From assembly GCF_019669965.1 (NCBI RefSeq), contig NZ_AP019781.1, positions 682,001 to 746,000 of the forward strand: DNA of 64,000 bases, in the 5' to 3' direction. This document shows positions 1-64,000 of the stretch, in pieces. The translations under genes and the position numbers were made by a program. Every line of letters starts with the position of its first letter. Position 1 is the stretch's first letter. This DNA comes from Methanoculleus chikugoensis. GTDB lineage: Archaea; Halobacteriota; Methanomicrobia; Methanomicrobiales; Methanoculleaceae. Under the pieces are notes generated by a model. The model made no database searches. It saw nothing but the letters and a program-made list of their open reading frames with translations, and was not told the origin of the DNA.

Positions 1-1
1 C

Positions 2-316
2 ATTGGGTTGGACGTTCCCATTCCGGAAAAGGAATGTGAGGACGCAAATTGTCCGTTTCACGGCACTTTGCCGGTACGCGGCCAGGTGATTACCGGCAAA
101 GTCGTGAGCGACCGTATGAACGGTACCGTCGTGGTGGAGCGTGAGTTCCTCCACTACGTCAAGAAATACAAGCGGTACGAGAAACGCAGATCCCGGTACC
201 ATGCCCACAGCACGCCCTGCATCAACGCCGGCGTGGGCGATGTGGTCCGGATCGCGGAGTGCCGTCCGCTCTCGAAGACCAAGAACTTCGTTGTGGTCGA
301 GGTGATGAAGGAATGA
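2..316 (+). CDS. rps17: Ribosomal protein uS17 (S17P), 5' end cut by window edge
   Basis: Small-subunit protein that binds 16S rRNA. The reading frame is open from base 2 and the visible protein begins [14 protein letters not shown], so the initiator and a few residues lie outside the window; the TTG at base 8 is an internal Leu codon, not a start. The archaeal hallmark [11 protein letters not shown] and the OB-fold segment [17 protein letters not shown] are present. The stop overlaps the rpl14 start (ATGA), as expected inside the spc operon. Confidence 0.95.
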
Positions 317-711
317 AGGCGATGCAGGCAAAGATTCCGCGCGCCCTCGCCACCGGCTCCAGGATGGTCTGCTCCGACAACACCGGCGCACGGCTCGTGG
401 AGGTCGTCTCGGTCGACCGTTACCACGGCGTCCGCCGTCGGCAGCCCTGCCTGGGCATCGGCGACGTCGCGACCGTGAGCGTCAAGAAAGGCACCCCCGA
501 CATGCGGCGGAAACTCGAGAAGGCAGTGGTCATCCGGCAGAAGAAGGAGATCCGCCGCCCGAACGGTGTCCGTCTCTCGTTCGAGGACAACGCCATGGTG
601 CTCATCAACGATCGCGGCGAGCCGAAGGGAACCGAGATCAAGGGGGCTGTCCCCCGTGAGATCGCGGAGCGTTTCCCGAAGATCGCCTCCATGGCGACGA
701 CAATCGTGTAA
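313..711 (+). CDS. rpl14: Ribosomal protein uL14 (L14P)
   Basis: Large-subunit protein that contacts 23S rRNA at the subunit interface. The 132-residue product has the archaeal length and carries [19 protein letters not shown] near the N terminus. The ATG at 313 overlaps the rps17 stop by four bases and fits family length; a longer in-frame GTG start at 259 would add 18 unrelated residues. A further Met three codons in is an alternative start. Second visible gene of the spc operon. Confidence 0.96.
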
Positions 712-723
712 GGTGTGGTAAGA

Positions 724-1089
724 ATGGTACGCATAGTTAGCAAACAGCCGAGAAAACAGCGCAAGGCGCGTTACAACGCACCGAACCACACCCGGGGCCG
801 TTTCCTCTCCGCATCGCTCTCCCCTGAGCTCCGCGGGAAGTACAACAACCGGAGAACCCGTGTGGTCAAGGGCGACACCGTGAAAGTGCTCCGTGGAGAC
901 TTTGCCGGCGACGAAGGCGTCGTCGATGCGGTGGACATGAAGACGTGCCGGCTGGTCGTGCACGGCGTGATGGTGACGAAGGCGGACGGAACCGAGGTTC
1001 CCCGGCCGGTCGATCCCTCGAACGTGCAGATCACGAAGCTCAACCTGAAGGACAAACTACGTGAGGAGAGGCTTGGAGGCGGAGCATAA
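724..1089 (+). CDS. rpl24: Ribosomal protein uL24 (L24P)
   Basis: Assembly-initiating large-subunit protein with a KOW motif (VVKGDTVKVLRGDFAGDEG). It has 121 residues in the archaeal form, with a basic N terminus (VSKQPRKQRKARYNAPNHTR). ATG 724 is chosen over GTG 715 because GGTG lies just upstream and homologues begin MVRIVSKQPRKQRK. The stop overlaps the rps4e ATG (TAATG). Confidence 0.96.
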   Translation: MVRIVSKQPRKQRKARYNAPNHTRGRFLSASLSPELRGKYNNRRTRVVKGDTVKVLRGDFAGDEGVVDAVDMKTCRLVVHGVMVTKADGTEVPRPVDPSNVQITKLNLKDKLREERLGGGA

Positions 1090-1817
1090 TGTCCAAATAT
1101 CTCAAGCGGCTGGTAGCGCCGGAATCCTGGCATATCCCGAAGAAAGTACAGAAATTCGTCATGAAGACCGCTCCCGGCCCCCACAACGCCGACGCTCTGC
1201 CGATCGGTGTCTGGCTCCGCGAGCACATCGGTCTCGCACAGAATGCGAGCGAGGTCAGAAAGATCCTGCACCAGCGGGACATCATCGTCAACGGACGGGC
1301 CTGCAAAGACCCGCAGATGGGCCTCGGTGTCTTCGACATCGTCTCGATCCCGAAGCTCGGGAAGCACTACCGCATCCAGTTCGATATGCGGGGCAACCTG
1401 AGCGCCGTTGAGATCTCGGCGGAGTCCGCAAAGACCCGGCTCTGCAAGATCCGGAACAAGACCACGGTCAAGGGCGGCAAGGTCCAGTTGAACCTTGCGT
1501 TCGGTGCGAACATCCTCGCCGACAACACCTACCGGGCAAAGGATTCCGTCGTCGTGACCCTCGGGACGGACGGCGAAGACCGGTTCAGGATCGTCGACCA
1601 CTTCCCCTTCGCGGAAGGCAACATGGCCACGATCGTCGGCGGGAAACACTCCGGCAAGGTCGCGAGGATCGTCGAGATCGTCGAGACGGCAAGCTCCGTC
1701 CCGAACCGCGTCATTCTCTCGGACGACTCGGCCGGCGAGCGGTTCGAGACCATCGAGGAGTACGTCTTCATGGTCGGCCGCTCCGCGATAGCACCCGAAC
1801 TGGAGGCCCTGGCATGA
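1089..1817 (+). CDS. rps4e: Ribosomal protein eS4 (S4e)
   Basis: Archaeal/eukaryotic small-subunit protein of 242 residues. In order it has a basic N-terminal segment ([17 protein letters not shown]), an S4-like RNA-binding part with [17 protein letters not shown], a central domain and a C-terminal KOW segment ([19 protein letters not shown]). Position between L24 and L5 is the archaeal spc order. Its stop overlaps the rpl5 start. Confidence 0.96.
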
Positions 1818-2317
1818 CCGCGATGAAGGATATCTACATCGACAAGGTCGTCGTGCACATGGGCGTCGGGGAGAGCGGCGAGCGGCTGGTCAAGGCGGAG
1901 GATCTCGTGAAACAGATCACCGGCCAGAAACCCGTCCGCACCATCGCGAAGCGGACCCAGCCGGCGTTCGGTATCCGGAAGGGCGCACCCATCGGGTGCA
2001 AGGTCACCCTGCGCCGGGAGAACGCCGAGAAGTTCATCACGACCGCCCTCGACATCATCGAGCGGCGGCTTGCCTCCTCGCAGTTCGACCGGACCGGGAA
2101 CGTCTCCTTCGGTATCGAAGAACACACCGACTTCCCGGGCATGTCCTACGATCCGACAATCGGGATCTACGGCATGGACATCAACGTGGTGCTCGAGTAC
2201 AAGGGCGTGCGGGTCGCACGGAGAAGCGTCGAGCGCAGGAAACTTCCGGCCGACCAGAAGGTGAACAAAGAGGAAGCCATCGCGTTCATGCGCGAGCGCT
2301 ACCAGGTGGAGGTGTAA
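1814..2317 (+). CDS. rpl5: Ribosomal protein uL5 (L5P)
   Basis: 5S rRNA-binding large-subunit protein of 167 residues. Diagnostic stretches are [50 protein letters not shown] and the C-terminal [19 protein letters not shown] 1814 overlaps the rps4e stop (ATGA); ATG 1823 three codons in is an alternative. Confidence 0.96.
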
Positions 2318-2320
2318 GGA

Positions 2321-2500
2321 ATGGCGGAAGAGTCAGGAGCGCCTGCATCGGGCGAGAACGTACGGAAGTTCGGCCGTGGCGCGAACGAGTGCCGCATCTG
2401 CGGCCGGAAGCAGGGCCTTGTACGGAAGTACGGCATCTACTTCTGCCGCCAGTGCTTCCGCGAGTGGGCGAGCAAGATGGGCTTCAAGAAGATGAACTAG
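2321..2500 (+). CDS. rps14: Ribosomal protein uS14 (S14P, zinc type)
   Basis: A 59-residue small-subunit protein. Two CxxC pairs (ECRICGRK near residue 24 and FCRQCFRE near 42) form the zinc site of the archaeal type, followed by the C-terminal [11 protein letters not shown]. It sits three bases after rpl5 with the conserved order L5-S14-S8. GTGTAAGGA just upstream is a plausible ribosome-binding site. The N terminus ([14 protein letters not shown]) is slightly longer than in many homologues. Confidence 0.94.
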
Positions 2501-2511
2501 GGGTAGAGAAT

Positions 2512-2904
2512 ATGGCACGACTGAATCCAATCGCAGATGCGATGAGCACGATCAAGAATGCCGGAGACGCTGGAAAGAGCGAGGTTATTGTAGAACCCGC
2601 CAGCAAGCTTCTCGGCGCAATGCTCCGCGTCATGCAGGAAAACGGCTTTATTAGCGGCTTCGAGTTCATCGACGACGGCCGCGGCGGCCAGTTCCGGGTC
2701 CAGCTCTCCGGAACGATCAATAAGTGTGGCGCCATCAGCCCCCGGTTCCCGGTGACGATGGCTGATATGGAATACTGGGAGTCGCAGTACCTCCCCGCGA
2801 AGAACTTCGGCATCCTGATCGTCTCCACCTCGAAGGGAGTCATCTCCCATGCAGAGGCACGGGGCGAGGGGATCGGCGGGCAGCTGCTGGGCTACGTCTA
2901 CTAA
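2512..2904 (+). CDS. rps8: Ribosomal protein uS8 (S8P)
   Basis: 16S rRNA central-domain binder of 130 residues. N-terminal [19 protein letters not shown] and C-terminal [20 protein letters not shown] match archaeal S8. ATG 2512 follows rps14 by 11 bases. Part of the spc operon, upstream of rpl6. Confidence 0.96.
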
Positions 2905-2920
2905 AAGGAGGGAGATGAGT

Positions 2921-3445
2921 ATGGCAATAACACGACAGGTCGAGATCCCTCCCGGCGTTGACGTCACGCTCGACGGCGGTGTGCTCACGGTCTCCGGACC
3001 GAAGGGCACTCTGGTCCGCGACATGCGCTTCCCGCAGATCGGGATCGCGGTCGAGGGCGGCGAAGTCGTCGTCTCCACGGCATCCGACAAGAAGCGGATC
3101 CTTGCCATGACCGGCACGATCGAGGCGCATGCGAAGAACATGATCCAGGGTGTTGTCGACGGCTACGAGTACCGGATGAAGGTGGTCTACAGCCACTTCC
3201 CGATCCAGCTCAAGCAGCAGGGCAACCGCCTCGAGATCACCAACTTCCTCGGCGAGAAACAGCCCCGGGTCGCAAAGATCATCGAGGGTGTCACCGTCAA
3301 GCTTGGAAACGACGAGGTAACGCTCACCGGTATCGACAAGGAGAAGGTGGGCAACACGGCCGCAAACATCGAGCACGCGACCAGGATCACGAAGCGCGAT
3401 CCCCGGGTGTTCCAGGACGGCATCTACATCACTGAGAGGGCGTGA
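2921..3445 (+). CDS. rpl6: Ribosomal protein uL6 (L6P)
   Basis: Large-subunit protein near the GTPase-associated centre, 174 residues with two L6 repeats (VEIPPGVDVTLDGGVLTVSG; C-terminal GNTAANIEHATRITKRDPR). Two in-frame ATGs, 2915 and 2921, follow the GGAGGGAG Shine-Dalgarno run. 2921 is preferred because 2915 would leave almost no spacing. Its stop overlaps the region where rpl32e begins. Confidence 0.95.
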   Translation: MAITRQVEIPPGVDVTLDGGVLTVSGPKGTLVRDMRFPQIGIAVEGGEVVVSTASDKKRILAMTGTIEAHAKNMIQGVVDGYEYRMKVVYSHFPIQLKQQGNRLEITNFLGEKQPRVAKIIEGVTVKLGNDEVTLTGIDKEKVGNTAANIEHATRITKRDPRVFQDGIYITERA

Positions 3446-3450
3446 AAACA

Positions 3451-3885
3451 ATGGACGAAACAAGAAGACTGATCCGCGTCCGCACCCGGCACAACAAGCC
3501 CGCCTTCAAGCGGCGGGGCCTTCACCGCAAAGTGAAACTGGCAGATGTCTGGCGGCGTCCGCGCGGTCTGCACAACAAGCAGAGGCGGCAGTTCAGGGCG
3601 AAGGGTGCCCTCCCCCGGCCGGGATACGGGGGCCCCGCCGCAGTTCGCGGCATGCACCCGAGCGGTTATGCGGAGGTGCGGGTCTTTACACCGGCGGATC
3701 TTGTCGATCTGAATCCCGAGATCCAGGCCGTCCGGATCGCCGGATCCGTGGGCAACAGGAAGCGCGGAGCGATTCAGGAGCGGGCGCTGGAACTCGGGCT
3801 CAAAGTCCTGAACGCAAAAGACCTCACTCCCGCGGCTGAGGTACCTGCCGCAGCCGAAGAAGAAGAGGTGAACGAGGATGAGTGA
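3451..3885 (+). CDS. rpl32e: Ribosomal protein eL32 (L32e)
   Basis: Archaeal/eukaryotic large-subunit protein, 144 residues from ATG 3451; GTG 3442, overlapping the rpl6 stop, is an alternative start. The core FKRRGLHRKVKLADVWRRPR followed by GLHNKQRRQFRAKGALPRPG is diagnostic. The C-terminal tail is acidic (AEEEEVNEDE). It overlaps rpl19e by eight bases. Confidence 0.95.
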   Translation: MDETRRLIRVRTRHNKPAFKRRGLHRKVKLADVWRRPRGLHNKQRRQFRAKGALPRPGYGGPAAVRGMHPSGYAEVRVFTPADLVDLNPEIQAVRIAGSVGNRKRGAIQERALELGLKVLNAKDLTPAAEVPAAAEEEEVNEDE

Positions 3886-4330
3886 TCTCGCCAACCAGAA
3901 GCGAATGGCGGCCGCCATTCTCAAGTGCGGGATCAACCGTGTCTGGTTCGATCCCGAGCGGCAGGCCGATATCGAGGGAGCGATCTCCAGAAACGACCTG
4001 CGCGAGCTTATCGGGGAAGGCGCAATCAGGGCGCACCCCGTGAAAGGGAACAGCCGCGGCAGAGCCCGTGTCCGGATGGCAAAGCGTTCCTACAGCCACC
4101 GGAAAGGCCCGGGCCGCAGGAAGGGTGCCGCCGGCGCACGGAATGCCAGCAAGCGGGTGTGGATCCGCAAGATCCGGGCACAGCGCCGCACTCTGCGCGA
4201 GATGCGTGAGGAAGGTACAATCGACCGCGGTCTCTACCGCCTGATGTACCGGCGGGCTTCCGGAGGCCAGTTCCGGAGTGTGTCGCATCTCGCGGCTCAG
4301 ATTGAGATTACGGCAGGGAGGATGAAATAA
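3878..4330 (+). CDS. rpl19e: Ribosomal protein eL19 (L19e)
   Basis: Helical, very basic large-subunit protein of 150 residues. Recognised by NQKRMAAAILKCGINRVWFD, the hinge SRGRARVRMAKRSYSHRKGP and the C-terminal helix. Overlaps rpl32e by eight bases and rpl18 by one (TAATG), typical of translational coupling in this operon. Confidence 0.96.
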   Translation: MSDLANQKRMAAAILKCGINRVWFDPERQADIEGAISRNDLRELIGEGAIRAHPVKGNSRGRARVRMAKRSYSHRKGPGRRKGAAGARNASKRVWIRKIRAQRRTLREMREEGTIDRGLYRLMYRRASGGQFRSVSHLAAQIEITAGRMK

Positions 4331-4857
4331 TGGCAACCGGCCCAAGATACTTCGTGCCCTTCCGGAGAAGGCACGAGGGCAAGACCGACTACTACAAGCG
4401 GATGTCGCTCCTGTCGTCGGGAACGCCGAGGATGGTCGTCCGGAAGACGAACCGGCAGATCATCGTACAGCTGGTCGTTCCTGAGATTGAAGGAGATCGC
4501 ACCCTGGTGGCTGCGTACTCGACCGAACTCGCCGGCTACGGCTACGAGGGATCGACTGCGAGCACCCCGGCCGCCTACCTGACCGGTATGCTGTTTGCGG
4601 TCAAGGCGCTGAAGGAAGGGTATGACGAGGCCATCCTGGATATCGGGCTTGCCCGGGCAAAACCCGGAGCTCGGGTCTTTGCCGCTCTCAAGGGAGCGGT
4701 GGATGCGGGTCTCGACGTCCCCTACGGCGAATCGATCCTCCCCGATGAAGAACGGCTCAAAGGTGCCCACATCGTGGAGTTTGCTCCCGAGCAGGCGGGC
4801 GACCTGGTAGCGAATGTAGAGGCTGTGGCTCTGGCCATCAAGAAGGAGCTGGTGTGA
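4330..4857 (+). CDS. rpl18: Ribosomal protein uL18 (L18P)
   Basis: 5S rRNA-binding protein of 175 residues, the archaeal long form. Key segments are [20 protein letters not shown], the RNA-binding core [14 protein letters not shown] and [23 protein letters not shown] 4330 overlaps the rpl19e stop. Confidence 0.96.
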
Positions 4858-4858
4858 C

Positions 4859-5476
4859 ATGGCATACGTACAGGAAGAATGGATTCCGCTCACCGGTCTC
4901 GGGCGCATGGTCGCTGCAGGCGAGATCACCAGCATCGATGAGGTGCTCGCGAGCGGCAGGCCGATCAAGGAGCCCCAGATCGTCGATCTCCTCCTGCCCG
5001 ACCTGGAGGACGAGGTGCTGGACATCAACATGGTCCAGCGGATGACGGACTCGGGTCGCCGTGTGAAGTTCCGCACCGCCGTGGTGGTCGGCAACAGGAA
5101 CGGTTACGTCGGGTTCGGCCAGGGGAAGGACGTCCAGGTCGGCAACGCGATCCAGAAGGCAATCGCAAACGCAAAACTGAACCTGATCAAGGTCTCCCGT
5201 GGCTGCGGGAGCTGGGAGTGCGGCTGTGATGCCGCTCATTCGATCCCGATCGAGGTGACCGGGAAGTCGGGCAGCGTCAAGGTGACGCTGAAACCCGCCC
5301 CGCAGGGTATCGGCCTCGTGACCGGGGATATCCCGAAGAAAGTCCTGACGCTTGCAGGCATCAAGGATGTCTGGGCGTTCAACCGGGGGCAGACCCGGAC
5401 GACCATCAACTATGCCAAGGCGACGTTTGAGGCGCTCAAGCAGACGAACATGGTTCGGATTGGAGGGACGGAGTGA
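4859..5476 (+). CDS. rps5: Ribosomal protein uS5 (S5P)
   Basis: Decoding-fidelity protein of 205 residues. It has the N-terminal archaeal extension, the double-stranded RNA-binding segment ([20 protein letters not shown]) and the C-terminal [20 protein letters not shown]. Cysteines in [10 protein letters not shown] are typical of archaeal S5. Its stop overlaps the rpl30 ATG. Confidence 0.96.
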
Positions 5477-5937
5477 TGTACGCGGTAGTACAGGTGCGCG
5501 GCGTCGTCAACACCAACCGCGAGATCAAGGACACCTTGAAGATGCTCCGCCTGCACCACGTGAACCACTGCGTCCTCGTGCCCGATACGCCTGCGTATCT
5601 CGGCATGATCCGAAAAGTCAAGGACTTCGTGGCGTACGGTGAGGTGGACAAAGATATTCTGGCCACCCTCCTGCGTACCCGGGGCAGACTGACCGGGGAC
5701 GAGAAGCTGACCGACGAATACGTCCGCGCGCATACCCCGTATGCCGATATCGATGAGTTCGCGGCAGCACTCTGCAACGGCGAGACGAGCTTCCGTGATC
5801 TGGTGGAGATCAAACCGGTGCTGAGACTACATCCTCCGCGAAAGGGCTATAAAACCATCAAGCGAACCTTTCAGCAGGGTGGAGCTCTCGGCTACTATGG
5901 TCCCCAGATCAACGATCTCCTCTACAAGATGAGGTGA
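5476..5937 (+). CDS. rpl30: Ribosomal protein uL30 (L30P)
   Basis: Large-subunit protein of 153 residues, the archaeal/eukaryotic L7-like long form. N-terminal YAVVQVRGVVNTNREIKDTL and C-terminal HPPRKGYKTIKRTFQQGGAL are diagnostic. ATG 5476 shares a base with the rps5 stop; GTG 5473 would add one residue. Confidence 0.95.
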   Translation: MYAVVQVRGVVNTNREIKDTLKMLRLHHVNHCVLVPDTPAYLGMIRKVKDFVAYGEVDKDILATLLRTRGRLTGDEKLTDEYVRAHTPYADIDEFAAALCNGETSFRDLVEIKPVLRLHPPRKGYKTIKRTFQQGGALGYYGPQINDLLYKMR

Positions 5938-5942
5938 GACTG

Positions 5943-6368
5943 ATGCCCGTAAACAAGAGATCCAAATACAGGGGTTCACGGACCTGCGGCGGCGGTACGC
6001 ACAAAAACCGGCGTGGCGCCGGCAACAGGGGTGGACGGGGTAGAGCCGGGCAGCGCGATCACCGCTTCTCCCACTTCTACCTGAAGGGCGAGATAGCCAA
6101 CGGCAAGCACGGTTTCATCAACAAGACTTCCGTGCCGGTATCTGCCCTTGATATCGGTGAGATCGACCAGATGGCCGAAGCGCTGCTTCGTGAAGGACTT
6201 GCCACCCGGGAGGGCGATCTCATCGCCCTCGACGTCGCCGAACTCGGCATCGATAAGGTGCTCGGCGGTGGAAGAGTCACCCACAAAATGAGTATCTCCG
6301 CCCGGGAGTTCTCCGAACGCGCCCGGGCTAAAATCGAGGAGATGGGCGGTCAGACAACGACCGCTTGA
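5943..6368 (+). CDS. rpl15: Ribosomal protein uL15 (L15P)
   Basis: Large-subunit assembly protein of 141 residues. The Gly/Arg-rich N terminus (KYRGSRTCGGGTHKNRRGAG) is characteristic. ATG 5943 is preferred over GTG 5934 because GAGGTGA (5931-5937) is correctly spaced before it. Last ribosomal gene of this operon segment; secY follows after 21 bases. Confidence 0.95.
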   Translation: MPVNKRSKYRGSRTCGGGTHKNRRGAGNRGGRGRAGQRDHRFSHFYLKGEIANGKHGFINKTSVPVSALDIGEIDQMAEALLREGLATREGDLIALDVAELGIDKVLGGGRVTHKMSISAREFSERARAKIEEMGGQTTTA

Positions 6369-6389
6369 TCTTCTTTTTCAGGTGAAACT

Positions 6390-7823
6390 ATGGGAGATCT
6401 GCTGGATAGATTTGAACCCATCCTTGCAGCGATGCCTGCAGTCAGAGGGCCGGATGGGCACGTCCACTTCAAGAATAAACTCATGTGGACGCTTGCGATT
6501 CTGCTCCTCTACTTTGCATTGACCAACATCAATATCTTCGGGCTCTCTCCTGAGTCGCAGGATATTTTCGGATTGTATCGTGCCCTGCTTGCCGGTGCGA
6601 GCGGTTCGCTTCTGCATCTCGGTATCGGGCCGATCGTCACCGCGTCGATCGTGCTGCAGCTACTCAAGGGTGCCGGACTCCTGCAGATCGATACCAGTGA
6701 AGCACGCGGGCAGGTCATGTATATGGGCCTGCAGAAACTGCTCATCTTCGTGATGATCATCGTCGAAGCGTTCCCCATGGTCGCGAGCGGGATGATGATG
6801 CCCGATGCGACGGTGGCCGCGCAGTTCTTCGGCGGCAATATGTTCACGGTCTCGCTCCTGATCTTCCTCCAGGTTTGCCTCGGCGGGCTTCTGGTGGTGC
6901 TGATGGACGAGGTCGTCACCAAGTGGGGTGTCGGTTCGGGCGTGGGGCTCTTCATCGTTGCGGGGGTCTCGCAGGGTCTCGTGAACGGGTTCCTGAACTG
7001 GCAGACGGGCACCGATCCCTTCCCGATCGGGTTCTTCCCGCGGCTCTTCGCCATAGGTACCTCGGGAGCGAACTTCCTCGAGTACTTCGGCACGGATCTC
7101 CTGGCCCTAATCACGACGATCGCCATCTTCATGGTCATCGTCTACGTGGAGTCGACCCGTATCGAGATCCCGCTCGCGCATACCGCCGTCCGCGGCGCCC
7201 GTGCGCGGTTCCCGGTGAAGCTCATCTATGCGAGCGTTCTGCCGATGATCCTCGTCCGGGTGCTGCAGGCGAACGTCCAGATGATCGGGATGTTCCTCTC
7301 GAACGCCGGGATAACGATCTTCGGTGAGTTCCAGGGGCAGGTGCCGGTAAACGGTCTGATGTGGTACATCGCGCCGATCAACACCCCGCAGGACTGGATG
7401 TGGTGGCTCTCCGATCTCGGGCACGCTCCGTGGGAGATCATGGTGCGTATGGGCGTCGATATCACCGTCATGGTGGTCGGGGGCGCAATCTTCGCGCTCT
7501 TCTGGGTCAAGACCGCGGGTCTCGACTCGAAGGACGTGGCCCGGCAGATCCAGAGAAGCGGGATGCAGATCCCCGGCTACCGGCGGAACGCCCAGGTGCT
7601 CGAGAAGTATCTCGACCGCTACATCCCGCGGATCACCGTCATCGGCGGTGTCTTTATCGGCCTTCTCTCGGTCGTCGCGAACCTCTTCGGTGTGGTGGGC
7701 GCGGTCGGGGGAACGGGTCTGCTGCTTGCGGTGAGTATCACCTACCGCCTCTACGAGGAGGTCGCAAGCCAGCAGATCATGGAGATGTACCCGTTCATGC
7801 GGTCGTTCTTTGGGAAAGAGTAA
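6390..7823 (+). CDS. secY: Protein translocase subunit SecY (Sec61 alpha)
   Basis: Channel-forming membrane subunit of the Sec translocon. The 477-residue product has about ten hydrophobic segments, beginning near residue 30 (MWTLAILLLYFALTNINIFG), and the motif GASGSLLHLGIGPIVTASIV of the early helices. The cytosolic loop with RIEIPLAHTAVRGARARFP and the late segment KDVARQIQRSGMQIPGYR are typical archaeal SecY. A strong hairpin follows the stop. Confidence 0.96.
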   Translation: MGDLLDRFEPILAAMPAVRGPDGHVHFKNKLMWTLAILLLYFALTNINIFGLSPESQDIFGLYRALLAGASGSLLHLGIGPIVTASIVLQLLKGAGLLQIDTSEARGQVMYMGLQKLLIFVMIIVEAFPMVASGMMMPDATVAAQFFGGNMFTVSLLIFLQVCLGGLLVVLMDEVVTKWGVGSGVGLFIVAGVSQGLVNGFLNWQTGTDPFPIGFFPRLFAIGTSGANFLEYFGTDLLALITTIAIFMVIVYVESTRIEIPLAHTAVRGARARFPVKLIYASVLPMILVRVLQANVQMIGMFLSNAGITIFGEFQGQVPVNGLMWYIAPINTPQDWMWWLSDLGHAPWEIMVRMGVDITVMVVGGAIFALFWVKTAGLDSKDVARQIQRSGMQIPGYRRNAQVLEKYLDRYIPRITVIGGVFIGLLSVVANLFGVVGAVGGTGLLLAVSITYRLYEEVASQQIMEMYPFMRSFFGKE

Positions 7824-7830
7824 GTTTGGA

Positions 7831-7852
7831 GGCCTGACCCGGAGGTCAGGCC
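7831..7852 (+). terminator. Hairpin after secY
   Basis: A perfect 9-bp inverted repeat, GGCCTGACC (7831-7839) and GGTCAGGCC (7844-7852), with a CGGA loop lies eight bases after the secY stop. No long T run follows, so it may be a terminator, an mRNA-stabilising 3' end or a processing site. The rest of 7853-8044 holds no gene that I can see. Confidence 0.5.
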
Positions 7853-8053
7853 GGAGAAGTTACTCTTGGAGAAGCGGCGCGAAGCGCTCGTTTCGACCGG
7901 GAATGACTCCCTCCAATTCTCTTTCTCCCAGAACTGTACAATCCGCTTTTACCCCGGGTGACTGTCCTGGCCCCGTGTGATTCCGAAAGGCATTACTCTT
8001 TCAGGCACGGATTTATCTGAATAGCGAATGATACCCTAACGGGAGTGATAAAG

Positions 8054-8629
8054 TTGGGAAAGAAAGTTGTCGTGACGGGGGTTCCGGGTGTCGGAAAGAC
8101 CACCGTTATCAATGGCGCGATGGAGAGGCTGGCGGCCGAAGGCGTTGAGTATACGGCTGTCAACTTCGGCACGTTCATGTTTGAGGTGGCCAAAAAGGAG
8201 AACCTGGCCGCGGATCGCGACGAGATGCGCAAGCTCGAGAAAGACGTCCAGAAACGCCTTCAGCAGGCGGCCGCTTCGGGAATCGCCGCCATGAGCGGGG
8301 ATGCGAACGTCATCATCGACACGCACAGCAGCGTCAAGACCCCGGCGGGGTTCCTTGCGGGGCTGCCCGAATGGGTGCTCCGTGAGTTGATGCCCGATAT
8401 CGTCGTGCTGGTGGAGACCGACCCCGACCAGATCCTGATGCGCCGGCTCGGCGACGCTTCGAGAACCCGCGACATGGAAGGACACCGTGCGATCGCCGAA
8501 CATCAGGAGTTCAACCGCGCGGTCAGCGCGGCATACGCAATGTACACCGGCTGCACCATCAAGATCGTCCGGAACGAAAACTTCCTGCTCGAACAGGGTA
8601 TCGACGACCTGGTGAGTGTGCTGAGGTAA
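8054..8629 (+). CDS. adkA: Adenylate kinase, archaeal type (AdkA)
   Basis: Converts ATP + AMP to 2 ADP. The archaeal trimeric type is shown by a P-loop at the extreme N terminus (VVVTGVPGVGKTT, about residues 5-17), length of about 191 residues and the secY-adkA neighbourhood. TTG 8054 is preferred because GGAGTGAT (8042-8049) is then at normal spacing and homologues begin a few residues before VVVTGVPG; GTG 8045 would add three residues. ATTTATC near 8010 may be the TATA box. Confidence 0.93.
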   Translation: MGKKVVVTGVPGVGKTTVINGAMERLAAEGVEYTAVNFGTFMFEVAKKENLAADRDEMRKLEKDVQKRLQQAAASGIAAMSGDANVIIDTHSSVKTPAGFLAGLPEWVLRELMPDIVVLVETDPDQILMRRLGDASRTRDMEGHRAIAEHQEFNRAVSAAYAMYTGCTIKIVRNENFLLEQGIDDLVSVLR

Positions 8630-8635
8630 CCTGAT

Positions 8636-9256
8636 ATGGTGGACCTGAAGAAGCACGGCCCGACGATCGCCCTTCTCTTTACCATGCTCGTGATGCTCTC
8701 ATACGGCATCGAGTGGATACGGGTGACGGTCGGCCTGGCGATGGACGCAGTGCTGGGCCCCTTCATCGACACCCTCGGGGTGCCGTTCTTCGTCATGATC
8801 CTGATCCTCTCCAGTATCACGGGTCTCTACTCCTCGCTCGTCCAGAAGTACACCATCGACTACGAGAAGATGCAGGAGACGCAGGCGAAGATGAAGGTGT
8901 TCCAGAAGGAGTTCCGGGAGGCCCAGCTCTCCGGGGACGAAAAGAGGGTCAAGAAACTCCAGGGGAAGCAGGAGCGGATGATGCAGGACCAGCTGGATCT
9001 CTCCCGGCAGCAGTTCACCCCGATGGCGATCATCCTGGTGCTCTCCGTGCCGATCTTCTTCTGGCTTCTCCTGCGGCTCCCCGAAGTCGGCACACCGGCC
9101 GCCATCGCAAGCGGCATCGTGATGCCCTTCTTCGGAGCGCTCAGCCTCTCGGAGATGGCGTTCTGGATCGTCCCGGCCTGGATCCTGTGGTACATGATCT
9201 GTTCGCTGACCGTCAGCCAGGTGATCCGGAAGTCCCTCAACATCGGAGGACTCTGA
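8636..9256 (+). CDS. EMC3/TMCO1 (DUF106) Oxa1-superfamily membrane insertase
   Basis: 206 residues. One membrane segment near residues 10-30, a second near 45-65, then a charged cytosolic coiled coil (about residues 75-125; KMKVFQKEFREAQLSGDEKR) and two or three C-terminal membrane segments. This is the layout of archaeal DUF106/Ylp1 proteins, relatives of YidC/Oxa1 and eukaryotic EMC3. Position next to secY fits a role in membrane protein insertion. Its stop overlaps the cmk ATG. Confidence 0.88.
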   Translation: MVDLKKHGPTIALLFTMLVMLSYGIEWIRVTVGLAMDAVLGPFIDTLGVPFFVMILILSSITGLYSSLVQKYTIDYEKMQETQAKMKVFQKEFREAQLSGDEKRVKKLQGKQERMMQDQLDLSRQQFTPMAIILVLSVPIFFWLLLRLPEVGTPAAIASGIVMPFFGALSLSEMAFWIVPAWILWYMICSLTVSQVIRKSLNIGGL

Positions 9257-9801
9257 TGCGGATCACCATCAGCGGCCCGCCGGGGAGCGGCACCACGTCG
9301 CTCGCCCGCTACCTTGCCGGGAAGCACGGGCTCGCCCTCATCTCCGCGGGGGAGGTCTTCCGCCAGCTCGCGAAGGAGCACGGCATGGAACTCGCCGAGT
9401 TCGGGAAGTTCGCGGAGAGCGATCCTTCGGTCGACCGGATGATCGACGCCCGGCAAAAGGAGATCGGGGAAACCTCCGACGACATCATCGTCGAAGGCAG
9501 GCTCTCGGGCAGGATGGTCGAGAACGCCGATCTCCGGATCTGGCTCTCCGCATCGATCTCCTGCCGGGCAAAACGCATTGCGGGGCGCGACGGGATGGAT
9601 GAGGAGGGAGCCCGGATCTATACCGAGAACCGGCAGCGTTCGGAATCGACCCGCTACCGGAACTACTACGGTATCGATATCGACGACCTCTCGCCGTACG
9701 ACATCGTCCTCTCGTCAGGGACCTTCGGCGTGGACGCCCTCGGCGCGATTGTGGATACCGTGATCGCGTGTCTCGCCCGGCAGCGGGAAGGCGCTCGTTA
9801 G
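9256..9801 (+). CDS. cmk: Cytidylate kinase, archaeal (Cmk)
   Basis: Phosphorylates CMP/dCMP with ATP. 181 residues; N-terminal nucleotide loop ISGPPGSGTTS (Thr where most P-loops have Lys, which I recall as usual in archaeal Cmk), then DDIIVEGRLSGRM and NYYGIDIDDLSPYDIVL. ATG 9256 overlaps the stop of the insertase gene. Many euryarchaeal genomes have rpl34e and rpl14e around this gene; neither is seen here. Confidence 0.92.
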   Translation: MRITISGPPGSGTTSLARYLAGKHGLALISAGEVFRQLAKEHGMELAEFGKFAESDPSVDRMIDARQKEIGETSDDIIVEGRLSGRMVENADLRIWLSASISCRAKRIAGRDGMDEEGARIYTENRQRSESTRYRNYYGIDIDDLSPYDIVLSSGTFGVDALGAIVDTVIACLARQREGAR

Positions 9802-9817
9802 CGAAAGACACTTCATC

Positions 9818-9825
9818 TTATTTTT
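9818..9825 (+). terminator. Weak T-rich terminator after cmk
   Basis: TTATTTTT lies about 17 bases after the cmk stop. Archaeal RNA polymerase terminates at oligo-T, but this run is short, so the call is tentative. Confidence 0.3.
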
Positions 9826-9996
9826 ATCCGGTTGTTGCCTCTCGTAGTGCTGTGGGTGCCCCGGGCCTCGACTGCGCTCACGCTCGTTCCCGCGACGAAT
9901 ACAGGTTCCAGCTGCATAACTAGGTGAAAGCATACCGGTCAATTCCTGCACGATGGGGGGCGGGCGGGAATGACAACAGGCCGCCTCTTACGCGAC

Positions 9997-10200
9997 AGAG
10001 ACAGGGGAGGGGAGCTGCTCCCCCCTCCCCGCGGGCCGCCACCCCCAATGCGATACCCCCATGGTCCACTGCACGAAGAGATGCTGGAGATGGGTGGCGC
10101 CCCGATTCGGCCTGGAGAACACGGCTTTCCAGGGGATATCGCCACGCACTGCCCCCGCCCCGAGGGGCGGGGGAGGAGCGCGAAGCGCGGGTGGGGTGGG
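9997..10200. repeat. GC-rich hairpin repeat region, copy A
   Basis: The gap 9802-10293 between the converging cmk and atpD genes holds no credible gene. It contains an imperfect G-rich/C-rich hairpin at 10004-10030 and a perfect 10-bp stem (CCCCCGCCCC at 10152-10161, GGGGCGGGGG at 10164-10173). AGAGACAGGGGAGGGG (9997-10012) and ACTGCCCCCGCCCC with the ATATCGCCA before it recur at 49.2-49.4 kb; the second also recurs at 23.34 kb. Short ORFs across it are by-products. Confidence 0.7.
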
Positions 10201-10293
10201 GGTTATGAAGGGAGAGAGCGAAAGACTCCTGATTCATCACACCCCAAAGCGGCGACCTCCCCCTGAGCCCAAACGGTGGGACGAAATCGTCCA

Positions 10294-10938
10294 TCAAAGC
10301 CCGGCGCCCCTCTTTGCCTTTATCCTTTTGATGCGCCGGAGCCGTGTCCACTCCTGCCGCTCCATCTCGTCGCGCTGGTCATCGATGAACCGGCGGATCT
10401 CCGTGAGTTCCGGGATGACCTTGAACTCCAGCGCGTTCACCCGCCGCCGCGTCTTCTCGATCTCGTCGAGCAACCGTTTGACTCCTCCTTCGAGTTCGGC
10501 GGTCGCAATGATCGCCATCAGGAGTTCCTCGTAGGCGTCGGCTGCGTCGTCGATGACCGACGATGTCCCGAGGATGCCGTAACCGCGCTGGTCGAGCGTC
10601 TTTTTCACCATCACCGGTTCGAGATCCGGGAGCCGCACCCCGAAGACGTTCCTGTGTCCGGCAGTACAGGATGGACTGGCCTCCACCGAGAGCGCTGCAA
10701 GGAGCACTCCCGTCGCCCCCTCCATCATGGTGGCGACCGCCGCCATCTCCCGTGCCCCGGCGTACTTCTCCTCGAGTGCCCGGCGCTCCCGGGCGGCCTC
10801 TTCAGTGAGCCTGACCAGTTCCAGCATCATGCCGTCGAGTTTCATCGACAAAAGCCGGTGCACCCTCTCTGCGAGCGCCAGCCGCCGCCTGACGATCAGG
10901 AGGCCGGACCGGGTGGGTTTGATATCGTCGACCGGCAT
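10294..10938 (-). CDS. atpD: A-type ATP synthase subunit D
   Basis: Central-stalk subunit that couples catalysis in the A3B3 head to the rotor. 214 residues: N-terminal IKPTRSGLLIVRRRLALAER, long helices, and C-terminal RRRVNALEFKVIPELTEIRR are diagnostic of the V/A-type D family. ATG 10938 has GGAGAGG at good spacing upstream on this strand. It follows atpC by 10 bases; other ATP synthase genes are not nearby. Confidence 0.93.
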   Translation of the reverse strand: MPVDDIKPTRSGLLIVRRRLALAERVHRLLSMKLDGMMLELVRLTEEAARERRALEEKYAGAREMAAVATMMEGATGVLLAALSVEASPSCTAGHRNVFGVRLPDLEPVMVKKTLDQRGYGILGTSSVIDDAADAYEELLMAIIATAELEGGVKRLLDEIEKTRRRVNALEFKVIPELTEIRRFIDDQRDEMERQEWTRLRRIKRIKAKRGAGL

Positions 10939-10948
10939 GATGCCTCTC

Positions 10949-12076
10949 CTACAGGACGATGTACTGCCATATCCGCTCGGGCGCGAGATCGAATGCTTTT
11001 CCCCGTGCGATTGCCCGCAGATTCGCGACCTCGTACTTCTTCCGCTCAAGGTAGGCAAGCACCGGCAGAACCGAGAACGGGTGCCGCCGGGAGAGGGCCT
11101 CCAGGTGGTGGAGCCTGACGCGGGTGACTGCCATCTCGATCTCGTGAACGGGCCTCCTGCGCCGGTGCCATCGCTGCCAGACCAGTTCTGCGGCGTCAAC
11201 ACTCGCGAAGTTCGGATCCTGGCGGAGTTCGCGCACCGCCTGGGTGAGAACCGGGACGATGTCGGTATCGAGGAAGATACTGACGAACTCCCCTTCCGTC
11301 TCAATGCCGTAGAGCCTTTGGAAGAGGGTGATGGGGATACGGCCGCCGGGGATCATTGTCCGGTCGATGGTCGCGATATCGCATGCCTCTTCCGTGCAGT
11401 GGAGCCGGAGGAGGTTTCTCATGTTGGTGATGTCGATCTCGAACCGGAGGTAGGCGTTCAACTCCTGGCACCCGCTGCACCCGATTGCGGCAAGACCGAG
11501 CAGGCCGGCATAGTATTGCCGGTAAAGGTCGTCCTCGATCCGGGCAAATGCGCCCGTCTCACCGCAGATCCGATAGTAATCCGCAAGAACCGGATAGAGC
11601 CGCCAGCCCTGGAGCGCCTCGATGGCCTCGCCGCAGTTTGTGAAGTTGAGGAGGCGGTCGAGGAGCGGACTGTCGAGTTCCCCCGCCGGGACGAGGAGGT
11701 CGCGGATCCGGCGCCGGGGTATGTCGTGAATCGTGCCCCGCAGGATCGCCATGACGTTTGCGATGTCCCACCGGTTGAGGTATTCCCCGGCCAGGGTATG
11801 CAGGTCGCCGGGAGCGATCGCCATGGCGTGCCGGAACGACTGCGCCAGGTTGCGGTTTACCGCCGCCTCGATGAGCTGGGCGCCGGAAAAGTCGTGCACG
11901 AGATCCAGGATGTTCTGCCGGTACTCTTCCTGCTTGCTGAGATGAGTGACGATCTCCGGTAAGCTCATCTGCATGATCCGCAGGTACTCTTCACGGGGAA
12001 GGAGCGTCGTCCTCCTTACCCGGAACCGGGTGCAGGCGTAGATGCATGAGGGGGAGGTCACGCCCAGCGGGGGCAT
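10949..12076 (-). CDS. atpC: A-type ATP synthase subunit C
   Basis: Funnel-shaped connector between the central stalk and the membrane ring. 375 residues of the V-type d / A-type C family: YACTRFRVRRTTLLPREEYL, QMSLPEIVTHLSKQEEYR, repeated helical units, and the C-terminal YLERKKYEVANLRAIARGKA. It is the first gene of a two-gene atpC-atpD unit. A TATA-like box about 26 bases upstream of the ATG predicts a leaderless or nearly leaderless mRNA. Confidence 0.92.
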   Translation of the reverse strand: MPPLGVTSPSCIYACTRFRVRRTTLLPREEYLRIMQMSLPEIVTHLSKQEEYRQNILDLVHDFSGAQLIEAAVNRNLAQSFRHAMAIAPGDLHTLAGEYLNRWDIANVMAILRGTIHDIPRRRIRDLLVPAGELDSPLLDRLLNFTNCGEAIEALQGWRLYPVLADYYRICGETGAFARIEDDLYRQYYAGLLGLAAIGCSGCQELNAYLRFEIDITNMRNLLRLHCTEEACDIATIDRTMIPGGRIPITLFQRLYGIETEGEFVSIFLDTDIVPVLTQAVRELRQDPNFASVDAAELVWQRWHRRRRPVHEIEMAVTRVRLHHLEALSRRHPFSVLPVLAYLERKKYEVANLRAIARGKAFDLAPERIWQYIVL

Positions 12077-12098
12077 GCACCCCCATTACCGTTTCCTG

Positions 12099-12105
12099 CT
12101 ATAAA
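12099..12105 (-). promoter_or_regulatory. TATA box of atpC-atpD
   Basis: On the minus strand the sequence reads TTTATAG. Its centre is about 26 bases from the atpC ATG at 12076, the usual TATA-to-start-site distance in archaea, so transcription should begin at or next to the start codon. Bases 12106-12195 hold nothing else that I recognise. Confidence 0.5.
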
Positions 12106-12195
12106 TGCGCACCCGGTTGAGGTCGGGGGCGGTGAGGGCGGCCGCGAGGATGGCGCAGGCAGGCCCGGCCGGCGATGCAGGGCCTAGAGGCACCG

Positions 12196-12726
12196 CTAGC
12201 AGCCCGGGGCGACCGGATGAGGTGTCGGCCTCCTTCGGAGAACTGGATGGGGGATGTTTGAGGCTTGCAGCACCGGCATGACGATCATCGTCAACAGTTC
12301 GCTCTCCGGGTACTCCGGCCCGTTGTAATAGTGCTCGTAGACGGTGCCGACGGGCTGGAGCCCGTTCTTCTCTATCCAGCCCGCCATCTCCTCGTACGTC
12401 GGCGCCATATCTCGATATGCGCCGCGGTACATGCAGAAGACGAATTTGCCTTCCGGGATGGAGCCCGATCGAATGTCTCCTTTCTCCGGCAGCACCTTCG
12501 GTACGGGAAATCCCATCTCTACATCGAGGTTCTGCATATCCATGTTGTGATATGCCACATACGGGACGTCTGAGAGATGTTCTCCGAGTTCCTTCAGGTA
12601 ATCGGCCATTCTGCCGTAACCCCCGCCAATCAGCATCGGCAGATCTTCGACCTTTGCCCGGGTGCGGATCGACAAGGTAGGTTGCTCTCTCTTCTGCAAC
12701 AGTTCAATGTTCGATACTCTCGGCAT
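12196..12726 (-). CDS. GyrI-like / AraC effector-binding domain protein
   Basis: 176 residues. The fold signature runs from TLSIRTRAKVEDLPMLIGGG through FCMYRGAYRDMAPTYEEMAG and WIEKNGLQPVGTVYEHYYNG to the C-terminal LLTMIVMPVL, which matches stand-alone SOUL/GyrI-like small-molecule-binding domains. No DNA-binding domain is visible, so it is not itself a regulator of AraC type. The ligand is unknown. The C-terminal tail (after about residue 155) is Pro/Arg-rich and unlike the family. Confidence 0.75.
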   Translation of the reverse strand: MPRVSNIELLQKREQPTLSIRTRAKVEDLPMLIGGGYGRMADYLKELGEHLSDVPYVAYHNMDMQNLDVEMGFPVPKVLPEKGDIRSGSIPEGKFVFCMYRGAYRDMAPTYEEMAGWIEKNGLQPVGTVYEHYYNGPEYPESELLTMIVMPVLQASNIPHPVLRRRPTPHPVAPGC

Positions 12727-12896
12727 CTTACTTCTCCAATCCTCCCGGCGCGTCTATTTACCCTGTAAGCGGTCCGGGCTCTCTCTTCTCAGTCGATGAT
12801 TCCATCTCGCCCGTCAAATACTTTCTGTCGGTGGGCCGCTCTCCGCCCGCGCAGATAAGATTCATATCCCGTGCCGACAATCCGCCTCCGATCGCC

Positions 12897-13889
12897 ATGC
12901 CCTGCTCGATCGTGACGGGGGATCTCTTTGCCGGCCACGACGCGCCCGGCCATCCCGAGTGCCAGGCACGTCTCGATGCGGCTCTCGCCGGGGTGCCGGC
13001 CGGCGCACGCCGCATAGCCCCGGAGCGGGCGACACCTGAGGACCTCGCACGGGTGCACACCGGGCGGCATATCGAAGGGATCCGCTCGTTCTGCCGGGAG
13101 TGCCCCCCGGGCCGGGCCCGTTACCTCGACCCGGACACCTACGTCACCTCCTGTTCCTTCGACGCGGCCCTCTATGCTGCCGGAGCCGCATGGCAGGCGG
13201 TGGAGCGGGCGCTTTCGGGCGAGCACTCTTTCGCTCTCGTCCGCCCGCCGGGGCACCATGCAACGCCCGACCGGGCGATGGGGTTCTGCCTCTTCAACAA
13301 CGCCGCCGTCGCGACGGCGAAAGCGCTCCGCGAGGTCGACCGGGTGGCGATCGTGGACTGGGACCTGCACCACGGGAACGGCACGCAGGCGATCTTTTAT
13401 GGGAGCGACCAGGTGCTCTTCTGCTCGGTTCACCAGGCGGGGATCTTCCCTGGTACCGGGTGGCCGGAGGAGCGGGGTGCCGGTCCGGGTGTCGGGTATA
13501 CCGTCAATGCGCCCCTCGAAGGGGGTTCAACCGGCGCCGACTACGCACTGGTCTTTCGCGAGGTCTTCGTCCCGGCGCTCCGGCGGTTCGACCCGGACGT
13601 CGTGGTGGTCTCGGCAGGCCAGGACGCACTCTTCGACGACCCGCTCGGCTCGATACACCTCCGGCCGGAAGGCTTCGGGGCACTGACCGGGATGCTCGTG
13701 GACGCGACCCCTGCATCTCTCGCCCTCGTGCTCGAAGGGGGTTACGGCCGGTCGCATGCGGGAGCGATCGGAGCGATCGTCGCCGCCCTCGACGGAGCCC
13801 GCTTCAGTCCCGCCGGCGGCGGGGAAAAGGCAAGCACCCGTCACCTCGTGGAGGCGTATGCCAGTCGCCGGGATGCCGTCCCGCTCTGA
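12897..13889 (+). CDS. Histone deacetylase-family (acetoin utilisation-like) deacetylase
   Basis: Zn-dependent amide hydrolase of 330 residues. Motifs in order: GHPECQARL, the tandem His of RPPGHHA, GFCLFNNAAVA, metal ligands in VDWDLHHGNGTQ, HQAGIFPGTG, the last metal Asp in VVVSAGQDALFDDPLG, and LEGGYG. All catalytic positions are present; Gln in AGQD replaces the common Phe. Substrate could be acetylated lysine, a polyamine or a small amide. ATG 12897 is preferred because the 22 residues before it are not family-like. Transcribed away from the GyrI-like gene. Confidence 0.88.
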   Translation: MPCSIVTGDLFAGHDAPGHPECQARLDAALAGVPAGARRIAPERATPEDLARVHTGRHIEGIRSFCRECPPGRARYLDPDTYVTSCSFDAALYAAGAAWQAVERALSGEHSFALVRPPGHHATPDRAMGFCLFNNAAVATAKALREVDRVAIVDWDLHHGNGTQAIFYGSDQVLFCSVHQAGIFPGTGWPEERGAGPGVGYTVNAPLEGGSTGADYALVFREVFVPALRRFDPDVVVVSAGQDALFDDPLGSIHLRPEGFGALTGMLVDATPASLALVLEGGYGRSHAGAIGAIVAALDGARFSPAGGGEKASTRHLVEAYASRRDAVPL

Positions 13890-13924
13890 CGTTGATCAGG
13901 TTCATCTCCTCCCGGGTCGATCGG

Positions 13925-14521
13925 ATGACCATGAACCGCATCTTCGATCAGATCCTGATGATTACGGGTGCTCTTCTCCTCCTCGCCCTTGCCGCCGCAC
14001 CGGCGGTCTCTGCCGTCGCAGTGTACCCGGGAAGCGATGTGACGCTCACGGGTACGAGCACGGGGAGCGATACTGTCTACCTCTTCGTGACCGGCCCGAA
14101 TCTCCCGCCCACCGGCGGGCGGCTTGACGATCCGCATACGGCCGTTCGCCCGGGAGATCCGGGGAGTTTCACGAGGGTGACGGTCGGTAGCGACGATCGC
14201 TGGACATACCGCTGGAGGACGGGCGAGGCCGGGCTCGACCCCGGGGCATACACCGTCTACGCCGTGGAAGCGCCCGTAGACCGCCGAAACCTCTCCGGCC
14301 ATGGCTACACGACCATCCCCGTCACCTTCGGGGTGCCTTCTGGAACCCCGGCTACGGGAACCGCCGTGCCTGCCACCTCGCCCGTGGAGACGGAGACGCC
14401 GACGGCGACGGTGCCGGCAGCCACGCCCTCCCCTGCGCCGACGACAGCAGCACCCCCCTTCGCCGCCCTCATGACGGCCGGTGCGGTGCTTGTTATGGCG
14501 ACCCTGTTCTTACGGCGCTGA
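13925..14521 (+). CDS. DUF3821-type secreted surface protein
   Basis: 198 residues: N-terminal signal peptide (hydrophobic run about residues 10-30, ending APAVSA), then a single domain with VYPGSDVTLTGTSTGSDTVY and LFVTGPNLPPTGG, which I recognise as the DUF3821 domain common in Methanomicrobiales. A Thr/Pro-rich linker (about 140-175) and a C-terminal hydrophobic anchor ending LFLRR follow. The end resembles a PGF-CTERM-type sorting tail without the PGF triplet (PPF instead). Starts at 13925 or 13931. Confidence 0.75.
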   Translation: MTMNRIFDQILMITGALLLLALAAAPAVSAVAVYPGSDVTLTGTSTGSDTVYLFVTGPNLPPTGGRLDDPHTAVRPGDPGSFTRVTVGSDDRWTYRWRTGEAGLDPGAYTVYAVEAPVDRRNLSGHGYTTIPVTFGVPSGTPATGTAVPATSPVETETPTATVPAATPSPAPTTAAPPFAALMTAGAVLVMATLFLRR

Positions 14522-14536
14522 CCCGTCCGGGACGGG
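14522..14536 (+). terminator. Hairpin after the DUF3821 gene
   Basis: CCCGTCC and GGACGGG face each other around one G directly after the stop codon. It can fold as a 5-bp stem with a 5-base loop. No T run follows, so it is a weak terminator candidate. Confidence 0.35.
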
Positions 14537-14550
14537 ACCCCTACGCCATA

Positions 14551-14583
14551 AAATATATATTCATAAATGTACTATTTTGTACA
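14551..14583 (+). promoter_or_regulatory. ECF operon promoter with TRP-box-like operator
   Basis: AAATATATAT (14551-14560) is a TATA box. Just downstream, TGTAC (14568-14572) and GTACA (14579-14583) form an inverted repeat with a 6-base spacer; 14578-14583 reads TGTACA, the published consensus of the TRP box bound by archaeal TrpY. The site lies between the TATA box and the expected start site, so a bound repressor would block initiation. TrpY control is inferred. Confidence 0.5.
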
Positions 14584-14679
14584 ATGATGCTTGGTGTGGT
14601 CTGGGTCATCAGGTCTTCGTCCCGCTACACATACCCTGTCAAATCGCTCGTCGAACCTCAATAGTATGAGATTGATACC

Positions 14680-15246
14680 ATGAAATCGAGAGATATTGCA
14701 ATCGTCGGCATACTCCTTGCCATAGGGGCCATCATCAGGTACATGTCCCTCCTGATCCCCGGCCCCATCGTATCGAACCTCGTGATCGCCTTCTACTGCC
14801 TCGCCATCATCCTCGTCGCGCCCACGTTCCGCGAGGCGCTCGGGATCGGCGTCGTGGCGGGCGTCGTCTGTGCGCTTCTCAGCCACTCGATCTTCCCGCC
14901 CGCAAACCTCGTCAGCGAACCCATCGGTGCGGTCGTCTGCCTCGGGGTCTACCTGGTGCTGAGGGACCGGTTCTTCCTCGCCCCGGCGGTGACGACGCTT
15001 CTGGCCACCTTCGCGAGCGGGTTCTCGTTCATCCTTATTGCCATCCTTGCCGTGGCCCCGACCGTCCTTGGAAAGTTCGGAACCCTCGAGGCGTTCCTCG
15101 CGGTCACCGTGCCGATCGTCCTGATCACGGCGGCGGTCAATGCCGTCGTCGCACAGGCGCTCGAGATGCCCGCATCGCGGGCACTGATGCGGGGGACCCG
15201 GCAGGCGGCCCCGGGGCGGGATGCGAGGCCGGTTGATGAGTCCTGA
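14680..15246 (+). CDS. ECF transporter S component, possibly TrpP-like
   Basis: 188 residues with five or six hydrophobic segments starting at residue 5, the size and layout of an ECF substrate-binding (S) subunit. ALGIGVVAGVVCALLSHSIF and PPANLVSEPIGAVVCLGVYL resemble the S-component core. A loose likeness to TrpP plus the upstream TGTACA box suggests tryptophan, but the substrate is not settled by sequence alone. It overlaps the ATPase gene by 11 bases, so S, A-A and T form one operon. Confidence 0.78.
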   Translation: MKSRDIAIVGILLAIGAIIRYMSLLIPGPIVSNLVIAFYCLAIILVAPTFREALGIGVVAGVVCALLSHSIFPPANLVSEPIGAVVCLGVYLVLRDRFFLAPAVTTLLATFASGFSFILIAILAVAPTVLGKFGTLEAFLAVTVPIVLITAAVNAVVAQALEMPASRALMRGTRQAAPGRDARPVDES

Positions 15247-16762
15247 GACCGGACGGGAGACCGCCCTTTCCCTTCGGGGGGTCTCCTACACCTACCCCGG
15301 GTCGGAGACGCCGGCGCTCAACGGGATCAGCCTCGCTATCGCGAAAGGGGAGATCGTCTTCGTCACCGGCCCTACCGGGGCGGGCAAGACGACGCTCTGT
15401 CTTGCGGCGTCCGGCATCCTCCACCACGAGTACGGCGGCACACTGGAGGGGGCAGTCACCATCCTCGGCAGAAACGTCCGGGACTACCGGAACATGGGCG
15501 AGATCGGGAGAAACGTCGGCGTGGTCTTCGACGACGCCGAAGCCCAGCTCATCTTCACGACCGTCGAGGAGGAGGTTGCTTCCGGGCTTGAGAATCTCGG
15601 AATCCCCCGGGAGGAGATGCAGCAGAGGCTCCGCGCGGTGATGGAAGCGACCGGGATCGCCGGTCTCGCGGAGCGTGCCCCGCACACCCTCTCCGGGGGG
15701 CAGAAACAGCGGGTCGCCATCGCCGCAACCATCGCGCTCGGCACGAAGATCCTGATCCTCGACGAACCCACCGCCGAACTGGACGCGGAGGCGACCGCTG
15801 CGGTATCCGCTCTCCTCCGGAGGCTCTCCGGCGAGGGCACCACCGTGCTCATCGTCGAGCAGAAGATCGGCGAGCTCGCCGCCATCGCGGACAGGATGGT
15901 CGTCGTCGAAGACGGAGCGATCGCGAAGATCGGGTCTCCCGCCGAGATGATGCAGGAGCCCGTCCGGGAGCACCCGCCGGCCGGCAACGTCCGGCTTCCC
16001 GCACCGGCGGCAGCCTCCCCGGGAGTCCCCGTCATATCTGTTCGGGGGCTTGTCCACCGCTACGACGGGGTCGCGGCCATCAGGGGTCTCGATCTTGAGA
16101 TTGCTTCCGGTGAGATCGTGGCTGTCGCCGGGGATAACGGGTCCGGGAAGACGACGCTCGTCAAGCACTTCAACGGGCTGCTCCGTCCGACCGAAGGCAG
16201 CGTCACCGTCGACGGACTCGACGCCGGAATCGTCCCGATAGCACAACTCGCGCGTCACGTGGGCCTTGTCTTCCAGAATCCGGACACCATGCTCTTTGCC
16301 GAGACGGTGGCGGACGAGGTGGCGTTCGGTCTCAGAAACATCGACCCCGGCGCTTCTGAGGAGCCTGTCGACGCGGCGCTCCGCGAGGTGGGTCTCCTCC
16401 ACCGGAAGACGGCCTACCCGCGGTCGCTCTCGCGGGGCGAACGGCAGCGCCTGGCGATCGCCTGCGTCATCGCCATGAGGCCGAAGGTCATCGTGCTCGA
16501 CGAGCCCACGACCGGGCTCGACGCCCGTGAGTCGGAGAGGATCATGGGAATCCTCGCCCGCCTGCGGCAGGACGGCCACACAATCGTCATGGTGACGCAT
16601 GATATGCGTCTCGGAGCGGAGTATGCGGATCGCATCGTCAGGATGGAGCAGGGAAGAGTCATCCGCGACAGCAGAACCTATGAGGAAGAACCATGTCTGA
16701 AATCATGCAGTACGTCATCCGGGAGAGCGCCTTTCACCGCCTCCACCCGCTCACCAAACTGA
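15236..16762 (+). CDS. ECF transporter ATPase, two fused ABC domains (EcfA-A)
   Basis: 508 residues carrying two ABC ATPase domains in one chain. First domain: Walker A GPTGAGKTT, signature LSGGQKQR, Walker B ILILDEPTAELD. Second: GDNGSGKTT, LSRGERQR, VIVLDEPTTGLD. The domains are joined by an Ala/Pro-rich linker near residue 260. This replaces the EcfA1/EcfA2 pair of other organisms. The end overlaps ecfT by 70 bases and the last 20 or so residues (after RTYEEE) are not family-like. Confidence 0.9.
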   Translation: MSPETGRETALSLRGVSYTYPGSETPALNGISLAIAKGEIVFVTGPTGAGKTTLCLAASGILHHEYGGTLEGAVTILGRNVRDYRNMGEIGRNVGVVFDDAEAQLIFTTVEEEVASGLENLGIPREEMQQRLRAVMEATGIAGLAERAPHTLSGGQKQRVAIAATIALGTKILILDEPTAELDAEATAAVSALLRRLSGEGTTVLIVEQKIGELAAIADRMVVVEDGAIAKIGSPAEMMQEPVREHPPAGNVRLPAPAAASPGVPVISVRGLVHRYDGVAAIRGLDLEIASGEIVAVAGDNGSGKTTLVKHFNGLLRPTEGSVTVDGLDAGIVPIAQLARHVGLVFQNPDTMLFAETVADEVAFGLRNIDPGASEEPVDAALREVGLLHRKTAYPRSLSRGERQRLAIACVIAMRPKVIVLDEPTTGLDARESERIMGILARLRQDGHTIVMVTHDMRLGAEYADRIVRMEQGRVIRDSRTYEEEPCLKSCSTSSGRAPFTASTRSPN

Positions 16763-17478
16763 TCTTTGCGGCCGTCGTCGTTGTCCTCGCGGTGCTGACG
16801 AGCGATACCGCGATGCTCGCGGTTCTCGCCGGAGCGGTCGTAGCGGTGGCGATAGCGAGCGGACTCGCCCGCGATCTCCTCCGCCAGGTTCCGCTGCTGC
16901 TCATGCTCGCGGTGAGCCTGCTCGCCCTTACCATCCTCACCATCAGGAGCGGTGAGGTCATCGGTTACCTGGTTCCGCAGTCGGTCCCGGTCATCGGCGG
17001 GGCGTTGCCTGTCACGGCGGGAGCGATCGACCTTGCGCTCGCGATGTCGCTTCGGTTCGCCGCGATGCTCTTTGCGTTCCAGCTCCTGATCATATCGACC
17101 CAGCCGCGCGACCTCGTCCACGTCATGGACCGCCTCAGGATGCCGGTCGACTACACCCTCATGCTCCTGATCGCGCTCCGGTTCATCCCGAGCCTGCAGC
17201 TCGAGGGGAAGCGGATCCACGAGGCGCAGCTTGCCCGCGCCTACAACCCGGGGAACGGCCTTGCCGGAAAGATACGGGGGCTCTTCCCCATCATCATCCC
17301 GTTGGTCTCGAACTCGCTCGGGAAAGCCACGATCCTCGGGCTGACGATCGATCTCCGCGGCTACCGTTCCGGCAGGCGGACGCCGATGCGCGACCTTGCT
17401 CCCGGCCGGGCCGACGTCGCCGGGATCTGCTGCATGGGCCTTGTGGTCGCAGGGTATTTGGCCGTGCTGCTCGTATAA
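16693..17478 (+). CDS. ecfT: ECF transporter transmembrane component T
   Basis: 261 residues, with an N-terminal amphipathic part and hydrophobic segments at about 25-85 and 105-140. LHPLTKLIFAAVVVVLAVLT, the coupling helix AQLARAYNPGNG and the C-terminal LTIDLRGYRSGRRTPMR are EcfT hallmarks (an ARG-type motif appears as ARAYN). Couples the ATPase to the S component. Starts inside the ATPase gene; ATG 16693 matches the family N terminus. Confidence 0.9.
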   Translation: MSEIMQYVIRESAFHRLHPLTKLIFAAVVVVLAVLTSDTAMLAVLAGAVVAVAIASGLARDLLRQVPLLLMLAVSLLALTILTIRSGEVIGYLVPQSVPVIGGALPVTAGAIDLALAMSLRFAAMLFAFQLLIISTQPRDLVHVMDRLRMPVDYTLMLLIALRFIPSLQLEGKRIHEAQLARAYNPGNGLAGKIRGLFPIIIPLVSNSLGKATILGLTIDLRGYRSGRRTPMRDLAPGRADVAGICCMGLVVAGYLAVLLV

Positions 17479-17484
17479 CCAGGT

Positions 17485-17883
17485 ATGCGCGACGGTTCAC
17501 CTCCGGCGGCGTTCGAGTTCTACATCGGCGGGAGCGTCGGGCCGTCCCTCTACGTCAGGCTCGCGGCCGGCCGGCTCCTCTACGAGTGGGCGAGCGCAGG
17601 CGGCTACTCCGGGGTGGTGACGGAGGCGTCGCCCGGAGAGGAGGAATGGGCGCGGTTCCGGGAGATCGTCGACCGGCTTGGTGTCCGGGAGTGGGAGCCG
17701 GAGTACGTCTCCGCCCACTCCTGCTGCGACGTCACCTACTGGCACCTGCGGATGGAGATGGACGGCCGCTCCACCGTTGTCCGGGGTGCAAACGCCTACC
17801 CGGGTTCGGATGGCCCGGAGGTCTCGAAGCAGTTCCGGGAGTTCCTCGCGGCGGTGAAGCGGCTTATCGGGCGCGAGCCGTGA
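17485..17883 (+). CDS. Hypothetical protein
   Basis: 132 residues, starting six bases after ecfT and probably co-transcribed with it. No membrane segment or signal peptide. It looks like a small alpha/beta protein (FEFYIGGSVGPSLYVRLAAG, then YWHLRMEMDGRSTVV) with a Cys pair in HSCCDVTYW. I do not recognise the family. Codon use is like its neighbours. Confidence 0.7.
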   Translation: MRDGSPPAAFEFYIGGSVGPSLYVRLAAGRLLYEWASAGGYSGVVTEASPGEEEWARFREIVDRLGVREWEPEYVSAHSCCDVTYWHLRMEMDGRSTVVRGANAYPGSDGPEVSKQFREFLAAVKRLIGREP

Positions 17884-18024
17884 TTGTGCGCCCCCGAATA
17901 TCCGGGGCGTTATTCGTCATCCTGAAACGGGTGCGGCTCGAACCGTACTGCCGGAGATAAGGCCGACCGCCTCCTCAAGCGCCCCGTCCATCAGGATTAG
18001 CCGATATTGTTCGCGTTGTGCGGA

Positions 18025-19077
18025 CTACCTCTTCTGCAGGAGCAGGACGGCTGCGGATAATGCGCAGATGAGAGTTATCGCACCGAACCCCGGCGACTGG
18101 ACCGTCCCGGCTGCCTCCGGGGTACCTGCCCCGGAGGTGCCCGGATGGAGGTAGTCCGCCACCTCCTCAAGCGCATCCACGATCCGCGGGCTCCCGCGGC
18201 TGACGACATCTGCGTCGATGACGTAGACGCGGTCGTTCCTGACCGCGTCGAGCCTCTGCAGGCGGGGCTCGTTGATGATGTAGTTGTAGATGGCATCGTA
18301 GCCGTCCCGGTTCATCCCGCTGCCCGAGCTGACCAGGATGTAGTCGGGATTCGTGATGATGAACTCCTCGAGGCTGACGATGCTCCAGTCGTCGACCGAG
18401 CCGAACGCGTTGGCTCCGCCGGCCAGCGTGATCACCTCGTCCTGGAACGTTCCCCGGCCGCTGACCCAGAGCGGATCGTGCCAGATGACGTGGGCGACAG
18501 ACGGCTCTTCGGCCGGGCCCCCGGCCGCCTTTTCGGCAACGGCTCCGATACGCACCCTGAGTCCTTCGATGAGCGTCGATGCCTGCTCTTCCTGCCCGGT
18601 CGCCCTTCCGGCAAGTTCGATGTCGTGCAGGACACCGTCGATCGTCTGCGGGTCGAGTATGACGACGGTCATCCCGAGCGATCGGAGGCGGTCGATGACT
18701 TCGTCGGTGTTGGCGGGCGCGGCGAAGATCAGGTCGGGCTCCATAGCAATCACCTTCTCGATATTGACGGTGCTGAAACCGCCTACCTTCGGTTTCTCCG
18801 CTGTTGCCGGCGGGTAGTCGCAGCGTTCGGTGACGGCGACGATGCGGTCCTCAAGCCCGAGGGCATACAGGATCTCGGTGTTCGAGGGCGCGAGCGAGAC
18901 GATTCTCTGCGGTTCTCCCCGGATGAGGACGGTCTTCCCGGAGTCGTCGATCACCGTCACGGATCGTTCGCCGCCGTCCGCCGTTGCCGGGGGCACAGGT
19001 GTCGCCCCGGCCGTCCCGGCGAGCAGGAGCAGCACGGCGAGCGATGCAAGAGAGAGTATCAGGCGCGTGGTTTGCAT
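18025..19077 (-). CDS. btuF: Cobalamin/iron ABC transporter substrate-binding protein, PGF-CTERM anchored
   Basis: 350 residues. Signal peptide (about 1-25), then a BtuF/FepB-type periplasmic-binding fold: RIVSLAPSNTEILYALGLED, MEPDLIFAAPANTDEVIDRL, VWHDPLWVSG-like region, and SLEEFIITNPDYILVSSGSG. The C terminus has SPGFGAI followed by a hydrophobic helix and basic end, a PGF-CTERM sorting tail that would anchor it to the surface. It lies downstream of the permease and ATPase genes with a 156-base gap and its own promoter region. Substrate class (corrinoid or iron chelate) is not decided by sequence. Confidence 0.85.
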   Translation of the reverse strand: MQTTRLILSLASLAVLLLLAGTAGATPVPPATADGGERSVTVIDDSGKTVLIRGEPQRIVSLAPSNTEILYALGLEDRIVAVTERCDYPPATAEKPKVGGFSTVNIEKVIAMEPDLIFAAPANTDEVIDRLRSLGMTVVILDPQTIDGVLHDIELAGRATGQEEQASTLIEGLRVRIGAVAEKAAGGPAEEPSVAHVIWHDPLWVSGRGTFQDEVITLAGGANAFGSVDDWSIVSLEEFIITNPDYILVSSGSGMNRDGYDAIYNYIINEPRLQRLDAVRNDRVYVIDADVVSRGSPRIVDALEEVADYLHPGTSGAGTPEAAGTVQSPGFGAITLICALSAAVLLLQKR

Positions 19078-19094
19078 TACTAGGTACCCTTGTG

Positions 19095-19114
19095 TTAAGG
19101 TAATAATAATTTAC
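19095..19114 (-). promoter_or_regulatory. Palindrome-like element upstream of btuF
   Basis: TTAAGGTAA (19095-19103) and TTTAC (19110-19114) lie 18 or more bases before the btuF ATG, inside the A/T-rich promoter. The same TTAAGGTAA followed by TTTAC is found before the DUF364 module at 26.64 kb. It may be a shared operator. The remaining bases up to 19233 hold nothing recognised. Confidence 0.35.
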
Positions 19115-19233
19115 AAATCGGGATCACGGTGCGGCATCGAGGCGCGCACCCACCGCAGTCTTCTCATTCCCCCTCTCTGAAACGATCTGCCGCATACCGG
19201 CGGGATTGACGGCCGCCGGATGTGGTCCGGGGC

Positions 19234-20490
19234 TCAATCGCGTTCGGGGCCGTCCTGCGAGAGACGGGCAAGAAGTCCCTCCGCCCCCTCGACCCGGGGT
19301 GCCCCGCGCGCCTCCAGTTCGGTCAGCACCGCCCCGGCCTCGCCCCCGGTGTAGTCTTCCATCCGGGCGGTGCGGTCTCTTGCATAGAAGATTACCGGTT
19401 TTGCCGGATAGTCGAGCAGCACCCGGAGATTGTCGAGGTTCCCCCTGCCTATCGGCATTGCCGTGACGACGACGGTGTCTGCACTCTCCAGGCACTCCCT
19501 GAGGCGCGAGAGCGATTTCGGAGTGATGCCGTGGAACGGGGGCTCCGCGATGCAGGGAAGACCGAGGTGCATCGCCGTCCCGTAGTCGGTGTCGAGGACG
19601 TTCAGGACGCCGCAGGTGACCGTGAAGCCCGCGGCATGAAGGAGGTGGAGGATATCGGACCCCGTCCCCCCGCCGCAGACGACGTGCACCCGCCGGTTCG
19701 CCCCCGCACCCGACTGGTGCATATATACCGGCAGGACGTACGGCCTCCCCGTCAGCGGGTGCGGTCTGACGAGCATCTCCATCCCGAAGACCTCACGGAT
19801 CTTCTCACGGGTCAGGACTTCCCCGGGTGTTCCTGCGGCGTAGACCTTCCGGTCTTTGAGAAGCAGGAGCCGGTCACAGTAGTATGCGGCCAGGTTCAGG
19901 TCGTGGAAGACGCTTACGACCGTGATCTCTCCCGCGAGATCCCTGATGATGTTGAGGATCTCGACCTGGTGGCTGACGTCGAGGTTCGAGGTTGCTTCGT
20001 CGAGCAGCAGGATCTTCGGTTCCTGCGTGAGCGCCCGGGCGATGAGGACGCGCTGGCGTTCCCCGCCGCTGATCTCGTGCACTGACATCCCGGCGAGATC
20101 CGCGACGTTTGCAAGGTGCATGGCATGGTCGCAGATCTCCGCGTCCCGGGCCGTCTCGGAGGCGAACCTTCCGATGTAGGGGTGCCTCCCCATCATGACG
20201 ACGTCGCGCACTGTGTAATCGAAGCCGATCGAGATATCCTGCGGGACGACCGCAACCCGGCGCGCGAGTTCCCGGTGTCCGAGCGAGTCCAGATCCCGGT
20301 CGTCGAGCCGGATATCCCCGTTATCCCGGGCGACGACCCTGCTCATCGCTTTCAAAAGCGTTGTCTTCCCCGATCCGTTCGGCCCGACGATACCGAGGAT
20401 CTCGCCTGCTTCTGCGTGGAACGTGATCGCTTCGAGGATCTTCTTTGCGCCGTAGGAGACGTCGATATCGATGATCTCAATCGGTTTCAT
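19234..20490 (-). CDS. btuD: Cobalamin/iron ABC transporter ATPase with C-terminal extension
   Basis: 418 residues. The first 250 or so are a BtuD/FepC-type ATPase: Walker A GPNGSGKTT, FDYTVRDVVMMGRHPYIGRF, signature ISGGERQR, Walker B KILLLDEATSNLD. The remaining 160 residues form a separate domain beginning VHVVCGGGTGSDILHLLHAA, with a glycine-rich nucleotide-binding look. Such extensions occur in archaeal BtuD homologues; the role is unknown. ATG 20490 overlaps the permease stop (ATGA). Confidence 0.88.
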   Translation of the reverse strand: MKPIEIIDIDVSYGAKKILEAITFHAEAGEILGIVGPNGSGKTTLLKAMSRVVARDNGDIRLDDRDLDSLGHRELARRVAVVPQDISIGFDYTVRDVVMMGRHPYIGRFASETARDAEICDHAMHLANVADLAGMSVHEISGGERQRVLIARALTQEPKILLLDEATSNLDVSHQVEILNIIRDLAGEITVVSVFHDLNLAAYYCDRLLLLKDRKVYAAGTPGEVLTREKIREVFGMEMLVRPHPLTGRPYVLPVYMHQSGAGANRRVHVVCGGGTGSDILHLLHAAGFTVTCGVLNVLDTDYGTAMHLGLPCIAEPPFHGITPKSLSRLRECLESADTVVVTAMPIGRGNLDNLRVLLDYPAKPVIFYARDRTARMEDYTGGEAGAVLTELEARGAPRVEGAEGLLARLSQDGPERD

Positions 20491-21446
20491 GATTTTGTCC
20501 GGCTCCGGAGGAGGTATATGAAGAACGGCGCGCCGAAGCAGGCGGTCAGGATGCCGACCGGCATGTCGCTCGTGAAGGTTCGCGTGAGCGCATCCGCCCA
20601 TACGAGGAGGATGGCGCCTGCAAGCGCGGCCGCGGGAAAGAGGAAACGGTGGTCGGGCCCGACGATCAGCCGCATCACGTGCGGGGTGATCAGGCCGATG
20701 AACCCGATTGAACCGGCTACCGCAACGGCTATGCCCGTCACGAACGCGCTCAGCGCGAGGAGGATCAGTTTCGTCCGCTCGACGTTCACCCCGAGATGGG
20801 TTGCGTCCTCTTCGTTCAGGGCGAGGATGTTGAGGTCGCGTGCGAAGAGGTAGATGCCTGCGCCCCCGATCAGGATGGGGAGGGCGACGCCGACGTCGTT
20901 CCACGCTATGTTCCAGAACCCTCCCATCAGCCAGAACATGATCTGGTGCAGGCTCCGCCCTGCGGTATACATGAGGAAGGAGAGGAGTGCCGAGAGAAGC
21001 GTCGCGAGGGCGACACCGGAGAGCAGGAGCGTCTCGACCGGGATCTTGCCGCCTCTGCGGGCGATGAAGTATACGGCGAACGTGGCGCCTATCGCCCCGG
21101 CGAATGCAAGCACGGGGCGTCCCGTGCCGGCAAAGAGGACGATTGCGAGGGTAGCCCCGAGCGCTCCGCCCGACGATGTGCCGATGATGTAGGGGTCGGC
21201 CATGGGGTTTCGGAAGAGTGCCTGCATGGCCGTGCCTGCCACGGCAAGCCCGCACCCGACCAGCGCCGCGGCGATCACCCTCGGCACCCGGATCTCCCAG
21301 AGGATCATCCAGGCGTTATCCGAGGTGAAGAGCGATCCAAAGGAGATCCCGCTCGGTCCGAGAGCGACCGCAGCGGCCATGCTGATGAGAAGCGCGCAGA
21401 TGAGCGTCAGGATGATGATCGGTGCCGTTCTCCGCATATATGTCAT
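20487..21446 (-). CDS. btuC: Cobalamin/iron ABC transporter permease
   Basis: 319 residues, FecCD/BtuC family: VPRVIAAALVGCGLAVAGTA, QALFRNPMADPYIIGTSSGG and FIGLITPHVMRLIVGPDHRF are the classic segments; eight to ten membrane helices. First gene of the importer unit, with an A/T-rich leader (21447-21486) containing TTAAGTTTAC. Partner of the ATPase that overlaps its end and of the binding protein downstream. Confidence 0.9.
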   Translation of the reverse strand: MTYMRRTAPIIILTLICALLISMAAAVALGPSGISFGSLFTSDNAWMILWEIRVPRVIAAALVGCGLAVAGTAMQALFRNPMADPYIIGTSSGGALGATLAIVLFAGTGRPVLAFAGAIGATFAVYFIARRGGKIPVETLLLSGVALATLLSALLSFLMYTAGRSLHQIMFWLMGGFWNIAWNDVGVALPILIGGAGIYLFARDLNILALNEEDATHLGVNVERTKLILLALSAFVTGIAVAVAGSIGFIGLITPHVMRLIVGPDHRFLFPAAALAGAILLVWADALTRTFTSDMPVGILTACFGAPFFIYLLRSRTKS

Positions 21447-21555
21447 AAAATTAAGTTTACTTTGTTAAAATCTATTTGGATTATCTGTGCGGGTCTGCCT
21501 CACCGAATCGCATGGAGCAAACCTCATTGCCCTTGATGACCAAGAGATCTGGCAT

Positions 21556-22521
21556 ATGGGCAACCTGAACATTGCCGTGCTGGGACCCGCCGGTTACGCA
21601 AAAGACCTCGGGAAGAAAGGCACGGAATCCGATATCACCTTTTATAATCTGAAGAAGGGCGAGGACACCGTCACTATCATCGAGCCTACCCGGTATCCCG
21701 AACGGCTGGCCCCGCTCTTCTACGCCGCGTCGATGGCGGATGCGGCTCTCATCGTTGTCGGCGAGATCACCCCGACGCTCGGGGAGTGGGTGCTGATGCT
21801 CGACGAGGCAGGGGTAAAGCAGGGCTACATTGTCCTCCGGAACTACCTCTCCCCCGGAGACGTCGCGCCGCTCCTGCGCGGGACGGTGCTCGAGCGCTAC
21901 GAGTTCGTGGAAGAGGACCCGATCGCGTTGCGCGATCTCCTGCTCCGCGAGGCGCATGCCCGCACCTCCGTCCCGCCTGCCGCCGGCTCCGTGGGAGCCA
22001 TCCCCATCGATCACCACTTCAACGTCCGCGGCATCGGGACGGTCATCCTCGGCGGCGTGGTGCGGGGCGGTATCCGGAAGCACGACGCCCTGAAGGTCTA
22101 CCCCGGGGAGCAGGCGATCACGGTGCGGTCGATCCAGAAGCACGACGACGACTTCGACTGGGCGGCGGAAGGCGACCGCGTGGGGCTTGCGCTCAAGAAC
22201 ATCGAGTCCGACGACCTCGACCGGGGCTTCGTCCTCTCCGACGACCCCGCGATCCGGACCGGGACAACGATCGAGGCACGGGCGACCCTGGTCAAATACT
22301 GGCCGGCTCCGCTCACGGCGGGGACGGTGCTCCACCTCGGCCACTGGATGCAGTTCATTCCGGCGAGGGTGGAGGCGGTGCGGGACGACGGCGACTGGCG
22401 GCAGCCGACGCTGACGCTTGCGCTCGAAAAAGACCTCGTCTACCTCCCGGGTGACACGGCGGTGCTCCACTACCTCGAAGGCGGGAAACTCCGGATCGCC
22501 GGGCACATCGAACTCGCGTAA
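21556..22521 (+). CDS. EF-Tu/SelB-like protein with degenerate GTP-binding site
   Basis: 321 residues from ATG 21556; GTG 21487 would add 23. The N terminus (NLNIAVLGPAGYAKDLGKKG) aligns with the beginning of translational GTPases but lacks the GxxxxGK[S/T] P-loop. The middle part is an EF-Tu domain-2 barrel (HHFNVRGIGTVILGGVVRGG, VRSIQKHDDDFDWAAEGDRV) and the end is a domain-3-like barrel. I recall similar P-loop-less paralogues in methanogens. Function unknown; GTP hydrolysis is unlikely. Confidence 0.75.
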   Translation: MGNLNIAVLGPAGYAKDLGKKGTESDITFYNLKKGEDTVTIIEPTRYPERLAPLFYAASMADAALIVVGEITPTLGEWVLMLDEAGVKQGYIVLRNYLSPGDVAPLLRGTVLERYEFVEEDPIALRDLLLREAHARTSVPPAAGSVGAIPIDHHFNVRGIGTVILGGVVRGGIRKHDALKVYPGEQAITVRSIQKHDDDFDWAAEGDRVGLALKNIESDDLDRGFVLSDDPAIRTGTTIEARATLVKYWPAPLTAGTVLHLGHWMQFIPARVEAVRDDGDWRQPTLTLALEKDLVYLPGDTAVLHYLEGGKLRIAGHIELA

Positions 22522-22567
22522 GCGGCCGGTGCGGGAGGCCCTTCGCCCTGCGGATAGTATACCCTTC

Positions 22568-22574
22568 TTTTTTT
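22568..22574 (+). terminator. T7 terminator after the EF-Tu-like gene
   Basis: Seven consecutive T about 47 bases after the stop. Oligo-T is the intrinsic termination signal of archaeal RNA polymerase. The rest of 22575-22724 holds nothing recognised except GTGAGGAG (22713-22720), the ribosome-binding site of the next gene. Confidence 0.5.
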
Positions 22575-22724
22575 GCATTCCGGCTGGATGGAGTTTCCGG
22601 GCTGTGGATTGGTACCTGAACCCGGCACCATCCCTATCGGGTAGAGAAAGACAGGAACCGGGTTTACACCAGAGCCAAAAGAAGATTAATGGTTCCTGCA
22701 CTCAATCTACAAGTGAGGAGAACG

Positions 22725-22904
22725 ATGAGCGCTACAGGAGAACAGTATGTCGTCGATGAGCACGGGAACCGGGTCGCGGTTATTCTCCCTCTCCAGGAGT
22801 ACGAGCAGCTGCAGGAAGATCTCCATGACCTTGCCGTGGTCGCGGAGCGGCGTAACGAACCAACCGTAGGGTTCAGAGAATTCCGGAAGCGATACGAGCA
22901 GTAA
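22725..22904 (+). CDS. RelB/Phd-like antitoxin
   Basis: 59 residues: GEQYVVDEHGNRVAVILPLQ followed by EYEQLQEDLHDLAVVAERRN is the usual antitoxin layout, a short DNA-binding/dimer strand then a helix that wraps the toxin, ending in EFRKRYEQ. ATG 22725 has GTGAGGAG at good spacing. Its stop overlaps the ATG of a RelE-type toxin gene that is frameshifted, so the antitoxin may now be an orphan. Confidence 0.78.
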   Translation: MSATGEQYVVDEHGNRVAVILPLQEYEQLQEDLHDLAVVAERRNEPTVGFREFRKRYEQ

Positions 22905-23244
22905 TGGCGGGGTACGCGATTCGCGTAAAGGCGAGTGTCGAGAAAGATATCGCAGTATTGCCGCATGATATTGTTCTCTGCATCTTTGGAGCATAGACAG
23001 TCTATCTGAAAACCCTCTGCCGCATGGTGTATGTAAGTTAAGCGGAGCAGAACACCTCTACCGGACCCGGGTAGGGGACTACCGGATTATATATGCCGTG
23101 CATCATGAGGAGCGGGAGGTTATAATCCTCTATATCCGTCACCGCCGTAGCGCATATCGCGGGGTTGTGATGGCACCTGTTTTGTATGTCCGATTCCGCT
23201 CGTCATATGGTTCTCCTGAACGTTCTCAAGTAAGGCTTTGTTGA
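22904..23244 (+). pseudogene. RelE-family toxin, frameshifted
   Basis: The first frame gives AGYAIRVKASVEKDIAVLPH and stops at TAG 22994-22996. The next frame then carries SENPLPHGVCKLSGAEHLYR and TRVGDYRIIYAVHHEEREVI, the conserved RelE/ParE core with the catalytic-type Arg/Tyr segment. One base lost around 22987-22990 explains the break: restoring one A gives IFESIDSLSEN. The recognisable domain ends near 23160; the shifted frame runs on to TGA 23242-23244. Confidence 0.8.
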
Positions 23245-23340
23245 AACCTCTCAGGAGAGTCATCGGTTGCATCCCGGACACGGATTCCAAGGGGACTGCG
23301 CACCTGTGGTGCTCGAACGACCGCCGTGTCGCCGGTCGTC

Positions 23341-23900
23341 TATCGCCATGACTGCCCCCGCCCCTTGGAGTGGGATGTGACGTTCCGATAGGAACGGAGC
23401 TCGACCACCGTCAGGTGGGAAGTGCGACGGACGGAACGTCCGGAGCTTGAGAAGACCGAAGGTCTTCGAGTGGGGGCTACACGCCTCTTTATGGGCTGGA
23501 GACGGGGGAGTTCACCTCGCAAGCCCTTTCGTACATCCTCCTGCAATGTACATCACCACCGTGGCAGAGTATCTGCCGCGGTCTCAGTACTTCGCTAAAA
23601 CGGTTGAGGTAATCTTCAAGAGGTCAAACCATCGTCCCTTCGCGTTCTCCCGCGTGCTTCCGCGTGAAGCCATATTGCTATCTTTGCCCATTAACTCGCG
23701 CGAAGAGCGCGAAGCCGCGAAGCGCGACTGGCCGAAGGTGCGACGTTCCAGAGGAACGGAGCTGGAGCACCGTTAGGTGCGTGGGCAGGAGCATGAGCAC
23801 CGCAAGGTGCGAAGTGCGATGTTCCGTCAGGAACAGAGCTCGAGCACCGCAAGGTGCGAAGTCCGGTGCCCGGGTGCTGCCGATCCCGTTGTAGGTCGCT
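23341..23900. repeat. Hairpin-module repeat array, copy B
   Basis: Bases 23245-24086 hold no credible gene. From 23341 the stretch carries TATCGCCATGACTGCCCCCG, a 60-base block (23422-23481) about 92% identical to one at 49309-49368, and a run of small hairpins of two kinds: GTTCC-n-GGAAC (near 23384, 23747, 23821) and GCACC/CCACC-n-GGTGC/GGTGG (near 23405, 23768, 23795, 23848). Units are spaced irregularly. Short ORFs here (such as 23447-23776) translate the repeat in all frames and are not genes. Confidence 0.75.
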
Positions 23901-24028
23901 ATGCGAGGCTGCATTGGTCTATTTCAGATGCCGAAATTAGCGAAGTACCGGGCCTGGATGGCGGGTAATAAAAATGTCAGGGCAGGTGAGGGCGAGATCT
24001 TGCAAAGTGAGTTGCCCGGCATCCGCTC

Positions 24029-24072
24029 CTTTTTTTCGGGCTCAGTAGTTTTAGCGAAGTACTGAAAAAAAG
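24029..24072. terminator. Bidirectional oligo-T terminator
   Basis: CTTTTTTTC (24029-24037) and GAAAAAAAG (24064-24072) are an exact inverted pair, giving T7 on each strand. The right arm lies 15 bases beyond the stop of the DUF364 gene and would end that minus-strand operon; the left arm would block read-through from the repeat region. Confidence 0.55.
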
Positions 24073-24086
24073 CGCCGCAACCTCCT

Positions 24087-24851
24087 TCAAACCCCGGGGC
24101 GAAGATACTCCACCTTCATTCCCGCCCCGAAGATCCTCTGGTTTTCCGCTCCTCTGATGATCCTTTTCGCGAGCGCAGCATCGGTTGCGACAAAACCCGA
24201 GAGATCGGAGACGCCGTACTCGAAGAAGACCGAAGAGAGGGGAGTCCCGGGGCCCACGATCGTCACTCTCTCTGCGTTCTCCGAAAGTTCAAGGAGCCGC
24301 GGCATGCTTTTGTCGCCGAGAGCGCCACAGGTCAGAAACACATAGTCGGACTCCGGGAGCAGGTACTCGCAGGCAGAATACGGATAATCTCCCTCCTCGG
24401 GGTCCCACTCAACAATGCTCAGGTCGCAGACGGGGGCAATCAACTTCTCAAGGAACGGGAAATGACCGACAACACAGACTTTTTTACCCTTTACAAGGTT
24501 CTGGGATTTGATGAACGGGTCTTTCAGCCGTTCCTCGACCCGTTTCTTCTCTGCAACCTCGATCCCTGCTCTCCTGGCGGTATCCGGATGATTGTACCAC
24601 GCATTGATCGCCGCGTTGCCGATCGATGCTTCCCATAGGTTCCAGGACTTCACACACCCGGCTATCTCTTTTAACGGTTTTCCAATCTTGTTTTCGGTCA
24701 TCATCGGGGCACGCTGGATATAATAGCGGTATCCTGCAATACCGATGCCACCGTTTGCCTCAACATACGTCAGCTCCCCGCCGAGGGCCATATCTTCAAC
24801 GATAATGTCGTCGGGGATCCCTTCGATCAACGCATCGTATAATTGCCACAT
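24087..24851 (-). CDS. DUF364 family protein (putative metal-chelation domain)
   Basis: 254 residues. N-terminal DUF4213-like part (LYDALIEGIPDDIIVEDMAL), then the Rossmann-like DUF364 part with GKKVCVVGHFPFLEKLI, DYVFLTCGALGDKSMPRLLE and VTIVGPGTPLSSVFFEYGVS. The family is annotated as putative heavy-metal chelation and is often next to metal or corrinoid transporters. ATG 24851 has AGGAG upstream. It follows the ATPase gene by one base, last gene of a three-gene operon. Confidence 0.85.
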   Translation of the reverse strand: MWQLYDALIEGIPDDIIVEDMALGGELTYVEANGGIGIAGYRYYIQRAPMMTENKIGKPLKEIAGCVKSWNLWEASIGNAAINAWYNHPDTARRAGIEVAEKKRVEERLKDPFIKSQNLVKGKKVCVVGHFPFLEKLIAPVCDLSIVEWDPEEGDYPYSACEYLLPESDYVFLTCGALGDKSMPRLLELSENAERVTIVGPGTPLSSVFFEYGVSDLSGFVATDAALAKRIIRGAENQRIFGAGMKVEYLRPGV

Positions 24852-24852
24852 A

Positions 24853-25887
24853 TCATTTCTCCTGAAATTCCGGAATACTCTCGTTTGTGACGATCGCTCC
24901 CCTCCGGAGCTGGTTGCGGATATTGAGGAGGGCGGAATCGATCGCCTCGATCTTATGCAGTGTCTGCTCCTCTTCCGCGGTCGTTTCAATCACTTTTGTC
25001 ACGCCCCCGTTTCTGATGACGATCCTTTTGTCGGCACGGAGGGCAAGGAGCGGATCGTGCGTCGACATGAGGACAATCTTCTCGTTGCCGACGAGGATCT
25101 CGATCGCCTCCCGCCGGTCGATTCCTGCATTCTCCAGCTCGTCGATGAGGATGATCGGGGATGAACTCAACAAGGCGGTATCGGCGATCATCAGCGACCG
25201 CGACTGTCCCCCGGAGAGCTGGGTGACTTTCGTATCCAGGGTGAATTTCTCCCCTGCTAACGAATTGGCAACCGCAAAACACTTCTCCACAACCGCGGCG
25301 GAGCCCGGGATCATCCGGCTTTTTGCATGCATCTCCAGAAACTCCTGCACCGTCAGGTCCATGACGAAGTTCATGTTCTGCGAGAGCTGGGCTACCAGTT
25401 TTCCTCCGGTAGAAAACCTCTTATCGAGATCGGGGGCCGAACCGTTGATGAGAATCTGCCTTGCGGTCGGCGTATCGCGCTGGGCAAGGCACTCGATATC
25501 CTCGAGCAGCCTGCTTTTTCCCGAGCCGGTGGGACCGACAATGCTTACGACCTCGCCGGGTGTCACGGTCAGTTCGAGCATCTCGGGCCTCCCCGTCTTA
25601 TCTCGTCCGCCGAGGATCGTGATGGAGGAGATCGTCTCGATAGACTCTTCCATTCGCGAGAATGCCTCAAGAAATGCACTGAAATGGAATATAACCTCCT
25701 CGCGGTCAAGCCCGAACTCCTCAAGCATATCCTCATCGACGTTCTCCAGGATCTCGGGAAGCGTCTTTGTTTCATCAACCCCAACCAACCGTATGTTGGC
25801 GAGGTAATCAACCGCAAGAGGATACCGGCGAAGGATATCGCCGATTGGCACCGACGAGACCTCTGCAACATAGTCAAAGGCTTTCAT
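24853..25887 (-). CDS. Soluble ABC-type ATPase of a putative metallocofactor module
   Basis: 344 residues. The first 100 form a helical domain (VPIGDILRRYPLAVDYLANI, EEFGLDREEVIFHFSAFLEA) that resembles DUF1858/ScdA-N-like domains. The ATPase part has Walker A GPTGSGKSR, signature LSGGQSRS, Walker B IILIDELENAGID and switch His in LMSTHDP. No permease is nearby, so it is probably not a transporter; the build recalls non-transport ABC ATPases used in cofactor insertion or repair. Overlaps the GTPase gene by four bases. Confidence 0.8.
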   Translation of the reverse strand: MKAFDYVAEVSSVPIGDILRRYPLAVDYLANIRLVGVDETKTLPEILENVDEDMLEEFGLDREEVIFHFSAFLEAFSRMEESIETISSITILGGRDKTGRPEMLELTVTPGEVVSIVGPTGSGKSRLLEDIECLAQRDTPTARQILINGSAPDLDKRFSTGGKLVAQLSQNMNFVMDLTVQEFLEMHAKSRMIPGSAAVVEKCFAVANSLAGEKFTLDTKVTQLSGGQSRSLMIADTALLSSSPIILIDELENAGIDRREAIEILVGNEKIVLMSTHDPLLALRADKRIVIRNGGVTKVIETTAEEEQTLHKIEAIDSALLNIRNQLRRGAIVTNESIPEFQEK

Positions 25888-26576
25888 GCGTCGTCAAACT
25901 CCATCCTTTTGACCATCCCCATCTGGTACATCTCTCCGATAAGGGTCTCGCCGGTACAGTAGGAGCAGATGGCAGCAGGCATCGTGAATCTGAGTTTACG
26001 GTCGCGAAGTGTCCGGATATCCAGCGTATCCTGCCAGTGGCGGGCAAGCATAAACGCTCCCTGGCCCGTAATTCCGTTTACGAAGAGAACCGTTGCCGAT
26101 GCATTGACCTCACGGATATTGAAGGCGAAGACCTCGCGCTCCGCCTGGGAGACGACATCTCCTTTCGTGACAACGACGACATCGGCATACTTCAGCATCG
26201 GACCGATCTTTCGGGGTGTGTTGATGCCGGAGAGGTTGTCGATCACACAGACCGATAAAATGCCGTTCACGTATGGCGAGCACCGGTTGCAGAGCCCTGC
26301 GCTTTCCGTGACAAGAACCGACAATCCCTTCTTCATGCCCCATTCAACCGCCCCTTCAACATTGCTGACGAAATGGTGGTCCGGACAGATCTTTCCGGCA
26401 AAAGCAGTCTGATTGGGGATCTGCTGTTCATCGTAGCGCTGGTGATCGAAGGAGGTGAGCGAGTCAAACTTCACGACGCCCACGCTCCCCGGGGGCAGTC
26501 CAAGGGCTGCAATGGTTTTGAGGATCACAGAGGTCTTCCCCGAAGATGGAGGGCCTGCAACGGTAATCAGTTTCAT
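25884..26576 (-). CDS. HypB/UreG-like GTPase of a putative metallocofactor module
   Basis: 230 residues from ATG 26576 (GTG 26606 would add ten). P-loop at the N terminus (ITVAGPPSSGKTSVIL), later VVVTKGD as the guanine-binding motif and VNASATVLFVNGITGQGAF, the order seen in HypB/UreG/CobW metal-insertion GTPases. Extra Cys/His groups (ICPDHHF, GLCNRCSPY, AICSYCTG) could bind metal. First gene of the operon with the ABC ATPase and DUF364 protein. Confidence 0.82.
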   Translation of the reverse strand: MKLITVAGPPSSGKTSVILKTIAALGLPPGSVGVVKFDSLTSFDHQRYDEQQIPNQTAFAGKICPDHHFVSNVEGAVEWGMKKGLSVLVTESAGLCNRCSPYVNGILSVCVIDNLSGINTPRKIGPMLKYADVVVVTKGDVVSQAEREVFAFNIREVNASATVLFVNGITGQGAFMLARHWQDTLDIRTLRDRKLRFTMPAAICSYCTGETLIGEMYQMGMVKRMEFDDA

Positions 26577-26636
26577 AAGCGTCTGGTGCTCTGGTATAGG
26601 ATTCACCGATGTATAGCCGTTACTAAATTCATTTTT

Positions 26637-26656
26637 TTAAGGTAAATTAGTTTACC
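26637..26656 (-). promoter_or_regulatory. Palindromic operator candidate of the DUF364 module
   Basis: GGTAAA (26641-26646) and TTTACC (26651-26656) form a perfect inverted repeat with a TTAG spacer, inside an A/T-rich stretch 65 bases before the GTPase ATG. Flanked by TTAA it reads TTAAGGTAAA-n-TTTACC. It resembles metal-repressor boxes of DtxR type in layout, but no regulator can be assigned. Confidence 0.5.
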
Positions 26657-26704
26657 TGGAATGTAGCCCTCGTTCTGTGGGGGTGAATGCCGTCCACCGA
26701 GGAT

Positions 26705-26711
26705 AAAAAAA
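26705..26711 (-). terminator. T7 terminator after mtrH
   Basis: Seven T on the minus strand five bases after the mtrH stop, the expected end of the mtr transcript. Confidence 0.6.
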
Positions 26712-26715
26712 GGGT

Positions 26716-27753
26716 TTAAATGAGTTTGAAGAGCGGGTGGGTGTCCACCTGAGGCTCGATGCCGAGGTCGCGCACCGCTTCCAGCACGACGATGTCGGAG
26801 TAGGCCTGTGCGGTGATCATCGCCTCGACGTTCTCGATCGGGCCGTACATGATCAGGTCGGCGCCGAGCGTGCTTGCAATCATGTTGCAGCCGATATCGG
26901 GCGCGGACCAGGCCGCCTGGCGCAGCCCGTCCGTACCGCCGAGGTAGTGGTGGGTGAGCTGCTTGACAAGGTTCTCCTTGCCCTCGAGGCCGGCGAGCTG
27001 CTGGGAGGGGGTCTTCTTCGTTCCCTTCCACCGCTTGAGCCAGGTCCAGGAGACGGTCATGTTGTGGTACGCGCCGCCGGTGGGGAGGCCGTGGATCGCC
27101 TTGCAGGCGAGGATCTCACGGTACGAGCCGCCGGAGCCGAGGCCGAGCGGGGTTGCCGCGGTGTCGAGGATCGGGCGGGTGATACCGCACTTCTCCGCGA
27201 TCTCGAGCATACCCATCTCCTGTCCGGCGACACCGCCCTCGACCAGAACCTTCTCGCGGCCGGCAACCGACGGGTCGCCGGGGTTGAAGGCGAGGACGAT
27301 CGCGGCGGTCACGTCGCTCTTTGCCAGCGCCTCGATGTTCTCGGGCAGGATCGAGCCGTTGATCGAGTTGTAGATCGCACGGTCCGCAATGCCTGTCTCG
27401 GTGACGTACTGGCACGCGTGAGCCAGCGCCGCCGGGACGGAAGAGTCCATCAGGAATGCGGTCTTGTCGTCGATGCTGCAGAACCAGTCGATGTAGCTCT
27501 CGAAGGCCTCGCCGAACTCCCCGATGATCTGGATGAAGTGCGGAATACCCGTGATATCCGAGAGTTCCTGGCAGCGGTTCCAGAGCGCCTCCGCCGTGGG
27601 TTTGTCAATCTTTCCAGTGTGGTCATCCAGTACAACTTCGTGTTTGTTGTAGAAGATGGATGCACCGAGCACGGTCGGGTACTCTCCAGGCTGCCCGCCG
27701 ATCTTGGTACCGTTGAAGTCGTGTACCGTCTGCTCTTTTTCGAATTTGAACAT
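26716..27753 (-). CDS. mtrH: H4MPT S-methyltransferase subunit H
   Basis: Cytoplasmic catalytic subunit that moves the methyl group from methyl-H4MPT to the cobalt of MtrA. 345 residues, TIM-barrel methyltransferase: FKFEKEQTVHDFNGTKIGGQ, PGEYPTVLGASIFYNKHEVV, FNPGDPSVAGREKVLVEGGV, CNMIASTLGADLIMYGPIEN. ATG 27753 has AAGGAGG on its strand at proper spacing. Last gene of the mtr operon. Confidence 0.97.
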   Translation of the reverse strand: MFKFEKEQTVHDFNGTKIGGQPGEYPTVLGASIFYNKHEVVLDDHTGKIDKPTAEALWNRCQELSDITGIPHFIQIIGEFGEAFESYIDWFCSIDDKTAFLMDSSVPAALAHACQYVTETGIADRAIYNSINGSILPENIEALAKSDVTAAIVLAFNPGDPSVAGREKVLVEGGVAGQEMGMLEIAEKCGITRPILDTAATPLGLGSGGSYREILACKAIHGLPTGGAYHNMTVSWTWLKRWKGTKKTPSQQLAGLEGKENLVKQLTHHYLGGTDGLRQAAWSAPDIGCNMIASTLGADLIMYGPIENVEAMITAQAYSDIVVLEAVRDLGIEPQVDTHPLFKLI

Positions 27754-27769
27754 ATTCGCCAATCCTCCT

Positions 27770-28507
27770 TTACAGGTACCCAATCAATTTGGGCAGTAAT
27801 ACCAACAACATCATGAATACAATCAAACCTGCGACCAGTCCGTACAGGATGCCGATATCGCGCCCGACCTTTCTTCCGACGCGCTGGGCGATCTCGGCAT
27901 CGACGAACTCGATCCTCTCCTCGATGGCGTTGAGCCGCTCTTCGATCTCAAGGAACTGCGGGTTTGCGCCTGCAACGGCAACCTCTGCCGCACCGGCTGC
28001 TTCCTTGACCTCGACGACCATGGGTTCCGCGCCGAAGGCACCGGGGTCTTTGGCCTTGAGCTCGTTGATCTTGGCCTTGATGGCGCCCATGTCCTCGCTT
28101 TCCATGATGTTGACGATCTCGACCTGGTCCTGGAAGCGCTTGATCGCTTCGTCGGAGAGGTTCTCGATGAACGGGATGGCTCCCTGAGCGCCGACAATCT
28201 TTCCGCCGGCGACACCGCCTTCGTGCAGGGCCATGAAACTCTGCCCGGACAGGTGTCCCTTGACCTCCGTACCGCAACAGAGGATGAACCTGATGTTGGG
28301 GTTGGAGATGACGTTCGCGATGATCTTCTCAAGGCCGAGGTTTTCGGTCTTGCAGGACCCGGCGATTGCCGCTCCGGCATCGCAGATGCCCTGCTCGTCG
28401 AGGTGAGATCCCATGGTGACGACGCCGACGCAGCTCTGTGCATCTCCTGTGTGGAAGTCGCCCTGGACAATCGGCCATCCGCTGGCCGGAGATTTCTTCT
28501 CAACCAT
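27770..28507 (-). CDS. mtrG: MtrA-MtrG fusion: duplicated corrinoid subunit joined to MtrG
   Basis: 245 residues. Residues 1 to about 165 are a nearly exact copy of MtrA (next entry but one), including the axial-ligand His in EVKGHLSG at residue 85. After a short Ala-rich linker, residues 180-245 are Mtr[38 protein letters not shown] and a C-terminal membrane helix. Normal MtrG has only about 70-80 residues and no corrinoid domain. The gene sits exactly at the mtrG position, between mtrF and mtrH. Bases 28018-28507 differ from the mtrA copy at only about four positions. Confidence 0.93.
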
Positions 28508-28508
28508 G

Positions 28509-28718
28509 TTAGATCGCCCCCAGCAGCAGTGCCGGAATCACAATCAGGAGCAGAACTACGAGGAGTCCGATTGCAAACCCGATGATCCCCTTGCCCATGA
28601 TACCCGACTCAAGTTTGGTCGTGCGGGCAAGGATCTGTGCCTTGTACCGGATGGAGTTCATCATGTTGTTGATTGCCGTCATCCGGATGGGGCCTGCCTG
28701 TGTAACTTCTTCTGCCAT
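28509..28718 (-). CDS. mtrF: H4MPT S-methyltransferase subunit F
   Basis: 69-residue subunit with an N-terminal soluble part ([20 protein letters not shown]) and one C-terminal membrane helix ([20 protein letters not shown]). Its soluble part resembles the segment of MtrA just before the membrane anchor. Placed between mtrA and the mtrG-position gene, as in the standard mtrEDCBAFGH order. Confidence 0.93.
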
Positions 28719-28723
28719 TTATC

Positions 28724-29449
28724 TCACCCCAGCAAGATGAACCCCAGAATCACGAACGAGACGATCAGGCCGATCATGAGGCCCTCAATCTTGCCCGAGT
28801 AGACGCCGGCGGCAAACTTGTTACGGTACCCGATGTCGGTGACCATCCGCTCGATGACTTTCATCCGTGCGTGTATCAGTGCCAGTTCGCCGGAGAGTGG
28901 CTGTACTTCACCGGTCGCTTCCTCTGCGCCGGCACCTGCCGCTTCCTTGACCTCGACGATCATGGGTTCCGCGCCGAAGGCACCGGGGTCTTTGGCCTTG
29001 AGCTCGTTGATCTTGGCCTTGATGGCGCCCATGTCCTCGCTTTCCATGATGTTGACGATCTCGACCTGGTCCTGGAAGCGCTTGATCGCTTCGTCGGAGA
29101 GGTTCTCGATGAACGGGATGGCTCCCTGAGCGCCGACAATCTTTCCGCCGGCGACACCGCCTTCGTGCAGGGCCATGAAACTCTGCCCGGACAGGTGTCC
29201 CTTGACCTCCGTACCGCAACAGAGGATGAACCTGATGTTGGGGTTGGAGATGACGTTCGCGATGATCTTCTCAAGGCCGAGGTTCTCGGTCTTGCAGGAC
29301 CCGGCGATTGCCGCTCCGGCATCGCAGATGCCCTGCTCGTCGAGGTGAGATCCCATGGTGACGACGCCGACGCAGCTCTGTGCATCTCCTGTGTGGAAGT
29401 CGCCCTGGACAATCGGCCATCCGCTGGCCGGTGATTTCTTTTCAACCAT
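28724..29449 (-). CDS. mtrA: H4MPT S-methyltransferase subunit A (corrinoid protein)
   Basis: Carries the 5-hydroxybenzimidazolyl-cobamide that accepts the methyl group from H4MPT and gives it to coenzyme M. 241 residues: soluble corrinoid domain ([40 protein letters not shown] with the cobalt-ligand His 85), a linker, and a C-terminal anchor ([19 protein letters not shown]). ATG 29449 follows AGGTGA; an upstream in-frame start would overlap mtrB. A near-identical second copy of the soluble domain is fused to MtrG. Confidence 0.96.
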
Positions 29450-29459
29450 GTTCTTCACC

Positions 29460-29744
29460 TCACAGCAGTCCAAATACGACGACACCGGCAACCAGAAGGC
29501 CGATTGCCATGCCGTACCAGAATGCGGTCACGCCTCCGGCGACATTGAGAACACCCTCCCTGTTCGGGAACGATGCCAGGAAGTTGCCCTCTCCGGAGAG
29601 CATGCCGACCAGGTCGTCGGTAATCTTCTCAAGTTCCGCCACCTGCTCGAGCACGGGGGTGTACGAGACACCGGCAGTGGTTACGACGCCGACCATCGGG
29701 TCGACAACCAGGCCGAACTCGGGCAGTACCTGAATGTACGCCAT
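29460..29744 (-). CDS. mtrB: H4MPT S-methyltransferase subunit B
   Basis: 94 residues, N-terminal [20 protein letters not shown], an amphipathic helix ([20 protein letters not shown]) and one membrane helix at the end. Standard place between mtrC and mtrA; the ATG is the base after the mtrC stop. Confidence 0.94.
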
Positions 29745-30596
29745 TTAGGCACCTCCCTTGGGCTCCAGGATCGGTTTCGCGTCGAGCCATGCGTAGGCGT
29801 CACGCTTCGAGAGCTCGATGTACTTCCCGTAGGTGTAGAGCCACCCGACGATGGAGATCACCAGTGCGACGAGAGCGGCATACATGCCGATGAACGCGAA
29901 CGAGATGATCGCGACGGGGATCATGGAGAGGAACCCGCACTCCGCGGCGAGCATGAGCGTCCGGTCCTGCTTCTCCCCCGGCCCGAGACAGGCGTTGAAG
30001 GAGTGCTGGATGGCGATGGCGCCGAGCATGAAGATCACGGCGATGATGCTGCCGCCGATGAGCGAGAACTCGTAGGTCTGCACGGTGAATCCGAGGAAGG
30101 ATACCGTCCCGGTGATCATGCCGAGGAACTCGAACGTTCCGCAGGCCATGGCTGCGAGGCCGAGAACGGTCATCGCGCCGACGATCGCAAGTTCGATCAG
30201 TGAGACGATCATGACCGGGATGTCCATCCGGACAACGTGGTTCGCCATGATGCCGGCGACCGCGCCGATGATTGCGGCGATGATGATCGTCACGATGGGC
30301 GCGAAGGGGCCGGTCGTGGCTCCGAAGAGCGCGGCGATGACACCGGACCCGAGGGCGATCATACCTGCCGACGGGACGCCGGTACCGAGACCGTAGCTGC
30401 AGAGGTGCTTGATCGTATCGGTACCCCAGATGAGCGCGGCGACGGCGGCAAGCCCGCCGAAGAACGCGAAGTACTCGGTCTGGAAGTACGTGTTCAGGTA
30501 TGTCAGGTAAATCAGGACGAGCGATCCCACGAGGCCGTAGATCAGGATCTGGTTGTGCGGGATGCCGCCTGCTCCTACTTCAATTTTTACTGACAT
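29745..30596 (-). CDS. mtrC: H4MPT S-methyltransferase subunit C
   Basis: Multi-helix membrane subunit of the Na+-pumping part. 283 residues with about seven hydrophobic segments; HNQILIYGLVGSLVLIYLTY, GTDTIKHLCSYGLGTGVPSA and IQHSFNACLGPGEKQDRTLM are recognisable. Directly abuts mtrD and mtrB. Confidence 0.95.
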   Translation of the reverse strand: MSVKIEVGAGGIPHNQILIYGLVGSLVLIYLTYLNTYFQTEYFAFFGGLAAVAALIWGTDTIKHLCSYGLGTGVPSAGMIALGSGVIAALFGATTGPFAPIVTIIIAAIIGAVAGIMANHVVRMDIPVMIVSLIELAIVGAMTVLGLAAMACGTFEFLGMITGTVSFLGFTVQTYEFSLIGGSIIAVIFMLGAIAIQHSFNACLGPGEKQDRTLMLAAECGFLSMIPVAIISFAFIGMYAALVALVISIVGWLYTYGKYIELSKRDAYAWLDAKPILEPKGGA

Positions 30597-31448
30597 TTAG
30601 AATACCCCCACCAGTTGGAGGAGCCCGATCGCGAAGAGGCCTGCAACGGCGGATGCAACGGCGGCTGCGACGACCGCTCTCGGGAACCGCTTGAACTTGG
30701 GGTCGTGCGGCCCTTCGATTGTACCGGTGATGTTGTATGCCGCAAGCACGGCGTTGATCAGGAACATAGCGACCGCGAAGATGCCGGCAAGCGAGATAGC
30801 AACGGGCGCGATCTGCTCGACCGTGGCGTTCAGGAGTACGGGCAGCTGTGCCTGGTAAATGTCGAGAAGTTCGAGGTAGATGAGCGTCCCCCCAAGACCG
30901 CCGAGTGCGCCGCCGATGACGCCGCCGACCCAGGAGATGAACGGGAGGCCGTGCCCCTCGGTACCCTGGCTCTTGTACTCGGGGAAGGTGTCGCCCGTGA
31001 TCGGGTCTTTTGCAACCTTACCGGAAGCCGCCGGGATACCCATGCCGAAGATGTAGATGACGTTGACCATCGTACAGGTGATCGCCATCAGGAGACCGCC
31101 GCCGACCGCACCGCCCGCGAGGGCGACAGCGAGTCCGAGCGGAGCAGCCCATGCGCCGCCGAAGAGACCGGCAAGGCCGGCACCGGCTGCGAGCATCGCG
31201 ACACCGGTCGCGATACCGGGCGATTGTCCCATTGCAGCGGGGGCACCGCCGACCGGGACGAAGTGGACGCCGAATGCTACCAGGACGCCGCCGATGATGA
31301 TGCCGACGAGAGCAAGCACTCCGGCCATCTGCACGAGGAAGTAGGCGAGTCCGAGCGCGACAACGATAAGAACGATGCTGAGGACGATTCCTATAGCCGT
31401 CGGGGACTGGACGCCTCCTGTCTGTTTAGGTCCGCCGAGTGCGCTCAT
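30597..31448 (-). CDS. mtrD: H4MPT S-methyltransferase subunit D
   Basis: Membrane subunit of 283 residues. Six to eight hydrophobic segments; VHFVPVGGAPAAMGQSPGIA and VNVIYIFGMGIPAASGKVAK match MtrD. Overlaps mtrE by four bases. With MtrC and MtrE it forms the sodium-translocating module. Confidence 0.95.
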   Translation of the reverse strand: MSALGGPKQTGGVQSPTAIGIVLSIVLIVVALGLAYFLVQMAGVLALVGIIIGGVLVAFGVHFVPVGGAPAAMGQSPGIATGVAMLAAGAGLAGLFGGAWAAPLGLAVALAGGAVGGGLLMAITCTMVNVIYIFGMGIPAASGKVAKDPITGDTFPEYKSQGTEGHGLPFISWVGGVIGGALGGLGGTLIYLELLDIYQAQLPVLLNATVEQIAPVAISLAGIFAVAMFLINAVLAAYNITGTIEGPHDPKFKRFPRAVVAAAVASAVAGLFAIGLLQLVGVF

Positions 31449-32341
31449 GACGATGCCTCCTCAGGAGCCGTGTAGGGGCCGAAGTTCTTCCTTGCCCAGA
31501 CCTCGATGTAGCGGTCGATGATGGCAAAGATCAGGATAACGACGACACCGACGACGATCGGTCCCCAGATGTTGAGTTCTTCGAAGACCACGGTACGCCA
31601 GAGCTCGAAGAAGACGATCAGGCCGAAACAGATACCCGACGCGGGGCCGCCGAGTTTGGCGCTGAAGAAACCGTTGTCGAGCGAGTTCCGCTGGCCGGCC
31701 TCGGCGTAGCGGACGATGTTACCGGATGCGGAGATCGGAACGCCTGCTCCGAACTTCTGCTCCTGGTACTGCCGCTCCTTTCCGTAGAACGGGTTACCGG
31801 TCGCAGACCCGGCCGCACCGAGCGCGATACCCCAGACGATACCCAGAAGCGGGAGCGGGAAGGGATGGCCGAGCGCGCTGATCATAAGGTGACACATCGC
31901 GACGGTGGTGAAGATCGCTACGAACGCGTGTGCCATGGTCACGGTCGTCATCGATTTCAGAATATCGATATAGACCGGCTGTCCGAACTTGGCGAGACTT
32001 GCAGTACGGCCGAGGTATGCGGTAGTCGCATATATGCCCTGCACGAAGACCGCGAGAGCACTCCCGAGCACGATTGCAAGAATCGGGTTTATCTGCATCG
32101 CCATGAAAGCCCAGGCAAGGCCTGCGCCCAGAGCAACCCAGAGGCCGTACGCGGGAGGTTCACCGGCAATTGCCTTGTTGAATATGCGGTGAATATATCC
32201 CATCTGCGGAGCCAGCTGAACCTGTGAGTTCGGGTCACCCTGTGATCCGATGTCAGATTCAACGTCTTCCGCAGCGCCGGCGACGGTTGCAAGAGCACCT
32301 GCCAATGCGGTAATGCCGATGCCAAATACGATCTCTTCCAT
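31445..32341 (-). CDS. mtrE: H4MPT S-methyltransferase subunit E
   Basis: 298-residue membrane subunit and first gene of the mtr operon. SDIGSQGDPNSQVQLAPQMG followed by YIHRIFNKAIAGEPPAYGLW is the highly conserved N-terminal loop thought to line the sodium path. Six or so membrane helices follow. Promoter lies in 32342-32515. Confidence 0.96.
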   Translation of the reverse strand: MEEIVFGIGITALAGALATVAGAAEDVESDIGSQGDPNSQVQLAPQMGYIHRIFNKAIAGEPPAYGLWVALGAGLAWAFMAMQINPILAIVLGSALAVFVQGIYATTAYLGRTASLAKFGQPVYIDILKSMTTVTMAHAFVAIFTTVAMCHLMISALGHPFPLPLLGIVWGIALGAAGSATGNPFYGKERQYQEQKFGAGVPISASGNIVRYAEAGQRNSLDNGFFSAKLGGPASGICFGLIVFFELWRTVVFEELNIWGPIVVGVVVILIFAIIDRYIEVWARKNFGPYTAPEEASS

Positions 32342-32404
32342 TCAGCATCCTCCTCCGGTGCTCATGGCACCGGAGTACGGGTTCAAAACCTTTTTGGTTC
32401 ATTT

Positions 32405-32435
32405 AACAGTTGTTTATGACTTAATTAAAGGTTTC
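32405..32435 (-). promoter_or_regulatory. A/T-rich promoter region of the mtr operon
   Basis: On the minus strand, CCTTTAATTAAGTC lies about 75-90 bases before the mtrE ATG and is the best TATA candidate in the 174-base stretch between the mcrA terminator and mtrE. The exact start site cannot be read from sequence. Confidence 0.4.
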
Positions 32436-32515
32436 GAAAAGTTGCGCCGATATCGCAACGAAACGTAAAAAATCGGCTGGAATGACAGTTTTAGGCATTT
32501 GGGGTTACGCTAAGG

Positions 32516-32523
32516 AAAAAAAA
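32516..32523 (-). terminator. T8 terminator after mcrA
   Basis: Eight T on the minus strand starting 13 bases after the mcrA stop, separating the mcr and mtr transcripts. Confidence 0.65.
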
Positions 32524-32535
32524 GTTGATTTGGGT

Positions 32536-34242
32536 TTACCGGGCCGGAATGATGAGCGAGCGCTCGCCGGCGGGCATGAACTCGCGGATGGCACCCTTCG
32601 CGAACTCGCGGCGGGGCTCGGCGAAGTCGAACTTCAGCGCGGGGTCGGCGAAGCAGATCTTCACCCGCGGGTCGAAGCACCACGCGTCGCCGCGCCCGTA
32701 GTGGGCGCCGGCGGTGATCGCGGCGTACTCGCCCTGGTGACCGACGTTCATCGCGTAGTTCGGGTAGTTCGGGCCACGGACCTCGCCGATCGCGCCCTCG
32801 TCTCCACGGATGGAGAGGGAGTTCGCGGACCCGCACTGGTCCTGGAGGTCGTAGCCGAAGAAGCCGAGACGCGACCATCCGTCCTTGTGCAGGAGCATGC
32901 AGAGGTACCAGGCGTTCAGGCCGGCGTTGGAGTTTCCGGTCGCGATGGAGGTCGACAGACCGCAGGCGGCGGCAAGCACACCGGCACGCTGGGACCCGCC
33001 GAAGTGGTCTTCCATCATGGTCGGGTACTGCTCGTACTGCTCCATGCCGTTGAGGGCGACCTCGGTTGCGATGTCGTTGACGATATCGTAGGTCGGCTTG
33101 ACCTTGTCCTTCGGGCTCGGGTTCTTCCAGTCGACCTTGTACTTGTCCTTGATGTAGTCCATACCGTAGTAGGTGAACTCATCGAGGATGTTGTCGGTGT
33201 AGGCCGCGGTCGCGTACTGGGTGAATCCGACACCGCCGGACATGTAGGAGCCGAGCCAGATCTGGTCGTAGAGCATCGTTCCGGCGCCGACGACCTCGAG
33301 GGAGGCCCTGGCGGGGTCGTTCGGGTACTTCCGGTTCGCCTGGACGATATCCGAGAAGAGACCGAATGCAAGGCCACCGGGCTCGTTCGGGCCACGGGCA
33401 CGCCGGGCGGGCAGGTGGGACGCCATCTGGATGACACCCGCGTGCTTCGCGGCGTAGGAGAGGTCGGCAACGGCCGCTTCACCGGCGCACATCCGGTAGG
33501 CACCGATGAAGGACATACCGATCTGCATCGCAGACCACCGGGAGGTCGTTCCACCGTCGCAGGTCCGGACGACCGTGGTCGGGATGTGGATCGCCTGCCA
33601 GAGGGACTTCCCTACGGCTGCGGAGAGCGCTTCGGCCTGCTTCGCCGGGAAGAGTTTCTCGACGTCGAGGACGAACTGGGGTTCGAGGTCGTCGGCGAGT
33701 TCCTGGTCGCCGGTGAAGACCTTGACGTAACAGTCGTCGACGAGGCCGGGGTGAGTCTCGACCATGTGCTCCTGGACGACGGCCGCGCCGGGCATCGCGT
33801 GGTTCAGCACGTGGAGGTACTCGTTGATCGTCTCGGGGGTAACTTCCTTCCCCAGACGCTTCTGCAGCGTCTGGTGGGCGAGGTCCATGTTGACGATGAC
33901 CGTCCGCCGGATATCGTCCCACATCTGCTGCATCGCAGCGTTGTTGACGAAGTGCAGGTCGTCACCCTCGACGAAGACGCCGGTGCCGGAGACCTCGTAG
34001 GTCATCAGCTGGCGCTGGCCGAGCGGGATACCGCCCAGGTGGCAGCGTACGGGGTCATACATGGAGATGCCGCGGTCCATCTCGACGGCGCGGCTGGCCT
34101 TCACGAACTCCTCCTTGCGGGGAGACTGGTGGTAGCCGTTGAACTTGTAGAACTCGGTCGTCTCAGACTGGACGTCCTGGCCCTGGAACTTCTCCTTGAG
34201 GGATTTCAGGAAGAGCTTCTGGGTTCTCTCAATCTTTGCCAT
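32536..34242 (-). CDS. mcrA: Methyl-coenzyme M reductase subunit alpha
   Basis: Catalytic subunit holding coenzyme F430; reduces methyl-CoM with CoB to methane. 568 residues. Sites of known modifications are present: His in [15 protein letters not shown], Arg in [11 protein letters not shown], the thioglycine segment [12 protein letters not shown] with its Cys, and [20 protein letters not shown]. Last gene of mcrBDCGA. The single mcr operon is of the MCR-I type position next to mtr. Confidence 0.98.
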
Positions 34243-34247
34243 CGTAA

Positions 34248-35012
34248 TCAGGCCTCCTTCGGTAGGAACCCGTATTTTGTTCTCAGCGTGTGGATGCGCT
34301 GGACGTACTCGATATACTCGGCGTCATCGCGGTATGCAGTGTTGCCGAGTGAGTGGAAGATCGTTGTGTGGGCCTTGAGCCACTTCTCGTCGAGCGGCTT
34401 GCCGATGGCAACCGCGCGGTCGAGAGGCTCGCCGATCTGGTTCTTGACGTAGCGGACGATGCCGTCCTCGCCGAGGACGCTCCTCTGGAGCATGTCGAAC
34501 ATCATGCCGTTCTCGGCAAGACGGAGCGAGTGACCGTGCACGGTCGCACCGCGGATGCCGGTGCGGGCCGGGTCGAGGAGTTCGGTCTCGACGAGTTCCT
34601 TCGAGTACTTCTCGAGGTCACGCTCGCGGCACTCGACGATCTGACGTCCGGAGAGCGTACCGGGGTCGATACCGCGGAAGCGGTAGCACTCGGTGTAGGT
34701 CCGCTGGTAGGGCTGCGAGGGGGCGAAGAACATCGAGTCCGCAAACTGGATGTAGCGGACGCGGTCGCCGGCCTTCGCACCCTCCGTCGGGGTGACGATC
34801 TTCCTGATGGGGCAGTCGGGTTCCTGCTGCTCGGCGAGCGGCGGGTGGGCCGTCGGATAGGCGGCTCCCGGCGCCCTGTGGCCGAGGATCAGCACGATGT
34901 CCTCATCAGTCACGTCACGCATCTTCTCAAGCTTCTGGTTGGGGTTCATCTGCTTGCGCCGGTTCTCGGCGACCTTGGATGTACCCGGCCCGTACTGGGG
35001 CTTGTATGCCAT
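34248..35012 (-). CDS. mcrG: Methyl-coenzyme M reductase subunit gamma
   Basis: 254 residues. [40 protein letters not shown] and [20 protein letters not shown] are diagnostic. ATG 35012 is preceded by GAGGTGA; an upstream in-frame start at 35033 overlaps mcrC and lacks a binding site. Lies five bases before mcrA. Confidence 0.97.
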
Positions 35013-35029
35013 GTTTTCTTTCACCTCAT

Positions 35030-35653
35030 TCATGTTGGGCTTTTTAGCGCTTTCATAACGGCACGAACGACCTCTGCCAATTTTTCCCTGCCCGGGGTCT
35101 GACCCCGTGTCACGCCGCTGACGATATCTATCACCATGCCTTTCGTCTTCGTCCGGTCGGGCGGCGGCATAACCACCGCAGTCCTGATCCCTTCTTTTGC
35201 GAGATCCTCGAAGTCGATCGGGACCTGGGATACGACGATGGCCCTGATGTCCGCGTGCTCAAGGATAAACCGGACTTTCTGCACCACATGGGAGCGGACA
35301 TTCCCGTGATGCAGGATGGCTACCTTGTGCTGCTCGATCTGGGCGATCTCTTTCTCCGTCAGTCCGAAATAAGCACCGAGAACGTGACCCGCAACAGGCG
35401 AATCCGCCGGAACCCCGCTCCCTGCATTGAGGACGAGCGTAGTCACGGAGAACTCCGCCCCCTCCCTCCGCAGACCGGAGGTGATGTCGCAGACCGGTTT
35501 TGTTACGTGTCTGCGGCCGGGGGACATCCCTATCACGATGACGTCCGGGGACCTGGTCTCGGAGATGGTGCCGCGCTGGGCAAGACCGCCTCCTTTTCCC
35601 ATCCCCATGCTCTCGCGGCAATCGACGACCTGAGTTACTCTTCCGATTGGCAT
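35030..35653 (-). CDS. mcrC: Methyl-coenzyme M reductase operon protein C
   Basis: Accessory protein of 207 residues found in the MCR activation complex. VTQVVDCRESMGMGKGGGLA with the conserved Cys, and VIGMSPGRRHVTKPVCDITS are the family signatures. ATG 35653 begins the family-like sequence; the long upstream extension overlaps mcrD and is rejected. Confidence 0.93.
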   Translation of the reverse strand: MPIGRVTQVVDCRESMGMGKGGGLAQRGTISETRSPDVIVIGMSPGRRHVTKPVCDITSGLRREGAEFSVTTLVLNAGSGVPADSPVAGHVLGAYFGLTEKEIAQIEQHKVAILHHGNVRSHVVQKVRFILEHADIRAIVVSQVPIDFEDLAKEGIRTAVVMPPPDRTKTKGMVIDIVSGVTRGQTPGREKLAEVVRAVMKALKSPT

Positions 35654-35654
35654 C

Positions 35655-36131
35655 TCACTTGTTTCCCTGAATGATAACGGGACCGTCTTTCTTCCTCGGA
35701 TCGACGAGCCCGAGAACTTCTCTGTCGGCATCAGGTCCGTATTTCGCGTAGTCGGACACCGTCGGCTGGGTCTTCATGAACCGCCCCTTCTGGACGGTGC
35801 AGGAGAAGTCCTTGCTCGCAAAGACTTCGTCGACCGCTTCCTCGATGGCCGGGATGTACGACTCGTCCTCGAGCTCCAGGATAACGGTTCCGACCTGTAC
35901 CTGGAGCTGGACGTCCTGGTTTCCGACACGGATGACCTTGCGGTCCGGATGGAGGTTGGGTTTCCCCCGTGCCGGACCGTAGGGAACGGTGACGGGAAGA
36001 TTCTGTCCGGTAAGAGACATCCGGAGAATCCCGCCGACCTGAACAAGCCTGTTCAGGAGTTGTTCCACCGTATCGGGTCTGAGGAATCGCGTTGAAACGA
36101 TTCGAACCTGAGGGTATATGGCTTCGGTCAT
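35655..36131 (-). CDS. mcrD: Methyl-coenzyme M reductase operon protein D
   Basis: Small accessory protein of 158 residues. YPQVRIVSTRFLRPDTVEQL, LNLPVTVPYGPARGKPNLHP-like segment and the C-terminal VFASKDFSCTVQKGRFMKTQ match McrD, which binds MCR during assembly or F430 delivery. ATG 36131 is preferred over 36137 because AAGG then has normal spacing. Confidence 0.92.
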   Translation of the reverse strand: MTEAIYPQVRIVSTRFLRPDTVEQLLNRLVQVGGILRMSLTGQNLPVTVPYGPARGKPNLHPDRKVIRVGNQDVQLQVQVGTVILELEDESYIPAIEEAVDEVFASKDFSCTVQKGRFMKTQPTVSDYAKYGPDADREVLGLVDPRKKDGPVIIQGNK

Positions 36132-36148
36132 TAGCATCCTTGTGTTAT

Positions 36149-37453
36149 TTACACACCCTGTGCGATCTGCTGGATCGGCTTGTTGAAGACGTCGACCTTT
36201 CCGTAGGTCTCGCCGTAGACCTTGGAGGTGCTCTCCGGCGAGAACATCTGCGTTCCGGCATCGAGCGCCGCCGCAGCGACCACGCACGGGATGGCGACGC
36301 CTGCGGCGTGCCTGGTCACGACGTGGTTGCCGTTGAAGATACCGGGGCCGCCGCCACCGTAGATCGAGTGGCTGAAGAACGAGAATCCGACGGCGGTACC
36401 CATGACACGGCCGTAGTCACAGCCGGGGAGACCGGTCTCGTGCTCAAGCAGGTCGTTGAAGTACAGGAGCGTCGAGGAGACTGCCTGGGCGAACCGTCCG
36501 GCACCGCAGTTGACCATGGTGGCCGCCATGGTTCCCGCGGCAGCGTAGGCGTTCCAGAGCATCGGGTCCTTCGTGTCGTAGAACTGGAAGTACCCGCCCT
36601 TCTTGCCGGGGACGATGACCTTGTCCTCGATGGCGCGCTCGACCAGACTCTGGACGACCGTACCGATGGTTCCGGTCGCACCGTTCTTCTTGACGAGCTC
36701 GTAGACCAGGTTGTTCGCGTTCAGGCCCTGGTAAGCGTACGTGAGTAACTGGGCACGCTCGAACGGTCCGATGGCGTTACCCATCTCAAACATTCCTGCC
36801 TGTTCGAAGGTGGACGAGAGTGCGGCACCCTGCATCGCGTTCTTGCCGGTCATCATGACCGTGTGGTTGACCGGGATGTTCCGGAGCGCGTAGCCGAGAC
36901 CTTCGTTGTTCTGGGGGATCGACAGAATGGACGTGACGTTGGCACCGCTCAGGTCCATCGTGTGCGGGTAGGAACCCCAGACCGCCGCCTTGATCATCGC
37001 TGCGTCGAACGCTCCGATGTTGAACTGCTCGACAAGCGCGTAGGTGGTTGCGGCTGCGACCGAGGTGATCGCGGCGTCGTAGGTGGATGCAGCCTCGAGA
37101 CGGGCCTTGGGAGCCTCGACGAGGATGAGTTTGCCGCCGCTGAACTCGCGGATCTTGGTGTCGTCACCCTCCTCGACCTGGACCATCTCCTTGATCTTTC
37201 CGATGATGGCGTCCTTGTTGCCGATGATGTCGAGGTTCATCTCACGCCCGAGGACATACCCCTTGGCTACCTTCCCGGTCTTCAGGCTCTCCTGAATACC
37301 GCCCAGGTTGACTGCAATCGTCCTCTTGGTGAGGTCGATGAGTTTCCTGGTCGCCGGGTTGATCACCGGGCTGATCTTCTCGAGCGGCACACCACTCTTC
37401 AACTGCTTGCCTGCATCATCGTACAGGTCAATAGTTTCCTTGTATTTTGCCAT
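36149..37453 (-). CDS. mcrB: Methyl-coenzyme M reductase subunit beta
   Basis: 434 residues and first gene of mcrBDCGA. KYKETIDLYDDAGKQLKSGV at the N terminus and the C-terminal FFSHSIYGGGGPGIFNGNHV, with the CoB-contacting Gly/His region, are diagnostic. GGAGG precedes the ATG. Confidence 0.97.
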   Translation of the reverse strand: MAKYKETIDLYDDAGKQLKSGVPLEKISPVINPATRKLIDLTKRTIAVNLGGIQESLKTGKVAKGYVLGREMNLDIIGNKDAIIGKIKEMVQVEEGDDTKIREFSGGKLILVEAPKARLEAASTYDAAITSVAAATTYALVEQFNIGAFDAAMIKAAVWGSYPHTMDLSGANVTSILSIPQNNEGLGYALRNIPVNHTVMMTGKNAMQGAALSSTFEQAGMFEMGNAIGPFERAQLLTYAYQGLNANNLVYELVKKNGATGTIGTVVQSLVERAIEDKVIVPGKKGGYFQFYDTKDPMLWNAYAAAGTMAATMVNCGAGRFAQAVSSTLLYFNDLLEHETGLPGCDYGRVMGTAVGFSFFSHSIYGGGGPGIFNGNHVVTRHAAGVAIPCVVAAAALDAGTQMFSPESTSKVYGETYGKVDVFNKPIQQIAQGV

Positions 37454-37584
37454 AATTTTCCTCCATTACCCTCTTTAAGTGCATGCAATCCGGGAATGTG
37501 AAATGAACACTAAAAGCATCGCTGACTGTGTCTGATGGTGACTACTGCACGTCCTCGTGGGACAAAAAGATAGTAACCTTCTCC

Positions 37585-37660
37585 GACGATATAAGCATTG
37601 CTATTTATGTCTATGATCTAATATATATCGCAAGCCCGATATTAAATATCTGCTGAAAAA
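37585..37660 (-). promoter_or_regulatory. mcr operon promoter region and long leader
   Basis: The gap 37454-37802 has no gene. Several TATA-like stretches lie on the minus strand (GCTTATATCG near 37597, CGATATATATTAG at 37618-37630, GATATTTAATATC near 37650), 130-200 bases before the mcrB ATG. A long untranslated leader is therefore likely. I cannot tell which box is used. Confidence 0.45.
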
Positions 37661-37802
37661 TTGTCGATTGCACAGAATTGTATACTTATCTTGCCTCTCC
37701 TGCCGTAACATGAGAATAGCAAAAGTTTGTTATTTTGTGCTACGTATTTTTCCCCGATCGCTCCCGCTCTCCGACGATCGGTACCGTGTATATGCAGTGC
37801 AG

Positions 37803-37808
37803 AAAAAA
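37803..37808 (-). terminator. T6 terminator after fwdC
   Basis: Six T on the minus strand eight bases after the fwdC stop, marking the end of the long fwd-hdr transcript. Confidence 0.5.
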
Positions 37809-37815
37809 GAGAGGT

Positions 37816-38622
37816 TCAGGCCTCGATCCGCTGGTAGAGTTTAGCGTAAATCGTCTGACCTTTTCGTTTCCGGTGGCGCTCTCCGAGATCGCCCTCGTAG
37901 AGGGCAAACCGCCCTTTGATGCCGTCCATATCGACGTCGACATCCTCGCGGTATACAAACCCGGGCATCATCAAGTCGATGCTGCCGAGGACGTAGATCT
38001 CGCCTTCCACCATCTGGCCGCCGAGACGGCTCTTTGCATTGCCCTTGATGACGATCTTCCCGCCTTCGGCATGGGTGGCGACATGGACATCGACATCGCC
38101 GCCGATGACGATCTCGCCGCCGTTCATGAAGGTGCCGATATCGCTTCCGGCATTGCCGATGACGGTGATCTTGCCGCCCTGCATGCCGCGCCAGTCGCCG
38201 CGGTACGCGGCGCCGAGGTAGTTCCCGGCGTTGCCGTTGATGACGAGTTCGCCGCCCTTCATGCCTGTTCCGGCAAAGGCATCGACGTTCCCGTTCACGG
38301 TGATCTTGCCGCCCTGCATCCATGCCCCGACGTACATATCGGCGTTGCCGTTGACGACGACCTCGCCGCCGGTCATCTTCATGCCGATGTACTTGACCCG
38401 GGAGAGATCGCCGCCAACGACGATCTTCGTCTCCTCAGGCGTTGCTCCGGCTTTTCCGGAGACCTCGAAGAAGTCCCCGAGCCGGTGCTGCTCGCGGCCG
38501 ACGTAGACGGGGAGGTCGGCGATCTCTTCGGCTTTCTTTCCAGCGAACGCATCGGGAGCGATGGTGTCTGCCTCGAGGTAGAGTTCGGGCTGGTTCTTTA
38601 TGGTGAGTGTAACGGTTTCCAT
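37816..38622 (-). CDS. fwdC: Formylmethanofuran dehydrogenase subunit C
   Basis: 268 residues. Seven or more repeats of the type MKGGELVINGNAGNYLGAAY and MNGGEIVIGGDVDVHVATHA form the right-handed beta-helix also seen in the C-terminal domain of glutamate synthase. Structural subunit of the CO2-reducing complex. Last gene of the operon. Confidence 0.95.
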   Translation of the reverse strand: METVTLTIKNQPELYLEADTIAPDAFAGKKAEEIADLPVYVGREQHRLGDFFEVSGKAGATPEETKIVVGGDLSRVKYIGMKMTGGEVVVNGNADMYVGAWMQGGKITVNGNVDAFAGTGMKGGELVINGNAGNYLGAAYRGDWRGMQGGKITVIGNAGSDIGTFMNGGEIVIGGDVDVHVATHAEGGKIVIKGNAKSRLGGQMVEGEIYVLGSIDLMMPGFVYREDVDVDMDGIKGRFALYEGDLGERHRKRKGQTIYAKLYQRIEA

Positions 38623-38634
38623 CCTTCTCTCTCC

Positions 38635-40341
38635 TCACTCGGTAGCATCAACCTCGATTACGTACGGGTTCGGGAGGTAGTGTCCGGTAACCTCGTAGTT
38701 GTTCAGGGTGACGGTGTAGTAGCGGAGGAACTTCTCCTTGACGTCACGCATCACCTGCGGGTTCTCGTTGACCTTTGCGTTCACCCAGAGCGTCCTCTTG
38801 TTGCCGTTCGAGACGATCTCGCGGTCCTGGATGACCTGGACGCCGGCCTTGAAGAGGTGCTCGGCGCTTCCAAACGCCTTCTCGATGTCGTCGGGTGCGT
38901 AGGGCTCGTTCGGGTTGAAGTTGAAGACCGCAACGTCCGCCTCGAGGCCGGGTGCAAGCCCGCCGTACATGTGCGCGAGGCCGAGCGATTTTGCCGGGCC
39001 GGCGCGGGTCATCTGCGCGATCTCGTAGAGGTCGAGTTCGCGGTCGATGTTGGCGAGGTTGGTCGCATCGATGACCTTGTCCTTGTGCTTGAAGGCGTCG
39101 AACTGCTGCTTCCGTGCCTCCTCGCTCATGAGCCACTTCATGATCCGCGGGTAGCGGATGAACGGCCCGGCGTTCGGGTGGTCGGTGGTCATGAAGACCC
39201 GCATGGGGTCCTTCGCGAGCAGCGCGAGTTCAAGACCGATGGCCCACTGGATGGCACAGACCTTGATGCTCGGGCTGTAGACGTAGGGCACGACACCGGA
39301 TCCGGTCTCGAGTTCCACATCGGCGTTCGCCCACTTCAGGTGGTTCAACTCGGTGAGGTGGTGCTCGAACGGCCCGTCGGCGGTCATCGTCGTCGTCTCG
39401 TCGAGCGTCACCTGACCCATATCGATGGTGAGGTTGTCGTGCGAGTTCACGTAGTCCATGATCTCCTTCGCCTTCGACTCCACGTTCGCCCAGGAGTCGC
39501 CTCCGTAGGAGTGGAACTGGACGTGAGTGTGGTGCATCACCTGGTCGCGGCCGAACTTGCTGTTCGGCTTGATGCCCTCGGAGAGCTTGAACGAGTCGAG
39601 CGTCGTCGTGTAATTGCCGGGGTTTCCGAGGTTGTTCGCATGCATGTGCATCGAGTGCGGGAGACCCAGGTACTCGTTCGCCTCGATGAGACCCTTGATG
39701 ATCTGGGCCGGGGTGATGTCGAAGTAGGGAACCGGGTCGTGAACGTTCTCGCAGTTCAGGCCCCAGGCCCAGGCTTCCGTGCCGCCGGGGTTGACGACCT
39801 TGACGGCGTAGCCCTTCGTGGCGCGAAGCAGCCAGGCGATGTAGGCTGCGGCGTTCTCGATCTCGTGGTTCTTCAGGTACTCGAGCACGAACCAGTTGTT
39901 CCCGAAGACCGGGTAGGCACCCTGGTCGAGGATCGGGGTGTCCCGCATCTCTTCGTGGGTGTGCCGGGCGTAGAGCGGCGGCATGGCCGCTTCCATCACG
40001 GTCGTGTACCCCATGCGGGCGTAGTTGTACCCGGTCCGAATCGTCGTCGGGACCGAGAACCCGCCCTGCATCCGCTCGATGCCGCTTCTTGCCTTGTAGC
40101 CGAAGAGTTTGTCTTCGGGGCGGAAGTTGCGGCCTATGTTGACCTTCGGGCCGGCAACGTGGGCGTGGATATCGACACCGCCGGCCATGACGGTCTTACC
40201 GGCGGCATCGATGACCTTCGGGCTGCTGAGAGCCGTCGTCTCGACGATCTTGCCGTCCTTGATGGCGACATCGACCCTGTCGCCCTTGATCCCCAGAACC
40301 GGGTCGAAAACGAACCCGTTCTTGATAAGATACTCTGCCAT
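38635..40341 (-). CDS. fwdA: Formylmethanofuran dehydrogenase subunit A
   Basis: 568-residue amidohydrolase-family subunit that condenses formate with methanofuran. Metal-binding motif VDIHAHVAGPKVNIGR, carboxylated-Lys region GYAVKVVNPGGTEAWAWGLN, HTHVQFHSYGGDSW and FMTTDHPNAGPFIRYP are visible. Adjacent to fwdB, whose active site passes formate to it through an internal tunnel in the known structure. Confidence 0.96.
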   Translation of the reverse strand: MAEYLIKNGFVFDPVLGIKGDRVDVAIKDGKIVETTALSSPKVIDAAGKTVMAGGVDIHAHVAGPKVNIGRNFRPEDKLFGYKARSGIERMQGGFSVPTTIRTGYNYARMGYTTVMEAAMPPLYARHTHEEMRDTPILDQGAYPVFGNNWFVLEYLKNHEIENAAAYIAWLLRATKGYAVKVVNPGGTEAWAWGLNCENVHDPVPYFDITPAQIIKGLIEANEYLGLPHSMHMHANNLGNPGNYTTTLDSFKLSEGIKPNSKFGRDQVMHHTHVQFHSYGGDSWANVESKAKEIMDYVNSHDNLTIDMGQVTLDETTTMTADGPFEHHLTELNHLKWANADVELETGSGVVPYVYSPSIKVCAIQWAIGLELALLAKDPMRVFMTTDHPNAGPFIRYPRIMKWLMSEEARKQQFDAFKHKDKVIDATNLANIDRELDLYEIAQMTRAGPAKSLGLAHMYGGLAPGLEADVAVFNFNPNEPYAPDDIEKAFGSAEHLFKAGVQVIQDREIVSNGNKRTLWVNAKVNENPQVMRDVKEKFLRYYTVTLNNYEVTGHYLPNPYVIEVDATE

Positions 40342-40344
40342 CGC

Positions 40345-41658
40345 TTACTCCCCCTGGATCTCCTTGACACGTGCAAGGACGTGTTTCAGGAACTCTTCAT
40401 CGGTCATCATGCCTTCGGGAGGCTCGACAACCTTCCTGGTCTCAATCGGCACGTTGTCCATCCGGTATGCGCATCCGCCCACCTCGACGCCGACGAAGGC
40501 GACCGGGACGTGGACCTTGCAGACCTCGGTGGTCGGGGTCTCGTGCGGGTCGATTGCGACCGACGGGCGGTCGTAGATCTTTTTGACCGAGCTGAACGGG
40601 AAGTGCGCGCCGGGGTCGCTGCCGAGGACGAAGACGGCGTCCACCTCGTCCCTGCGGAGCAGGTCGTTGGAGGTCGTCTCGCCGGGGTTGTAGCGGGCGA
40701 ATCCGCGGGAGAGGTCCACCGCATAGGGGAACCCGAAGAGCCAGCCCCAGACCTGACCGGAGCCGGTGACGTTGTAGTGCCCGCGCATCGGCATAATGGC
40801 CGCTTTCGTGTACTCGTTTAAGTCACGGGTGACCGCGATGGCCTCGTCGATGTTGTGGTTCTTCCCGAGCGACTGGGTCACACCCATGCCGAAGAAGATG
40901 ATCACGAACCGGCCGCTCTTGAGCGTCTCGGCGGCCTCGTAGATCTTCTCTTTCGGGATGCCGGCGACAACGTCGGGGAGCTGCTCGCCCTTGAACGCCA
41001 CGCGGAATGCGTTGAGGAGTTCGTAGTCGCGCCCCTGCTCGACCTGCAGGTGGACGTCCGCCACGCTTGCGGTATCGGTGGGCCGCGGGTCGACGACGAT
41101 CACTTTCCGGCCGGTATGACCCTTGCCGGTGAAGAATCCGCGGGGGAAGATCGAGTAGCGGGACATGTGCCGCGGGTGGGCGTGTGCCGGGTTGCATCCC
41201 CAGAAGAGGATCCGGTCGGCACGGTTCTTGACCTCACCGAGCGTGCAGCTCGGAATGCCGATATCCTGAACCGCGATAAGCGACGTGCCATGGCAGACGG
41301 TCGCCGTATTGTCCATGACCGCTCCGACAACCTCGCCGATCTCTGAGCCCACGGCCTGGGCTTCACAGTTCGTGGAGCTCCAGCCGTACATGAGCGGCTT
41401 CTTTGCATCGGTGAGCATCCGGGCGGTATACTCGATTGCTTCGTCGTAGGAGATCTCTTTCCAGGACCCGTCCTCCTGGCGCATGCGGGGGCGGGTGATA
41501 CGGTCCTTGGCCTGGGAGTGGAGGAACTTCTCGGCACCGATGGCGCAGGCGTTGTAGACCTCGAGGAGTTCTTTTCCATCATCGCTGACGACGACCTCGA
41601 GGTCGTCGCAGAGCGTCCCGCAGAACGGGCAGATAACGTCGGTTACAGTCCTGGTCAT
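40345..41658 (-). CDS. fwdB: Formylmethanofuran dehydrogenase subunit B (W/Mo enzyme)
   Basis: 437 residues. N-terminal [4Fe-4S] site (VICPFCGTLCDD with a later Cys in VYNACAIGAEKF) and molybdopterin domain. The metal-ligand Cys lies in LFWGCNPAHAHPRHMSRY; no in-frame TGA, so it is the Cys rather than the selenocysteine form. Reduces CO2 to formate. Tungsten versus molybdenum cannot be decided from sequence, so fwd naming is a convention. Confidence 0.94.
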   Translation of the reverse strand: MTRTVTDVICPFCGTLCDDLEVVVSDDGKELLEVYNACAIGAEKFLHSQAKDRITRPRMRQEDGSWKEISYDEAIEYTARMLTDAKKPLMYGWSSTNCEAQAVGSEIGEVVGAVMDNTATVCHGTSLIAVQDIGIPSCTLGEVKNRADRILFWGCNPAHAHPRHMSRYSIFPRGFFTGKGHTGRKVIVVDPRPTDTASVADVHLQVEQGRDYELLNAFRVAFKGEQLPDVVAGIPKEKIYEAAETLKSGRFVIIFFGMGVTQSLGKNHNIDEAIAVTRDLNEYTKAAIMPMRGHYNVTGSGQVWGWLFGFPYAVDLSRGFARYNPGETTSNDLLRRDEVDAVFVLGSDPGAHFPFSSVKKIYDRPSVAIDPHETPTTEVCKVHVPVAFVGVEVGGCAYRMDNVPIETRKVVEPPEGMMTDEEFLKHVLARVKEIQGE

Positions 41659-42056
41659 GCCAGCTCACCCCTGCAGCCCTTGCGCACTAGTTCCAGTGAG
41701 CCGAGGACGGGTTCGTTCTTGGCGACCTCCACCTCAACAGGCGTACCCTTAAACGTTGGCATGCCGGTGGAGTAGGTGTTCGGATTGACCACCATGTTTG
41801 CCCACGGCCCCATCGGTATGTATGCCACACCCGGATGAGGGCCCTGGGTCGCCTCGACCGCCTTGACGATAACACTGCCGTACTTGCTTGTGACGCGCAC
41901 GTTCGTGTTGCGGAAAGCTCCCAGCTTTTTAAAGTCCGCCGGGTCGAGTTCGATGATCCCGCAGGCGGTGGTGTAGGCGGGTTTTTCCTTCCCCGCCTCC
42001 ATGGACACCCCCTGCTGGATGGTACGACCCGTAATCAAATTCACTCTGATTGCCAT
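41655..42056 (-). CDS. fwdD: Formylmethanofuran dehydrogenase subunit D
   Basis: 133-residue molybdopterin-dinucleotide-binding subunit; VNLITGRTIQQGVSMEAGKE and GVAYIPMGPWANMVVNPNTY are typical. Overlaps fwdB by four bases. It completes the catalytic unit that FwdB lacks relative to single-chain formate dehydrogenases. Confidence 0.94.
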   Translation of the reverse strand: MAIRVNLITGRTIQQGVSMEAGKEKPAYTTACGIIELDPADFKKLGAFRNTNVRVTSKYGSVIVKAVEATQGPHPGVAYIPMGPWANMVVNPNTYSTGMPTFKGTPVEVEVAKNEPVLGSLELVRKGCRGELA

Positions 42057-42095
42057 TGTTATTTATCCCCTGTCTGTTATTGTTGGATTATTATA

Positions 42096-42521
42096 TTATC
42101 TGGCAAACTCATTGAGCGGGCTTGGGCCGAGCTCGTTGATGGTCTTGACGACGTCCGTCATGACCGATCCCCACTTTGCACCCTCCGATGCAGAGACGAA
42201 GGTCATCCTGAGACGCTTGTCGTCAAGACCGATGTTCTTGAGGACACTCTTCAAGAGGAACATCCTCTTGGCTGCCTTGTAGTTGCCCTCAAGGTAGTGG
42301 CAGTCGCCGAAGTGACACCCGGAGACCAGCACGCCGTCCGCCCCGTCCTGGAATGCCTTCAGGATGAAGAGGGGGTCGATCCGACCCGTGCACATCACGC
42401 GGATGGCACGGATATCGGGCGGGTACTGAATACGGGCGCCGCCGGCAAGATCTGCACCGGCGTAGGAACACCAGTTGCAGATGATGGCGATGATCTTGGG
42501 TTTCCAGTTCTCGTCTGCCAT
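42096..42521 (-). CDS. mvhD: MvhD-type iron-sulfur subunit linking Hdr to its electron donor
   Basis: 141 residues with a [2Fe-2S]-type Cys set (IICNWCSYAGADLAGG, VMCTGRIDPLFIL, VSGCHFGDCHYLEGN). In the Mvh-Hdr complex MvhD passes electrons from the hydrogenase to HdrA. Here it abuts hdrA and no mvhA or mvhG gene is in the window, so it may serve formate dehydrogenase or a distant hydrogenase. Confidence 0.93.
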   Translation of the reverse strand: MADENWKPKIIAIICNWCSYAGADLAGGARIQYPPDIRAIRVMCTGRIDPLFILKAFQDGADGVLVSGCHFGDCHYLEGNYKAAKRMFLLKSVLKNIGLDDKRLRMTFVSASEGAKWGSVMTDVVKTINELGPSPLNEFAR

Positions 42522-44540
42522 TTACTGTTCACCTCCGAGGAGGAATGCGTCGATCTGTGCGACGATCTGTGGGGTTGCAAAGTGCTGCATCCAGATTGCA
42601 CCGCCGGGGCAGAACCCGCCGCAGGTGCCGCAACCCTTGCACTTGGCCTCGGTGACCTGCATGACGGTGCGTCCGTCCTTCTCGACGAGCGAGAGGGCCT
42701 GGTAGGGGCACTGGTTGACACACAGTCCGCATCCGGCGCACTTGTCCTCAAGACACTGGGCGAAGTAGGGCTCGAGCTCCACCTCACCCCGGTGAATCGG
42801 GATCGACGCCGCGGATGCCGCACCCTCAGCCTGGGCGACCGTGTCAGGGATATCTTTCGGTCCCTGGCAGACACCGGCGAGGTAGACACCGGCCGTGGTG
42901 GTTCCGCACGGGTTCAGCTTCGGGTGAGCCTCAAGGAGCCAGCCGTCCTGCGAGCAGGAGACACCGAAGAGCCTGCGGGTCTTCTCGGTCTCGGCCGAGG
43001 GCTGGATGGCTGCCGCGAGCACGACCATGTCGACTTCCATGTCGATCGGCCGGCCGAGGAGCGTATCCTCCGCGTTGACGTGAAGGTTCTTGGTCACCGG
43101 ATCTTCGGTGATGTTTGCCACCCTGCCGCGGATGAATTTCGCACCCTCGTTCTGGATGCGGTAATAGAACTCCTCGTACATCTTGCCGAAGGACCGGATG
43201 TCCATGTAGAAGATGTAGGGCACCGCGCCGGGGATCTTCTCAATGATCTGGTGAGCGTGCTTGAGCGAGTACATGCAGCAGAACCGCGAGCAGTACGGCT
43301 TGCCGGTATCGGTGTTGTCACGGGAGCCTGCACAGAGGACGAACGCGATCTTCTTCGGGGTCTCGCCGTCGCTCGGGCGGACAAGGTGGCCGCCGGTCGG
43401 TCCGGACGCACAGATCAGCCGCTCGAACTCGAGCGACGTGATGACGTTGTCGTAGTTCTTGTAGCCCCACTCGAACTTCTTCTCGATGGGGTAGATGTCG
43501 TATCCCAGAGCAAGGATGGCGGTGCCGACCTTGACGGTGATGAGTTCATCCTTCGCATCGAGGTCGACCGCCTTCTTCTCGCCGCACGACTCGACGCAGA
43601 GACCGCACTTGACGCAGGCGTCGAAGTCGACGGTGTAGATCAGCGGGGAGACCTGCGGGTGGTAGATATAGATCGCCTTTCTCGGCGCCATGCCGAGTTC
43701 GAAGGGGTTCGGCTTGATGACCGGACAGACTTCGGCACAGTCGCCGCAGCCGGTACAGCCGCCGCCGACGATGCCGCGGGCTTCCGCCTCTGCCGGGGTG
43801 AGGACACCGCGTGCCTTCTTCCGGAGGGTCACATCGAAGTTGCCGATGTATCCCTCGACCGCCTCGACCTCGGTGTAGGTGAGGAGTTCGATGTTCTCGT
43901 TCCGGTAGACGTCCACCATCTTCGGGGTAAGGATACACTGCGAGCAGTCCAGCGTCGGGAAGGTCTTGTCGAGCTGGGACATCCTGCCGCCGATGGTCGG
44001 GCTCTTCTCGACGAGGTAGGTCTTGATCCCTGCGTTCGCAAGGTCGAGCGCTGCCTGCATGCCGCCGACACCGCCGCCGACGACCATCGCGGTCTTCTCG
44101 ACGGGGACGCTCTTCGGGATGAGGTCTTCGAGCAGGGACGCCTTTGCTACGGCGATCCTGACTGCATCCTTTGCCTTGGCGGTAGCCTCCTCGGGCTGGT
44201 GCATGTGCACCCACGAGTTCTGGTCGCGGATGTTCGCCATCTCGAACCGGAAGGGGTTCAGGCCGCCCGCCGCGGTTGCGTTACGGAACGTGGGTTCGTG
44301 CAGACGGGGCGTACAGGCCGCGACGACGACGCCGGTCAGGTTCTGCTCCTTGATAGCATCTGCGATCTTGTTCTGCCCGGGGGTCGAGCACATATACGCG
44401 TAGTTGTCAGCGACGACGACGTTCGGGATTGTCTTGGCGTATTCCTTTACTGCCTCGATGTCAATGGTACCCGCGATATTGGTACCACAGTGGCACAGAA
44501 AAACACCAATCCTTGCCTCTTTATTCTTGACTTCTGCCAT
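42522..44540 (-). CDS. hdrA: CoB-CoM heterodisulfide reductase subunit A
   Basis: 672-residue flavoprotein that carries out electron bifurcation. FAD site MVVGGGVGGMQAALDLANAG; Cys clusters in VFLCHCGTNIAGTID, FPTLDCSQCILTPK and GGCTGCGDCAEVCP; ferredoxin-like motifs CVKCGLCVESC, CAGCGLCVNQCP and CKGCGTCGGFCPGG. ATG 44540 follows GAGGTG; the longer form adds five residues. Lies between hdrB and mvhD. Confidence 0.96.
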   Translation of the reverse strand: MAEVKNKEARIGVFLCHCGTNIAGTIDIEAVKEYAKTIPNVVVADNYAYMCSTPGQNKIADAIKEQNLTGVVVAACTPRLHEPTFRNATAAGGLNPFRFEMANIRDQNSWVHMHQPEEATAKAKDAVRIAVAKASLLEDLIPKSVPVEKTAMVVGGGVGGMQAALDLANAGIKTYLVEKSPTIGGRMSQLDKTFPTLDCSQCILTPKMVDVYRNENIELLTYTEVEAVEGYIGNFDVTLRKKARGVLTPAEAEARGIVGGGCTGCGDCAEVCPVIKPNPFELGMAPRKAIYIYHPQVSPLIYTVDFDACVKCGLCVESCGEKKAVDLDAKDELITVKVGTAILALGYDIYPIEKKFEWGYKNYDNVITSLEFERLICASGPTGGHLVRPSDGETPKKIAFVLCAGSRDNTDTGKPYCSRFCCMYSLKHAHQIIEKIPGAVPYIFYMDIRSFGKMYEEFYYRIQNEGAKFIRGRVANITEDPVTKNLHVNAEDTLLGRPIDMEVDMVVLAAAIQPSAETEKTRRLFGVSCSQDGWLLEAHPKLNPCGTTTAGVYLAGVCQGPKDIPDTVAQAEGAASAASIPIHRGEVELEPYFAQCLEDKCAGCGLCVNQCPYQALSLVEKDGRTVMQVTEAKCKGCGTCGGFCPGGAIWMQHFATPQIVAQIDAFLLGGEQ

Positions 44541-44551
44541 GTATTTGCACC

Positions 44552-45454
44552 TCACAGGATCTTCTTCAGGAACGGCTCAACATCGACGGCATGAAGGTCG
44601 AGTGCAAGCTCGTCCGGGCTCATGCCCTGAGCGAGTCCCAGGAGTTCGTTGTAGTGCAGGACGGGGATGCCGTGTTCGACACCGAACTTATCCTTGATCT
44701 CAATCTGGCCGCGGTCGAACTGGAGCTGACAGAACGGACAGAGATCAGTGACTGCATCGGCACCGACTTCTTCCATATTGATCAGTTTCTCATTCGTGAT
44801 GTCGAGCGCGTGCGTGATATCGTATCCGCGGACACCGCCTCCGGCACCGCAGCACTGCATCTTGTTCCGATACTGGACCGGCTCGGCGCCGAGAGCGGCG
44901 ACGAGTTCTTCTATCCACATCGGGGTCTCGGTGTTCCCGAAGTGCCGCTCCTTGCTCGGCTTCATCAGGTGGCACCCGTAGTGGACGGCGACCTTCGCGC
45001 CGGTCAGGGGGCGCCTGACGCTGTCTGCAATCCTCTTGACGCCCACGATCTTGGGGTCGTAGTAGAGCTCGGCGAGATGCCAGACGTCGACGGTTCCCTT
45101 GAACTCCATGTCGATCTCTTTGAGCACCTCGTTGACTCCGTCGCGGAGTTCGTCGTTGTGCTTCAGTTTGTGGTTGACTTCCCAGATCGACTTGTAGCAT
45201 CCGTTGCAGATCAGGGCGATGTCCATCTTCATCTGCTCGGCGAGCACGACGTTTCTGGCCGCCATCGCGTACCAGACGTTCAGGTCGATCGAACCGAATG
45301 CACCCGGTGCCGGGCAGCAGCTTGCACCCTTCAGGGGCAGAAGGTCGATGCCGACGTTCTTGCTGGTCTGAATGGCCGCAGCCTCGATGCCGGGGTACCG
45401 GTTCGGGGCGATGCACCCGAGGAAGAATGCGTACTGGTGATTATTTCCGCTCAT
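44552..45454 (-). CDS. hdrB: CoB-CoM heterodisulfide reductase subunit B
   Basis: 300 residues with two CCG domains that hold the noncubane [4Fe-4S] clusters where the heterodisulfide is cleaved: FLGCIAPNRYPG, GASCCPAPGAFG, ICNGCYKS, then VHYGCHLMKPSKE, QCCGAGGGVRG, LCPFCQLQFD. ATG 45454 follows GGAGAGTGA. Overlap-free, 4 bases after hdrC. Confidence 0.96.
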   Translation of the reverse strand: MSGNNHQYAFFLGCIAPNRYPGIEAAAIQTSKNVGIDLLPLKGASCCPAPGAFGSIDLNVWYAMAARNVVLAEQMKMDIALICNGCYKSIWEVNHKLKHNDELRDGVNEVLKEIDMEFKGTVDVWHLAELYYDPKIVGVKRIADSVRRPLTGAKVAVHYGCHLMKPSKERHFGNTETPMWIEELVAALGAEPVQYRNKMQCCGAGGGVRGYDITHALDITNEKLINMEEVGADAVTDLCPFCQLQFDRGQIEIKDKFGVEHGIPVLHYNELLGLAQGMSPDELALDLHAVDVEPFLKKIL

Positions 45455-45458
45455 GGTT

Positions 45459-46040
45459 TCACTCTCCCTCCGCGAGGATCTTGTCTGCATTCTCTTTCAG
45501 TTTGTAGTGGTCGAGGATCCTCCTGATACCGGGCAGGTACTCGGGGTACTTGTGCGTCGTCTCAGGCTCCTCCTCGAGTCCGAGTTTTTTCCTGGCTGCG
45601 CGGTTCGCGTCGTTGTTCGGGACGCCGTGCCCGCTCTTGTAGATCAGCTGGACGGTCTGGAGGAAGTTGCGTGGAACGATGTCCCGCTTGAACGCGAGGT
45701 TCCTCATCGCCATGATTGCGTCGGTCGGCGCGAGGTCGCGGGGGCACCGGTCGGTGCAGCTGTAACAGGTGGTGCAGAGCCAGAGGTCCGGGTCGGTAAG
45801 GGCCTCTTCCTCGAGACCGAGGATTGCCTTGCGCATGAACAGCCGGATACGGTACGAACTCCGGGGTGCCGAGGGGCACGAACCGGTGCAGGTGCCGCAC
45901 TGGTAGCACATGTGGGCGGCCGTCTGCCCGATCTTCTCTACATCCTTGATGAACTCGGGGTTGCTGTCAGGAATGTAGTATTTCCTGTCCCGGAGTTTCT
46001 CAGCGAGTTTCTGATCCTTGTAGTCTTTCTTTACTGCCAT
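45459..46040 (-). CDS. hdrC: CoB-CoM heterodisulfide reductase subunit C
   Basis: 193 residues with two [4Fe-4S] motifs, CYQCGTCTGSCP and CTTCYSCTDRCPR, that pass electrons from HdrA to HdrB. Order hdrC-hdrB-hdrA on the coding strand. Preceded by fwdF. Confidence 0.95.
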   Translation of the reverse strand: MAVKKDYKDQKLAEKLRDRKYYIPDSNPEFIKDVEKIGQTAAHMCYQCGTCTGSCPSAPRSSYRIRLFMRKAILGLEEEALTDPDLWLCTTCYSCTDRCPRDLAPTDAIMAMRNLAFKRDIVPRNFLQTVQLIYKSGHGVPNNDANRAARKKLGLEEEPETTHKYPEYLPGIRRILDHYKLKENADKILAEGE

Positions 46041-46050
46041 TGACTATCCC

Positions 46051-47220
46051 TCACGCCTCTTCCGGTTTTCCCAGGTGTTTGATCTCGACCTCTCCGGGGG
46101 TGGTCTCATGTACCTTTGACGTCCTCGGGGCGAGCAGTTTTTCCTTGATCTGCTTGAAGAGATCCGTTTCTTTATCCTGCATTCGGATGGCCGTCCGCCG
46201 CAGGACGATCGCATCCTCGCTCGGACAGGCGTTAACGCAGGCGCCGCAGAGGATACAGAAGTCCTTGTTGATGGCGATGTTGGGCTCAATCTCTCCCTTC
46301 ATCTCCTTTGCTGGGAGAGGGGACGGCAGGTAGAGTGCGTTGCAGGGGCAGACCTCGACACAGGTCGAGCAGCCGCCGGGACACTTCTCGGGGTTGATCT
46401 CGATATCTCCCTCGAAGATCTTCTCGACGGTGATTGCCTCCTCCGGGCAGGACTGGACGCACCACGTGCAGGTGCAGCAGTTGTCCTGCTCGATCTCGAC
46501 CTTGCCGGGCAGCCTGGTGCCGATGATCTCGCGTTCGAGGGTGATTGCATCCTGGGGACAGGCCTCGACACAGATCGTGCAGCCGTCGCAGGTGCTCTCC
46601 TCCCACCGGACATCTCCTTCGACCTTGCCGGTCTCGGGGTTCGCGGGTTTGCGAGCGACGGTGATGCTCGGACAGAGTTCGCCGCAGATGCCGCAGACGT
46701 CGCACTTCTCGGTGTCGACGGTGAACGTCGTCTTGGTCTGGATCGCGGTCTGGCGCGGTCTGCCGGCTTCGTCGCCGCCCTCGAATGCGGGGACGTCGCG
46801 GTCGATGGCGTCTCTCGGGCAGACTTCCTCACAGATGGTGCACCGGTCGCACTTCTCTTCGTCGATTACGGTGACCATGTCGTAGGTGGGGAACCCTTCC
46901 TGCTCAAGGATCGGGAGGCGTTCCTCGCCGTCGATCTTGAGTGTCATCGCGTTGAAGGGGCACATGATGACGCAAACGCCACAGTACGAACACTTCTCGG
47001 GGTTGACGTCGACGGGTTCGGCGTAGTCGATGGCCCCGCGGCGTGTCGCGCCGACAGGTCCGAGCACGATCGCCTCTTCGGGGCAGGCATCGACACAGAT
47101 GCCGCAGCCCGTACAGGTCTCGGCGTTCAGGATCAGGTTGTTGACCGCCTTCAGGAGCCTCTGCTCCATGACGACGTTCTGGCCCTCCCGCGTTTTTGAA
47201 TACTTTGGAAACAGTGCCAT
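46051..47220 (-). CDS. fwdF: Polyferredoxin FwdF, eight [4Fe-4S] motifs
   Basis: 389 residues. Eight CxxCxxCxxxC-type motifs, in order CTGCGICVDACP, CSYCGVCVIMCP, CDRCTICEEVCP, CDVCGICGELCP, CDGCTICVEACP, CCTCTWCVQSCP, CPGGCSTCVEVCP (one extra residue in the first gap) and CILCGACVNACP. Eight clusters equal FwdF of the known Fwd structure, where it wires the complex. A MvhB-type polyferredoxin is the alternative, but position between fwdG and hdrC in an operon with fwdDBAC favours FwdF. Confidence 0.9.
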   Translation of the reverse strand: MALFPKYSKTREGQNVVMEQRLLKAVNNLILNAETCTGCGICVDACPEEAIVLGPVGATRRGAIDYAEPVDVNPEKCSYCGVCVIMCPFNAMTLKIDGEERLPILEQEGFPTYDMVTVIDEEKCDRCTICEEVCPRDAIDRDVPAFEGGDEAGRPRQTAIQTKTTFTVDTEKCDVCGICGELCPSITVARKPANPETGKVEGDVRWEESTCDGCTICVEACPQDAITLEREIIGTRLPGKVEIEQDNCCTCTWCVQSCPEEAITVEKIFEGDIEINPEKCPGGCSTCVEVCPCNALYLPSPLPAKEMKGEIEPNIAINKDFCILCGACVNACPSEDAIVLRRTAIRMQDKETDLFKQIKEKLLAPRTSKVHETTPGEVEIKHLGKPEEA

Positions 47221-47235
47221 ATTTCAGTATCACTC

Positions 47236-47508
47236 CTAGGCTTCCGCTTTTCGGGCCTTGGCCCGGCTCTCCCACGGTCCTGCAAGCTTGATGACTCCAT
47301 AGGGGCATGCCTGGACGCATACGCCGCAACCGGCGCAGAGCTCTGAATTGAAGTCAAGGATGACGGCTTTGCCGTCTTTGACCTTGTAGATCTTCTCCTT
47401 GGTTGCTGGATCTTCAGTGTAGAGCTCGAGAGCGTCGACCGGACATGCCACCACGCAGTTGTTGCAGCCTGTACATCGTTCCATATTGATGTGCAATGCA
47501 AATGCCAT
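47236..47508 (-). CDS. fwdG: Ferredoxin-type subunit FwdG, two [4Fe-4S] motifs
   Basis: 90 residues with CTGCNNCVVACP and CAGCGVCVQACP. The size, cluster number and place before fwdF match FwdG. ATG 47508 is preferred because homologues begin close to FALHINMERCTGC; the upstream extension to 47562 is A/T-rich leader. First gene of the long fwd-hdr operon. Confidence 0.9.
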   Translation of the reverse strand: MAFALHINMERCTGCNNCVVACPVDALELYTEDPATKEKIYKVKDGKAVILDFNSELCAGCGVCVQACPYGVIKLAGPWESRAKARKAEA

Positions 47509-47528
47509 GGTATCACGCACCAGATCTG

Positions 47529-47552
47529 ATCGATTAAAAATCGATATAAAAA
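47529..47552 (-). promoter_or_regulatory. fwdG promoter with inverted repeat
   Basis: On the minus strand TTTTTATATCGAT holds a TATA box (about 47545-47552), some 40 bases before the ATG. ATCGAT (47529-47534) and ATCGAT (47540-47545) form an inverted repeat with a 5-base spacer that touches the TATA box, where a repressor could act. Another A/T-rich stretch (TTAATATATAATATT, 47626-47640) is an alternative or second promoter. Confidence 0.45.
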
Positions 47553-47642
47553 GAATTGTCAAAGAATATACATAAACTTTCTGAAATCCGGCAGCCTTAT
47601 ATTTCAGAACTATGATTATCCGTCAAATATTATATATTAAAA

Positions 47643-48106
47643 TGGTTGTTATGTCAATCCGTTCCTCGAAATCTCTTTGCTATACGGGCTTTCGGGCATG
47701 ATGTCGGATCAAAAGACGTAAATATCAAATCGGGGTTTCTGGTGAAAATCGGTGGTCGATCCGGCCCGGTAGCGTCGAGGACGTGCAGGAACGCCGCCCG
47801 GAGGGGTGGGACCGGCCGTCCGCTTGATCCGGAGGGGCCGTTTTACCTTGCGCGGTTTGAGCGGTGACCGTTTCTGTATCCGTCGTCTCTTCACTCTTCG
47901 TGCGGAAGCCTCAGATTGCCTCCGGAAGGCGACTACGGTTCTGTGCCCGCGCTCCTCGTGCCGTATCGGGGATGGCCCTGCCGGCAGGCGGCCGGGGCGG
48001 CGGGTGCTGCACACCGTCTCGTTGCATGAAGCCCGGGGCCGGCCCGTTGCGCACGCCCGGATAAAAAAGAAACCTTATTCTGTCCATATTGTGACACTGT
48101 AGCAAA
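47643..48106. other. Intergenic region between fwdG promoter and ftr
   Basis: About 460 bases without a credible gene. Short ORFs on both strands lack family likeness, and codon use is irregular. GC content is high in the middle and A/T-rich near ftr. I see no tRNA or riboswitch. GAGGTG near 48109 is the ftr ribosome-binding site. Confidence 0.5.
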
Positions 48107-48123
48107 CGAGGTGTATTCTATCC

Positions 48124-49032
48124 ATGGAACTGAATGGCGTTACTATAGATGATACCTATGCAGAGGCGTTCCCGACCTGGGTGGCGCGGCCGATCATCAC
48201 CGCGGTCACCGAGGAATGGGCGTACAAGGCGGCAGTGGAGGCCGTAGGGTTTGCCACCTCGACCATCGGGTGTCCTGCGGAGGCGGGTATCGACTGCTTC
48301 GTCTCCCCCGACGAGACTCCGGACGGCCGCCCCGGCTACGCGATCATGATCTGCGCGAGCAAGAAGAAGCTCAAAGAGCAGGTCGTGGAGCGCCTCGCCG
48401 AGTGCATCCTCACCGCCCCGACGACGGCGGTCTTCGACGGTCTTTCTGACGTCGTCGCCGAGGTCCCGGAGAAACTCCCGGTCAAGCTTCACTTCTTCGG
48501 CGACGGCTACGAGGAGAAGCGCGAGGTCGGCGGCAGGACGGTCTGGGCCATCCCGATCATGGAGGGCGAGTACATCGGCGAGGAGGAGTTCGGCGCCGTC
48601 AAGGGTGTTGCCGGCGGCAACTTCTTCATCATGGGCGAGAACCAGATGGCCGCACTCATGGCCGCTCAGGCTGCGGTCGACGCCATCAGCGGCGTCTGCG
48701 GTGTCATCACGCCCTTCCCCGGCGGTATCGTCGCGAGCGGCTCGAAGGTCGGGAGCAAGAAGTACAAGTTCATGGGCGCAAGCACGAACGAGGCCTACTG
48801 CCCGACGCTGAAGGATAAAGTCGAGGGCAGCAAGGTTCCCGAGGGCGTCAAGGCCATCTACGAGATCGTCATCGACGGCGTCGACGAGGACTCGATCAAG
48901 ACCGCGATGGCCGAGGGCATCCGGGCGGCGACCAAGGTGCCGGGCGTGAAGTTCATCAGCGCCGGAAACTTCGGCGGCAGCCTCGGGCCGTTCAAGTTCG
49001 ACCTGAAGGACGTCCTTGCGGACTACCTCTAA
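48124..49032 (+). CDS. ftr: Formylmethanofuran:H4MPT formyltransferase
   Basis: Second step of CO2 reduction: moves the formyl group from formyl-methanofuran to H4MPT. 302 residues; [20 protein letters not shown] at the N terminus, [20 protein letters not shown] and the C-terminal [23 protein letters not shown] 48124 follows GAGGTG. Transcribed away from the fwd-hdr operon. Confidence 0.97.
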
Positions 49033-49037
49033 ATCTC

Positions 49038-49045
49038 TTTTTTTT
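49038..49045 (+). terminator. T8 terminator after ftr
   Basis: Eight T begin six bases after the ftr stop. Confidence 0.65.
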
Positions 49046-49189
49046 GTGGCGGTTCTTGAGGGGGCCGTCTGTTTGGTGCTGTTGGCGGGATCGATGGGCC
49101 TGGTAATTGATGGTGTCCCCGGTGTGATGGCGAAGCGATACCCTCTTGAAGCGATTCGAAATTTGCATGCTCCCCCTGTCCAATGACGC

Positions 49190-49510
49190 GGCTTCCCACC
49201 GGTTATCGCCATGACTGCCCCCGCCCCTGGGGGCGGGGAACGACTGCCGGAACAGCAGGAGTTCGAGCACCGTCAGGTGCGAATGAGGAGGCCGAAGGCC
49301 GGGTGGGGTGCGACGGACGGGATGTCTGGAGCTTGAGAAGACCGAAGGTATTCGAGTGGGGGTTACAGATGTCGGCGTACAAGGTAGAGACAGGGGAGGG
49401 GGGCTACACCCCCCTCGCACCTAACGGTGCTCAAGCTCGCTGCGCTCGCACTCCGCACCCTTCGGGTGCTCGAGCTCAGTTCCTACGGAACATCGCACTC
49501 CCCGTCACCC
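49190..49510. repeat. Hairpin-module repeat array, copy C
   Basis: Bases 49046-49709 have no credible gene. TATCGCCATGACTGCCCCCG starts at 49204 and leads into a perfect 9-bp stem (49219-49227 with 49230-49238). The 49309-49368 block matches 23422-23481, and AGAGACAGGGGAGGGG (49386-49401) matches 9997-10012. Hairpins of the GCACC-GGTGC and GTTCC-GGAAC kinds occur in one orientation at 49267 and in the opposite orientation at 49420-49490, so the element is roughly palindromic overall. Confidence 0.75.
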
Positions 49511-49709
49511 ATCGATTCCTGCTAATGAACCGGCCCTCACATACCTCTCAACCACCCCACACCCCGGGGTCGCTCACCCGCGTGGAATAACCCCTTTCCC
49601 CTCTCGCCACCCCGCCGCAGCCCGATCTCCGCCGCCTCACCCTGCCCGATCGATCCCCTTAAATATCGTTATCAACGACATTCTTGTTAACGATAATTTC
49701 GGTGACATC

Positions 49710-50666
49710 ATGATTACGCTCACACCCGATGACGTCAGGGCCCGGTTCGGGCGGTTGTTCTCGATGAAGTTCCTCACCATGGTCGACCAGAACGCCGGTC
49801 TCGCGGAGATCCGCGAGCATTGCCGGGCCCGGGGGACCATCGAGTGGGATGCGGCGAACCGGGTGCGGGCAAAGGGCGCGGTCGAGTCCTGCCACGTCGA
49901 GGGCACGACGATGACAATGCTTGCCCGCCTGGGCGTATCCCCCGCGAAGTTCGGGGCTGCCGGCCGGGAGATCGGCGGCCAGGCGCTCGAAGGGGTCGAG
50001 GTCGTCGGAGACGAGGTGGTGACGACCTGGTCGGGGATCGCCGGAGCAGGCGTCGGCGTCGCCGCCTGCCTGCCCCAGGCGCCGGGCGTGATCCGGGCGG
50101 AGTATCCCACCGAAGACGATCTCAAGATCGGCGGTGCCCGGGTCTGCCGGGTGCGGATCGTCTCGCCGCTCTACGAGAAGGTGACGATCGGGATCGATGA
50201 CACCGACACCCGCGAGGAGGGCGCCACGTGGGTGCTCGCGCTCAAGTGCGCCGAAGCCTGCACGATCCCGGGGGTCGAGTACCTGGACATGCGTCTCGTG
50301 CAGTTGAACCCGGCGGTTCCGAAGAAGACCACCAACTGCGTCGGCTCCGCCCTGAACTTCGCCGTCCGGCCGGGGAAGGTGGACGAACTCCTCGAATACG
50401 TCCGCGACTTCGTCGAGTCGGGAGCGGTCAGCAACGATACCGGCATCGCCGTCTACCGCGGGATTGCGTTTGCCGGGGAATCGCCGTACCTGAAGAGGGT
50501 CAAGACCGAGCTCCTGACGGTCGACGACGCGGAGGCGGAGGCGGCACGGATGGGCGTCCGGTTCATCGACTCGACCGGGCGGAAGGGCAGAATCGGAGCG
50601 CTGGGTGCCGTTCTCTGGGGGAACAAGGGTGTGGAGGCGGCAGGGTTGTATGGAGAGACTCTCTGA
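49710..50666 (+). CDS. TiaS-like (DUF1743) methanogen protein, paralogue 1
   Basis: 318 residues. The second half has the TiaS-family core VTIGIDDTDTREEGATWVLA with a later Asn/Cys patch (KKTTNCVGSALNFAV) and SNDTGIAVYRG. The first half has a conserved-looking small domain (SMKFLTMVDQNAGLAEIREH) ending in a Gly-rich loop (GIAGAGVGVAACLPQAPGVI). True TiaS modifies tRNA-Ile2 with agmatine, but it is longer and carries Zn-ribbon and OB domains, absent here. Probably methanogenesis marker 11 or a relative; function unknown. Confidence 0.75.
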   Translation: MITLTPDDVRARFGRLFSMKFLTMVDQNAGLAEIREHCRARGTIEWDAANRVRAKGAVESCHVEGTTMTMLARLGVSPAKFGAAGREIGGQALEGVEVVGDEVVTTWSGIAGAGVGVAACLPQAPGVIRAEYPTEDDLKIGGARVCRVRIVSPLYEKVTIGIDDTDTREEGATWVLALKCAEACTIPGVEYLDMRLVQLNPAVPKKTTNCVGSALNFAVRPGKVDELLEYVRDFVESGAVSNDTGIAVYRGIAFAGESPYLKRVKTELLTVDDAEAEAARMGVRFIDSTGRKGRIGALGAVLWGNKGVEAAGLYGETL

Positions 50667-51543
50667 TCCGTATACGATACGGTATCCGCAGATCGTGGCG
50701 GTGGCCGACGAGAGCGGCGGGCAGGTGGAACTTGTCGAGTTCTTCGACTGCACCGGCGGCGCGATGTGGGTCAAGCGGCACTACGCGCAGAGCCCGCTCG
50801 TCCGCTCCGTCCGGACGGTGGGGTCGACCAACCGCTACCTTCTTGCTACCGGGAGCGCCGACCTCGCGCTCGAAGGCTCGGTCTTTCCGGCGGGGATCGC
50901 CGCCGTCATTGTCGAAGGAGACGAGATCGCCGTCACCTACCGTGGTCTCGGCGGCGGGGGCGTGGGGGCGTCGGTCTGCCGTGCCGGCGCTCGCGGCGTC
51001 ATCCGCTGCGTAAGCGACCCTGCCGGCGGAGGGCGGCTCGCGGGCTCAACCGTCTGGCTTCCCCGGCTTGAGCGGGTGATCGTCGGGATCGACGACACCG
51101 ACACCCCCGAAGAGGGTGCCACCTGGACGCTCGCGCACAACATCGCCCGTGCCGTCGAGGACGACCGGTCGCGCTACCTCTCCCATACCATCGTTCAGCT
51201 CTATCCTGTTCCCTACCGGACCAAGAACTGCGTCGCCATCGCCTGCGAGTTCGCAACTTCAGACCCTGCCGGGCTGATCAGGAACTATCGGGATCTCCTC
51301 GAAGAGTACACCCTCTCGGACGAGACCGGGATGGCGGTCTGGCGGGGGTTCGATCCCTCGCCGCTCGAAGAGTTCGGCTGCCGCGTGAAGCGCGGCGAGG
51401 TCTCCGCGGCCGACCTTGCCGCCCTCGATGACTCGCGACTCGCGATCGTCATGGACGGCCGGGGCGTGATCGGTGCGGTTGCGGCGATCCCGTTCTTCAC
51501 ACGATACGAGGAGGCGCTGGCGCTATGGAATGGATTCGGCTGA
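50650..51543 (+). CDS. Methanogenesis marker 11-like (DUF1743) protein, paralogue 2
   Basis: 297 residues, overlapping paralogue 1 by 17 bases. Same core, VIVGIDDTDTPEEGATWTLA, followed by TIVQLYPVPYRTKNCVAIAC and SDETGMAVWRGFDP, and a Gly-rich loop (GLGGGGVGASVCRAGARGVI) before it. I associate this arrangement with methanogenesis marker protein 11, found only in methanogens. ATG 50650 removes 15 unrelated residues. Function unknown. Confidence 0.75.
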   Translation: MERLSDPYTIRYPQIVAVADESGGQVELVEFFDCTGGAMWVKRHYAQSPLVRSVRTVGSTNRYLLATGSADLALEGSVFPAGIAAVIVEGDEIAVTYRGLGGGGVGASVCRAGARGVIRCVSDPAGGGRLAGSTVWLPRLERVIVGIDDTDTPEEGATWTLAHNIARAVEDDRSRYLSHTIVQLYPVPYRTKNCVAIACEFATSDPAGLIRNYRDLLEEYTLSDETGMAVWRGFDPSPLEEFGCRVKRGEVSAADLAALDDSRLAIVMDGRGVIGAVAAIPFFTRYEEALALWNGFG

Positions 51544-52514
51544 AAGCCCGGGTGCTTGAGACAGGCTCCGTTCGCCTCTCCGGCGAGCCTTCAGACGAAT
51601 ACGTATCCCGCTCCGCCGCCGGCCCCTCGGCTGGCACGCCCGGCTCTCTCTTCTTCTCTCCCGGCGGCAGCCGGCCTTCCGGCGGCGGCCGGCGTCTCCG
51701 GGCCGGCATCGATGATGACAGCCCCATCGAGATCGTTCACCGGGGTGGCGGCGCGGCCGACCTCCTCGTCGACGGCGAAGTCGTCGCCGGCCGGCTCGAA
51801 CCCGCCGCCCTCCACTGTCCCCGGCAGGCCTACATCACCGTCAGCGGGACCTGCATCTTCCGGTGCCGCTACTGCCCGGTGCCGGACCTCCCCGGCCGGC
51901 GGAAAGGAGTCGACGAGATCGTCCGGATGGTCGAGAGCGTCGCCGATCGGGTCGACGGCATCTCGATCACAAGCGGCGTCGCCTCCTCGATCAAGGAGGA
52001 GGAGGCATACGTCCTCGAGGTCGTCTCGGCGCTCCGCTCGTTCGGTCTTCCCATCGGGGTCTCGATCTACCCCGGGCCCGAGACCCCCGCCCGGCTCCAC
52101 GCCCTCGGCGTCGCAGAGGTGAAGTTCAACATCGAGGCGGCGACCCCCGAACTCTTCCGCAAGATGTGCCCCGGCCTCTCGTGGGAAGGGATCCGGGAGT
52201 CGCTCTCGGCTTCCGTCGCGCTCTTCGGGCGCGGGAGGGTCTACTCGAACGTCATCGTCGGCCTCGGGGAGACCGACGACGACCTGGAGCGGGTGATGGA
52301 AGACCTCGCCGCCATCGGCGTTATCCCGGTTCTCCGCCCGCTCACCCCGGCGGCTGCTCTCGCCGACCGCCCTCGCCCCGCCGCCGAACGGCTGCTCGCG
52401 CTCTTCGAGATTCAGGGGAGGATCCTTCACCGGGCCGGGCTCGACCCCTGCCGGGCGCTGACGATGTGTGCGGCATGCACCGGGTGCGATCTTACGCCCG
52501 GGAGGGACGGATGA
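51525..52514 (+). CDS. Radical SAM protein
   Basis: 329 residues. The cluster motif is CIFRCRYC (about residue 110), followed by VDGISITSGVASSIKEEEAY, a Gly/Pro substrate loop (GVSIYPGPETPARLHALGVA), VKFNIEAATPELFRKMC and YSNVIVGLGETDDDLERVME; this is a BioB/lipoyl-synthase-like barrel. The end has CAACTGCDLTP, four Cys-like residues that could bind another cluster. Residues 27-60 are Ser/Gly/Arg-rich low complexity, not family-like. It overlaps both neighbours, so it belongs to the aks train. Substrate unknown. Confidence 0.85.
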   Translation: MEWIRLKARVLETGSVRLSGEPSDEYVSRSAAGPSAGTPGSLFFSPGGSRPSGGGRRLRAGIDDDSPIEIVHRGGGAADLLVDGEVVAGRLEPAALHCPRQAYITVSGTCIFRCRYCPVPDLPGRRKGVDEIVRMVESVADRVDGISITSGVASSIKEEEAYVLEVVSALRSFGLPIGVSIYPGPETPARLHALGVAEVKFNIEAATPELFRKMCPGLSWEGIRESLSASVALFGRGRVYSNVIVGLGETDDDLERVMEDLAAIGVIPVLRPLTPAAALADRPRPAAERLLALFEIQGRILHRAGLDPCRALTMCAACTGCDLTPGRDG

Positions 52515-53767
52515 AGGGCTCGGAAGCGCTCGCCCGGGCGATCCGGCAGTCGGCTGACCGCTGCTACGCCGTCCCCGGCTACCCGGTATCGGAGGTTGCC
52601 GCCCTGGCGGGGGCCTCGAACACCGTCAACGAAAAGACGGCGCTCGAGTACGCCCTCGGCGACTCCCTCTCCGGGCGGAGGGCGGCCGTGATCGTCAAGC
52701 ACGTCGGCCTCAACGCCTGTGCCGACCCGCTCGTTCACGCCACCGCCCAGGGTCTCCGGTCGGGCGTCGTGGTGGTCGTCGGCGACGATCTCCGCGCAGC
52801 GGCTTCAGACGTCGTGCAGGACTCCCGCTACTACGGCGAGGTGGCCCGGGTTCCGGTGCTGGAACCGGACGGCGAGACGCTCGCCCCTGCCATTGAGGCG
52901 GCGTTCGAGGCCTCGGAGGAGTTCTCGCGCATCGCGATCGTCAGGGTGACGCCCGACCGCCTGGATGCGGATGTGCCGGACGCCCCCGTTGACCGGAGCG
53001 ACCGGGAGGGATGCCTCGCCGACCCGGATCTCACGATGGCCGGACGGGCGCATGCCGCTGACCTGCGAACCGCCGCGATGTTTGCCTGGTCGCGGTCATC
53101 GCCGCTCAACCGGCTCTCCGGGAGAGAGGGCCGCATCGTCACCGTCTACCCGCCCCCGGCCGCCCCGGAGATGCTCGCCTCGCTCCATGAGACCGGCCGC
53201 CCCTTCCTCGGGGAGCACCGCCTGCTCGCCCCACCCGAACCCGGCGGGGAGCCGGAGCGGTTCTCCACCCGGGGCTACTCGCGGATGTTCTGCCGGAACT
53301 GCCCGTTCCATCCGGCGCTCGCCCTCCTCCGCGAACGCGGCCTACGGGCGGCCTGCGACGCCGGGTGCGCCATCCTCGCGATGAACCCGCCGTACCGCAT
53401 CGGCATCGCCACCTATGGCCTCGGCTCGTCGGTCGCCGTGGCGGCGACCGGTCCGGGCGTCGCGCTCATCGGCGACTACGCGCTTCTGCACTCGGGCCTG
53501 AACGCCCTCATCGACGTCTACGAGCGCAAACTCCCGCTCCTCTGCATCGTCTTTGCGAACAACCGGATGGGGATGACCGGCGGTCACCCTGTCCCCGAGA
53601 TCCTTCGCTACATCGCCTGGGCGGACCCGGTCGTCTGCGCCGCAGACGACACCGCGGCGCTTTGCCGGGCGCTCGTCCCGCCCCTGGATGGCCCCAGGAC
53701 GGTTGTGATCGAAGGCATCTGCCCTGAAGGTGAGACCCATGAAACCCTGGCATATCGAGATCTGTGA
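52511..53767 (+). CDS. IorA-like TPP enzyme; candidate 2-oxo acid decarboxylase of CoB synthesis
   Basis: 418 residues. N-terminal pyrimidine-binding domain of 2-oxoacid oxidoreductase type (VNEKTALEYALGDSLSGRRA, VIVKHVGLNACADPLVHATA). The C-terminal TPP-binding domain has a Cys pair FCRNCPFHPALALLRERG, DAGCAILAMNPPYR and GDYALLHSGLNALIDVYERK leading to FANNRMGMTGGHPVPE. IorA-type enzymes are about 600 residues with a C-terminal ferredoxin domain; that domain and an IorB partner are missing here, so non-oxidative decarboxylation is likelier than ferredoxin reduction. It overlaps aksA by 29 bases. ComDE is an alternative but the sequence is IorA-like. Confidence 0.8.
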   Translation: MKGSEALARAIRQSADRCYAVPGYPVSEVAALAGASNTVNEKTALEYALGDSLSGRRAAVIVKHVGLNACADPLVHATAQGLRSGVVVVVGDDLRAAASDVVQDSRYYGEVARVPVLEPDGETLAPAIEAAFEASEEFSRIAIVRVTPDRLDADVPDAPVDRSDREGCLADPDLTMAGRAHAADLRTAAMFAWSRSSPLNRLSGREGRIVTVYPPPAAPEMLASLHETGRPFLGEHRLLAPPEPGGEPERFSTRGYSRMFCRNCPFHPALALLRERGLRAACDAGCAILAMNPPYRIGIATYGLGSSVAVAATGPGVALIGDYALLHSGLNALIDVYERKLPLLCIVFANNRMGMTGGHPVPEILRYIAWADPVVCAADDTAALCRALVPPLDGPRTVVIEGICPEGETHETLAYRDL

Positions 53768-54869
53768 CGTAACGCTGCGAGACGGGGAGCAGACTCCCGG
53801 CGTCTCGTTCACCCGTGATGAGAAGATGACGATCGCGCACGCGCTCGACGAGATTGGCGTGGAGGTGATCGAGGCCGGGTTTCCCGTGGTCTCTGCAGCG
53901 GAGAAGGAATGTGTAGCGGCCATCGCCGGAAGCGGCCTCTCCGCCCGGGTCTGTTGCCTCGCCCGTGCGCTCAAGCCCGATATCGAGGCGGCGCTCGACT
54001 GCGACGTGGATATGGTCAGCATATTCTTCGCGACCTCCGACCTCCACATCCGGCACAAGTACCATAAACCCCGCGAGGAGGTGCTCGACGGCGCCCTCGA
54101 TATGGTGGAGTTCGCCGCCGACCACGGCGTCCAGGTGCGGTTCGCCGCCGAGGACGCCTCACGGACGGACCCCGCGTTCCTCATCGAGATGTACAACCGG
54201 GGCGTGGAGCACGGCGCGAACTACGTCAGTTTTGCCGATACCGTCGGCTGCCTCACGCCGCTTGAGACCCACGCGGTCGTCTCGGAGATCCTTGAAGGGG
54301 CTCCCCACCAGCTCTGCATCCACTGCCACAACGACCTCGGGCTTGCGGCGGCAAACACCGTCACGGCCGCGGCTGCGGGGGCGTTCCAGCTCCACACCAC
54401 CGTCAACGGCATCGGGGAGCGTGCAGGGAACGCAGCGCTCGAACAGGTGCTCGTCGCCCTGCGGATGAAGGGCGGGGTCGACCGTTACGACCTCACCCGC
54501 CTGCAGGAGATCTCGCGGCTGGTCGCCCGGGCTTCAGGCGTCTTTCCCGAACGCACCCGGCCGATCGTCGGCGAGAACGCCTTCGCCCACGAGAGCGGGA
54601 TCCATATCGCCGCCATCCTCTGCGACCCCTCGACCTACGAGTATGTCCCGCCGGAACTGGTGGGCGGCGAGCGGCGTTTCGTCCTCGGGAAGCATACGGG
54701 GAGGCGGGCGCTCGAGCACGTCGCGAAGGCTTACGGGTTCGACCTCTCCGACGACGAGGCGCGGTGGGTGCTCGAACAGGTCAAACAGAAGAGCGAAGGG
54801 AAGTGCAGCGTCACCCGCGAGGTGCTCTGCAGTCTCCTGCGGGCGGCAAAGGAGGGGATCGTCCAGTGA
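53739..54869 (+). CDS. aksA: Homocitrate synthase family, AksA
   Basis: First enzyme of the 2-oxosuberate branch of coenzyme B synthesis: condenses 2-oxoglutarate and longer 2-oxo acids with acetyl-CoA. 376 residues, LeuA/NifV family: CDVTLRDGEQTPGVSFTRDE, HCHNDLGLAAANTVTAAAAG, VNGIGERAGNAALEQV. No LeuA regulatory C-terminal domain, as in AksA/NifV. ATG 53739 follows AAGGTGA. Citramalate or isopropylmalate synthase is less likely given aksD, aksE and aksF downstream. Confidence 0.88.
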   Translation: MKPWHIEICDVTLRDGEQTPGVSFTRDEKMTIAHALDEIGVEVIEAGFPVVSAAEKECVAAIAGSGLSARVCCLARALKPDIEAALDCDVDMVSIFFATSDLHIRHKYHKPREEVLDGALDMVEFAADHGVQVRFAAEDASRTDPAFLIEMYNRGVEHGANYVSFADTVGCLTPLETHAVVSEILEGAPHQLCIHCHNDLGLAAANTVTAAAAGAFQLHTTVNGIGERAGNAALEQVLVALRMKGGVDRYDLTRLQEISRLVARASGVFPERTRPIVGENAFAHESGIHIAAILCDPSTYEYVPPELVGGERRFVLGKHTGRRALEHVAKAYGFDLSDDEARWVLEQVKQKSEGKCSVTREVLCSLLRAAKEGIVQ

Positions 54870-56077
54870 GCACGCTCTCCGAGCGGATCCTCGGCGCGCC
54901 GGCGGGGAGGTACGTCGACCGCGAGGTCGATATCGCCTTCGCCCACGACGGGACCGGCGTTCTCACCCGCGAAGCGCTCCGGGAGATGGGGGTGGAGCAC
55001 CTCCCGCACCCCGACCGCCTGCGCCTGGTCTTCGACCACATCGTCCCGGCGAACACCGGGACGACGGCGACGCTCCAGGCCGAACTCAGGGAGTATGCCC
55101 GGGCCTCGGGGATCGCGCTCTCGGATGCCGGAGGGGGGATCTGCCACCAGGTGATGAGCGAAGGGGTCGTCCGGCCCGGCACGATCGTCGTCGGCGCCGA
55201 CTCCCATTCCTGCACCCTCGGTGCCTTCGGCGCGTTCGCCACCGGGGTGGGAGCGACCGATATGGCGGCGATCTGGGCCTCGGGGGAGACGTGGTTCCGC
55301 GTCCCGGAGACGATCGCGGTCAATCTCACAGGGCGGCTCTCCGGTCCTGCGGAGCCAAAGGACGTCGCCCTCGCCTACGTCGCAGACCTCGGGATGGAAG
55401 GGGCGACCTACCGGGCGCTGGAGTTCGTGGGCGACGGGGCGGCAGGGATCTCCATGGACGGGCGGCTGACCCTCTCGAACATGGCGGTCGAGACGGGGGC
55501 GAAGACGGGGATGTTCTACGCCGACGCGGCCACCGTCCGCTATCTTGCGGACCACGGGGTTACGGCATCGCCCCAGGTGCCGGAGGACTGCCGCTACGAA
55601 CGGACGGTCGCGATCGATCTCGACGACATCGTGCCGCTCGTCGCGGTTCCGCACCGGGTGGATACCGTCTGCGAGGCGGAGGAGGTCGCGGGCACGCACC
55701 TCGACCAGGTCTTCGTCGGGACCTGCACGAACGGCCGCTACGAGGATCTCGCCCGGTTCGCCCGGATCGTCCGGGGGAAGAAGGTGGCCGTCCGCACCCT
55801 AGTCTTCCCCGCCTCGCGGGCGGTGCTTGCCCGGGCAATCGCCACCGGTGTCCTCGCCGATATCGTGGATGCGGGCTGCATCGTCGGATCGCCGGGGTGC
55901 GGGCCGTGCCTCGGGGCGCATGCCGGGGTGCTCGGGGAGGGGGAGGTCTGCCTCTCCACCGCCAACCGGAACTTCAAGAACCGGATGGGCGTGGGCGGCG
56001 AGATCTACCTCTCGTCGGCCGCAACCGCCGCAGCGAGCGCGATTACCGGTGTAATTACCGTACCGGAGGTGGCGTGA
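54866..56077 (+). CDS. aksD: Homoaconitase large subunit, AksD
   Basis: 403 residues, aconitase-type [4Fe-4S] subunit. DHIVPANTGTTATLQAELRE, VGADSHSCTLGAFGAFATGV, VGTCTNGRYEDLARFARIV and GCIVGSPGCGPCLGAHAGVL contain the Cys ligands (TCTNG and SPGCGPC). Starts at GTG 54866 overlapping the aksA stop, with AAGGAGGGGA upstream. Pairs with aksE to isomerise homocitrate and its homologues. Confidence 0.88.
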   Translation: MSTLSERILGAPAGRYVDREVDIAFAHDGTGVLTREALREMGVEHLPHPDRLRLVFDHIVPANTGTTATLQAELREYARASGIALSDAGGGICHQVMSEGVVRPGTIVVGADSHSCTLGAFGAFATGVGATDMAAIWASGETWFRVPETIAVNLTGRLSGPAEPKDVALAYVADLGMEGATYRALEFVGDGAAGISMDGRLTLSNMAVETGAKTGMFYADAATVRYLADHGVTASPQVPEDCRYERTVAIDLDDIVPLVAVPHRVDTVCEAEEVAGTHLDQVFVGTCTNGRYEDLARFARIVRGKKVAVRTLVFPASRAVLARAIATGVLADIVDAGCIVGSPGCGPCLGAHAGVLGEGEVCLSTANRNFKNRMGVGGEIYLSSAATAAASAITGVITVPEVA

Positions 56078-56547
56078 TGCAGGGTGCCGGGCCGGCGGTC
56101 TGTCTCGGGCGCGACATCGACACCGACCTCATCATCGCCGGCCGCTACCTCCGGACGAAGGACCGCTCGGTCTGGGCGGAGCACGTCTTCGAGGACCTCG
56201 ACCCGACGCTCGCCGGCCGCATCCGCGGATCGGTCATCGTCGCCGGGAGGAACATGGGCTGCGGGTCGTCCCGCGAGCAGGCGGTGGTCGCCCTCCGCGA
56301 GGCCGGGGTGGTCGCGGTCGTCGCGGAATCGTTCGCCCGCATCTTCTTCAGGAACGCCGTCAATGTCGGCCTGCCGGTCATCGAGGCCTCCGTCGCCTGC
56401 ACCGACGGTGCCCGCGTCGCCTTCGACCTCGATAGCGGGTGGGTGGAGGTGGACGGGATGCGGTATCCCGCCCGCCCGCTCTCGGAGAAGATGGTCGCCA
56501 TCCTCCGGGCCGGAGGGCTGGTTTCCTACTGGAGGTCGTGCCGATGA
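56077..56547 (+). CDS. aksE: Homoaconitase small subunit, AksE
   Basis: 156 residues, aconitase swivel domain: LGRDIDTDLIIAGRYLRTKD, AGRNMGCGSSREQAVVALRE, and FFRNAVNVGLPVIEA. The loop after the DTDLI motif (IAGRYL) is where substrate chain length is selected in this family. ATG 56077 overlaps the aksD stop. Confidence 0.88.
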   Translation: MQGAGPAVCLGRDIDTDLIIAGRYLRTKDRSVWAEHVFEDLDPTLAGRIRGSVIVAGRNMGCGSSREQAVVALREAGVVAVVAESFARIFFRNAVNVGLPVIEASVACTDGARVAFDLDSGWVEVDGMRYPARPLSEKMVAILRAGGLVSYWRSCR

Positions 56548-57365
56548 TTTTTCCGCCCCACTGCAAGTTTGTCGGGTCCGCGAACGGCACACCGTGCGGG
56601 AAGCGGGCCTACTTCCTCTCGCGCTACCTCGTCCGGGAGGCCGGCGACGGCACCGAGGTGCTTGAGGTGGAGACCGACCCGAACGGAACCGGCCTGATGC
56701 GCGACGTCCTCTCGGCCCGGGTGCTCGCCTCCGGCGACGATGTCTACCGCTACCCGGAACGCGTGAACGTTCAGGATCGAACATTCTTAGTGCAGGAGGC
56801 GATGCGGTCCGGGTACCGGTGCACCGTGTTCTGTGGCCACGGCGAACAGACCACGTTCGTGCTCGACCCGGAGATCTCGGCCTTCCTCCGCGTCCACGTC
56901 TACGACATCACCCCGCCCCGCCCCCATCTCTCGGCAACGCTCGGCGACCTCGAGAGAACCGGGCTCTTCGGCGATCTTGAGGTCGTCTTCGAGCACCACG
57001 TCCGGGACATCCGCGAGATCAAAGCCGACGTCTACCCCTGCCGGGCGGCCGGGTTCCCCCGCACCGTCGACGCCGACCCGCTCCGGCCCGGCGACCGCGT
57101 GGCGGGGTGCCTGACGGCACGGGAACTCCTGCGGGAGTGCTACGGCGAAGAGGTCGCCGTGGAGACCATCTGCCCGCTTGAGAAGGTTGCGGCCGAACCG
57201 TTCATCGCGCGGTGCTGCCGGAGCGAGCGGGCCGGTCTCGGCCTCTGGAACGGCCTCTTTGGCGCAGTGGTTCACTGGGGAGCGTCGTCGTGGGAGATTG
57301 CGACGGCGGCGAGAGAGGTCGCAACCGCGTGGAGGAAGCAGAATGGTGAAGGTAGCGGTCGTTGA
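56544..57365 (+). CDS. Unknown conserved protein inside the aks operon
   Basis: 273 residues, no signal peptide or membrane segment. N-terminal HCKFVGSANGTPCGKRAYFL, then SGYRCTVFCGHGEQTTFVLD, LEVVFEHHVRDIREIKADVY and a C-terminal part with FIARCCRSERAGLGLWNGLF. Several Cys and His could bind metal or carry a thiol. It overlaps aksE by four bases and aksF by 23, so it is translated with them. I do not recognise a function. Confidence 0.8.
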   Translation: MIFPPHCKFVGSANGTPCGKRAYFLSRYLVREAGDGTEVLEVETDPNGTGLMRDVLSARVLASGDDVYRYPERVNVQDRTFLVQEAMRSGYRCTVFCGHGEQTTFVLDPEISAFLRVHVYDITPPRPHLSATLGDLERTGLFGDLEVVFEHHVRDIREIKADVYPCRAAGFPRTVDADPLRPGDRVAGCLTARELLRECYGEEVAVETICPLEKVAAEPFIARCCRSERAGLGLWNGLFGAVVHWGASSWEIATAAREVATAWRKQNGEGSGR

Positions 57366-58311
57366 GGGCGACGGCATCGGGCGCGAGGTCGTCCCGGTCG
57401 CCCGCGATATCCTCGCGGCCGTGCGCCCGGATATCGAGTTCTTTGACGTCGAGGTGGGATACGGCCGGTGGGAGCGGACCGGGAGCGCCTGCGGCGAGGA
57501 GACGATCGCCGACCTCCGGTCGGCCGACGCCATCCTCTTCGGTGCGGTCACGACGCCGCCCGACCCCGGCTACCGGAGCGTTCTCTTGCAGATCCGCCAT
57601 GCTCTCGACCTCTACGCGAACGTCCGCCCGATCCGGGGCGAGGGGGTCGACGTCGTCATCGTGCGGGAGAACACCGAAGGGCTCTACTCAGGCATCGAGT
57701 GGACGGAACCCGATCGTGCCTGCACCGTCCGGGTCGTCTCCCGCCGGGGGAGCGAGCGGATCGCCCGCTACGCCTGCCCCCTCGCGAAGTCCCGCCGCCA
57801 CCTCACCGTGGGGAACAAGGCGAACGTGCTGAAGTCGGACTGCCTCTTCGTCGAGGTCTGCACCGCGGAGGCCGCCCGGGCGGGGGTTTCCTGCCGGACG
57901 AGTTACATCGACGCGCTCTGCCTCGACCTCCTGATGCACCCCGACCGGTACGACGTGATCGTGACGACCAACATCTTCGGCGACATCCTCTCCGACGCCG
58001 CCGCCTACCTGGTGGGGGGGCTCGGAATGCTCCCGAGCGCGAACATCGGAGAACGGCATGCCCTCTTCGAGCCCGTCCACGGGAGCGCTCCCGACATCGC
58101 GGGCAAAAACGTCGCAAACCCCGTCGCGGCCATTCAAAGCGCTGCGATGCTGCTCGAACACCTCGGCGATCCCGCATCCGCGGCGGTTGTCGAGGAGGCC
58201 GTCGACCGGGTGCTCCGTGCAGGCATCCGGACACCCGACCTCGGCGGGGTCGCCGGCACCCGGGAGTTCGGGGCGGCGGTGCTCCGCGAGGTCGGGCGGG
58301 GGAAGGCCTAA
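57343..58311 (+). CDS. aksF: Homoisocitrate dehydrogenase family, AksF
   Basis: 322 residues, isopropylmalate/isocitrate dehydrogenase family: VAVVEGDGIGREVVPVARDI, RENTEGLYSGIEW, and VTTNIFGDILSDAAAYLVGG, with HGSAPDIAGKNVANPVAAI near the end. Oxidative decarboxylation of homoisocitrate-type intermediates in coenzyme B synthesis. ATG 57343 follows GGAGG; the longer in-frame start at 57178 lies inside the previous gene. Confidence 0.88.
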   Translation: MVKVAVVEGDGIGREVVPVARDILAAVRPDIEFFDVEVGYGRWERTGSACGEETIADLRSADAILFGAVTTPPDPGYRSVLLQIRHALDLYANVRPIRGEGVDVVIVRENTEGLYSGIEWTEPDRACTVRVVSRRGSERIARYACPLAKSRRHLTVGNKANVLKSDCLFVEVCTAEAARAGVSCRTSYIDALCLDLLMHPDRYDVIVTTNIFGDILSDAAAYLVGGLGMLPSANIGERHALFEPVHGSAPDIAGKNVANPVAAIQSAAMLLEHLGDPASAAVVEEAVDRVLRAGIRTPDLGGVAGTREFGAAVLREVGRGKA

Positions 58312-58337
58312 GCGATTTGGGGTCGAGAGATTACGGT

Positions 58338-59186
58338 ATGGTGCTGGTGGGATGCCACGTCTCTATCGCAGGCTCGATCGACCTTGCGGTCGGGCGGGCT
58401 CTTGATGCGGGCTGCAATACGTTTCAGATCTTCTCAAGGAACCCCCGGGGCTGGAAGGCAAAGGACCTCGACCCCGGCGTGGTGGAGGCCTTCAGGGCGG
58501 CGGTGAGTGCGGCGGGGATCGGGCCCGTCGTCGACCACATGCCCTACCTCCCGAACCCGGCCTCGCCCGATGCCGAGATCTACGAAAAATCGGTCGCGTC
58601 GCTTGCCGGGGAGCTCCGGCGGTGCGCTCTCCTCGGGATACCTTATCTCGTGACCCACCTCGGGCACCATCGCGGTGCCGGGACGGCGGCGGGGCAGGAG
58701 CGGGTCGTTGCTGCCCTAAACCGGGCGTTTGCGGATGCCGGGGATGCCGGCGTGATGCTCCTCCTCGAGAACACCGCCGGGGAGAAGAACAGCGTGGGAA
58801 CGACCGTCGACGATCTCTCCCGGATTATGGAGGGGATCGACGCAGAAGGGAGAGTCGGGATCTGTTTCGATACCTGCCATGCGTTCGCCGCCGGCTACGA
58901 CCTCCGGACGGCCGAAGGGGTCGATGCGGTCATGGATGAGTTCGACGACCGGATCGGTCTATCCCATCTCCGGATCATCCACCTCAACGACTGCAAAGGG
59001 GATCTCGGGAGCGGGCTTGACCGGCACGAGCACATCGGGCTCGGGACGATCGGCGAGGAGGGCTTCCGGCATATCCTCCGTCACCCGGCCGTCCGCCGCC
59101 TCCCCCTCATCTGCGAGACGCCGGTTGACGGGCAGCGGGACGATACCGGGAATATCGCGAAGGTCCGTGAACTTGCGGGAGCCTGA
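58338..59186 (+). CDS. nfo: Deoxyribonuclease IV (AP endonuclease, Nfo)
   Basis: 282 residues. Cleaves DNA at abasic sites. Metal ligands of the trinuclear zinc site are visible: GCHVSIAGSID, NTFQIFSRNPRGWK, LVTHLGHHRGAG, LLENTAGEKNSVG, CFDTCHAFAAGYD, HLNDCKGDLGSGLDRHEHIG and ICETPVDGQ. Start at ATG 58338, 26 bases after aksF. Unrelated to the coenzyme genes before it. Confidence 0.94.
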   Translation: MVLVGCHVSIAGSIDLAVGRALDAGCNTFQIFSRNPRGWKAKDLDPGVVEAFRAAVSAAGIGPVVDHMPYLPNPASPDAEIYEKSVASLAGELRRCALLGIPYLVTHLGHHRGAGTAAGQERVVAALNRAFADAGDAGVMLLLENTAGEKNSVGTTVDDLSRIMEGIDAEGRVGICFDTCHAFAAGYDLRTAEGVDAVMDEFDDRIGLSHLRIIHLNDCKGDLGSGLDRHEHIGLGTIGEEGFRHILRHPAVRRLPLICETPVDGQRDDTGNIAKVRELAGA

Positions 59187-59499
59187 GCGCCCCGGGACGT
59201 CGCTCCGGTGGGATCGTGCTGCCGGTTATCCTGCGCAGGCCCCCCGGGCAGCAAATATTACATAATTATTATAATAATCGGATATTTTTTCTCAGCCCAT
59301 TCTATTTTATGGCAATATATTTATATTGCTAATTCTATCCTGCAACGCGCGAACCCTTTATCCTGAGGTGTCCCGGTGATTCTCCGGAATTCCACAGGAT
59401 TTCCGTTTGTACGCCGGCGAGGGAACCCCGTTTCCCCGGCGTGCGTACAGACACCACCGTATGGGACGAAAGGGGCGTTCTCATCGTGGTGATACAAGA
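59187..59499. promoter_or_regulatory. A/T-rich intergenic region before the propeller/PKD gene
   Basis: 313 bases without a gene. 59255-59345 is strongly A/T-rich, with ATTACATAATTATTATAATA and ATATATTTATATTG as TATA candidates, and T6 at 59285-59290 as a possible terminator for nfo. The rest is ordinary GC-rich leader for the surface-protein gene at 59500. Confidence 0.45.
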
Positions 59500-59801
59500 A
59501 TGACTGCATGTAAAGCGCTGATTGTTATCTGTACCGCCATTGCCATAGGATTACTGGCATCGCCTGCCGTGGCCGGGGAGAGGGCCCCGGGGGATATCGT
59601 TTCGATCTGTATCGATGGGGGTCGCAGGAGCATCCCGACATCGACGGGGGTACGGTTGTCTGGGAGGACGGAAGGAACGGAAAGTCGATCTACTATTCGA
59701 GCGGCCCCGGCAGCGGAGGCCGGAAGGTTGCGGGCGGGGGGACGGGACAGAGGTCTCCGTCCGTCTCGGGGGATCACGTCGTCTGGGAGGAGAACCGGAA
59801 C
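59500..59801 (+). pseudogene. Signal-peptide 5' part of the propeller/PKD gene, out of frame
   Basis: ATG 59500 begins a signal peptide (TACKALIVICTAIAIGLLAS PAVAG, about residues 2-25) followed by ERAPGDIVSICIDGG. At a run of five G (59617-59621) the propeller repeats continue in the next frame (GSQEHPDIDGGTVVWEDGRN). One extra G would join them into a single 857-residue protein. The old frame itself continues to a stop at 59803-59805 without family likeness. Confidence 0.75.
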
Positions 59802-62072
59802 ATGAGCCCGGACATCTGCCTCTTTGATCTATCGACCGGCGTGACGACGGCGCTCACCGACGATCCGGCCGACCAGTGGATGCCCGTCGTTCACGGAGAG
59901 CATGTGGTCTGGTACGATGCCCGGAGCGGGAGCACGGATATCTGCCTCTACGATATCGAGACCGGCAGCGAGACCTTCCTCTCCTGTTCGCCGGTGACCA
60001 GATGGAAGCCCTCGCTCTCGGAGCGGTACGTCGTCTGGGAGGAGAGTACCGGGAACGGGGATATCCGGCTGTACGATATCCGGAGCGGAGAGCGGCGGCA
60101 GATCACCGGGAACGGTGCACGGCAGACCTACCCGTCGATATCGGGGAGCCGGATCGTCTGGGAAGACTACCGGAACGGCGCTCCCGATATCTACCTCTTC
60201 GATCTCGACGACCCTGCCGCAGGAGAGCAGAGGATCACCGACAACCCCGACTGGCAGGTCTCCCCGGCGATCGATGGCGACCTCATCGCTTGGGAGGACA
60301 GGCGGAGCGGGGTCTGGAACGTTTACATCTGCGACCTCGCCGCAGGGAAGGATAAGCAGATGCCGGTCATTCCTTCCGCGACCGAACAGCTCTACCCCGC
60401 CGTCAGCGGCGATCGGGTCGTCTGGCAGAACGGCCGTGGCGAGGGTTCGGACATCTACGCCTTCACCTACTTCAGCGGAACGGCCCCGGTAGCGGAGTTC
60501 TCGGCAAACCCCGCCGAAGGAGGGGCGGTACTCAACGTCCGGTTCATCGACCAGTCGGCCGGCGGCCCGGACACCTGGGAATGGGACTTCGGCGACGGGA
60601 ACACCTCGACGTTAGAAGACCCGTGGCACTTCTACGAGATCCCCGGGAACTATACCGTCTCGCTCACGGTGAGCAACGTGTTCGGGTCAGACACCGTCAC
60701 GAAGACCGATCTCATCCACGTCGGTCCCCCGGAACCGCCGGTCATCCGTTTCCGGGCGGTGCCGTTGTCGGGGCCTGCACCCCTCACGGTCGCTTTTTAC
60801 GGTGATTTACCGGACTACGCGACGGCCTGGCTCTGGGACTTCGGTGACGGCGAGAGATCGACACACCGGGACACGTATCACCGTTACGATCGTCCCGGTG
60901 TTTACAACGTCTCCCTGACCTGTGACAACGCGGGAGCCAGCGCGACGCACACGGAGTACGGCTACATCACCGTCTACGAGCACCTCGCCCCCTCGTTTTC
61001 GGCCGACGTCAGGAACGGGACTGCGCCGCTCACCGTCAGGTTCACGGATACCTCGACCGGAGGGCCCGAAACATGGCTCTGGAACTTCGGTGACGGCGGA
61101 ACCTCTTCGGAGCAGAACCCGGTGCACACCTACGTGAGCCCCGGTGCCTATGACGTCACCCTGACCGCAGGGAACGCCGCCGGGAGCGGCACGGCGGCAG
61201 AGCCAGGCTACATAACCGTCCATCCCCCGACCGCGACCCCGACCCCGACGGTTAACGTGACGCCGACATCCTCTCCGGCCGTAACCCCGACTCCAACGGC
61301 TAACGTGACGCCGACCCAGACCCGGACGCCCACCCCGACCGCGACACAGAACCCCCCGGGCGGCGGTAGCGGAGGGGGAGGAGGTGGTGGCGGCGGCTCC
61401 GCCCCGGTCAACCCCGGCTGGAGCACGCCGGAGCCCAACCCCACGCCGACCCCCACCCCCCGTGAAGCCGACTCCGGCAGCCTGCACCTCGGGGAGACAG
61501 GCCTCGTCGACCGGGTCGCCAGGATCCATTCGGCCGACGGGATCGCGACCCTCACGATCGCGGAGGGCATCCGGGCGGTCGATGCCGCCGGCAACCCGCT
61601 TCGCGCGGTGACCCTTGCGGCGATCGATGCGGCCGACGTGCCCGCGGCGCCCGGTGGGTACGTGTTTGCCGGGTACGCCTGTATCGCCGGGCCGGAGGAG
61701 GCCGTCTTCTCCCCGCCGGCGACGCTCTCGTTCAACTTCACAGAAGAGCAATGGAACGCCGTCTACAACGGCAGCGTGCAGGGCGGGCTCGTGGTGCAGC
61801 GATACAACCGGTCGGCCGGCACCTGGGAGGAAGTTCCCACCACCGTCCTCCCGGAGACCCGGAGCGTCACGGCCGAAGTCCTGCACTTCAGCACCTACGC
61901 GCTCTTTGTCGCGGCACCCGAAGACGGCGCTGCACAGGCGGTTGCCGCCGATACCGGCCAGGAACCCACGGCCGGGGAGGAGATCCCGTACGCGCACCTC
62001 ATCCCGGGCTTGCTTGCCCTCATCATCGCGGGGGCGGGGGCGCTCCTCTACTTCCGGAAAGGAGAGCCCTGA
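59802..62072 (+). CDS. Surface protein: TolB-like propeller repeats, three PKD domains, C-terminal anchor
   Basis: 756 residues from the first in-frame ATG; the natural start is probably 59500 in another frame. Order: propeller repeats with HVVWYDARSGSTDICLYDIE-type units (to about 220); three PKD domains near 230-310, 315-395 and 400-475 (WEWDFGDGNTST, WLWDFGDGERST, WLWNFGDGGTSS); a Thr/Pro linker with a Gly run (480-560); a beta-rich domain of Methanomicrobiales surface proteins; and a membrane anchor with basic end (LIPGLLALIIAGAGALLYFR). Cell-surface adhesion or matrix role inferred. Confidence 0.82.
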   Translation: MSPDICLFDLSTGVTTALTDDPADQWMPVVHGEHVVWYDARSGSTDICLYDIETGSETFLSCSPVTRWKPSLSERYVVWEESTGNGDIRLYDIRSGERRQITGNGARQTYPSISGSRIVWEDYRNGAPDIYLFDLDDPAAGEQRITDNPDWQVSPAIDGDLIAWEDRRSGVWNVYICDLAAGKDKQMPVIPSATEQLYPAVSGDRVVWQNGRGEGSDIYAFTYFSGTAPVAEFSANPAEGGAVLNVRFIDQSAGGPDTWEWDFGDGNTSTLEDPWHFYEIPGNYTVSLTVSNVFGSDTVTKTDLIHVGPPEPPVIRFRAVPLSGPAPLTVAFYGDLPDYATAWLWDFGDGERSTHRDTYHRYDRPGVYNVSLTCDNAGASATHTEYGYITVYEHLAPSFSADVRNGTAPLTVRFTDTSTGGPETWLWNFGDGGTSSEQNPVHTYVSPGAYDVTLTAGNAAGSGTAAEPGYITVHPPTATPTPTVNVTPTSSPAVTPTPTANVTPTQTRTPTPTATQNPPGGGSGGGGGGGGGSAPVNPGWSTPEPNPTPTPTPREADSGSLHLGETGLVDRVARIHSADGIATLTIAEGIRAVDAAGNPLRAVTLAAIDAADVPAAPGGYVFAGYACIAGPEEAVFSPPATLSFNFTEEQWNAVYNGSVQGGLVVQRYNRSAGTWEEVPTTVLPETRSVTAEVLHFSTYALFVAAPEDGAAQAVAADTGQEPTAGEEIPYAHLIPGLLALIIAGAGALLYFRKGEP

Positions 62073-62093
62073 AGCGGGCCCTGAAAACTGTTC

Positions 62094-62100
62094 AAAAAAA
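62094..62100 (-). terminator. T7 terminator for the PGF-CTERM gene
   Basis: Seven T on the minus strand 15-21 bases after the stop of the minus-strand gene. It also lies between the two converging surface-protein genes. Confidence 0.5.
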
Positions 62101-62114
62101 GCGATGGAGGAGGG

Positions 62115-63332
62115 TTACCCTCTCCGTCTCCTCCCCGCGAGGAGGAGGAGCAGCGCCGCCCCGGCAGCAGCCGCACCGAATCCCGGTGCCGCCGTCGGGG
62201 CGGGGCTCACCGCCTCCGTGATGCCGGCAAGCCAGGCGGCGCTGGTATCGGGGGAGAGGAACCGGATGCCCGCGAGGGTGTATCCGCCGGGAGCGCTGGC
62301 GGCCCCGTAAATCCCGGTAGCGGTGAACGCCGTGTCCCACAGGATCGTTCCGTCACCATCCGTTCCGAAGACGAATCCCTCTCCGCTCCTCGCGTCCGTG
62401 CCTGCAACCACGTACCCGCCGGAGGGCCGCAACTCGACGGCGTATCCGGTCAGCCCCTCCATGTTCCGGAGCCAGACCTCCTTGCCGTCTCCGTCGACGA
62501 GGCCGTACCAGTAGTTGCCCGCGTAGACGAACCGCCCGTCGTCGGTCTCCTTGACGTCGAAGATGACCGGGACCTGGTAGTTCTCATGCCAGAGCGTGTT
62601 CCCGTCGGCATCGAGGCGTATGAGGAAGGCGTCGCCGATGTCGTAAGTAAAGGGCGACTTGGTGCCCCCGAGGACGTAGCCGCCGTCGGCGGTCACGGTT
62701 CCTACGTTCGCAGAGATCCCGGGGAACGTCCGGTTCCAGGCGGGCGTGCCGTCACCGTCGGTCTTTACGATGACCGCCGTCGTCTCGTTCTCCGATTCGG
62801 GCGGGTTCCAGAGCCACCCGATCGCGGCGTAGCCGCCGTCCGCAGTCTCCTCGACGGACGAGACCTTCATCCCGGGAATGACCTGCCGCCACTCCTCTTC
62901 ACCGGCGGCATTCGTCCTGATCAGGAACGAGGAACCCTGGTAGTTGAAGTCCTGATCGACCACGGTTGTGGACATGTTGTAGGCGCCGATGATATATCCC
63001 CCGTCATCGGTCTCTGCAACGGAGGCCGGCGCTATCTCGGGCATCGTCACCGTCCACGTCTCATTACCCCGGCCGTCGGTCTTTACGAGCAGCAGGCTCT
63101 CGCTCCCCCCGTACTTCTCCGCAAGGGTCGAGCCGAGGGCGATGAACCCGCCGTCCGCCGTCGGCGCAACGGCGTCGAACTTGTTGTTGTTCTCCGGTGC
63201 GAACGTCACGTTCCAGGCGACCTCCGGTGAGGTCTCGCTCGCAGAGACGATTCCTGCCGGCATCACCACCGCTATGAGCAGTGCCGCGAGGATCGTCCCC
63301 GACTTCCAGAAGTCTCGGACTGTTTCCGTCAT
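62115..63332 (-). CDS. Secreted beta-propeller-like protein with PGF-CTERM tail
   Basis: 405 residues. Signal peptide about residues 10-35 (ILAALLIAVVMPAGIVSASE), then six or so repeats of the type TADGGYVLGGTKSPFTYDIG and ETDDGGYIIGAYNMSTTV, each with TxDGGY and a following KTDGDG/TDGDG strand; this is a repeat propeller common in archaeal surface proteins. The end TAAPGFGAAAAGAALLLLLA plus RRRRG is a PGF-CTERM sorting signal. ATG 63332 places the signal peptide at the N terminus; the longer form (63389) does not. Function unknown. Confidence 0.8.
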   Translation of the reverse strand: MTETVRDFWKSGTILAALLIAVVMPAGIVSASETSPEVAWNVTFAPENNNKFDAVAPTADGGFIALGSTLAEKYGGSESLLLVKTDGRGNETWTVTMPEIAPASVAETDDGGYIIGAYNMSTTVVDQDFNYQGSSFLIRTNAAGEEEWRQVIPGMKVSSVEETADGGYAAIGWLWNPPESENETTAVIVKTDGDGTPAWNRTFPGISANVGTVTADGGYVLGGTKSPFTYDIGDAFLIRLDADGNTLWHENYQVPVIFDVKETDDGRFVYAGNYWYGLVDGDGKEVWLRNMEGLTGYAVELRPSGGYVVAGTDARSGEGFVFGTDGDGTILWDTAFTATGIYGAASAPGGYTLAGIRFLSPDTSAAWLAGITEAVSPAPTAAPGFGAAAAGAALLLLLAGRRRRG

Positions 63333-63426
63333 GGAATCGATCACTGGTGCGGCGCGGCACGCAAAAAGCGTAGTGGTTCGCCCCGGCAATCCATTAATGA
63401 ACGTGAACCTCCAATACCTCTAGCAC

Positions 63427-64000
63427 GTGTTGGCAACATTCGACGGAACCTGGGTGCGCCTCGGCGGTGAAGGGCGGGCGCTCTACGAGCAGGGCGGCTA
63501 CGGCAGGCCCGAGGGAACCGGCCTCCGCCTCTCTCCCGAAGAGGCGCTCTACCTCATGGAACGAAACAAGATCGACGTGAAAGACTTCGGTTTCGACGCC
63601 CTGCTCGGCCTCTTTGCCGGCCAGCCGAACTTCATCCGCAGGTACCTCGTCTACCGCGACATCCGCGAGCGGGGATACGTGATCCAGCCCGGGCCGCAGG
63701 ATTTCCGCGTCTTCCGCCGCGGCCACAAGCCCGGCGCCGGGAAGTCCCGGTACCTGATCCGGGTTCTCTCCGAGCGCGACATCGTCGATTTCGACCGGTT
63801 AAGCCAGGACGTGCTTGCCGCGGTCAACATGCGCAAACAGTACCTCCTCGCGGTCGTCGACGACGAGGACGAGTTGACCTACTACGAGGTGCGGGTGCAG
63901 GATCTTCCCGGGGTCGGGGAGCCTGCGGGATGCGCGACGCCGGTGGAGGCCACGCTCTTCGGGACCTACGCGCTCGCCCACCTGCCGCCGGGAACCCCGC
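63427..64000 (+). CDS. endA: tRNA-splicing endonuclease EndA, alpha2 type (3' end outside window)
   Basis: The frame is open from GTG 63427 (or TTG 63430) to the window end, 191 codons. LYEQGGYGRPEGTGLRLSPE, LVYRDIRERGYVIQPGPQDF, RVFRRGHKPGAGKSRYLIRV and LAAVNMRKQYLLAVVDDEDE match tRNA-intron endonuclease. Phe in FRVF sits where the catalytic Tyr is expected, as in the degenerate N-terminal repeat of the two-repeat alpha2 enzyme. The segment after residue 170 (ATPVEATLFGTYALAH) would begin the catalytic second repeat, outside the window. Confidence 0.82.
   Translation, partial: MLATFDGTWVRLGGEGRALYEQGGYGRPEGTGLRLSPEEALYLMERNKIDVKDFGFDALLGLFAGQPNFIRRYLVYRDIRERGYVIQPGPQDFRVFRRGHKPGAGKSRYLIRVLSERDIVDFDRLSQDVLAAVNMRKQYLLAVVDDEDELTYYEVRVQDLPGVGEPAGCATPVEATLFGTYALAHLPPGTP

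Follow-up and report, generated by a model that had tools for sequence, protein, structure and literature searches.

A conserved paired operator joins an ECF importer of methanogens to the trp operon and suggests tryptophan or a close indole compound as the substrate

The 64-kb stretch of DNA analysed here (the window) carries an importer operon on the forward strand that encodes a TrpP-like ECF S component of 188 aa (14680-15246), a fused double ECF ATPase, A1A2 (15236-16762), and a T component of the CbiQ family (16693-17478). The ATPase exceeded the cut-offs of TIGR04520 and TIGR04521 and matched PF00005 in two stretches, and the T component matched PF02361 (1.4e-26). ATPases and T component are found in the operon of the S component (15236-17478), which places the system among group I ECF transporters. 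The gene further upstream (12831-13889) encodes a histone-deacetylase-family protein (PF00850, 8.5e-83), and after it comes a surface-protein-like ORF that ends at 14521. The importer promoter beyond it consists of a TATA box, TATATA (14554-14559, forward strand), and an operator, TGTACTATTTTGTACA (14568-14583, no strand assigned), in which two TRP-box-like hexamers lie with their centres 10 bp apart; a small leader ORF on the forward strand, MMLGVVWVIRSSSRYTYPVKSLVEPQ followed by a stop codon (14584-14664), precedes the S gene. The importer is present in 179 of 232 genomes of the methanogen class.

The assignment of the S component draws on a structural model and on its orthologues. The window protein, which is 97% identical to the Methanoculleus chikugoensis S component, gave an AlphaFold2 model (pLDDT 87.5) whose top solved matches are all ECF S components (Z scores of 17.1 for PanT, 6zg3; 15.1 for 4hzu_S; 13.9 for ThiT), followed by MreD (11.5), a protein that has the S fold as well (PMC11109136), and by unrelated folds at about 8. 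The predicted fold is that of an S component, and this fold does not give the substrate. A search of solved structures with the sequence of the window protein returned nothing useful, and the protein taken alone matched no family in Pfam or NCBIfam, PF17099 (TrpP) included. PF17099 matched 31 of the 41 members of the orthologue alignment at E values up to 0.01 (best 1.3e-13), and in four of ten relatives tested the match ran end to end above the gathering score (27.2 bits). Membership of the orthologous group in the TrpP family is therefore good, and the silence of Pfam and NCBIfam on the window protein would mislead if read without its orthologues. The loose resemblance to TrpP proposed in the preliminary description thus holds at the level of the family, the window protein itself having no Pfam match. 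Two variations on the operon were observed among relatives: in six loci the S component and double ATPase form a single frame of about 650-720 aa, an apparent fusion, and in eight others tandem S genes precede one ATPase/T set. The first tandem copy often has an operator of its own, so that one motor may serve two related substrates.

The promoter had been described as holding an exact TGTACA at 14578-14583 and a near-exact copy at 14568-14573, right after the TATA box, and the hexamer had been taken for a TRP box. The positions are confirmed by the sequence, the near-exact copy reading TGTACT, and by conservation: in the regions upstream of the importer orthologues of about 30 relatives from the same genus and family, the TATA box, at a fixed distance 5' of the operator, and the pair of hexamers are mostly kept and the rest of the leader has diverged. 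Wider sampling of the class (80 named loci) found the pair persisting as TGTAYA-N4-TRTACA at importer promoters of Methanoculleus, other Methanomicrobiales and Methanosarcina, across many genera. Because the exact hexamer TGTACA is lost outside the genus, the conserved unit is this 16-bp pair, 10 bp from centre to centre, and not the hexamer; the element seen as a TRP box is real and conserved, and it is only as a unit that the hexamer does not stand.

Counts in the 64 kb lead to the same distinction, single TGTACA being found six times against 3.1 expected, so that a lone hexamer carries no meaning, and the pair TGTAC-N6-GTACA twice against 0.09 expected. The second copy of the pair (site 5477) falls where a coding frame begins and was set aside. 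That a hexamer should stand by chance before a vitamin importer would agree with the frequency of lone TGTACA, which is no commoner than chance, and with the fact that ECF importers are mostly vitamin carriers; it is nonetheless very improbable, being contradicted by conservation of the operator across the class and opposed by the footprinting, the fixed spacing, the site held in common with the trp operon and the TrpP family of the S component.

The usual archaeal distance from TATA box to start puts the expected transcription start near 14582-14584, where the second hexamer ends, and a protein bound to the operator would therefore be expected to block RNA polymerase. The leader matched no family in Rfam. 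Separately, an element resembling TAGATCGATCTATGTACGTACATGTACA recurs in five loci from several Methanoculleus genomes, with gcagaataagagaacggagagca after it and surroundings rich in GCAGCA/GCTGC; TAGATCGATCTATGTACGTACATGTACA was considered as a second operator motif class and rejected as part of this other element.

The preliminary description had suggested looking for TGTACA-type sites before trp genes, and conserved paired sites were found there. In the genome to which the window belongs (2.62 Mb), searched for the operator by patterns, five sites have at most one mismatch, and three of the five stand in front of the trp operon, the importer and a gene for an AMP-forming acyl-CoA ligase; most low-mismatch sites elsewhere in the genome fall within coding frames and were discounted. 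A matrix built from importer promoters only, including those of importer operons that begin with the ligase gene, scored 21.0 before the trpB2-led trp operon of this genome, the sole match of at least 7 in that 16 kb. The site reads TGTATATATGTGTTCA, and its position, -32, is conserved: across the class (n = 70) trpB2 promoters typically carry TGTATATATTTRTACA about 32 nt before the start codon. Scores of at least 16 on the sense strand were reached by 31 of the 70 trpB2 promoters against 0.1% of shuffles, and the reversed matrix gave none; the first half-site coincides there with the TATA box, and conservation at the trp site is therefore partly that of the promoter, although the second half, TRTACA, does not coincide with it. 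Ligase promoters reached the same threshold in 22 of 42 cases against 0% of shuffled sequences, with the site at or near -49 throughout Methanoculleus and present in part of other families.

About 1 Mb from the same loci gave a background of 7 matches of at least 16 per Mb. Among the matches listed at 18 or above, five in number, three stand before the first of tandem S copies. Another of those listed, in Methanocalculus taiwanensis, precedes the S gene by about 4.1 kb and, by position alone, falls at the place taken by trpB2 in Methanocalculus-type genomes. A site at 37669-37684 of the window (score 12), between mcrB and formylmethanofuran-dehydrogenase-like genes, is probably due to chance, and the regions upstream of iorA hold no consistent operator site. 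The importer, the trp operon and the ligase are thus three targets of one operator. Given that the operator of the importer is that of the trp operon, uptake of tryptophan, or of a close indole relative, and tryptophan synthesis are very probably switched on and off together.

As to the protein that binds, a trpY homologue had been named as a requirement of the tryptophan reading, and the genome encodes one TrpY-family protein of 167 aa (G000:C1:1711256-1711744; NF053754 TrpY_fam, 210 bits against a cut-off of 180), with an ACT-like C-terminal half. Of 106 well-assembled genomes of the class, 104 have exactly one copy of the homologue. Both this co-occurrence and the half-site, which is that of the TRP box of Methanothermobacter TrpY (TGTACA, as Xie and Reeve are said to have reported in 2005), speak against the unlikely alternative that the operator marks a trp regulon bound by some other regulator. 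What that alternative can draw on is that the homologue is unlinked to its targets, that its own promoter in this genome has no good operator match and that TrpY homologues can serve other roles (PMC6737238). TrpY binds TRP boxes and its Thermococcus homologue does not control trp (PMC6737238); NF053754 is a family name, and a TrpY homologue need not regulate trp. The trpY promoters of five relatives match the operator fairly well at about -34, where the match overlaps the TATA box; this weakly hints at autoregulation in some relatives and not in the window genome, the TATA box being a confounder of this match.

The presence of the ligase in the regulon bears on the substrate. Because ligase and importer have the operator in common and, in some lineages, belong to one operon, an aryl acid such as indoleacetate is possible as the substrate. 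In Methanocalculus, Methanocorpusculum and Methanimicrococcus the ligase gene comes ahead of S-AA-T, and it is this gene that the operator precedes. The two Methanimicrococcus loci, with best operator scores of 11.4 and 19.1, keep ligase-S-AA and an operator-like site in a gut clade most of whose members are reported to be without synthesis of aromatic amino acids, tryptophan among them (PMC11362671). In Methanocalculus-type genomes trpB2 and the S gene are on one strand, with trpB2 some 3-4 kb further upstream. One Methanocalculus locus (L159:5298-11294) has genes for a NAD-kinase-like protein, acyl-CoA ligase, S, AA, T and a KaiC-like ATPase in a row, and in related genomes trpB2 is found just upstream of such a cluster.

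Under the same regulon, then, the importer might instead carry indole-3-acetate or another arylacetate, which the ligase would convert to its CoA thioester, indolepyruvate ferredoxin oxidoreductase (IOR) would carboxylate to indolepyruvate, and transamination would turn into tryptophan. We regard this as possible, if doubtful. Of 106 genomes, 98 encode a ligase orthologue, preceded by the operator in Methanoculleus and others; three lineages have the enzyme in one operon with the importer. Its nearest solved relatives are 4-coumarate:CoA ligase and feruloyl-CoA synthetase, and the IOR alpha subunit is found in 106 of 106 genomes. Members of the TrpP family, however, are annotated for tryptophan, IOR itself is without the operator, and aryl acids may enter the cell by diffusion. 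The substrate of the ligase, moreover, is not readable from its sequence: NCBIfam gives only generic acyl-CoA ligase families, all below cut-off, and for this reason activation of an arylacetate that would feed IOR is put forward as a hypothesis.

The reading that we prefer, with a probability of roughly 0.78, is that the operator belongs to a tryptophan regulon under TrpY-type repression and that the importer takes up tryptophan or a close indole compound. The tryptophan reading of the preliminary description is upheld by the shared, conserved operator, the sites at the trp operon, the TrpY homologue and the TrpP orthologues; the TrpY homologue as binder, repression as the mode of action and tryptophan as substrate are what we infer to be most likely. 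A tryptophan-loaded repressor, most likely the TrpY-family protein, would bind the two hexamers, one helical turn apart, and with its operator overlapping the transcription start would shut the S-AA-T operon when tryptophan is plentiful. Through the common operator the trpB2-led trp operon, the importer and the ligase, as a side route, would be repressed jointly. When the operon is open, import of tryptophan or a close indole compound would spare costly synthesis, indoleacetate being the main alternative cargo.

The leaders of many relatives may hold a further layer of control. Between operator and S gene these relatives have 120-300 nt with a small ORF that ends in Trp codons; it begins 0-3 nt after the operator in Methanoculleus and Methanofollis, and is then nearly leaderless, and somewhat later in loci of the Methanolinea/Methanoregula type. 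Trp stands among the last six residues of such an ORF in 31 of 43 leaders of at least 120 nt, against a mean of 5 and a maximum of 11 in shuffles, and in 28 of 35 when ORFs from the first ATG were taken, in which Trp makes up 15.2% of the last six residues and 1.4% of the rest; these counts are not independent of descent. Variation in the Methanoculleus leader ORF is 0.235, 0.226 and 0.466 at codon positions 1, 2 and 3, as in coding sequence. The endings differ between lineages (QPRWRPY, HWRW, CWQWRLH and FPVLEPW, each followed by the stop codon, and LPHW), a pattern that favours repeated retention of Trp codons over retention of one DNA word. Nine loci were noted in which the Trp-codon end of the leader ORF is conserved.

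In the clade of the window the leader is 80-105 nt long and the Trp-codon end is absent. The window ORF has a single Trp, at residue 7, lacks the Trp-rich end of its relatives (PRWRPY and stop) and is probably a decayed remnant of their Trp-terminated leader peptide. Single folds of ten leaders gave no evident common RNA structure, and neither terminator nor antiterminator was identified in the leaders. We tentatively propose, at somewhat less than even odds, that in many Methanomicrobiales ribosome stalling at these Trp codons tunes expression of the importer as a second control by tryptophan, lost in the clade of the window. We know of no leader-peptide attenuation in Archaea; a full-text literature search, weak evidence on such a point, had no example among the matches listed.

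Taken together, these results give both a class of substrate and a likely regulator to an importer of which the window member has no match to a curated family. With them the archaeal tryptophan regulon would come to include uptake and an acyl-CoA ligase, and they suggest that these methanogens salvage tryptophan or indoleacetate from the communities around them. The Trp-terminated leader peptides of the relatives make archaeal leader-peptide control directly testable and, if the proposal is true, the leader ORFs would constitute an attenuation-like leader-peptide system in Archaea.

Among known systems, TrpY and the TRP box of Methanothermobacter thermautotrophicus (trpEGCFBAD, trpB2) have in common with the present one the half-site TGTACA, trp targets that include trpB2 and a TrpY-family protein. 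Here, in contrast, the hexamers are paired 10 bp apart in a predicted binding site defined across the Methanomicrobiales, and the targets add the importer and the acyl-CoA ligase. TrpP (YhaG; PF17099) is matched end to end by several orthologues above the gathering score, although the present family is archaeal, has a fused ATPase and a T component dedicated to it and includes a window member below detection. Group I ECF transporters, with their dedicated S-A-A-T operons, are alike in gene set and fold, but here S component and ATPase share one frame in several relatives and S copies stand in tandem in others. As in bacterial trpL attenuation and TnaC, relatives have a short, conserved, Trp-ended ORF before a Trp-related gene; unlike those systems this one is archaeal, has no identified terminator or antiterminator and is absent from the clade of the window.

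Follow-up and report, generated by a model that had tools for sequence, protein, structure and literature searches.

A conserved palindrome upstream of a GTPase/ABC/DUF364 module in Methanoculleus, a probable operator among the Methanomicrobiales

Gene order and promoter of the module

The DNA analysed here, called the window throughout, is a 64,000-nucleotide stretch of a 2.62-Mb Methanoculleus chromosome (G000:C1:682001-746000), whose nearest named relatives are M. chikugoensis (L016) and Methanoculleus sp. Afa-1 (L049). On its minus strand the mcr-mtr operon, ending with mtrH (26716), is followed by the three genes of the module: a CobW/HypB/UreG-type GTPase (25884..26576), a soluble ABC-type ATPase (24853..25887) and a DUF4213/DUF364 protein of putative heavy-metal chelation (24087..24851), which starts with MWQLYD as in the relatives. 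No regulator gene lies beside the module in the Methanoculleus loci. MerR (L022), LysR/ModE-type HTH (L065), PadR (L031), GntR (L038), HTH_3 (L261) and FmdE zinc-finger proteins at other loci were considered as regulator candidates and set aside, as none is consistent across loci.

Several features of the surroundings were recorded in passing. Short repeats (gagcaccgcaaggtgcgaag and ggaacggagct) are clustered at 23400-23880, between a toxin-antitoxin pair and the DUF364 gene. The pair itself (22725-23244) consists of a RelB/Phd-type antitoxin gene and then a RelE-type toxin frame, which is apparently interrupted in the window and intact in the relatives L016 and L049. On the other side of the module, one mtr operon contains two MtrA domains (27770-28507 and 28724-29458), one copy being fused to MtrG (Pfam MtrA and MtrG) and the other carrying a weak MtrF-like tail; a comparable pair of long MtrA-type frames is found in the relatives L049 and L021.

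Between mtrH and the GTPase gene lies a perfect palindrome with 6-bp arms, GGTAAA-TTAG-TTTACC (GGTAAATTAGTTTACC, exact at 26641-26656, without strand), adjoined by TTAA at 26637-26640. The original prediction had singled out this element together with two sequences ahead of btuF and btuC, and all three are present where it had placed them; 64 bases separate the palindrome from the GTPase ATG (26576, minus strand). Closer to the gene, TATACAT (26609..26615, minus strand, about 33 bases before the ATG) is (nearly) invariant among 12 module promoters, and AGTAA (26620..26624, minus strand) is kept in most of them. By their sequence these two look like a TATA box and a BRE, respectively, and with TATACAT as the TATA box transcription would start about 10 bases before the GTPase ATG. 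The palindrome is situated about 36 bp upstream of TATACAT, which is the place of an activator site or an upstream repressor site. This location, upstream of a TATA-like element that is itself conserved, makes an operator its probable role.

Symmetry alone proves nothing here, since an equally good inverted repeat arose in 15 of 100 dinucleotide shuffles of the 150-bp region; the bare palindrome is weak. Shuffling the window likewise gave, in 37 of 100 cases, one or more GGTAAAN4TTTACC-like matches with no more than two mismatches. Conservation is the stronger evidence as judged from the alignment. Across five Methanoculleus species (G000, the genome of the window, with G003, G028, G004 and G021) the spacer and flanks have diverged, and the core GTAAA-N4-TTTAC (26642..26655, without strand) is unchanged, which makes it a candidate operator in the clade. 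The arms are invariant in 10/10 columns, compared with 1/4 in the spacer and 73/132 in the other ungapped columns; the outermost G-C pair of the 6-bp arms is found in this genome only. All ten outer columns were invariant in 4 of 129 windows of the same geometry, so the region holds further conserved blocks, most clearly TTTAGTAA and TATACAT. When columns were shuffled, a palindrome as conserved was obtained in 17/200 (arm 5) and 4/200 (arm 7) trials for Methanoculleus, where the groups of five and six genomes overlap, in 5/200 for a Methanocorpusculum trio (arm 8) and in 0/200 for a Methanomicrobium pair (arm 8), with paired changes in the latter two genera. In three of the seven groupings tested no convincing conserved palindrome was detected at this place, and one top hit was a low-identity artefact. 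Taken at the level of sequence, the palindrome is a real conserved promoter element and probably the docking site of a regulator.

It could be argued that the conserved stretch is a core promoter (BRE/TATA or a proximal element) recognised by general factors, its palindromy being an accident. The shuffles of the 150-bp region agree with that, as does the similar element of btuF, itself probably a core promoter (see below). The version in G028 (GTAAACCGGTTTAC) speaks against it, because there the arms are perfect around a CCGG centre; an element that has lost its AT-rich centre, and with it any TATA box, is more than a TATA box alone. TATACAT is conserved in its own right, apart from the palindrome and at a fitting distance, and palindromes with paired changes occupy the same place in two other genera. 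We regard an accidental symmetry as improbable.

Lower still is the likelihood that the palindrome acts in RNA, forming a hairpin or ending transcription of the mtr operon upstream. Its place after mtrH and a possible 7-bp hairpin agree with this, but the fold is weak (-5.3 kcal/mol, equalled in 12 of 200 shuffles), no terminator-like site was found, and the likely point of termination is a T-run directly behind the mtrH stop codon. A search of Rfam with positions 26500-26800 gave no match up to E = 1, either to a cobalamin riboswitch or to another RNA element. Furthermore, GTAAAN4TTTAC is absent after mtrH, from the spacer to the SelB-like gene, in all seven module-less genomes examined. Between the T-run and the palindrome there is a separate GC-rich hairpin (26657-26700, CCCC...GGGG type) which recurs in close relatives and is perhaps a 3' end structure of the mtr transcript.

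Within the 2.62-Mb genome GTAAAN4TTTAC occurs once. Across 35 Methanoculleus genomes it was found at 19 sites in 15 genomes, 5 of them at the module promoter, and the reversed control also gave 19. The original prediction had named random genomic frequency as the outcome that would refute a regulon of this motif, and random frequency is what was found.

Relation to the vitamin B12 importer genes

The same prediction placed the module and the btuCDF importer under a shared repressor, in a metal- or corrinoid-responsive regulon. The sequences on which it relied are TTAAGGTAATAATAATTTAC before btuF (19095-19114, minus strand, read as the promoter element GTAAATTATTATTACCTTAA) and TTAAGTTTAC before btuC (21451-21460, minus strand, promoter element GTAAACTTAA). 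Both parts of the proposed common motif, TTAAGGTAA and TTTAC, are indeed present at the module and at btuF, with a gap of 5 bases at the former and 6 at the latter. Genome-wide, TTAAGGTAAN(0-10)TTTAC has two copies, exactly these two places, and a search with GTAAN(5-9)TTACCTTAA returned the same pair. With a profile made from module sites only, and therefore without btuF, the btuF upstream region ranked second of 240 sampled (21.4; next 12.0) with a one-base insertion; the regions had been sampled from 464 kb by simple gene calling, in which the starts are imprecise. By these sequence scores the likeness of btuF to the module site is real in one genome.

Among the other palindrome carriers it is not kept: of G003, G004 and G021, the three tested, none has a btuF element that reaches 13 bits on the module-site profile. 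Two of 7 carriers of the module do reach this score, compared with 9 of 13 genomes that lack the module. This scoring covered 20 of the 30 loci (L126-L155; L145 and L147-L155 were omitted as partial or more distant), and several gene starts were extrapolated from the alignment. In the window the btuF element, some 30 bases ahead of the btuF ATG, is the only AT-rich stretch of that region, a position suggesting the TATA box of a nearly leaderless gene. It is thus most likely the btuF core promoter and not a shared operator. The btuC element is kept with or without the module. As a target of the 20-bp dyad described below, btuC does not stand out: matches of 7-10/12 occur in 11 genomes, with or without the module and right at the start codon, and do not exceed the level of AT-rich promoters.

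Gene order adds to this. In 7 of 7 module-less genomes examined, mtrH, a SelB-like gene and btuCDF are consecutive, and mtrH adjoins the module in 9 of 12 Methanoculleus carriers. As the mtrH-SelB-btuCDF order is intact without the module, the adjacency is ancestral and the module entered an older mtr-btu neighbourhood. A repressor common to module and btuCDF would account for the rank of btuF and for a joint motif confined to the two places; weighed against the one-base difference in spacing, the TATA position of the btuF element, its distribution among genomes and the greater age of the btuCDF neighbourhood, it appears very unlikely. From sequence, the palindrome is not convincingly common to the module and the vitamin B12 importer, and the corrinoid part of the prediction falls away. 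With regard to the importer, the BtuD ATPase of the window (19234-20496) has a C-terminal extension of about 160 residues, and among NCBIfam models it best matches the corrinoid ATPase NF007082, over residues 5-348.

A FecCD-type importer and a 20-bp dyad in the Methanomicrobiales

A different importer accompanies the module elsewhere. In Acetobacterium, Clostridium and Methanomicrobium the module clusters with a FecCD permease, its ATPase and a binding protein, and a FecCD gene was present in the fetched flanks of 35 of 77 module loci, including four Methanoculleus loci (there of the distant btuC type). BtuC of the window is 36% identical to the module-accompanying permeases of Methanomicrobium and Acetobacterium. 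The true counterpart in this genome, one of six FecCD-type transporters, is located at 2140823-2141905, 1.4 Mb away from the module, and is 68% identical to the Methanomicrobium protein. The importer-1 cluster of the window genome, with a 12/12 dyad in its promoter (2142057-2142076), comprises a second DUF364 protein, an ATPase, a binding protein, two methyltransferases and an FmdE zinc-finger protein. That second DUF364 protein (L261:12219-13067) lies directly upstream of the importer-1 dyad. In many bacteria SBP_bac_6-type proteins adjoin the GTPase/ABC pair (L029:1660-2706, L074:4900-5970); the one in L029 has no obvious signal peptide, as if it were an intracellular solute-binding protein.

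Two Methanomicrobium loci contain nine GTTAAC sequences, all intergenic, which precede the permease, the module, the binding protein and also one pilin gene. Taken with their spacing, they form the dyad GTTAAY-N8-RTTAAC. Sites matching it at 11-12 of 12 positions occur at the module in L165, L166, L103 and L158-L160, at the importer in G000, G004, G003 and L025, and at the binding protein in L025 and L026. Of 30 module promoters, 28 have their best match beginning between -71 and -92, though many of these matches reach only 7-10/12; the module promoters of G030 and of the genomes of L156 and L157 have no dyad site. This 20-bp consensus was first spotted by eye and tested afterwards. In an unbiased scan of 1024 half-sites at 17 spacings, GTTAA-N10-TTAAC ranked first by z. 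It was found in 6 of 19 module promoters (taken from the 30 by dropping near-duplicates) against 0.25 expected, a count that is not decisive alone given a maximum of 7 in the any-dyad null. With importer and binding-protein promoters found by homology included it was again top, in 10 of 23 promoters (0.27 expected, null maximum 8); this set omits two promoters that had been found by the pattern itself and are present in a scan of 24.

The archaeal module loci (16 loci, 149 kb) hold 13 dyad sites with at most one mismatch versus none in the control. The bacterial loci (61 loci, 676 kb) hold 9 versus 11, and an operator shared across domains was accordingly rejected. Over entire genomes the dyad at this stringency is at control level (6 sites and 5 in the control for G000, 4 and 2 for G003, 4 and 3 for G004), so that its locations stand out and its counts do not: G000 has two exact dyads, and they stand before the two FecCD operons that most resemble the importer linked to the module. 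An identical 11/12 dyad is present at G000:C1:36258-36277, before a glycosyltransferase gene, and at G004:C8:6833-6852. A literature search, with subscription journals mostly outside its reach, returned no usable report of this operator or of such a regulon in methanogens.

Whether the window site belongs with these dyads was judged from position and half-site type. An alternative 20-bp register (GTAAACTAATTTACCTTAAA, 26636..26655, minus strand) matches the dyad at 9/12, a level reached at 17 places in the window versus 12 in the control and so not significant alone. The site is below the 11/12 used for dyads, whereas importer-1 in the same genome has 12/12. When 12 Methanoculleus module promoters were aligned, an RTTWAC half-site was apparent at the homologous place before the module (G030 deviates, G001 and G016 do so partly); the right half of the palindrome core (minus-strand ATTTAC) coincides there with the RTTAAC half-site of the remaining Methanoculleus promoters, and the left half, GTAAAC, is 6 bp closer than the left half of the dyad. 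On these sequence comparisons, we infer that the site is a member of the dyad regulon. Alternatively, the 14-bp palindrome might be bound by a regulator that serves the module only, and be unrelated to the 20-bp dyad of other genera. In each of the five carriers GTAAAN4TTTAC is (nearly) unique and one copy is that of the module promoter, and G028 retains the 14-mer and not the 20-mer, as a dedicated site would predict. The alignment of the right half with RTTWAC and an identical half-site type, GTWAAY, count against a separate origin, which we consider unlikely, if the most plausible of the alternatives.

Molybdenum or tungsten as the likely metal

Formylmethanofuran dehydrogenase is the entry enzyme of CO2-reducing methanogenesis. 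It requires tungsten or molybdenum, according to the accessible portion of one report (PMC2954224). In the Methanocorpusculum locus L028 the GTPase and ABC genes follow MoeA and a MoaB/MogA-type gene in a moeA operon, and this MoeA-MoaB-GTPase-ABC operon is divergent from MoaA-MoaE-MoaC-FecCD. One dyad (2995-3014) occupies the gap that separates MoaA from MoeA, and another (1089-1108) is 64 bases ahead of FecCD. Over the 77 module loci, a ModB-like permease was present in 8 and MoaA- or MoaC-like genes in 2-3; beside the Methanoculleus module no molybdenum-cofactor genes were found. DUF364 (PF04016) has been linked to transport and chelation of iron, tungstate, vanadium and molybdate in the available part of PMC2954201, which deals with the genome context of Dhaf4260. 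In contrast to the present case, that part describes no operator and no GTPase/ABC pair, and the terms ‘operon’ and ‘GTPase’ had no hits in its text. Together, the L028 context and PMC2954201 favour molybdenum or tungsten over a corrinoid; iron or another metal is possible.

Known systems were compared with this arrangement. The ModE molybdate regulon of bacteria and some archaea, like the one proposed here, unites a palindromic operator, a molybdate/tungstate importer and molybdenum-cofactor genes, but its importer is ModABC and the one here is of FecCD type. The ModE operator probably also differs in sequence. A search for ModE (TIGR00637) was negative in all 35 Methanoculleus genomes at E <= 0.001, with 7 of 14 controls positive, and a ModE regulon was rejected on that ground. 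FecCD-class importers, which have the B12/siderophore fold, include MolBC-A. As far as the accessible text of PMC4031551 goes, MolBC-A is a molybdate ABC importer, and by analogy the importer considered here could carry molybdate; unlike MolBC-A, it is accompanied by the GTPase, the soluble ABC ATPase, DUF364 and methyltransferases. The biotin operator of BirA, given in the available part of PMC545781 as TTGTAAACC-N14/15-GGTTTACAA, has half-sites like those of the window (GTAAAC/GTTTAC). A BirA regulon was rejected, as the spacer here is 4 (or 8) versus 14-15 and the targets are not biotin genes.

The reading we prefer is that the palindrome is the operator of a module regulator and has diverged from an operator common to the order, to which we assign a probability of about one half. 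A DNA-binding regulator would control the GTPase-ABC-DUF364 operon through the palindrome. The order-wide operator would be the 20-bp dyad, placed in many Methanomicrobiales 70-90 bases before the first module gene and upstream of the TATA element; the same dyad would serve the FecCD-type importer, its binding protein and, in one Methanocorpusculum, the promoters of the divergent moaA and moeA. A dimeric regulator may occupy both half-sites and switch these genes jointly when molybdenum or tungsten is scarce, and the metal or metal complex, once imported, may be handled by the module or delivered by it. From the presence, conservation and position of the sites and their gene context we infer protein binding, the sign of regulation and the metal, which is most likely molybdenum or tungsten, with a regulator other than ModE. 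As such, the idea of a module co-regulated with an importer of metal is partly supported in altered form: a regulatory site is likely and the link to an importer is seen in relatives, the importer not being btuCDF.

More tentatively, the Methanomicrobiales may possess ModE-less sensing of molybdenum or tungsten, in which the dyad would couple the FecCD importer, cofactor synthesis and the GTPase-ABC-DUF364 module, its operator having been compressed from 20 to 14 bp in the Methanoculleus clade of the window. A defined operator is a direct handle for finding the regulator in the Methanomicrobiales. Among the six FecCD-type transporters it would point out the partner of the DUF364 module, and it gives the uncharacterised GTPase/ABC/DUF364 set a testable function.
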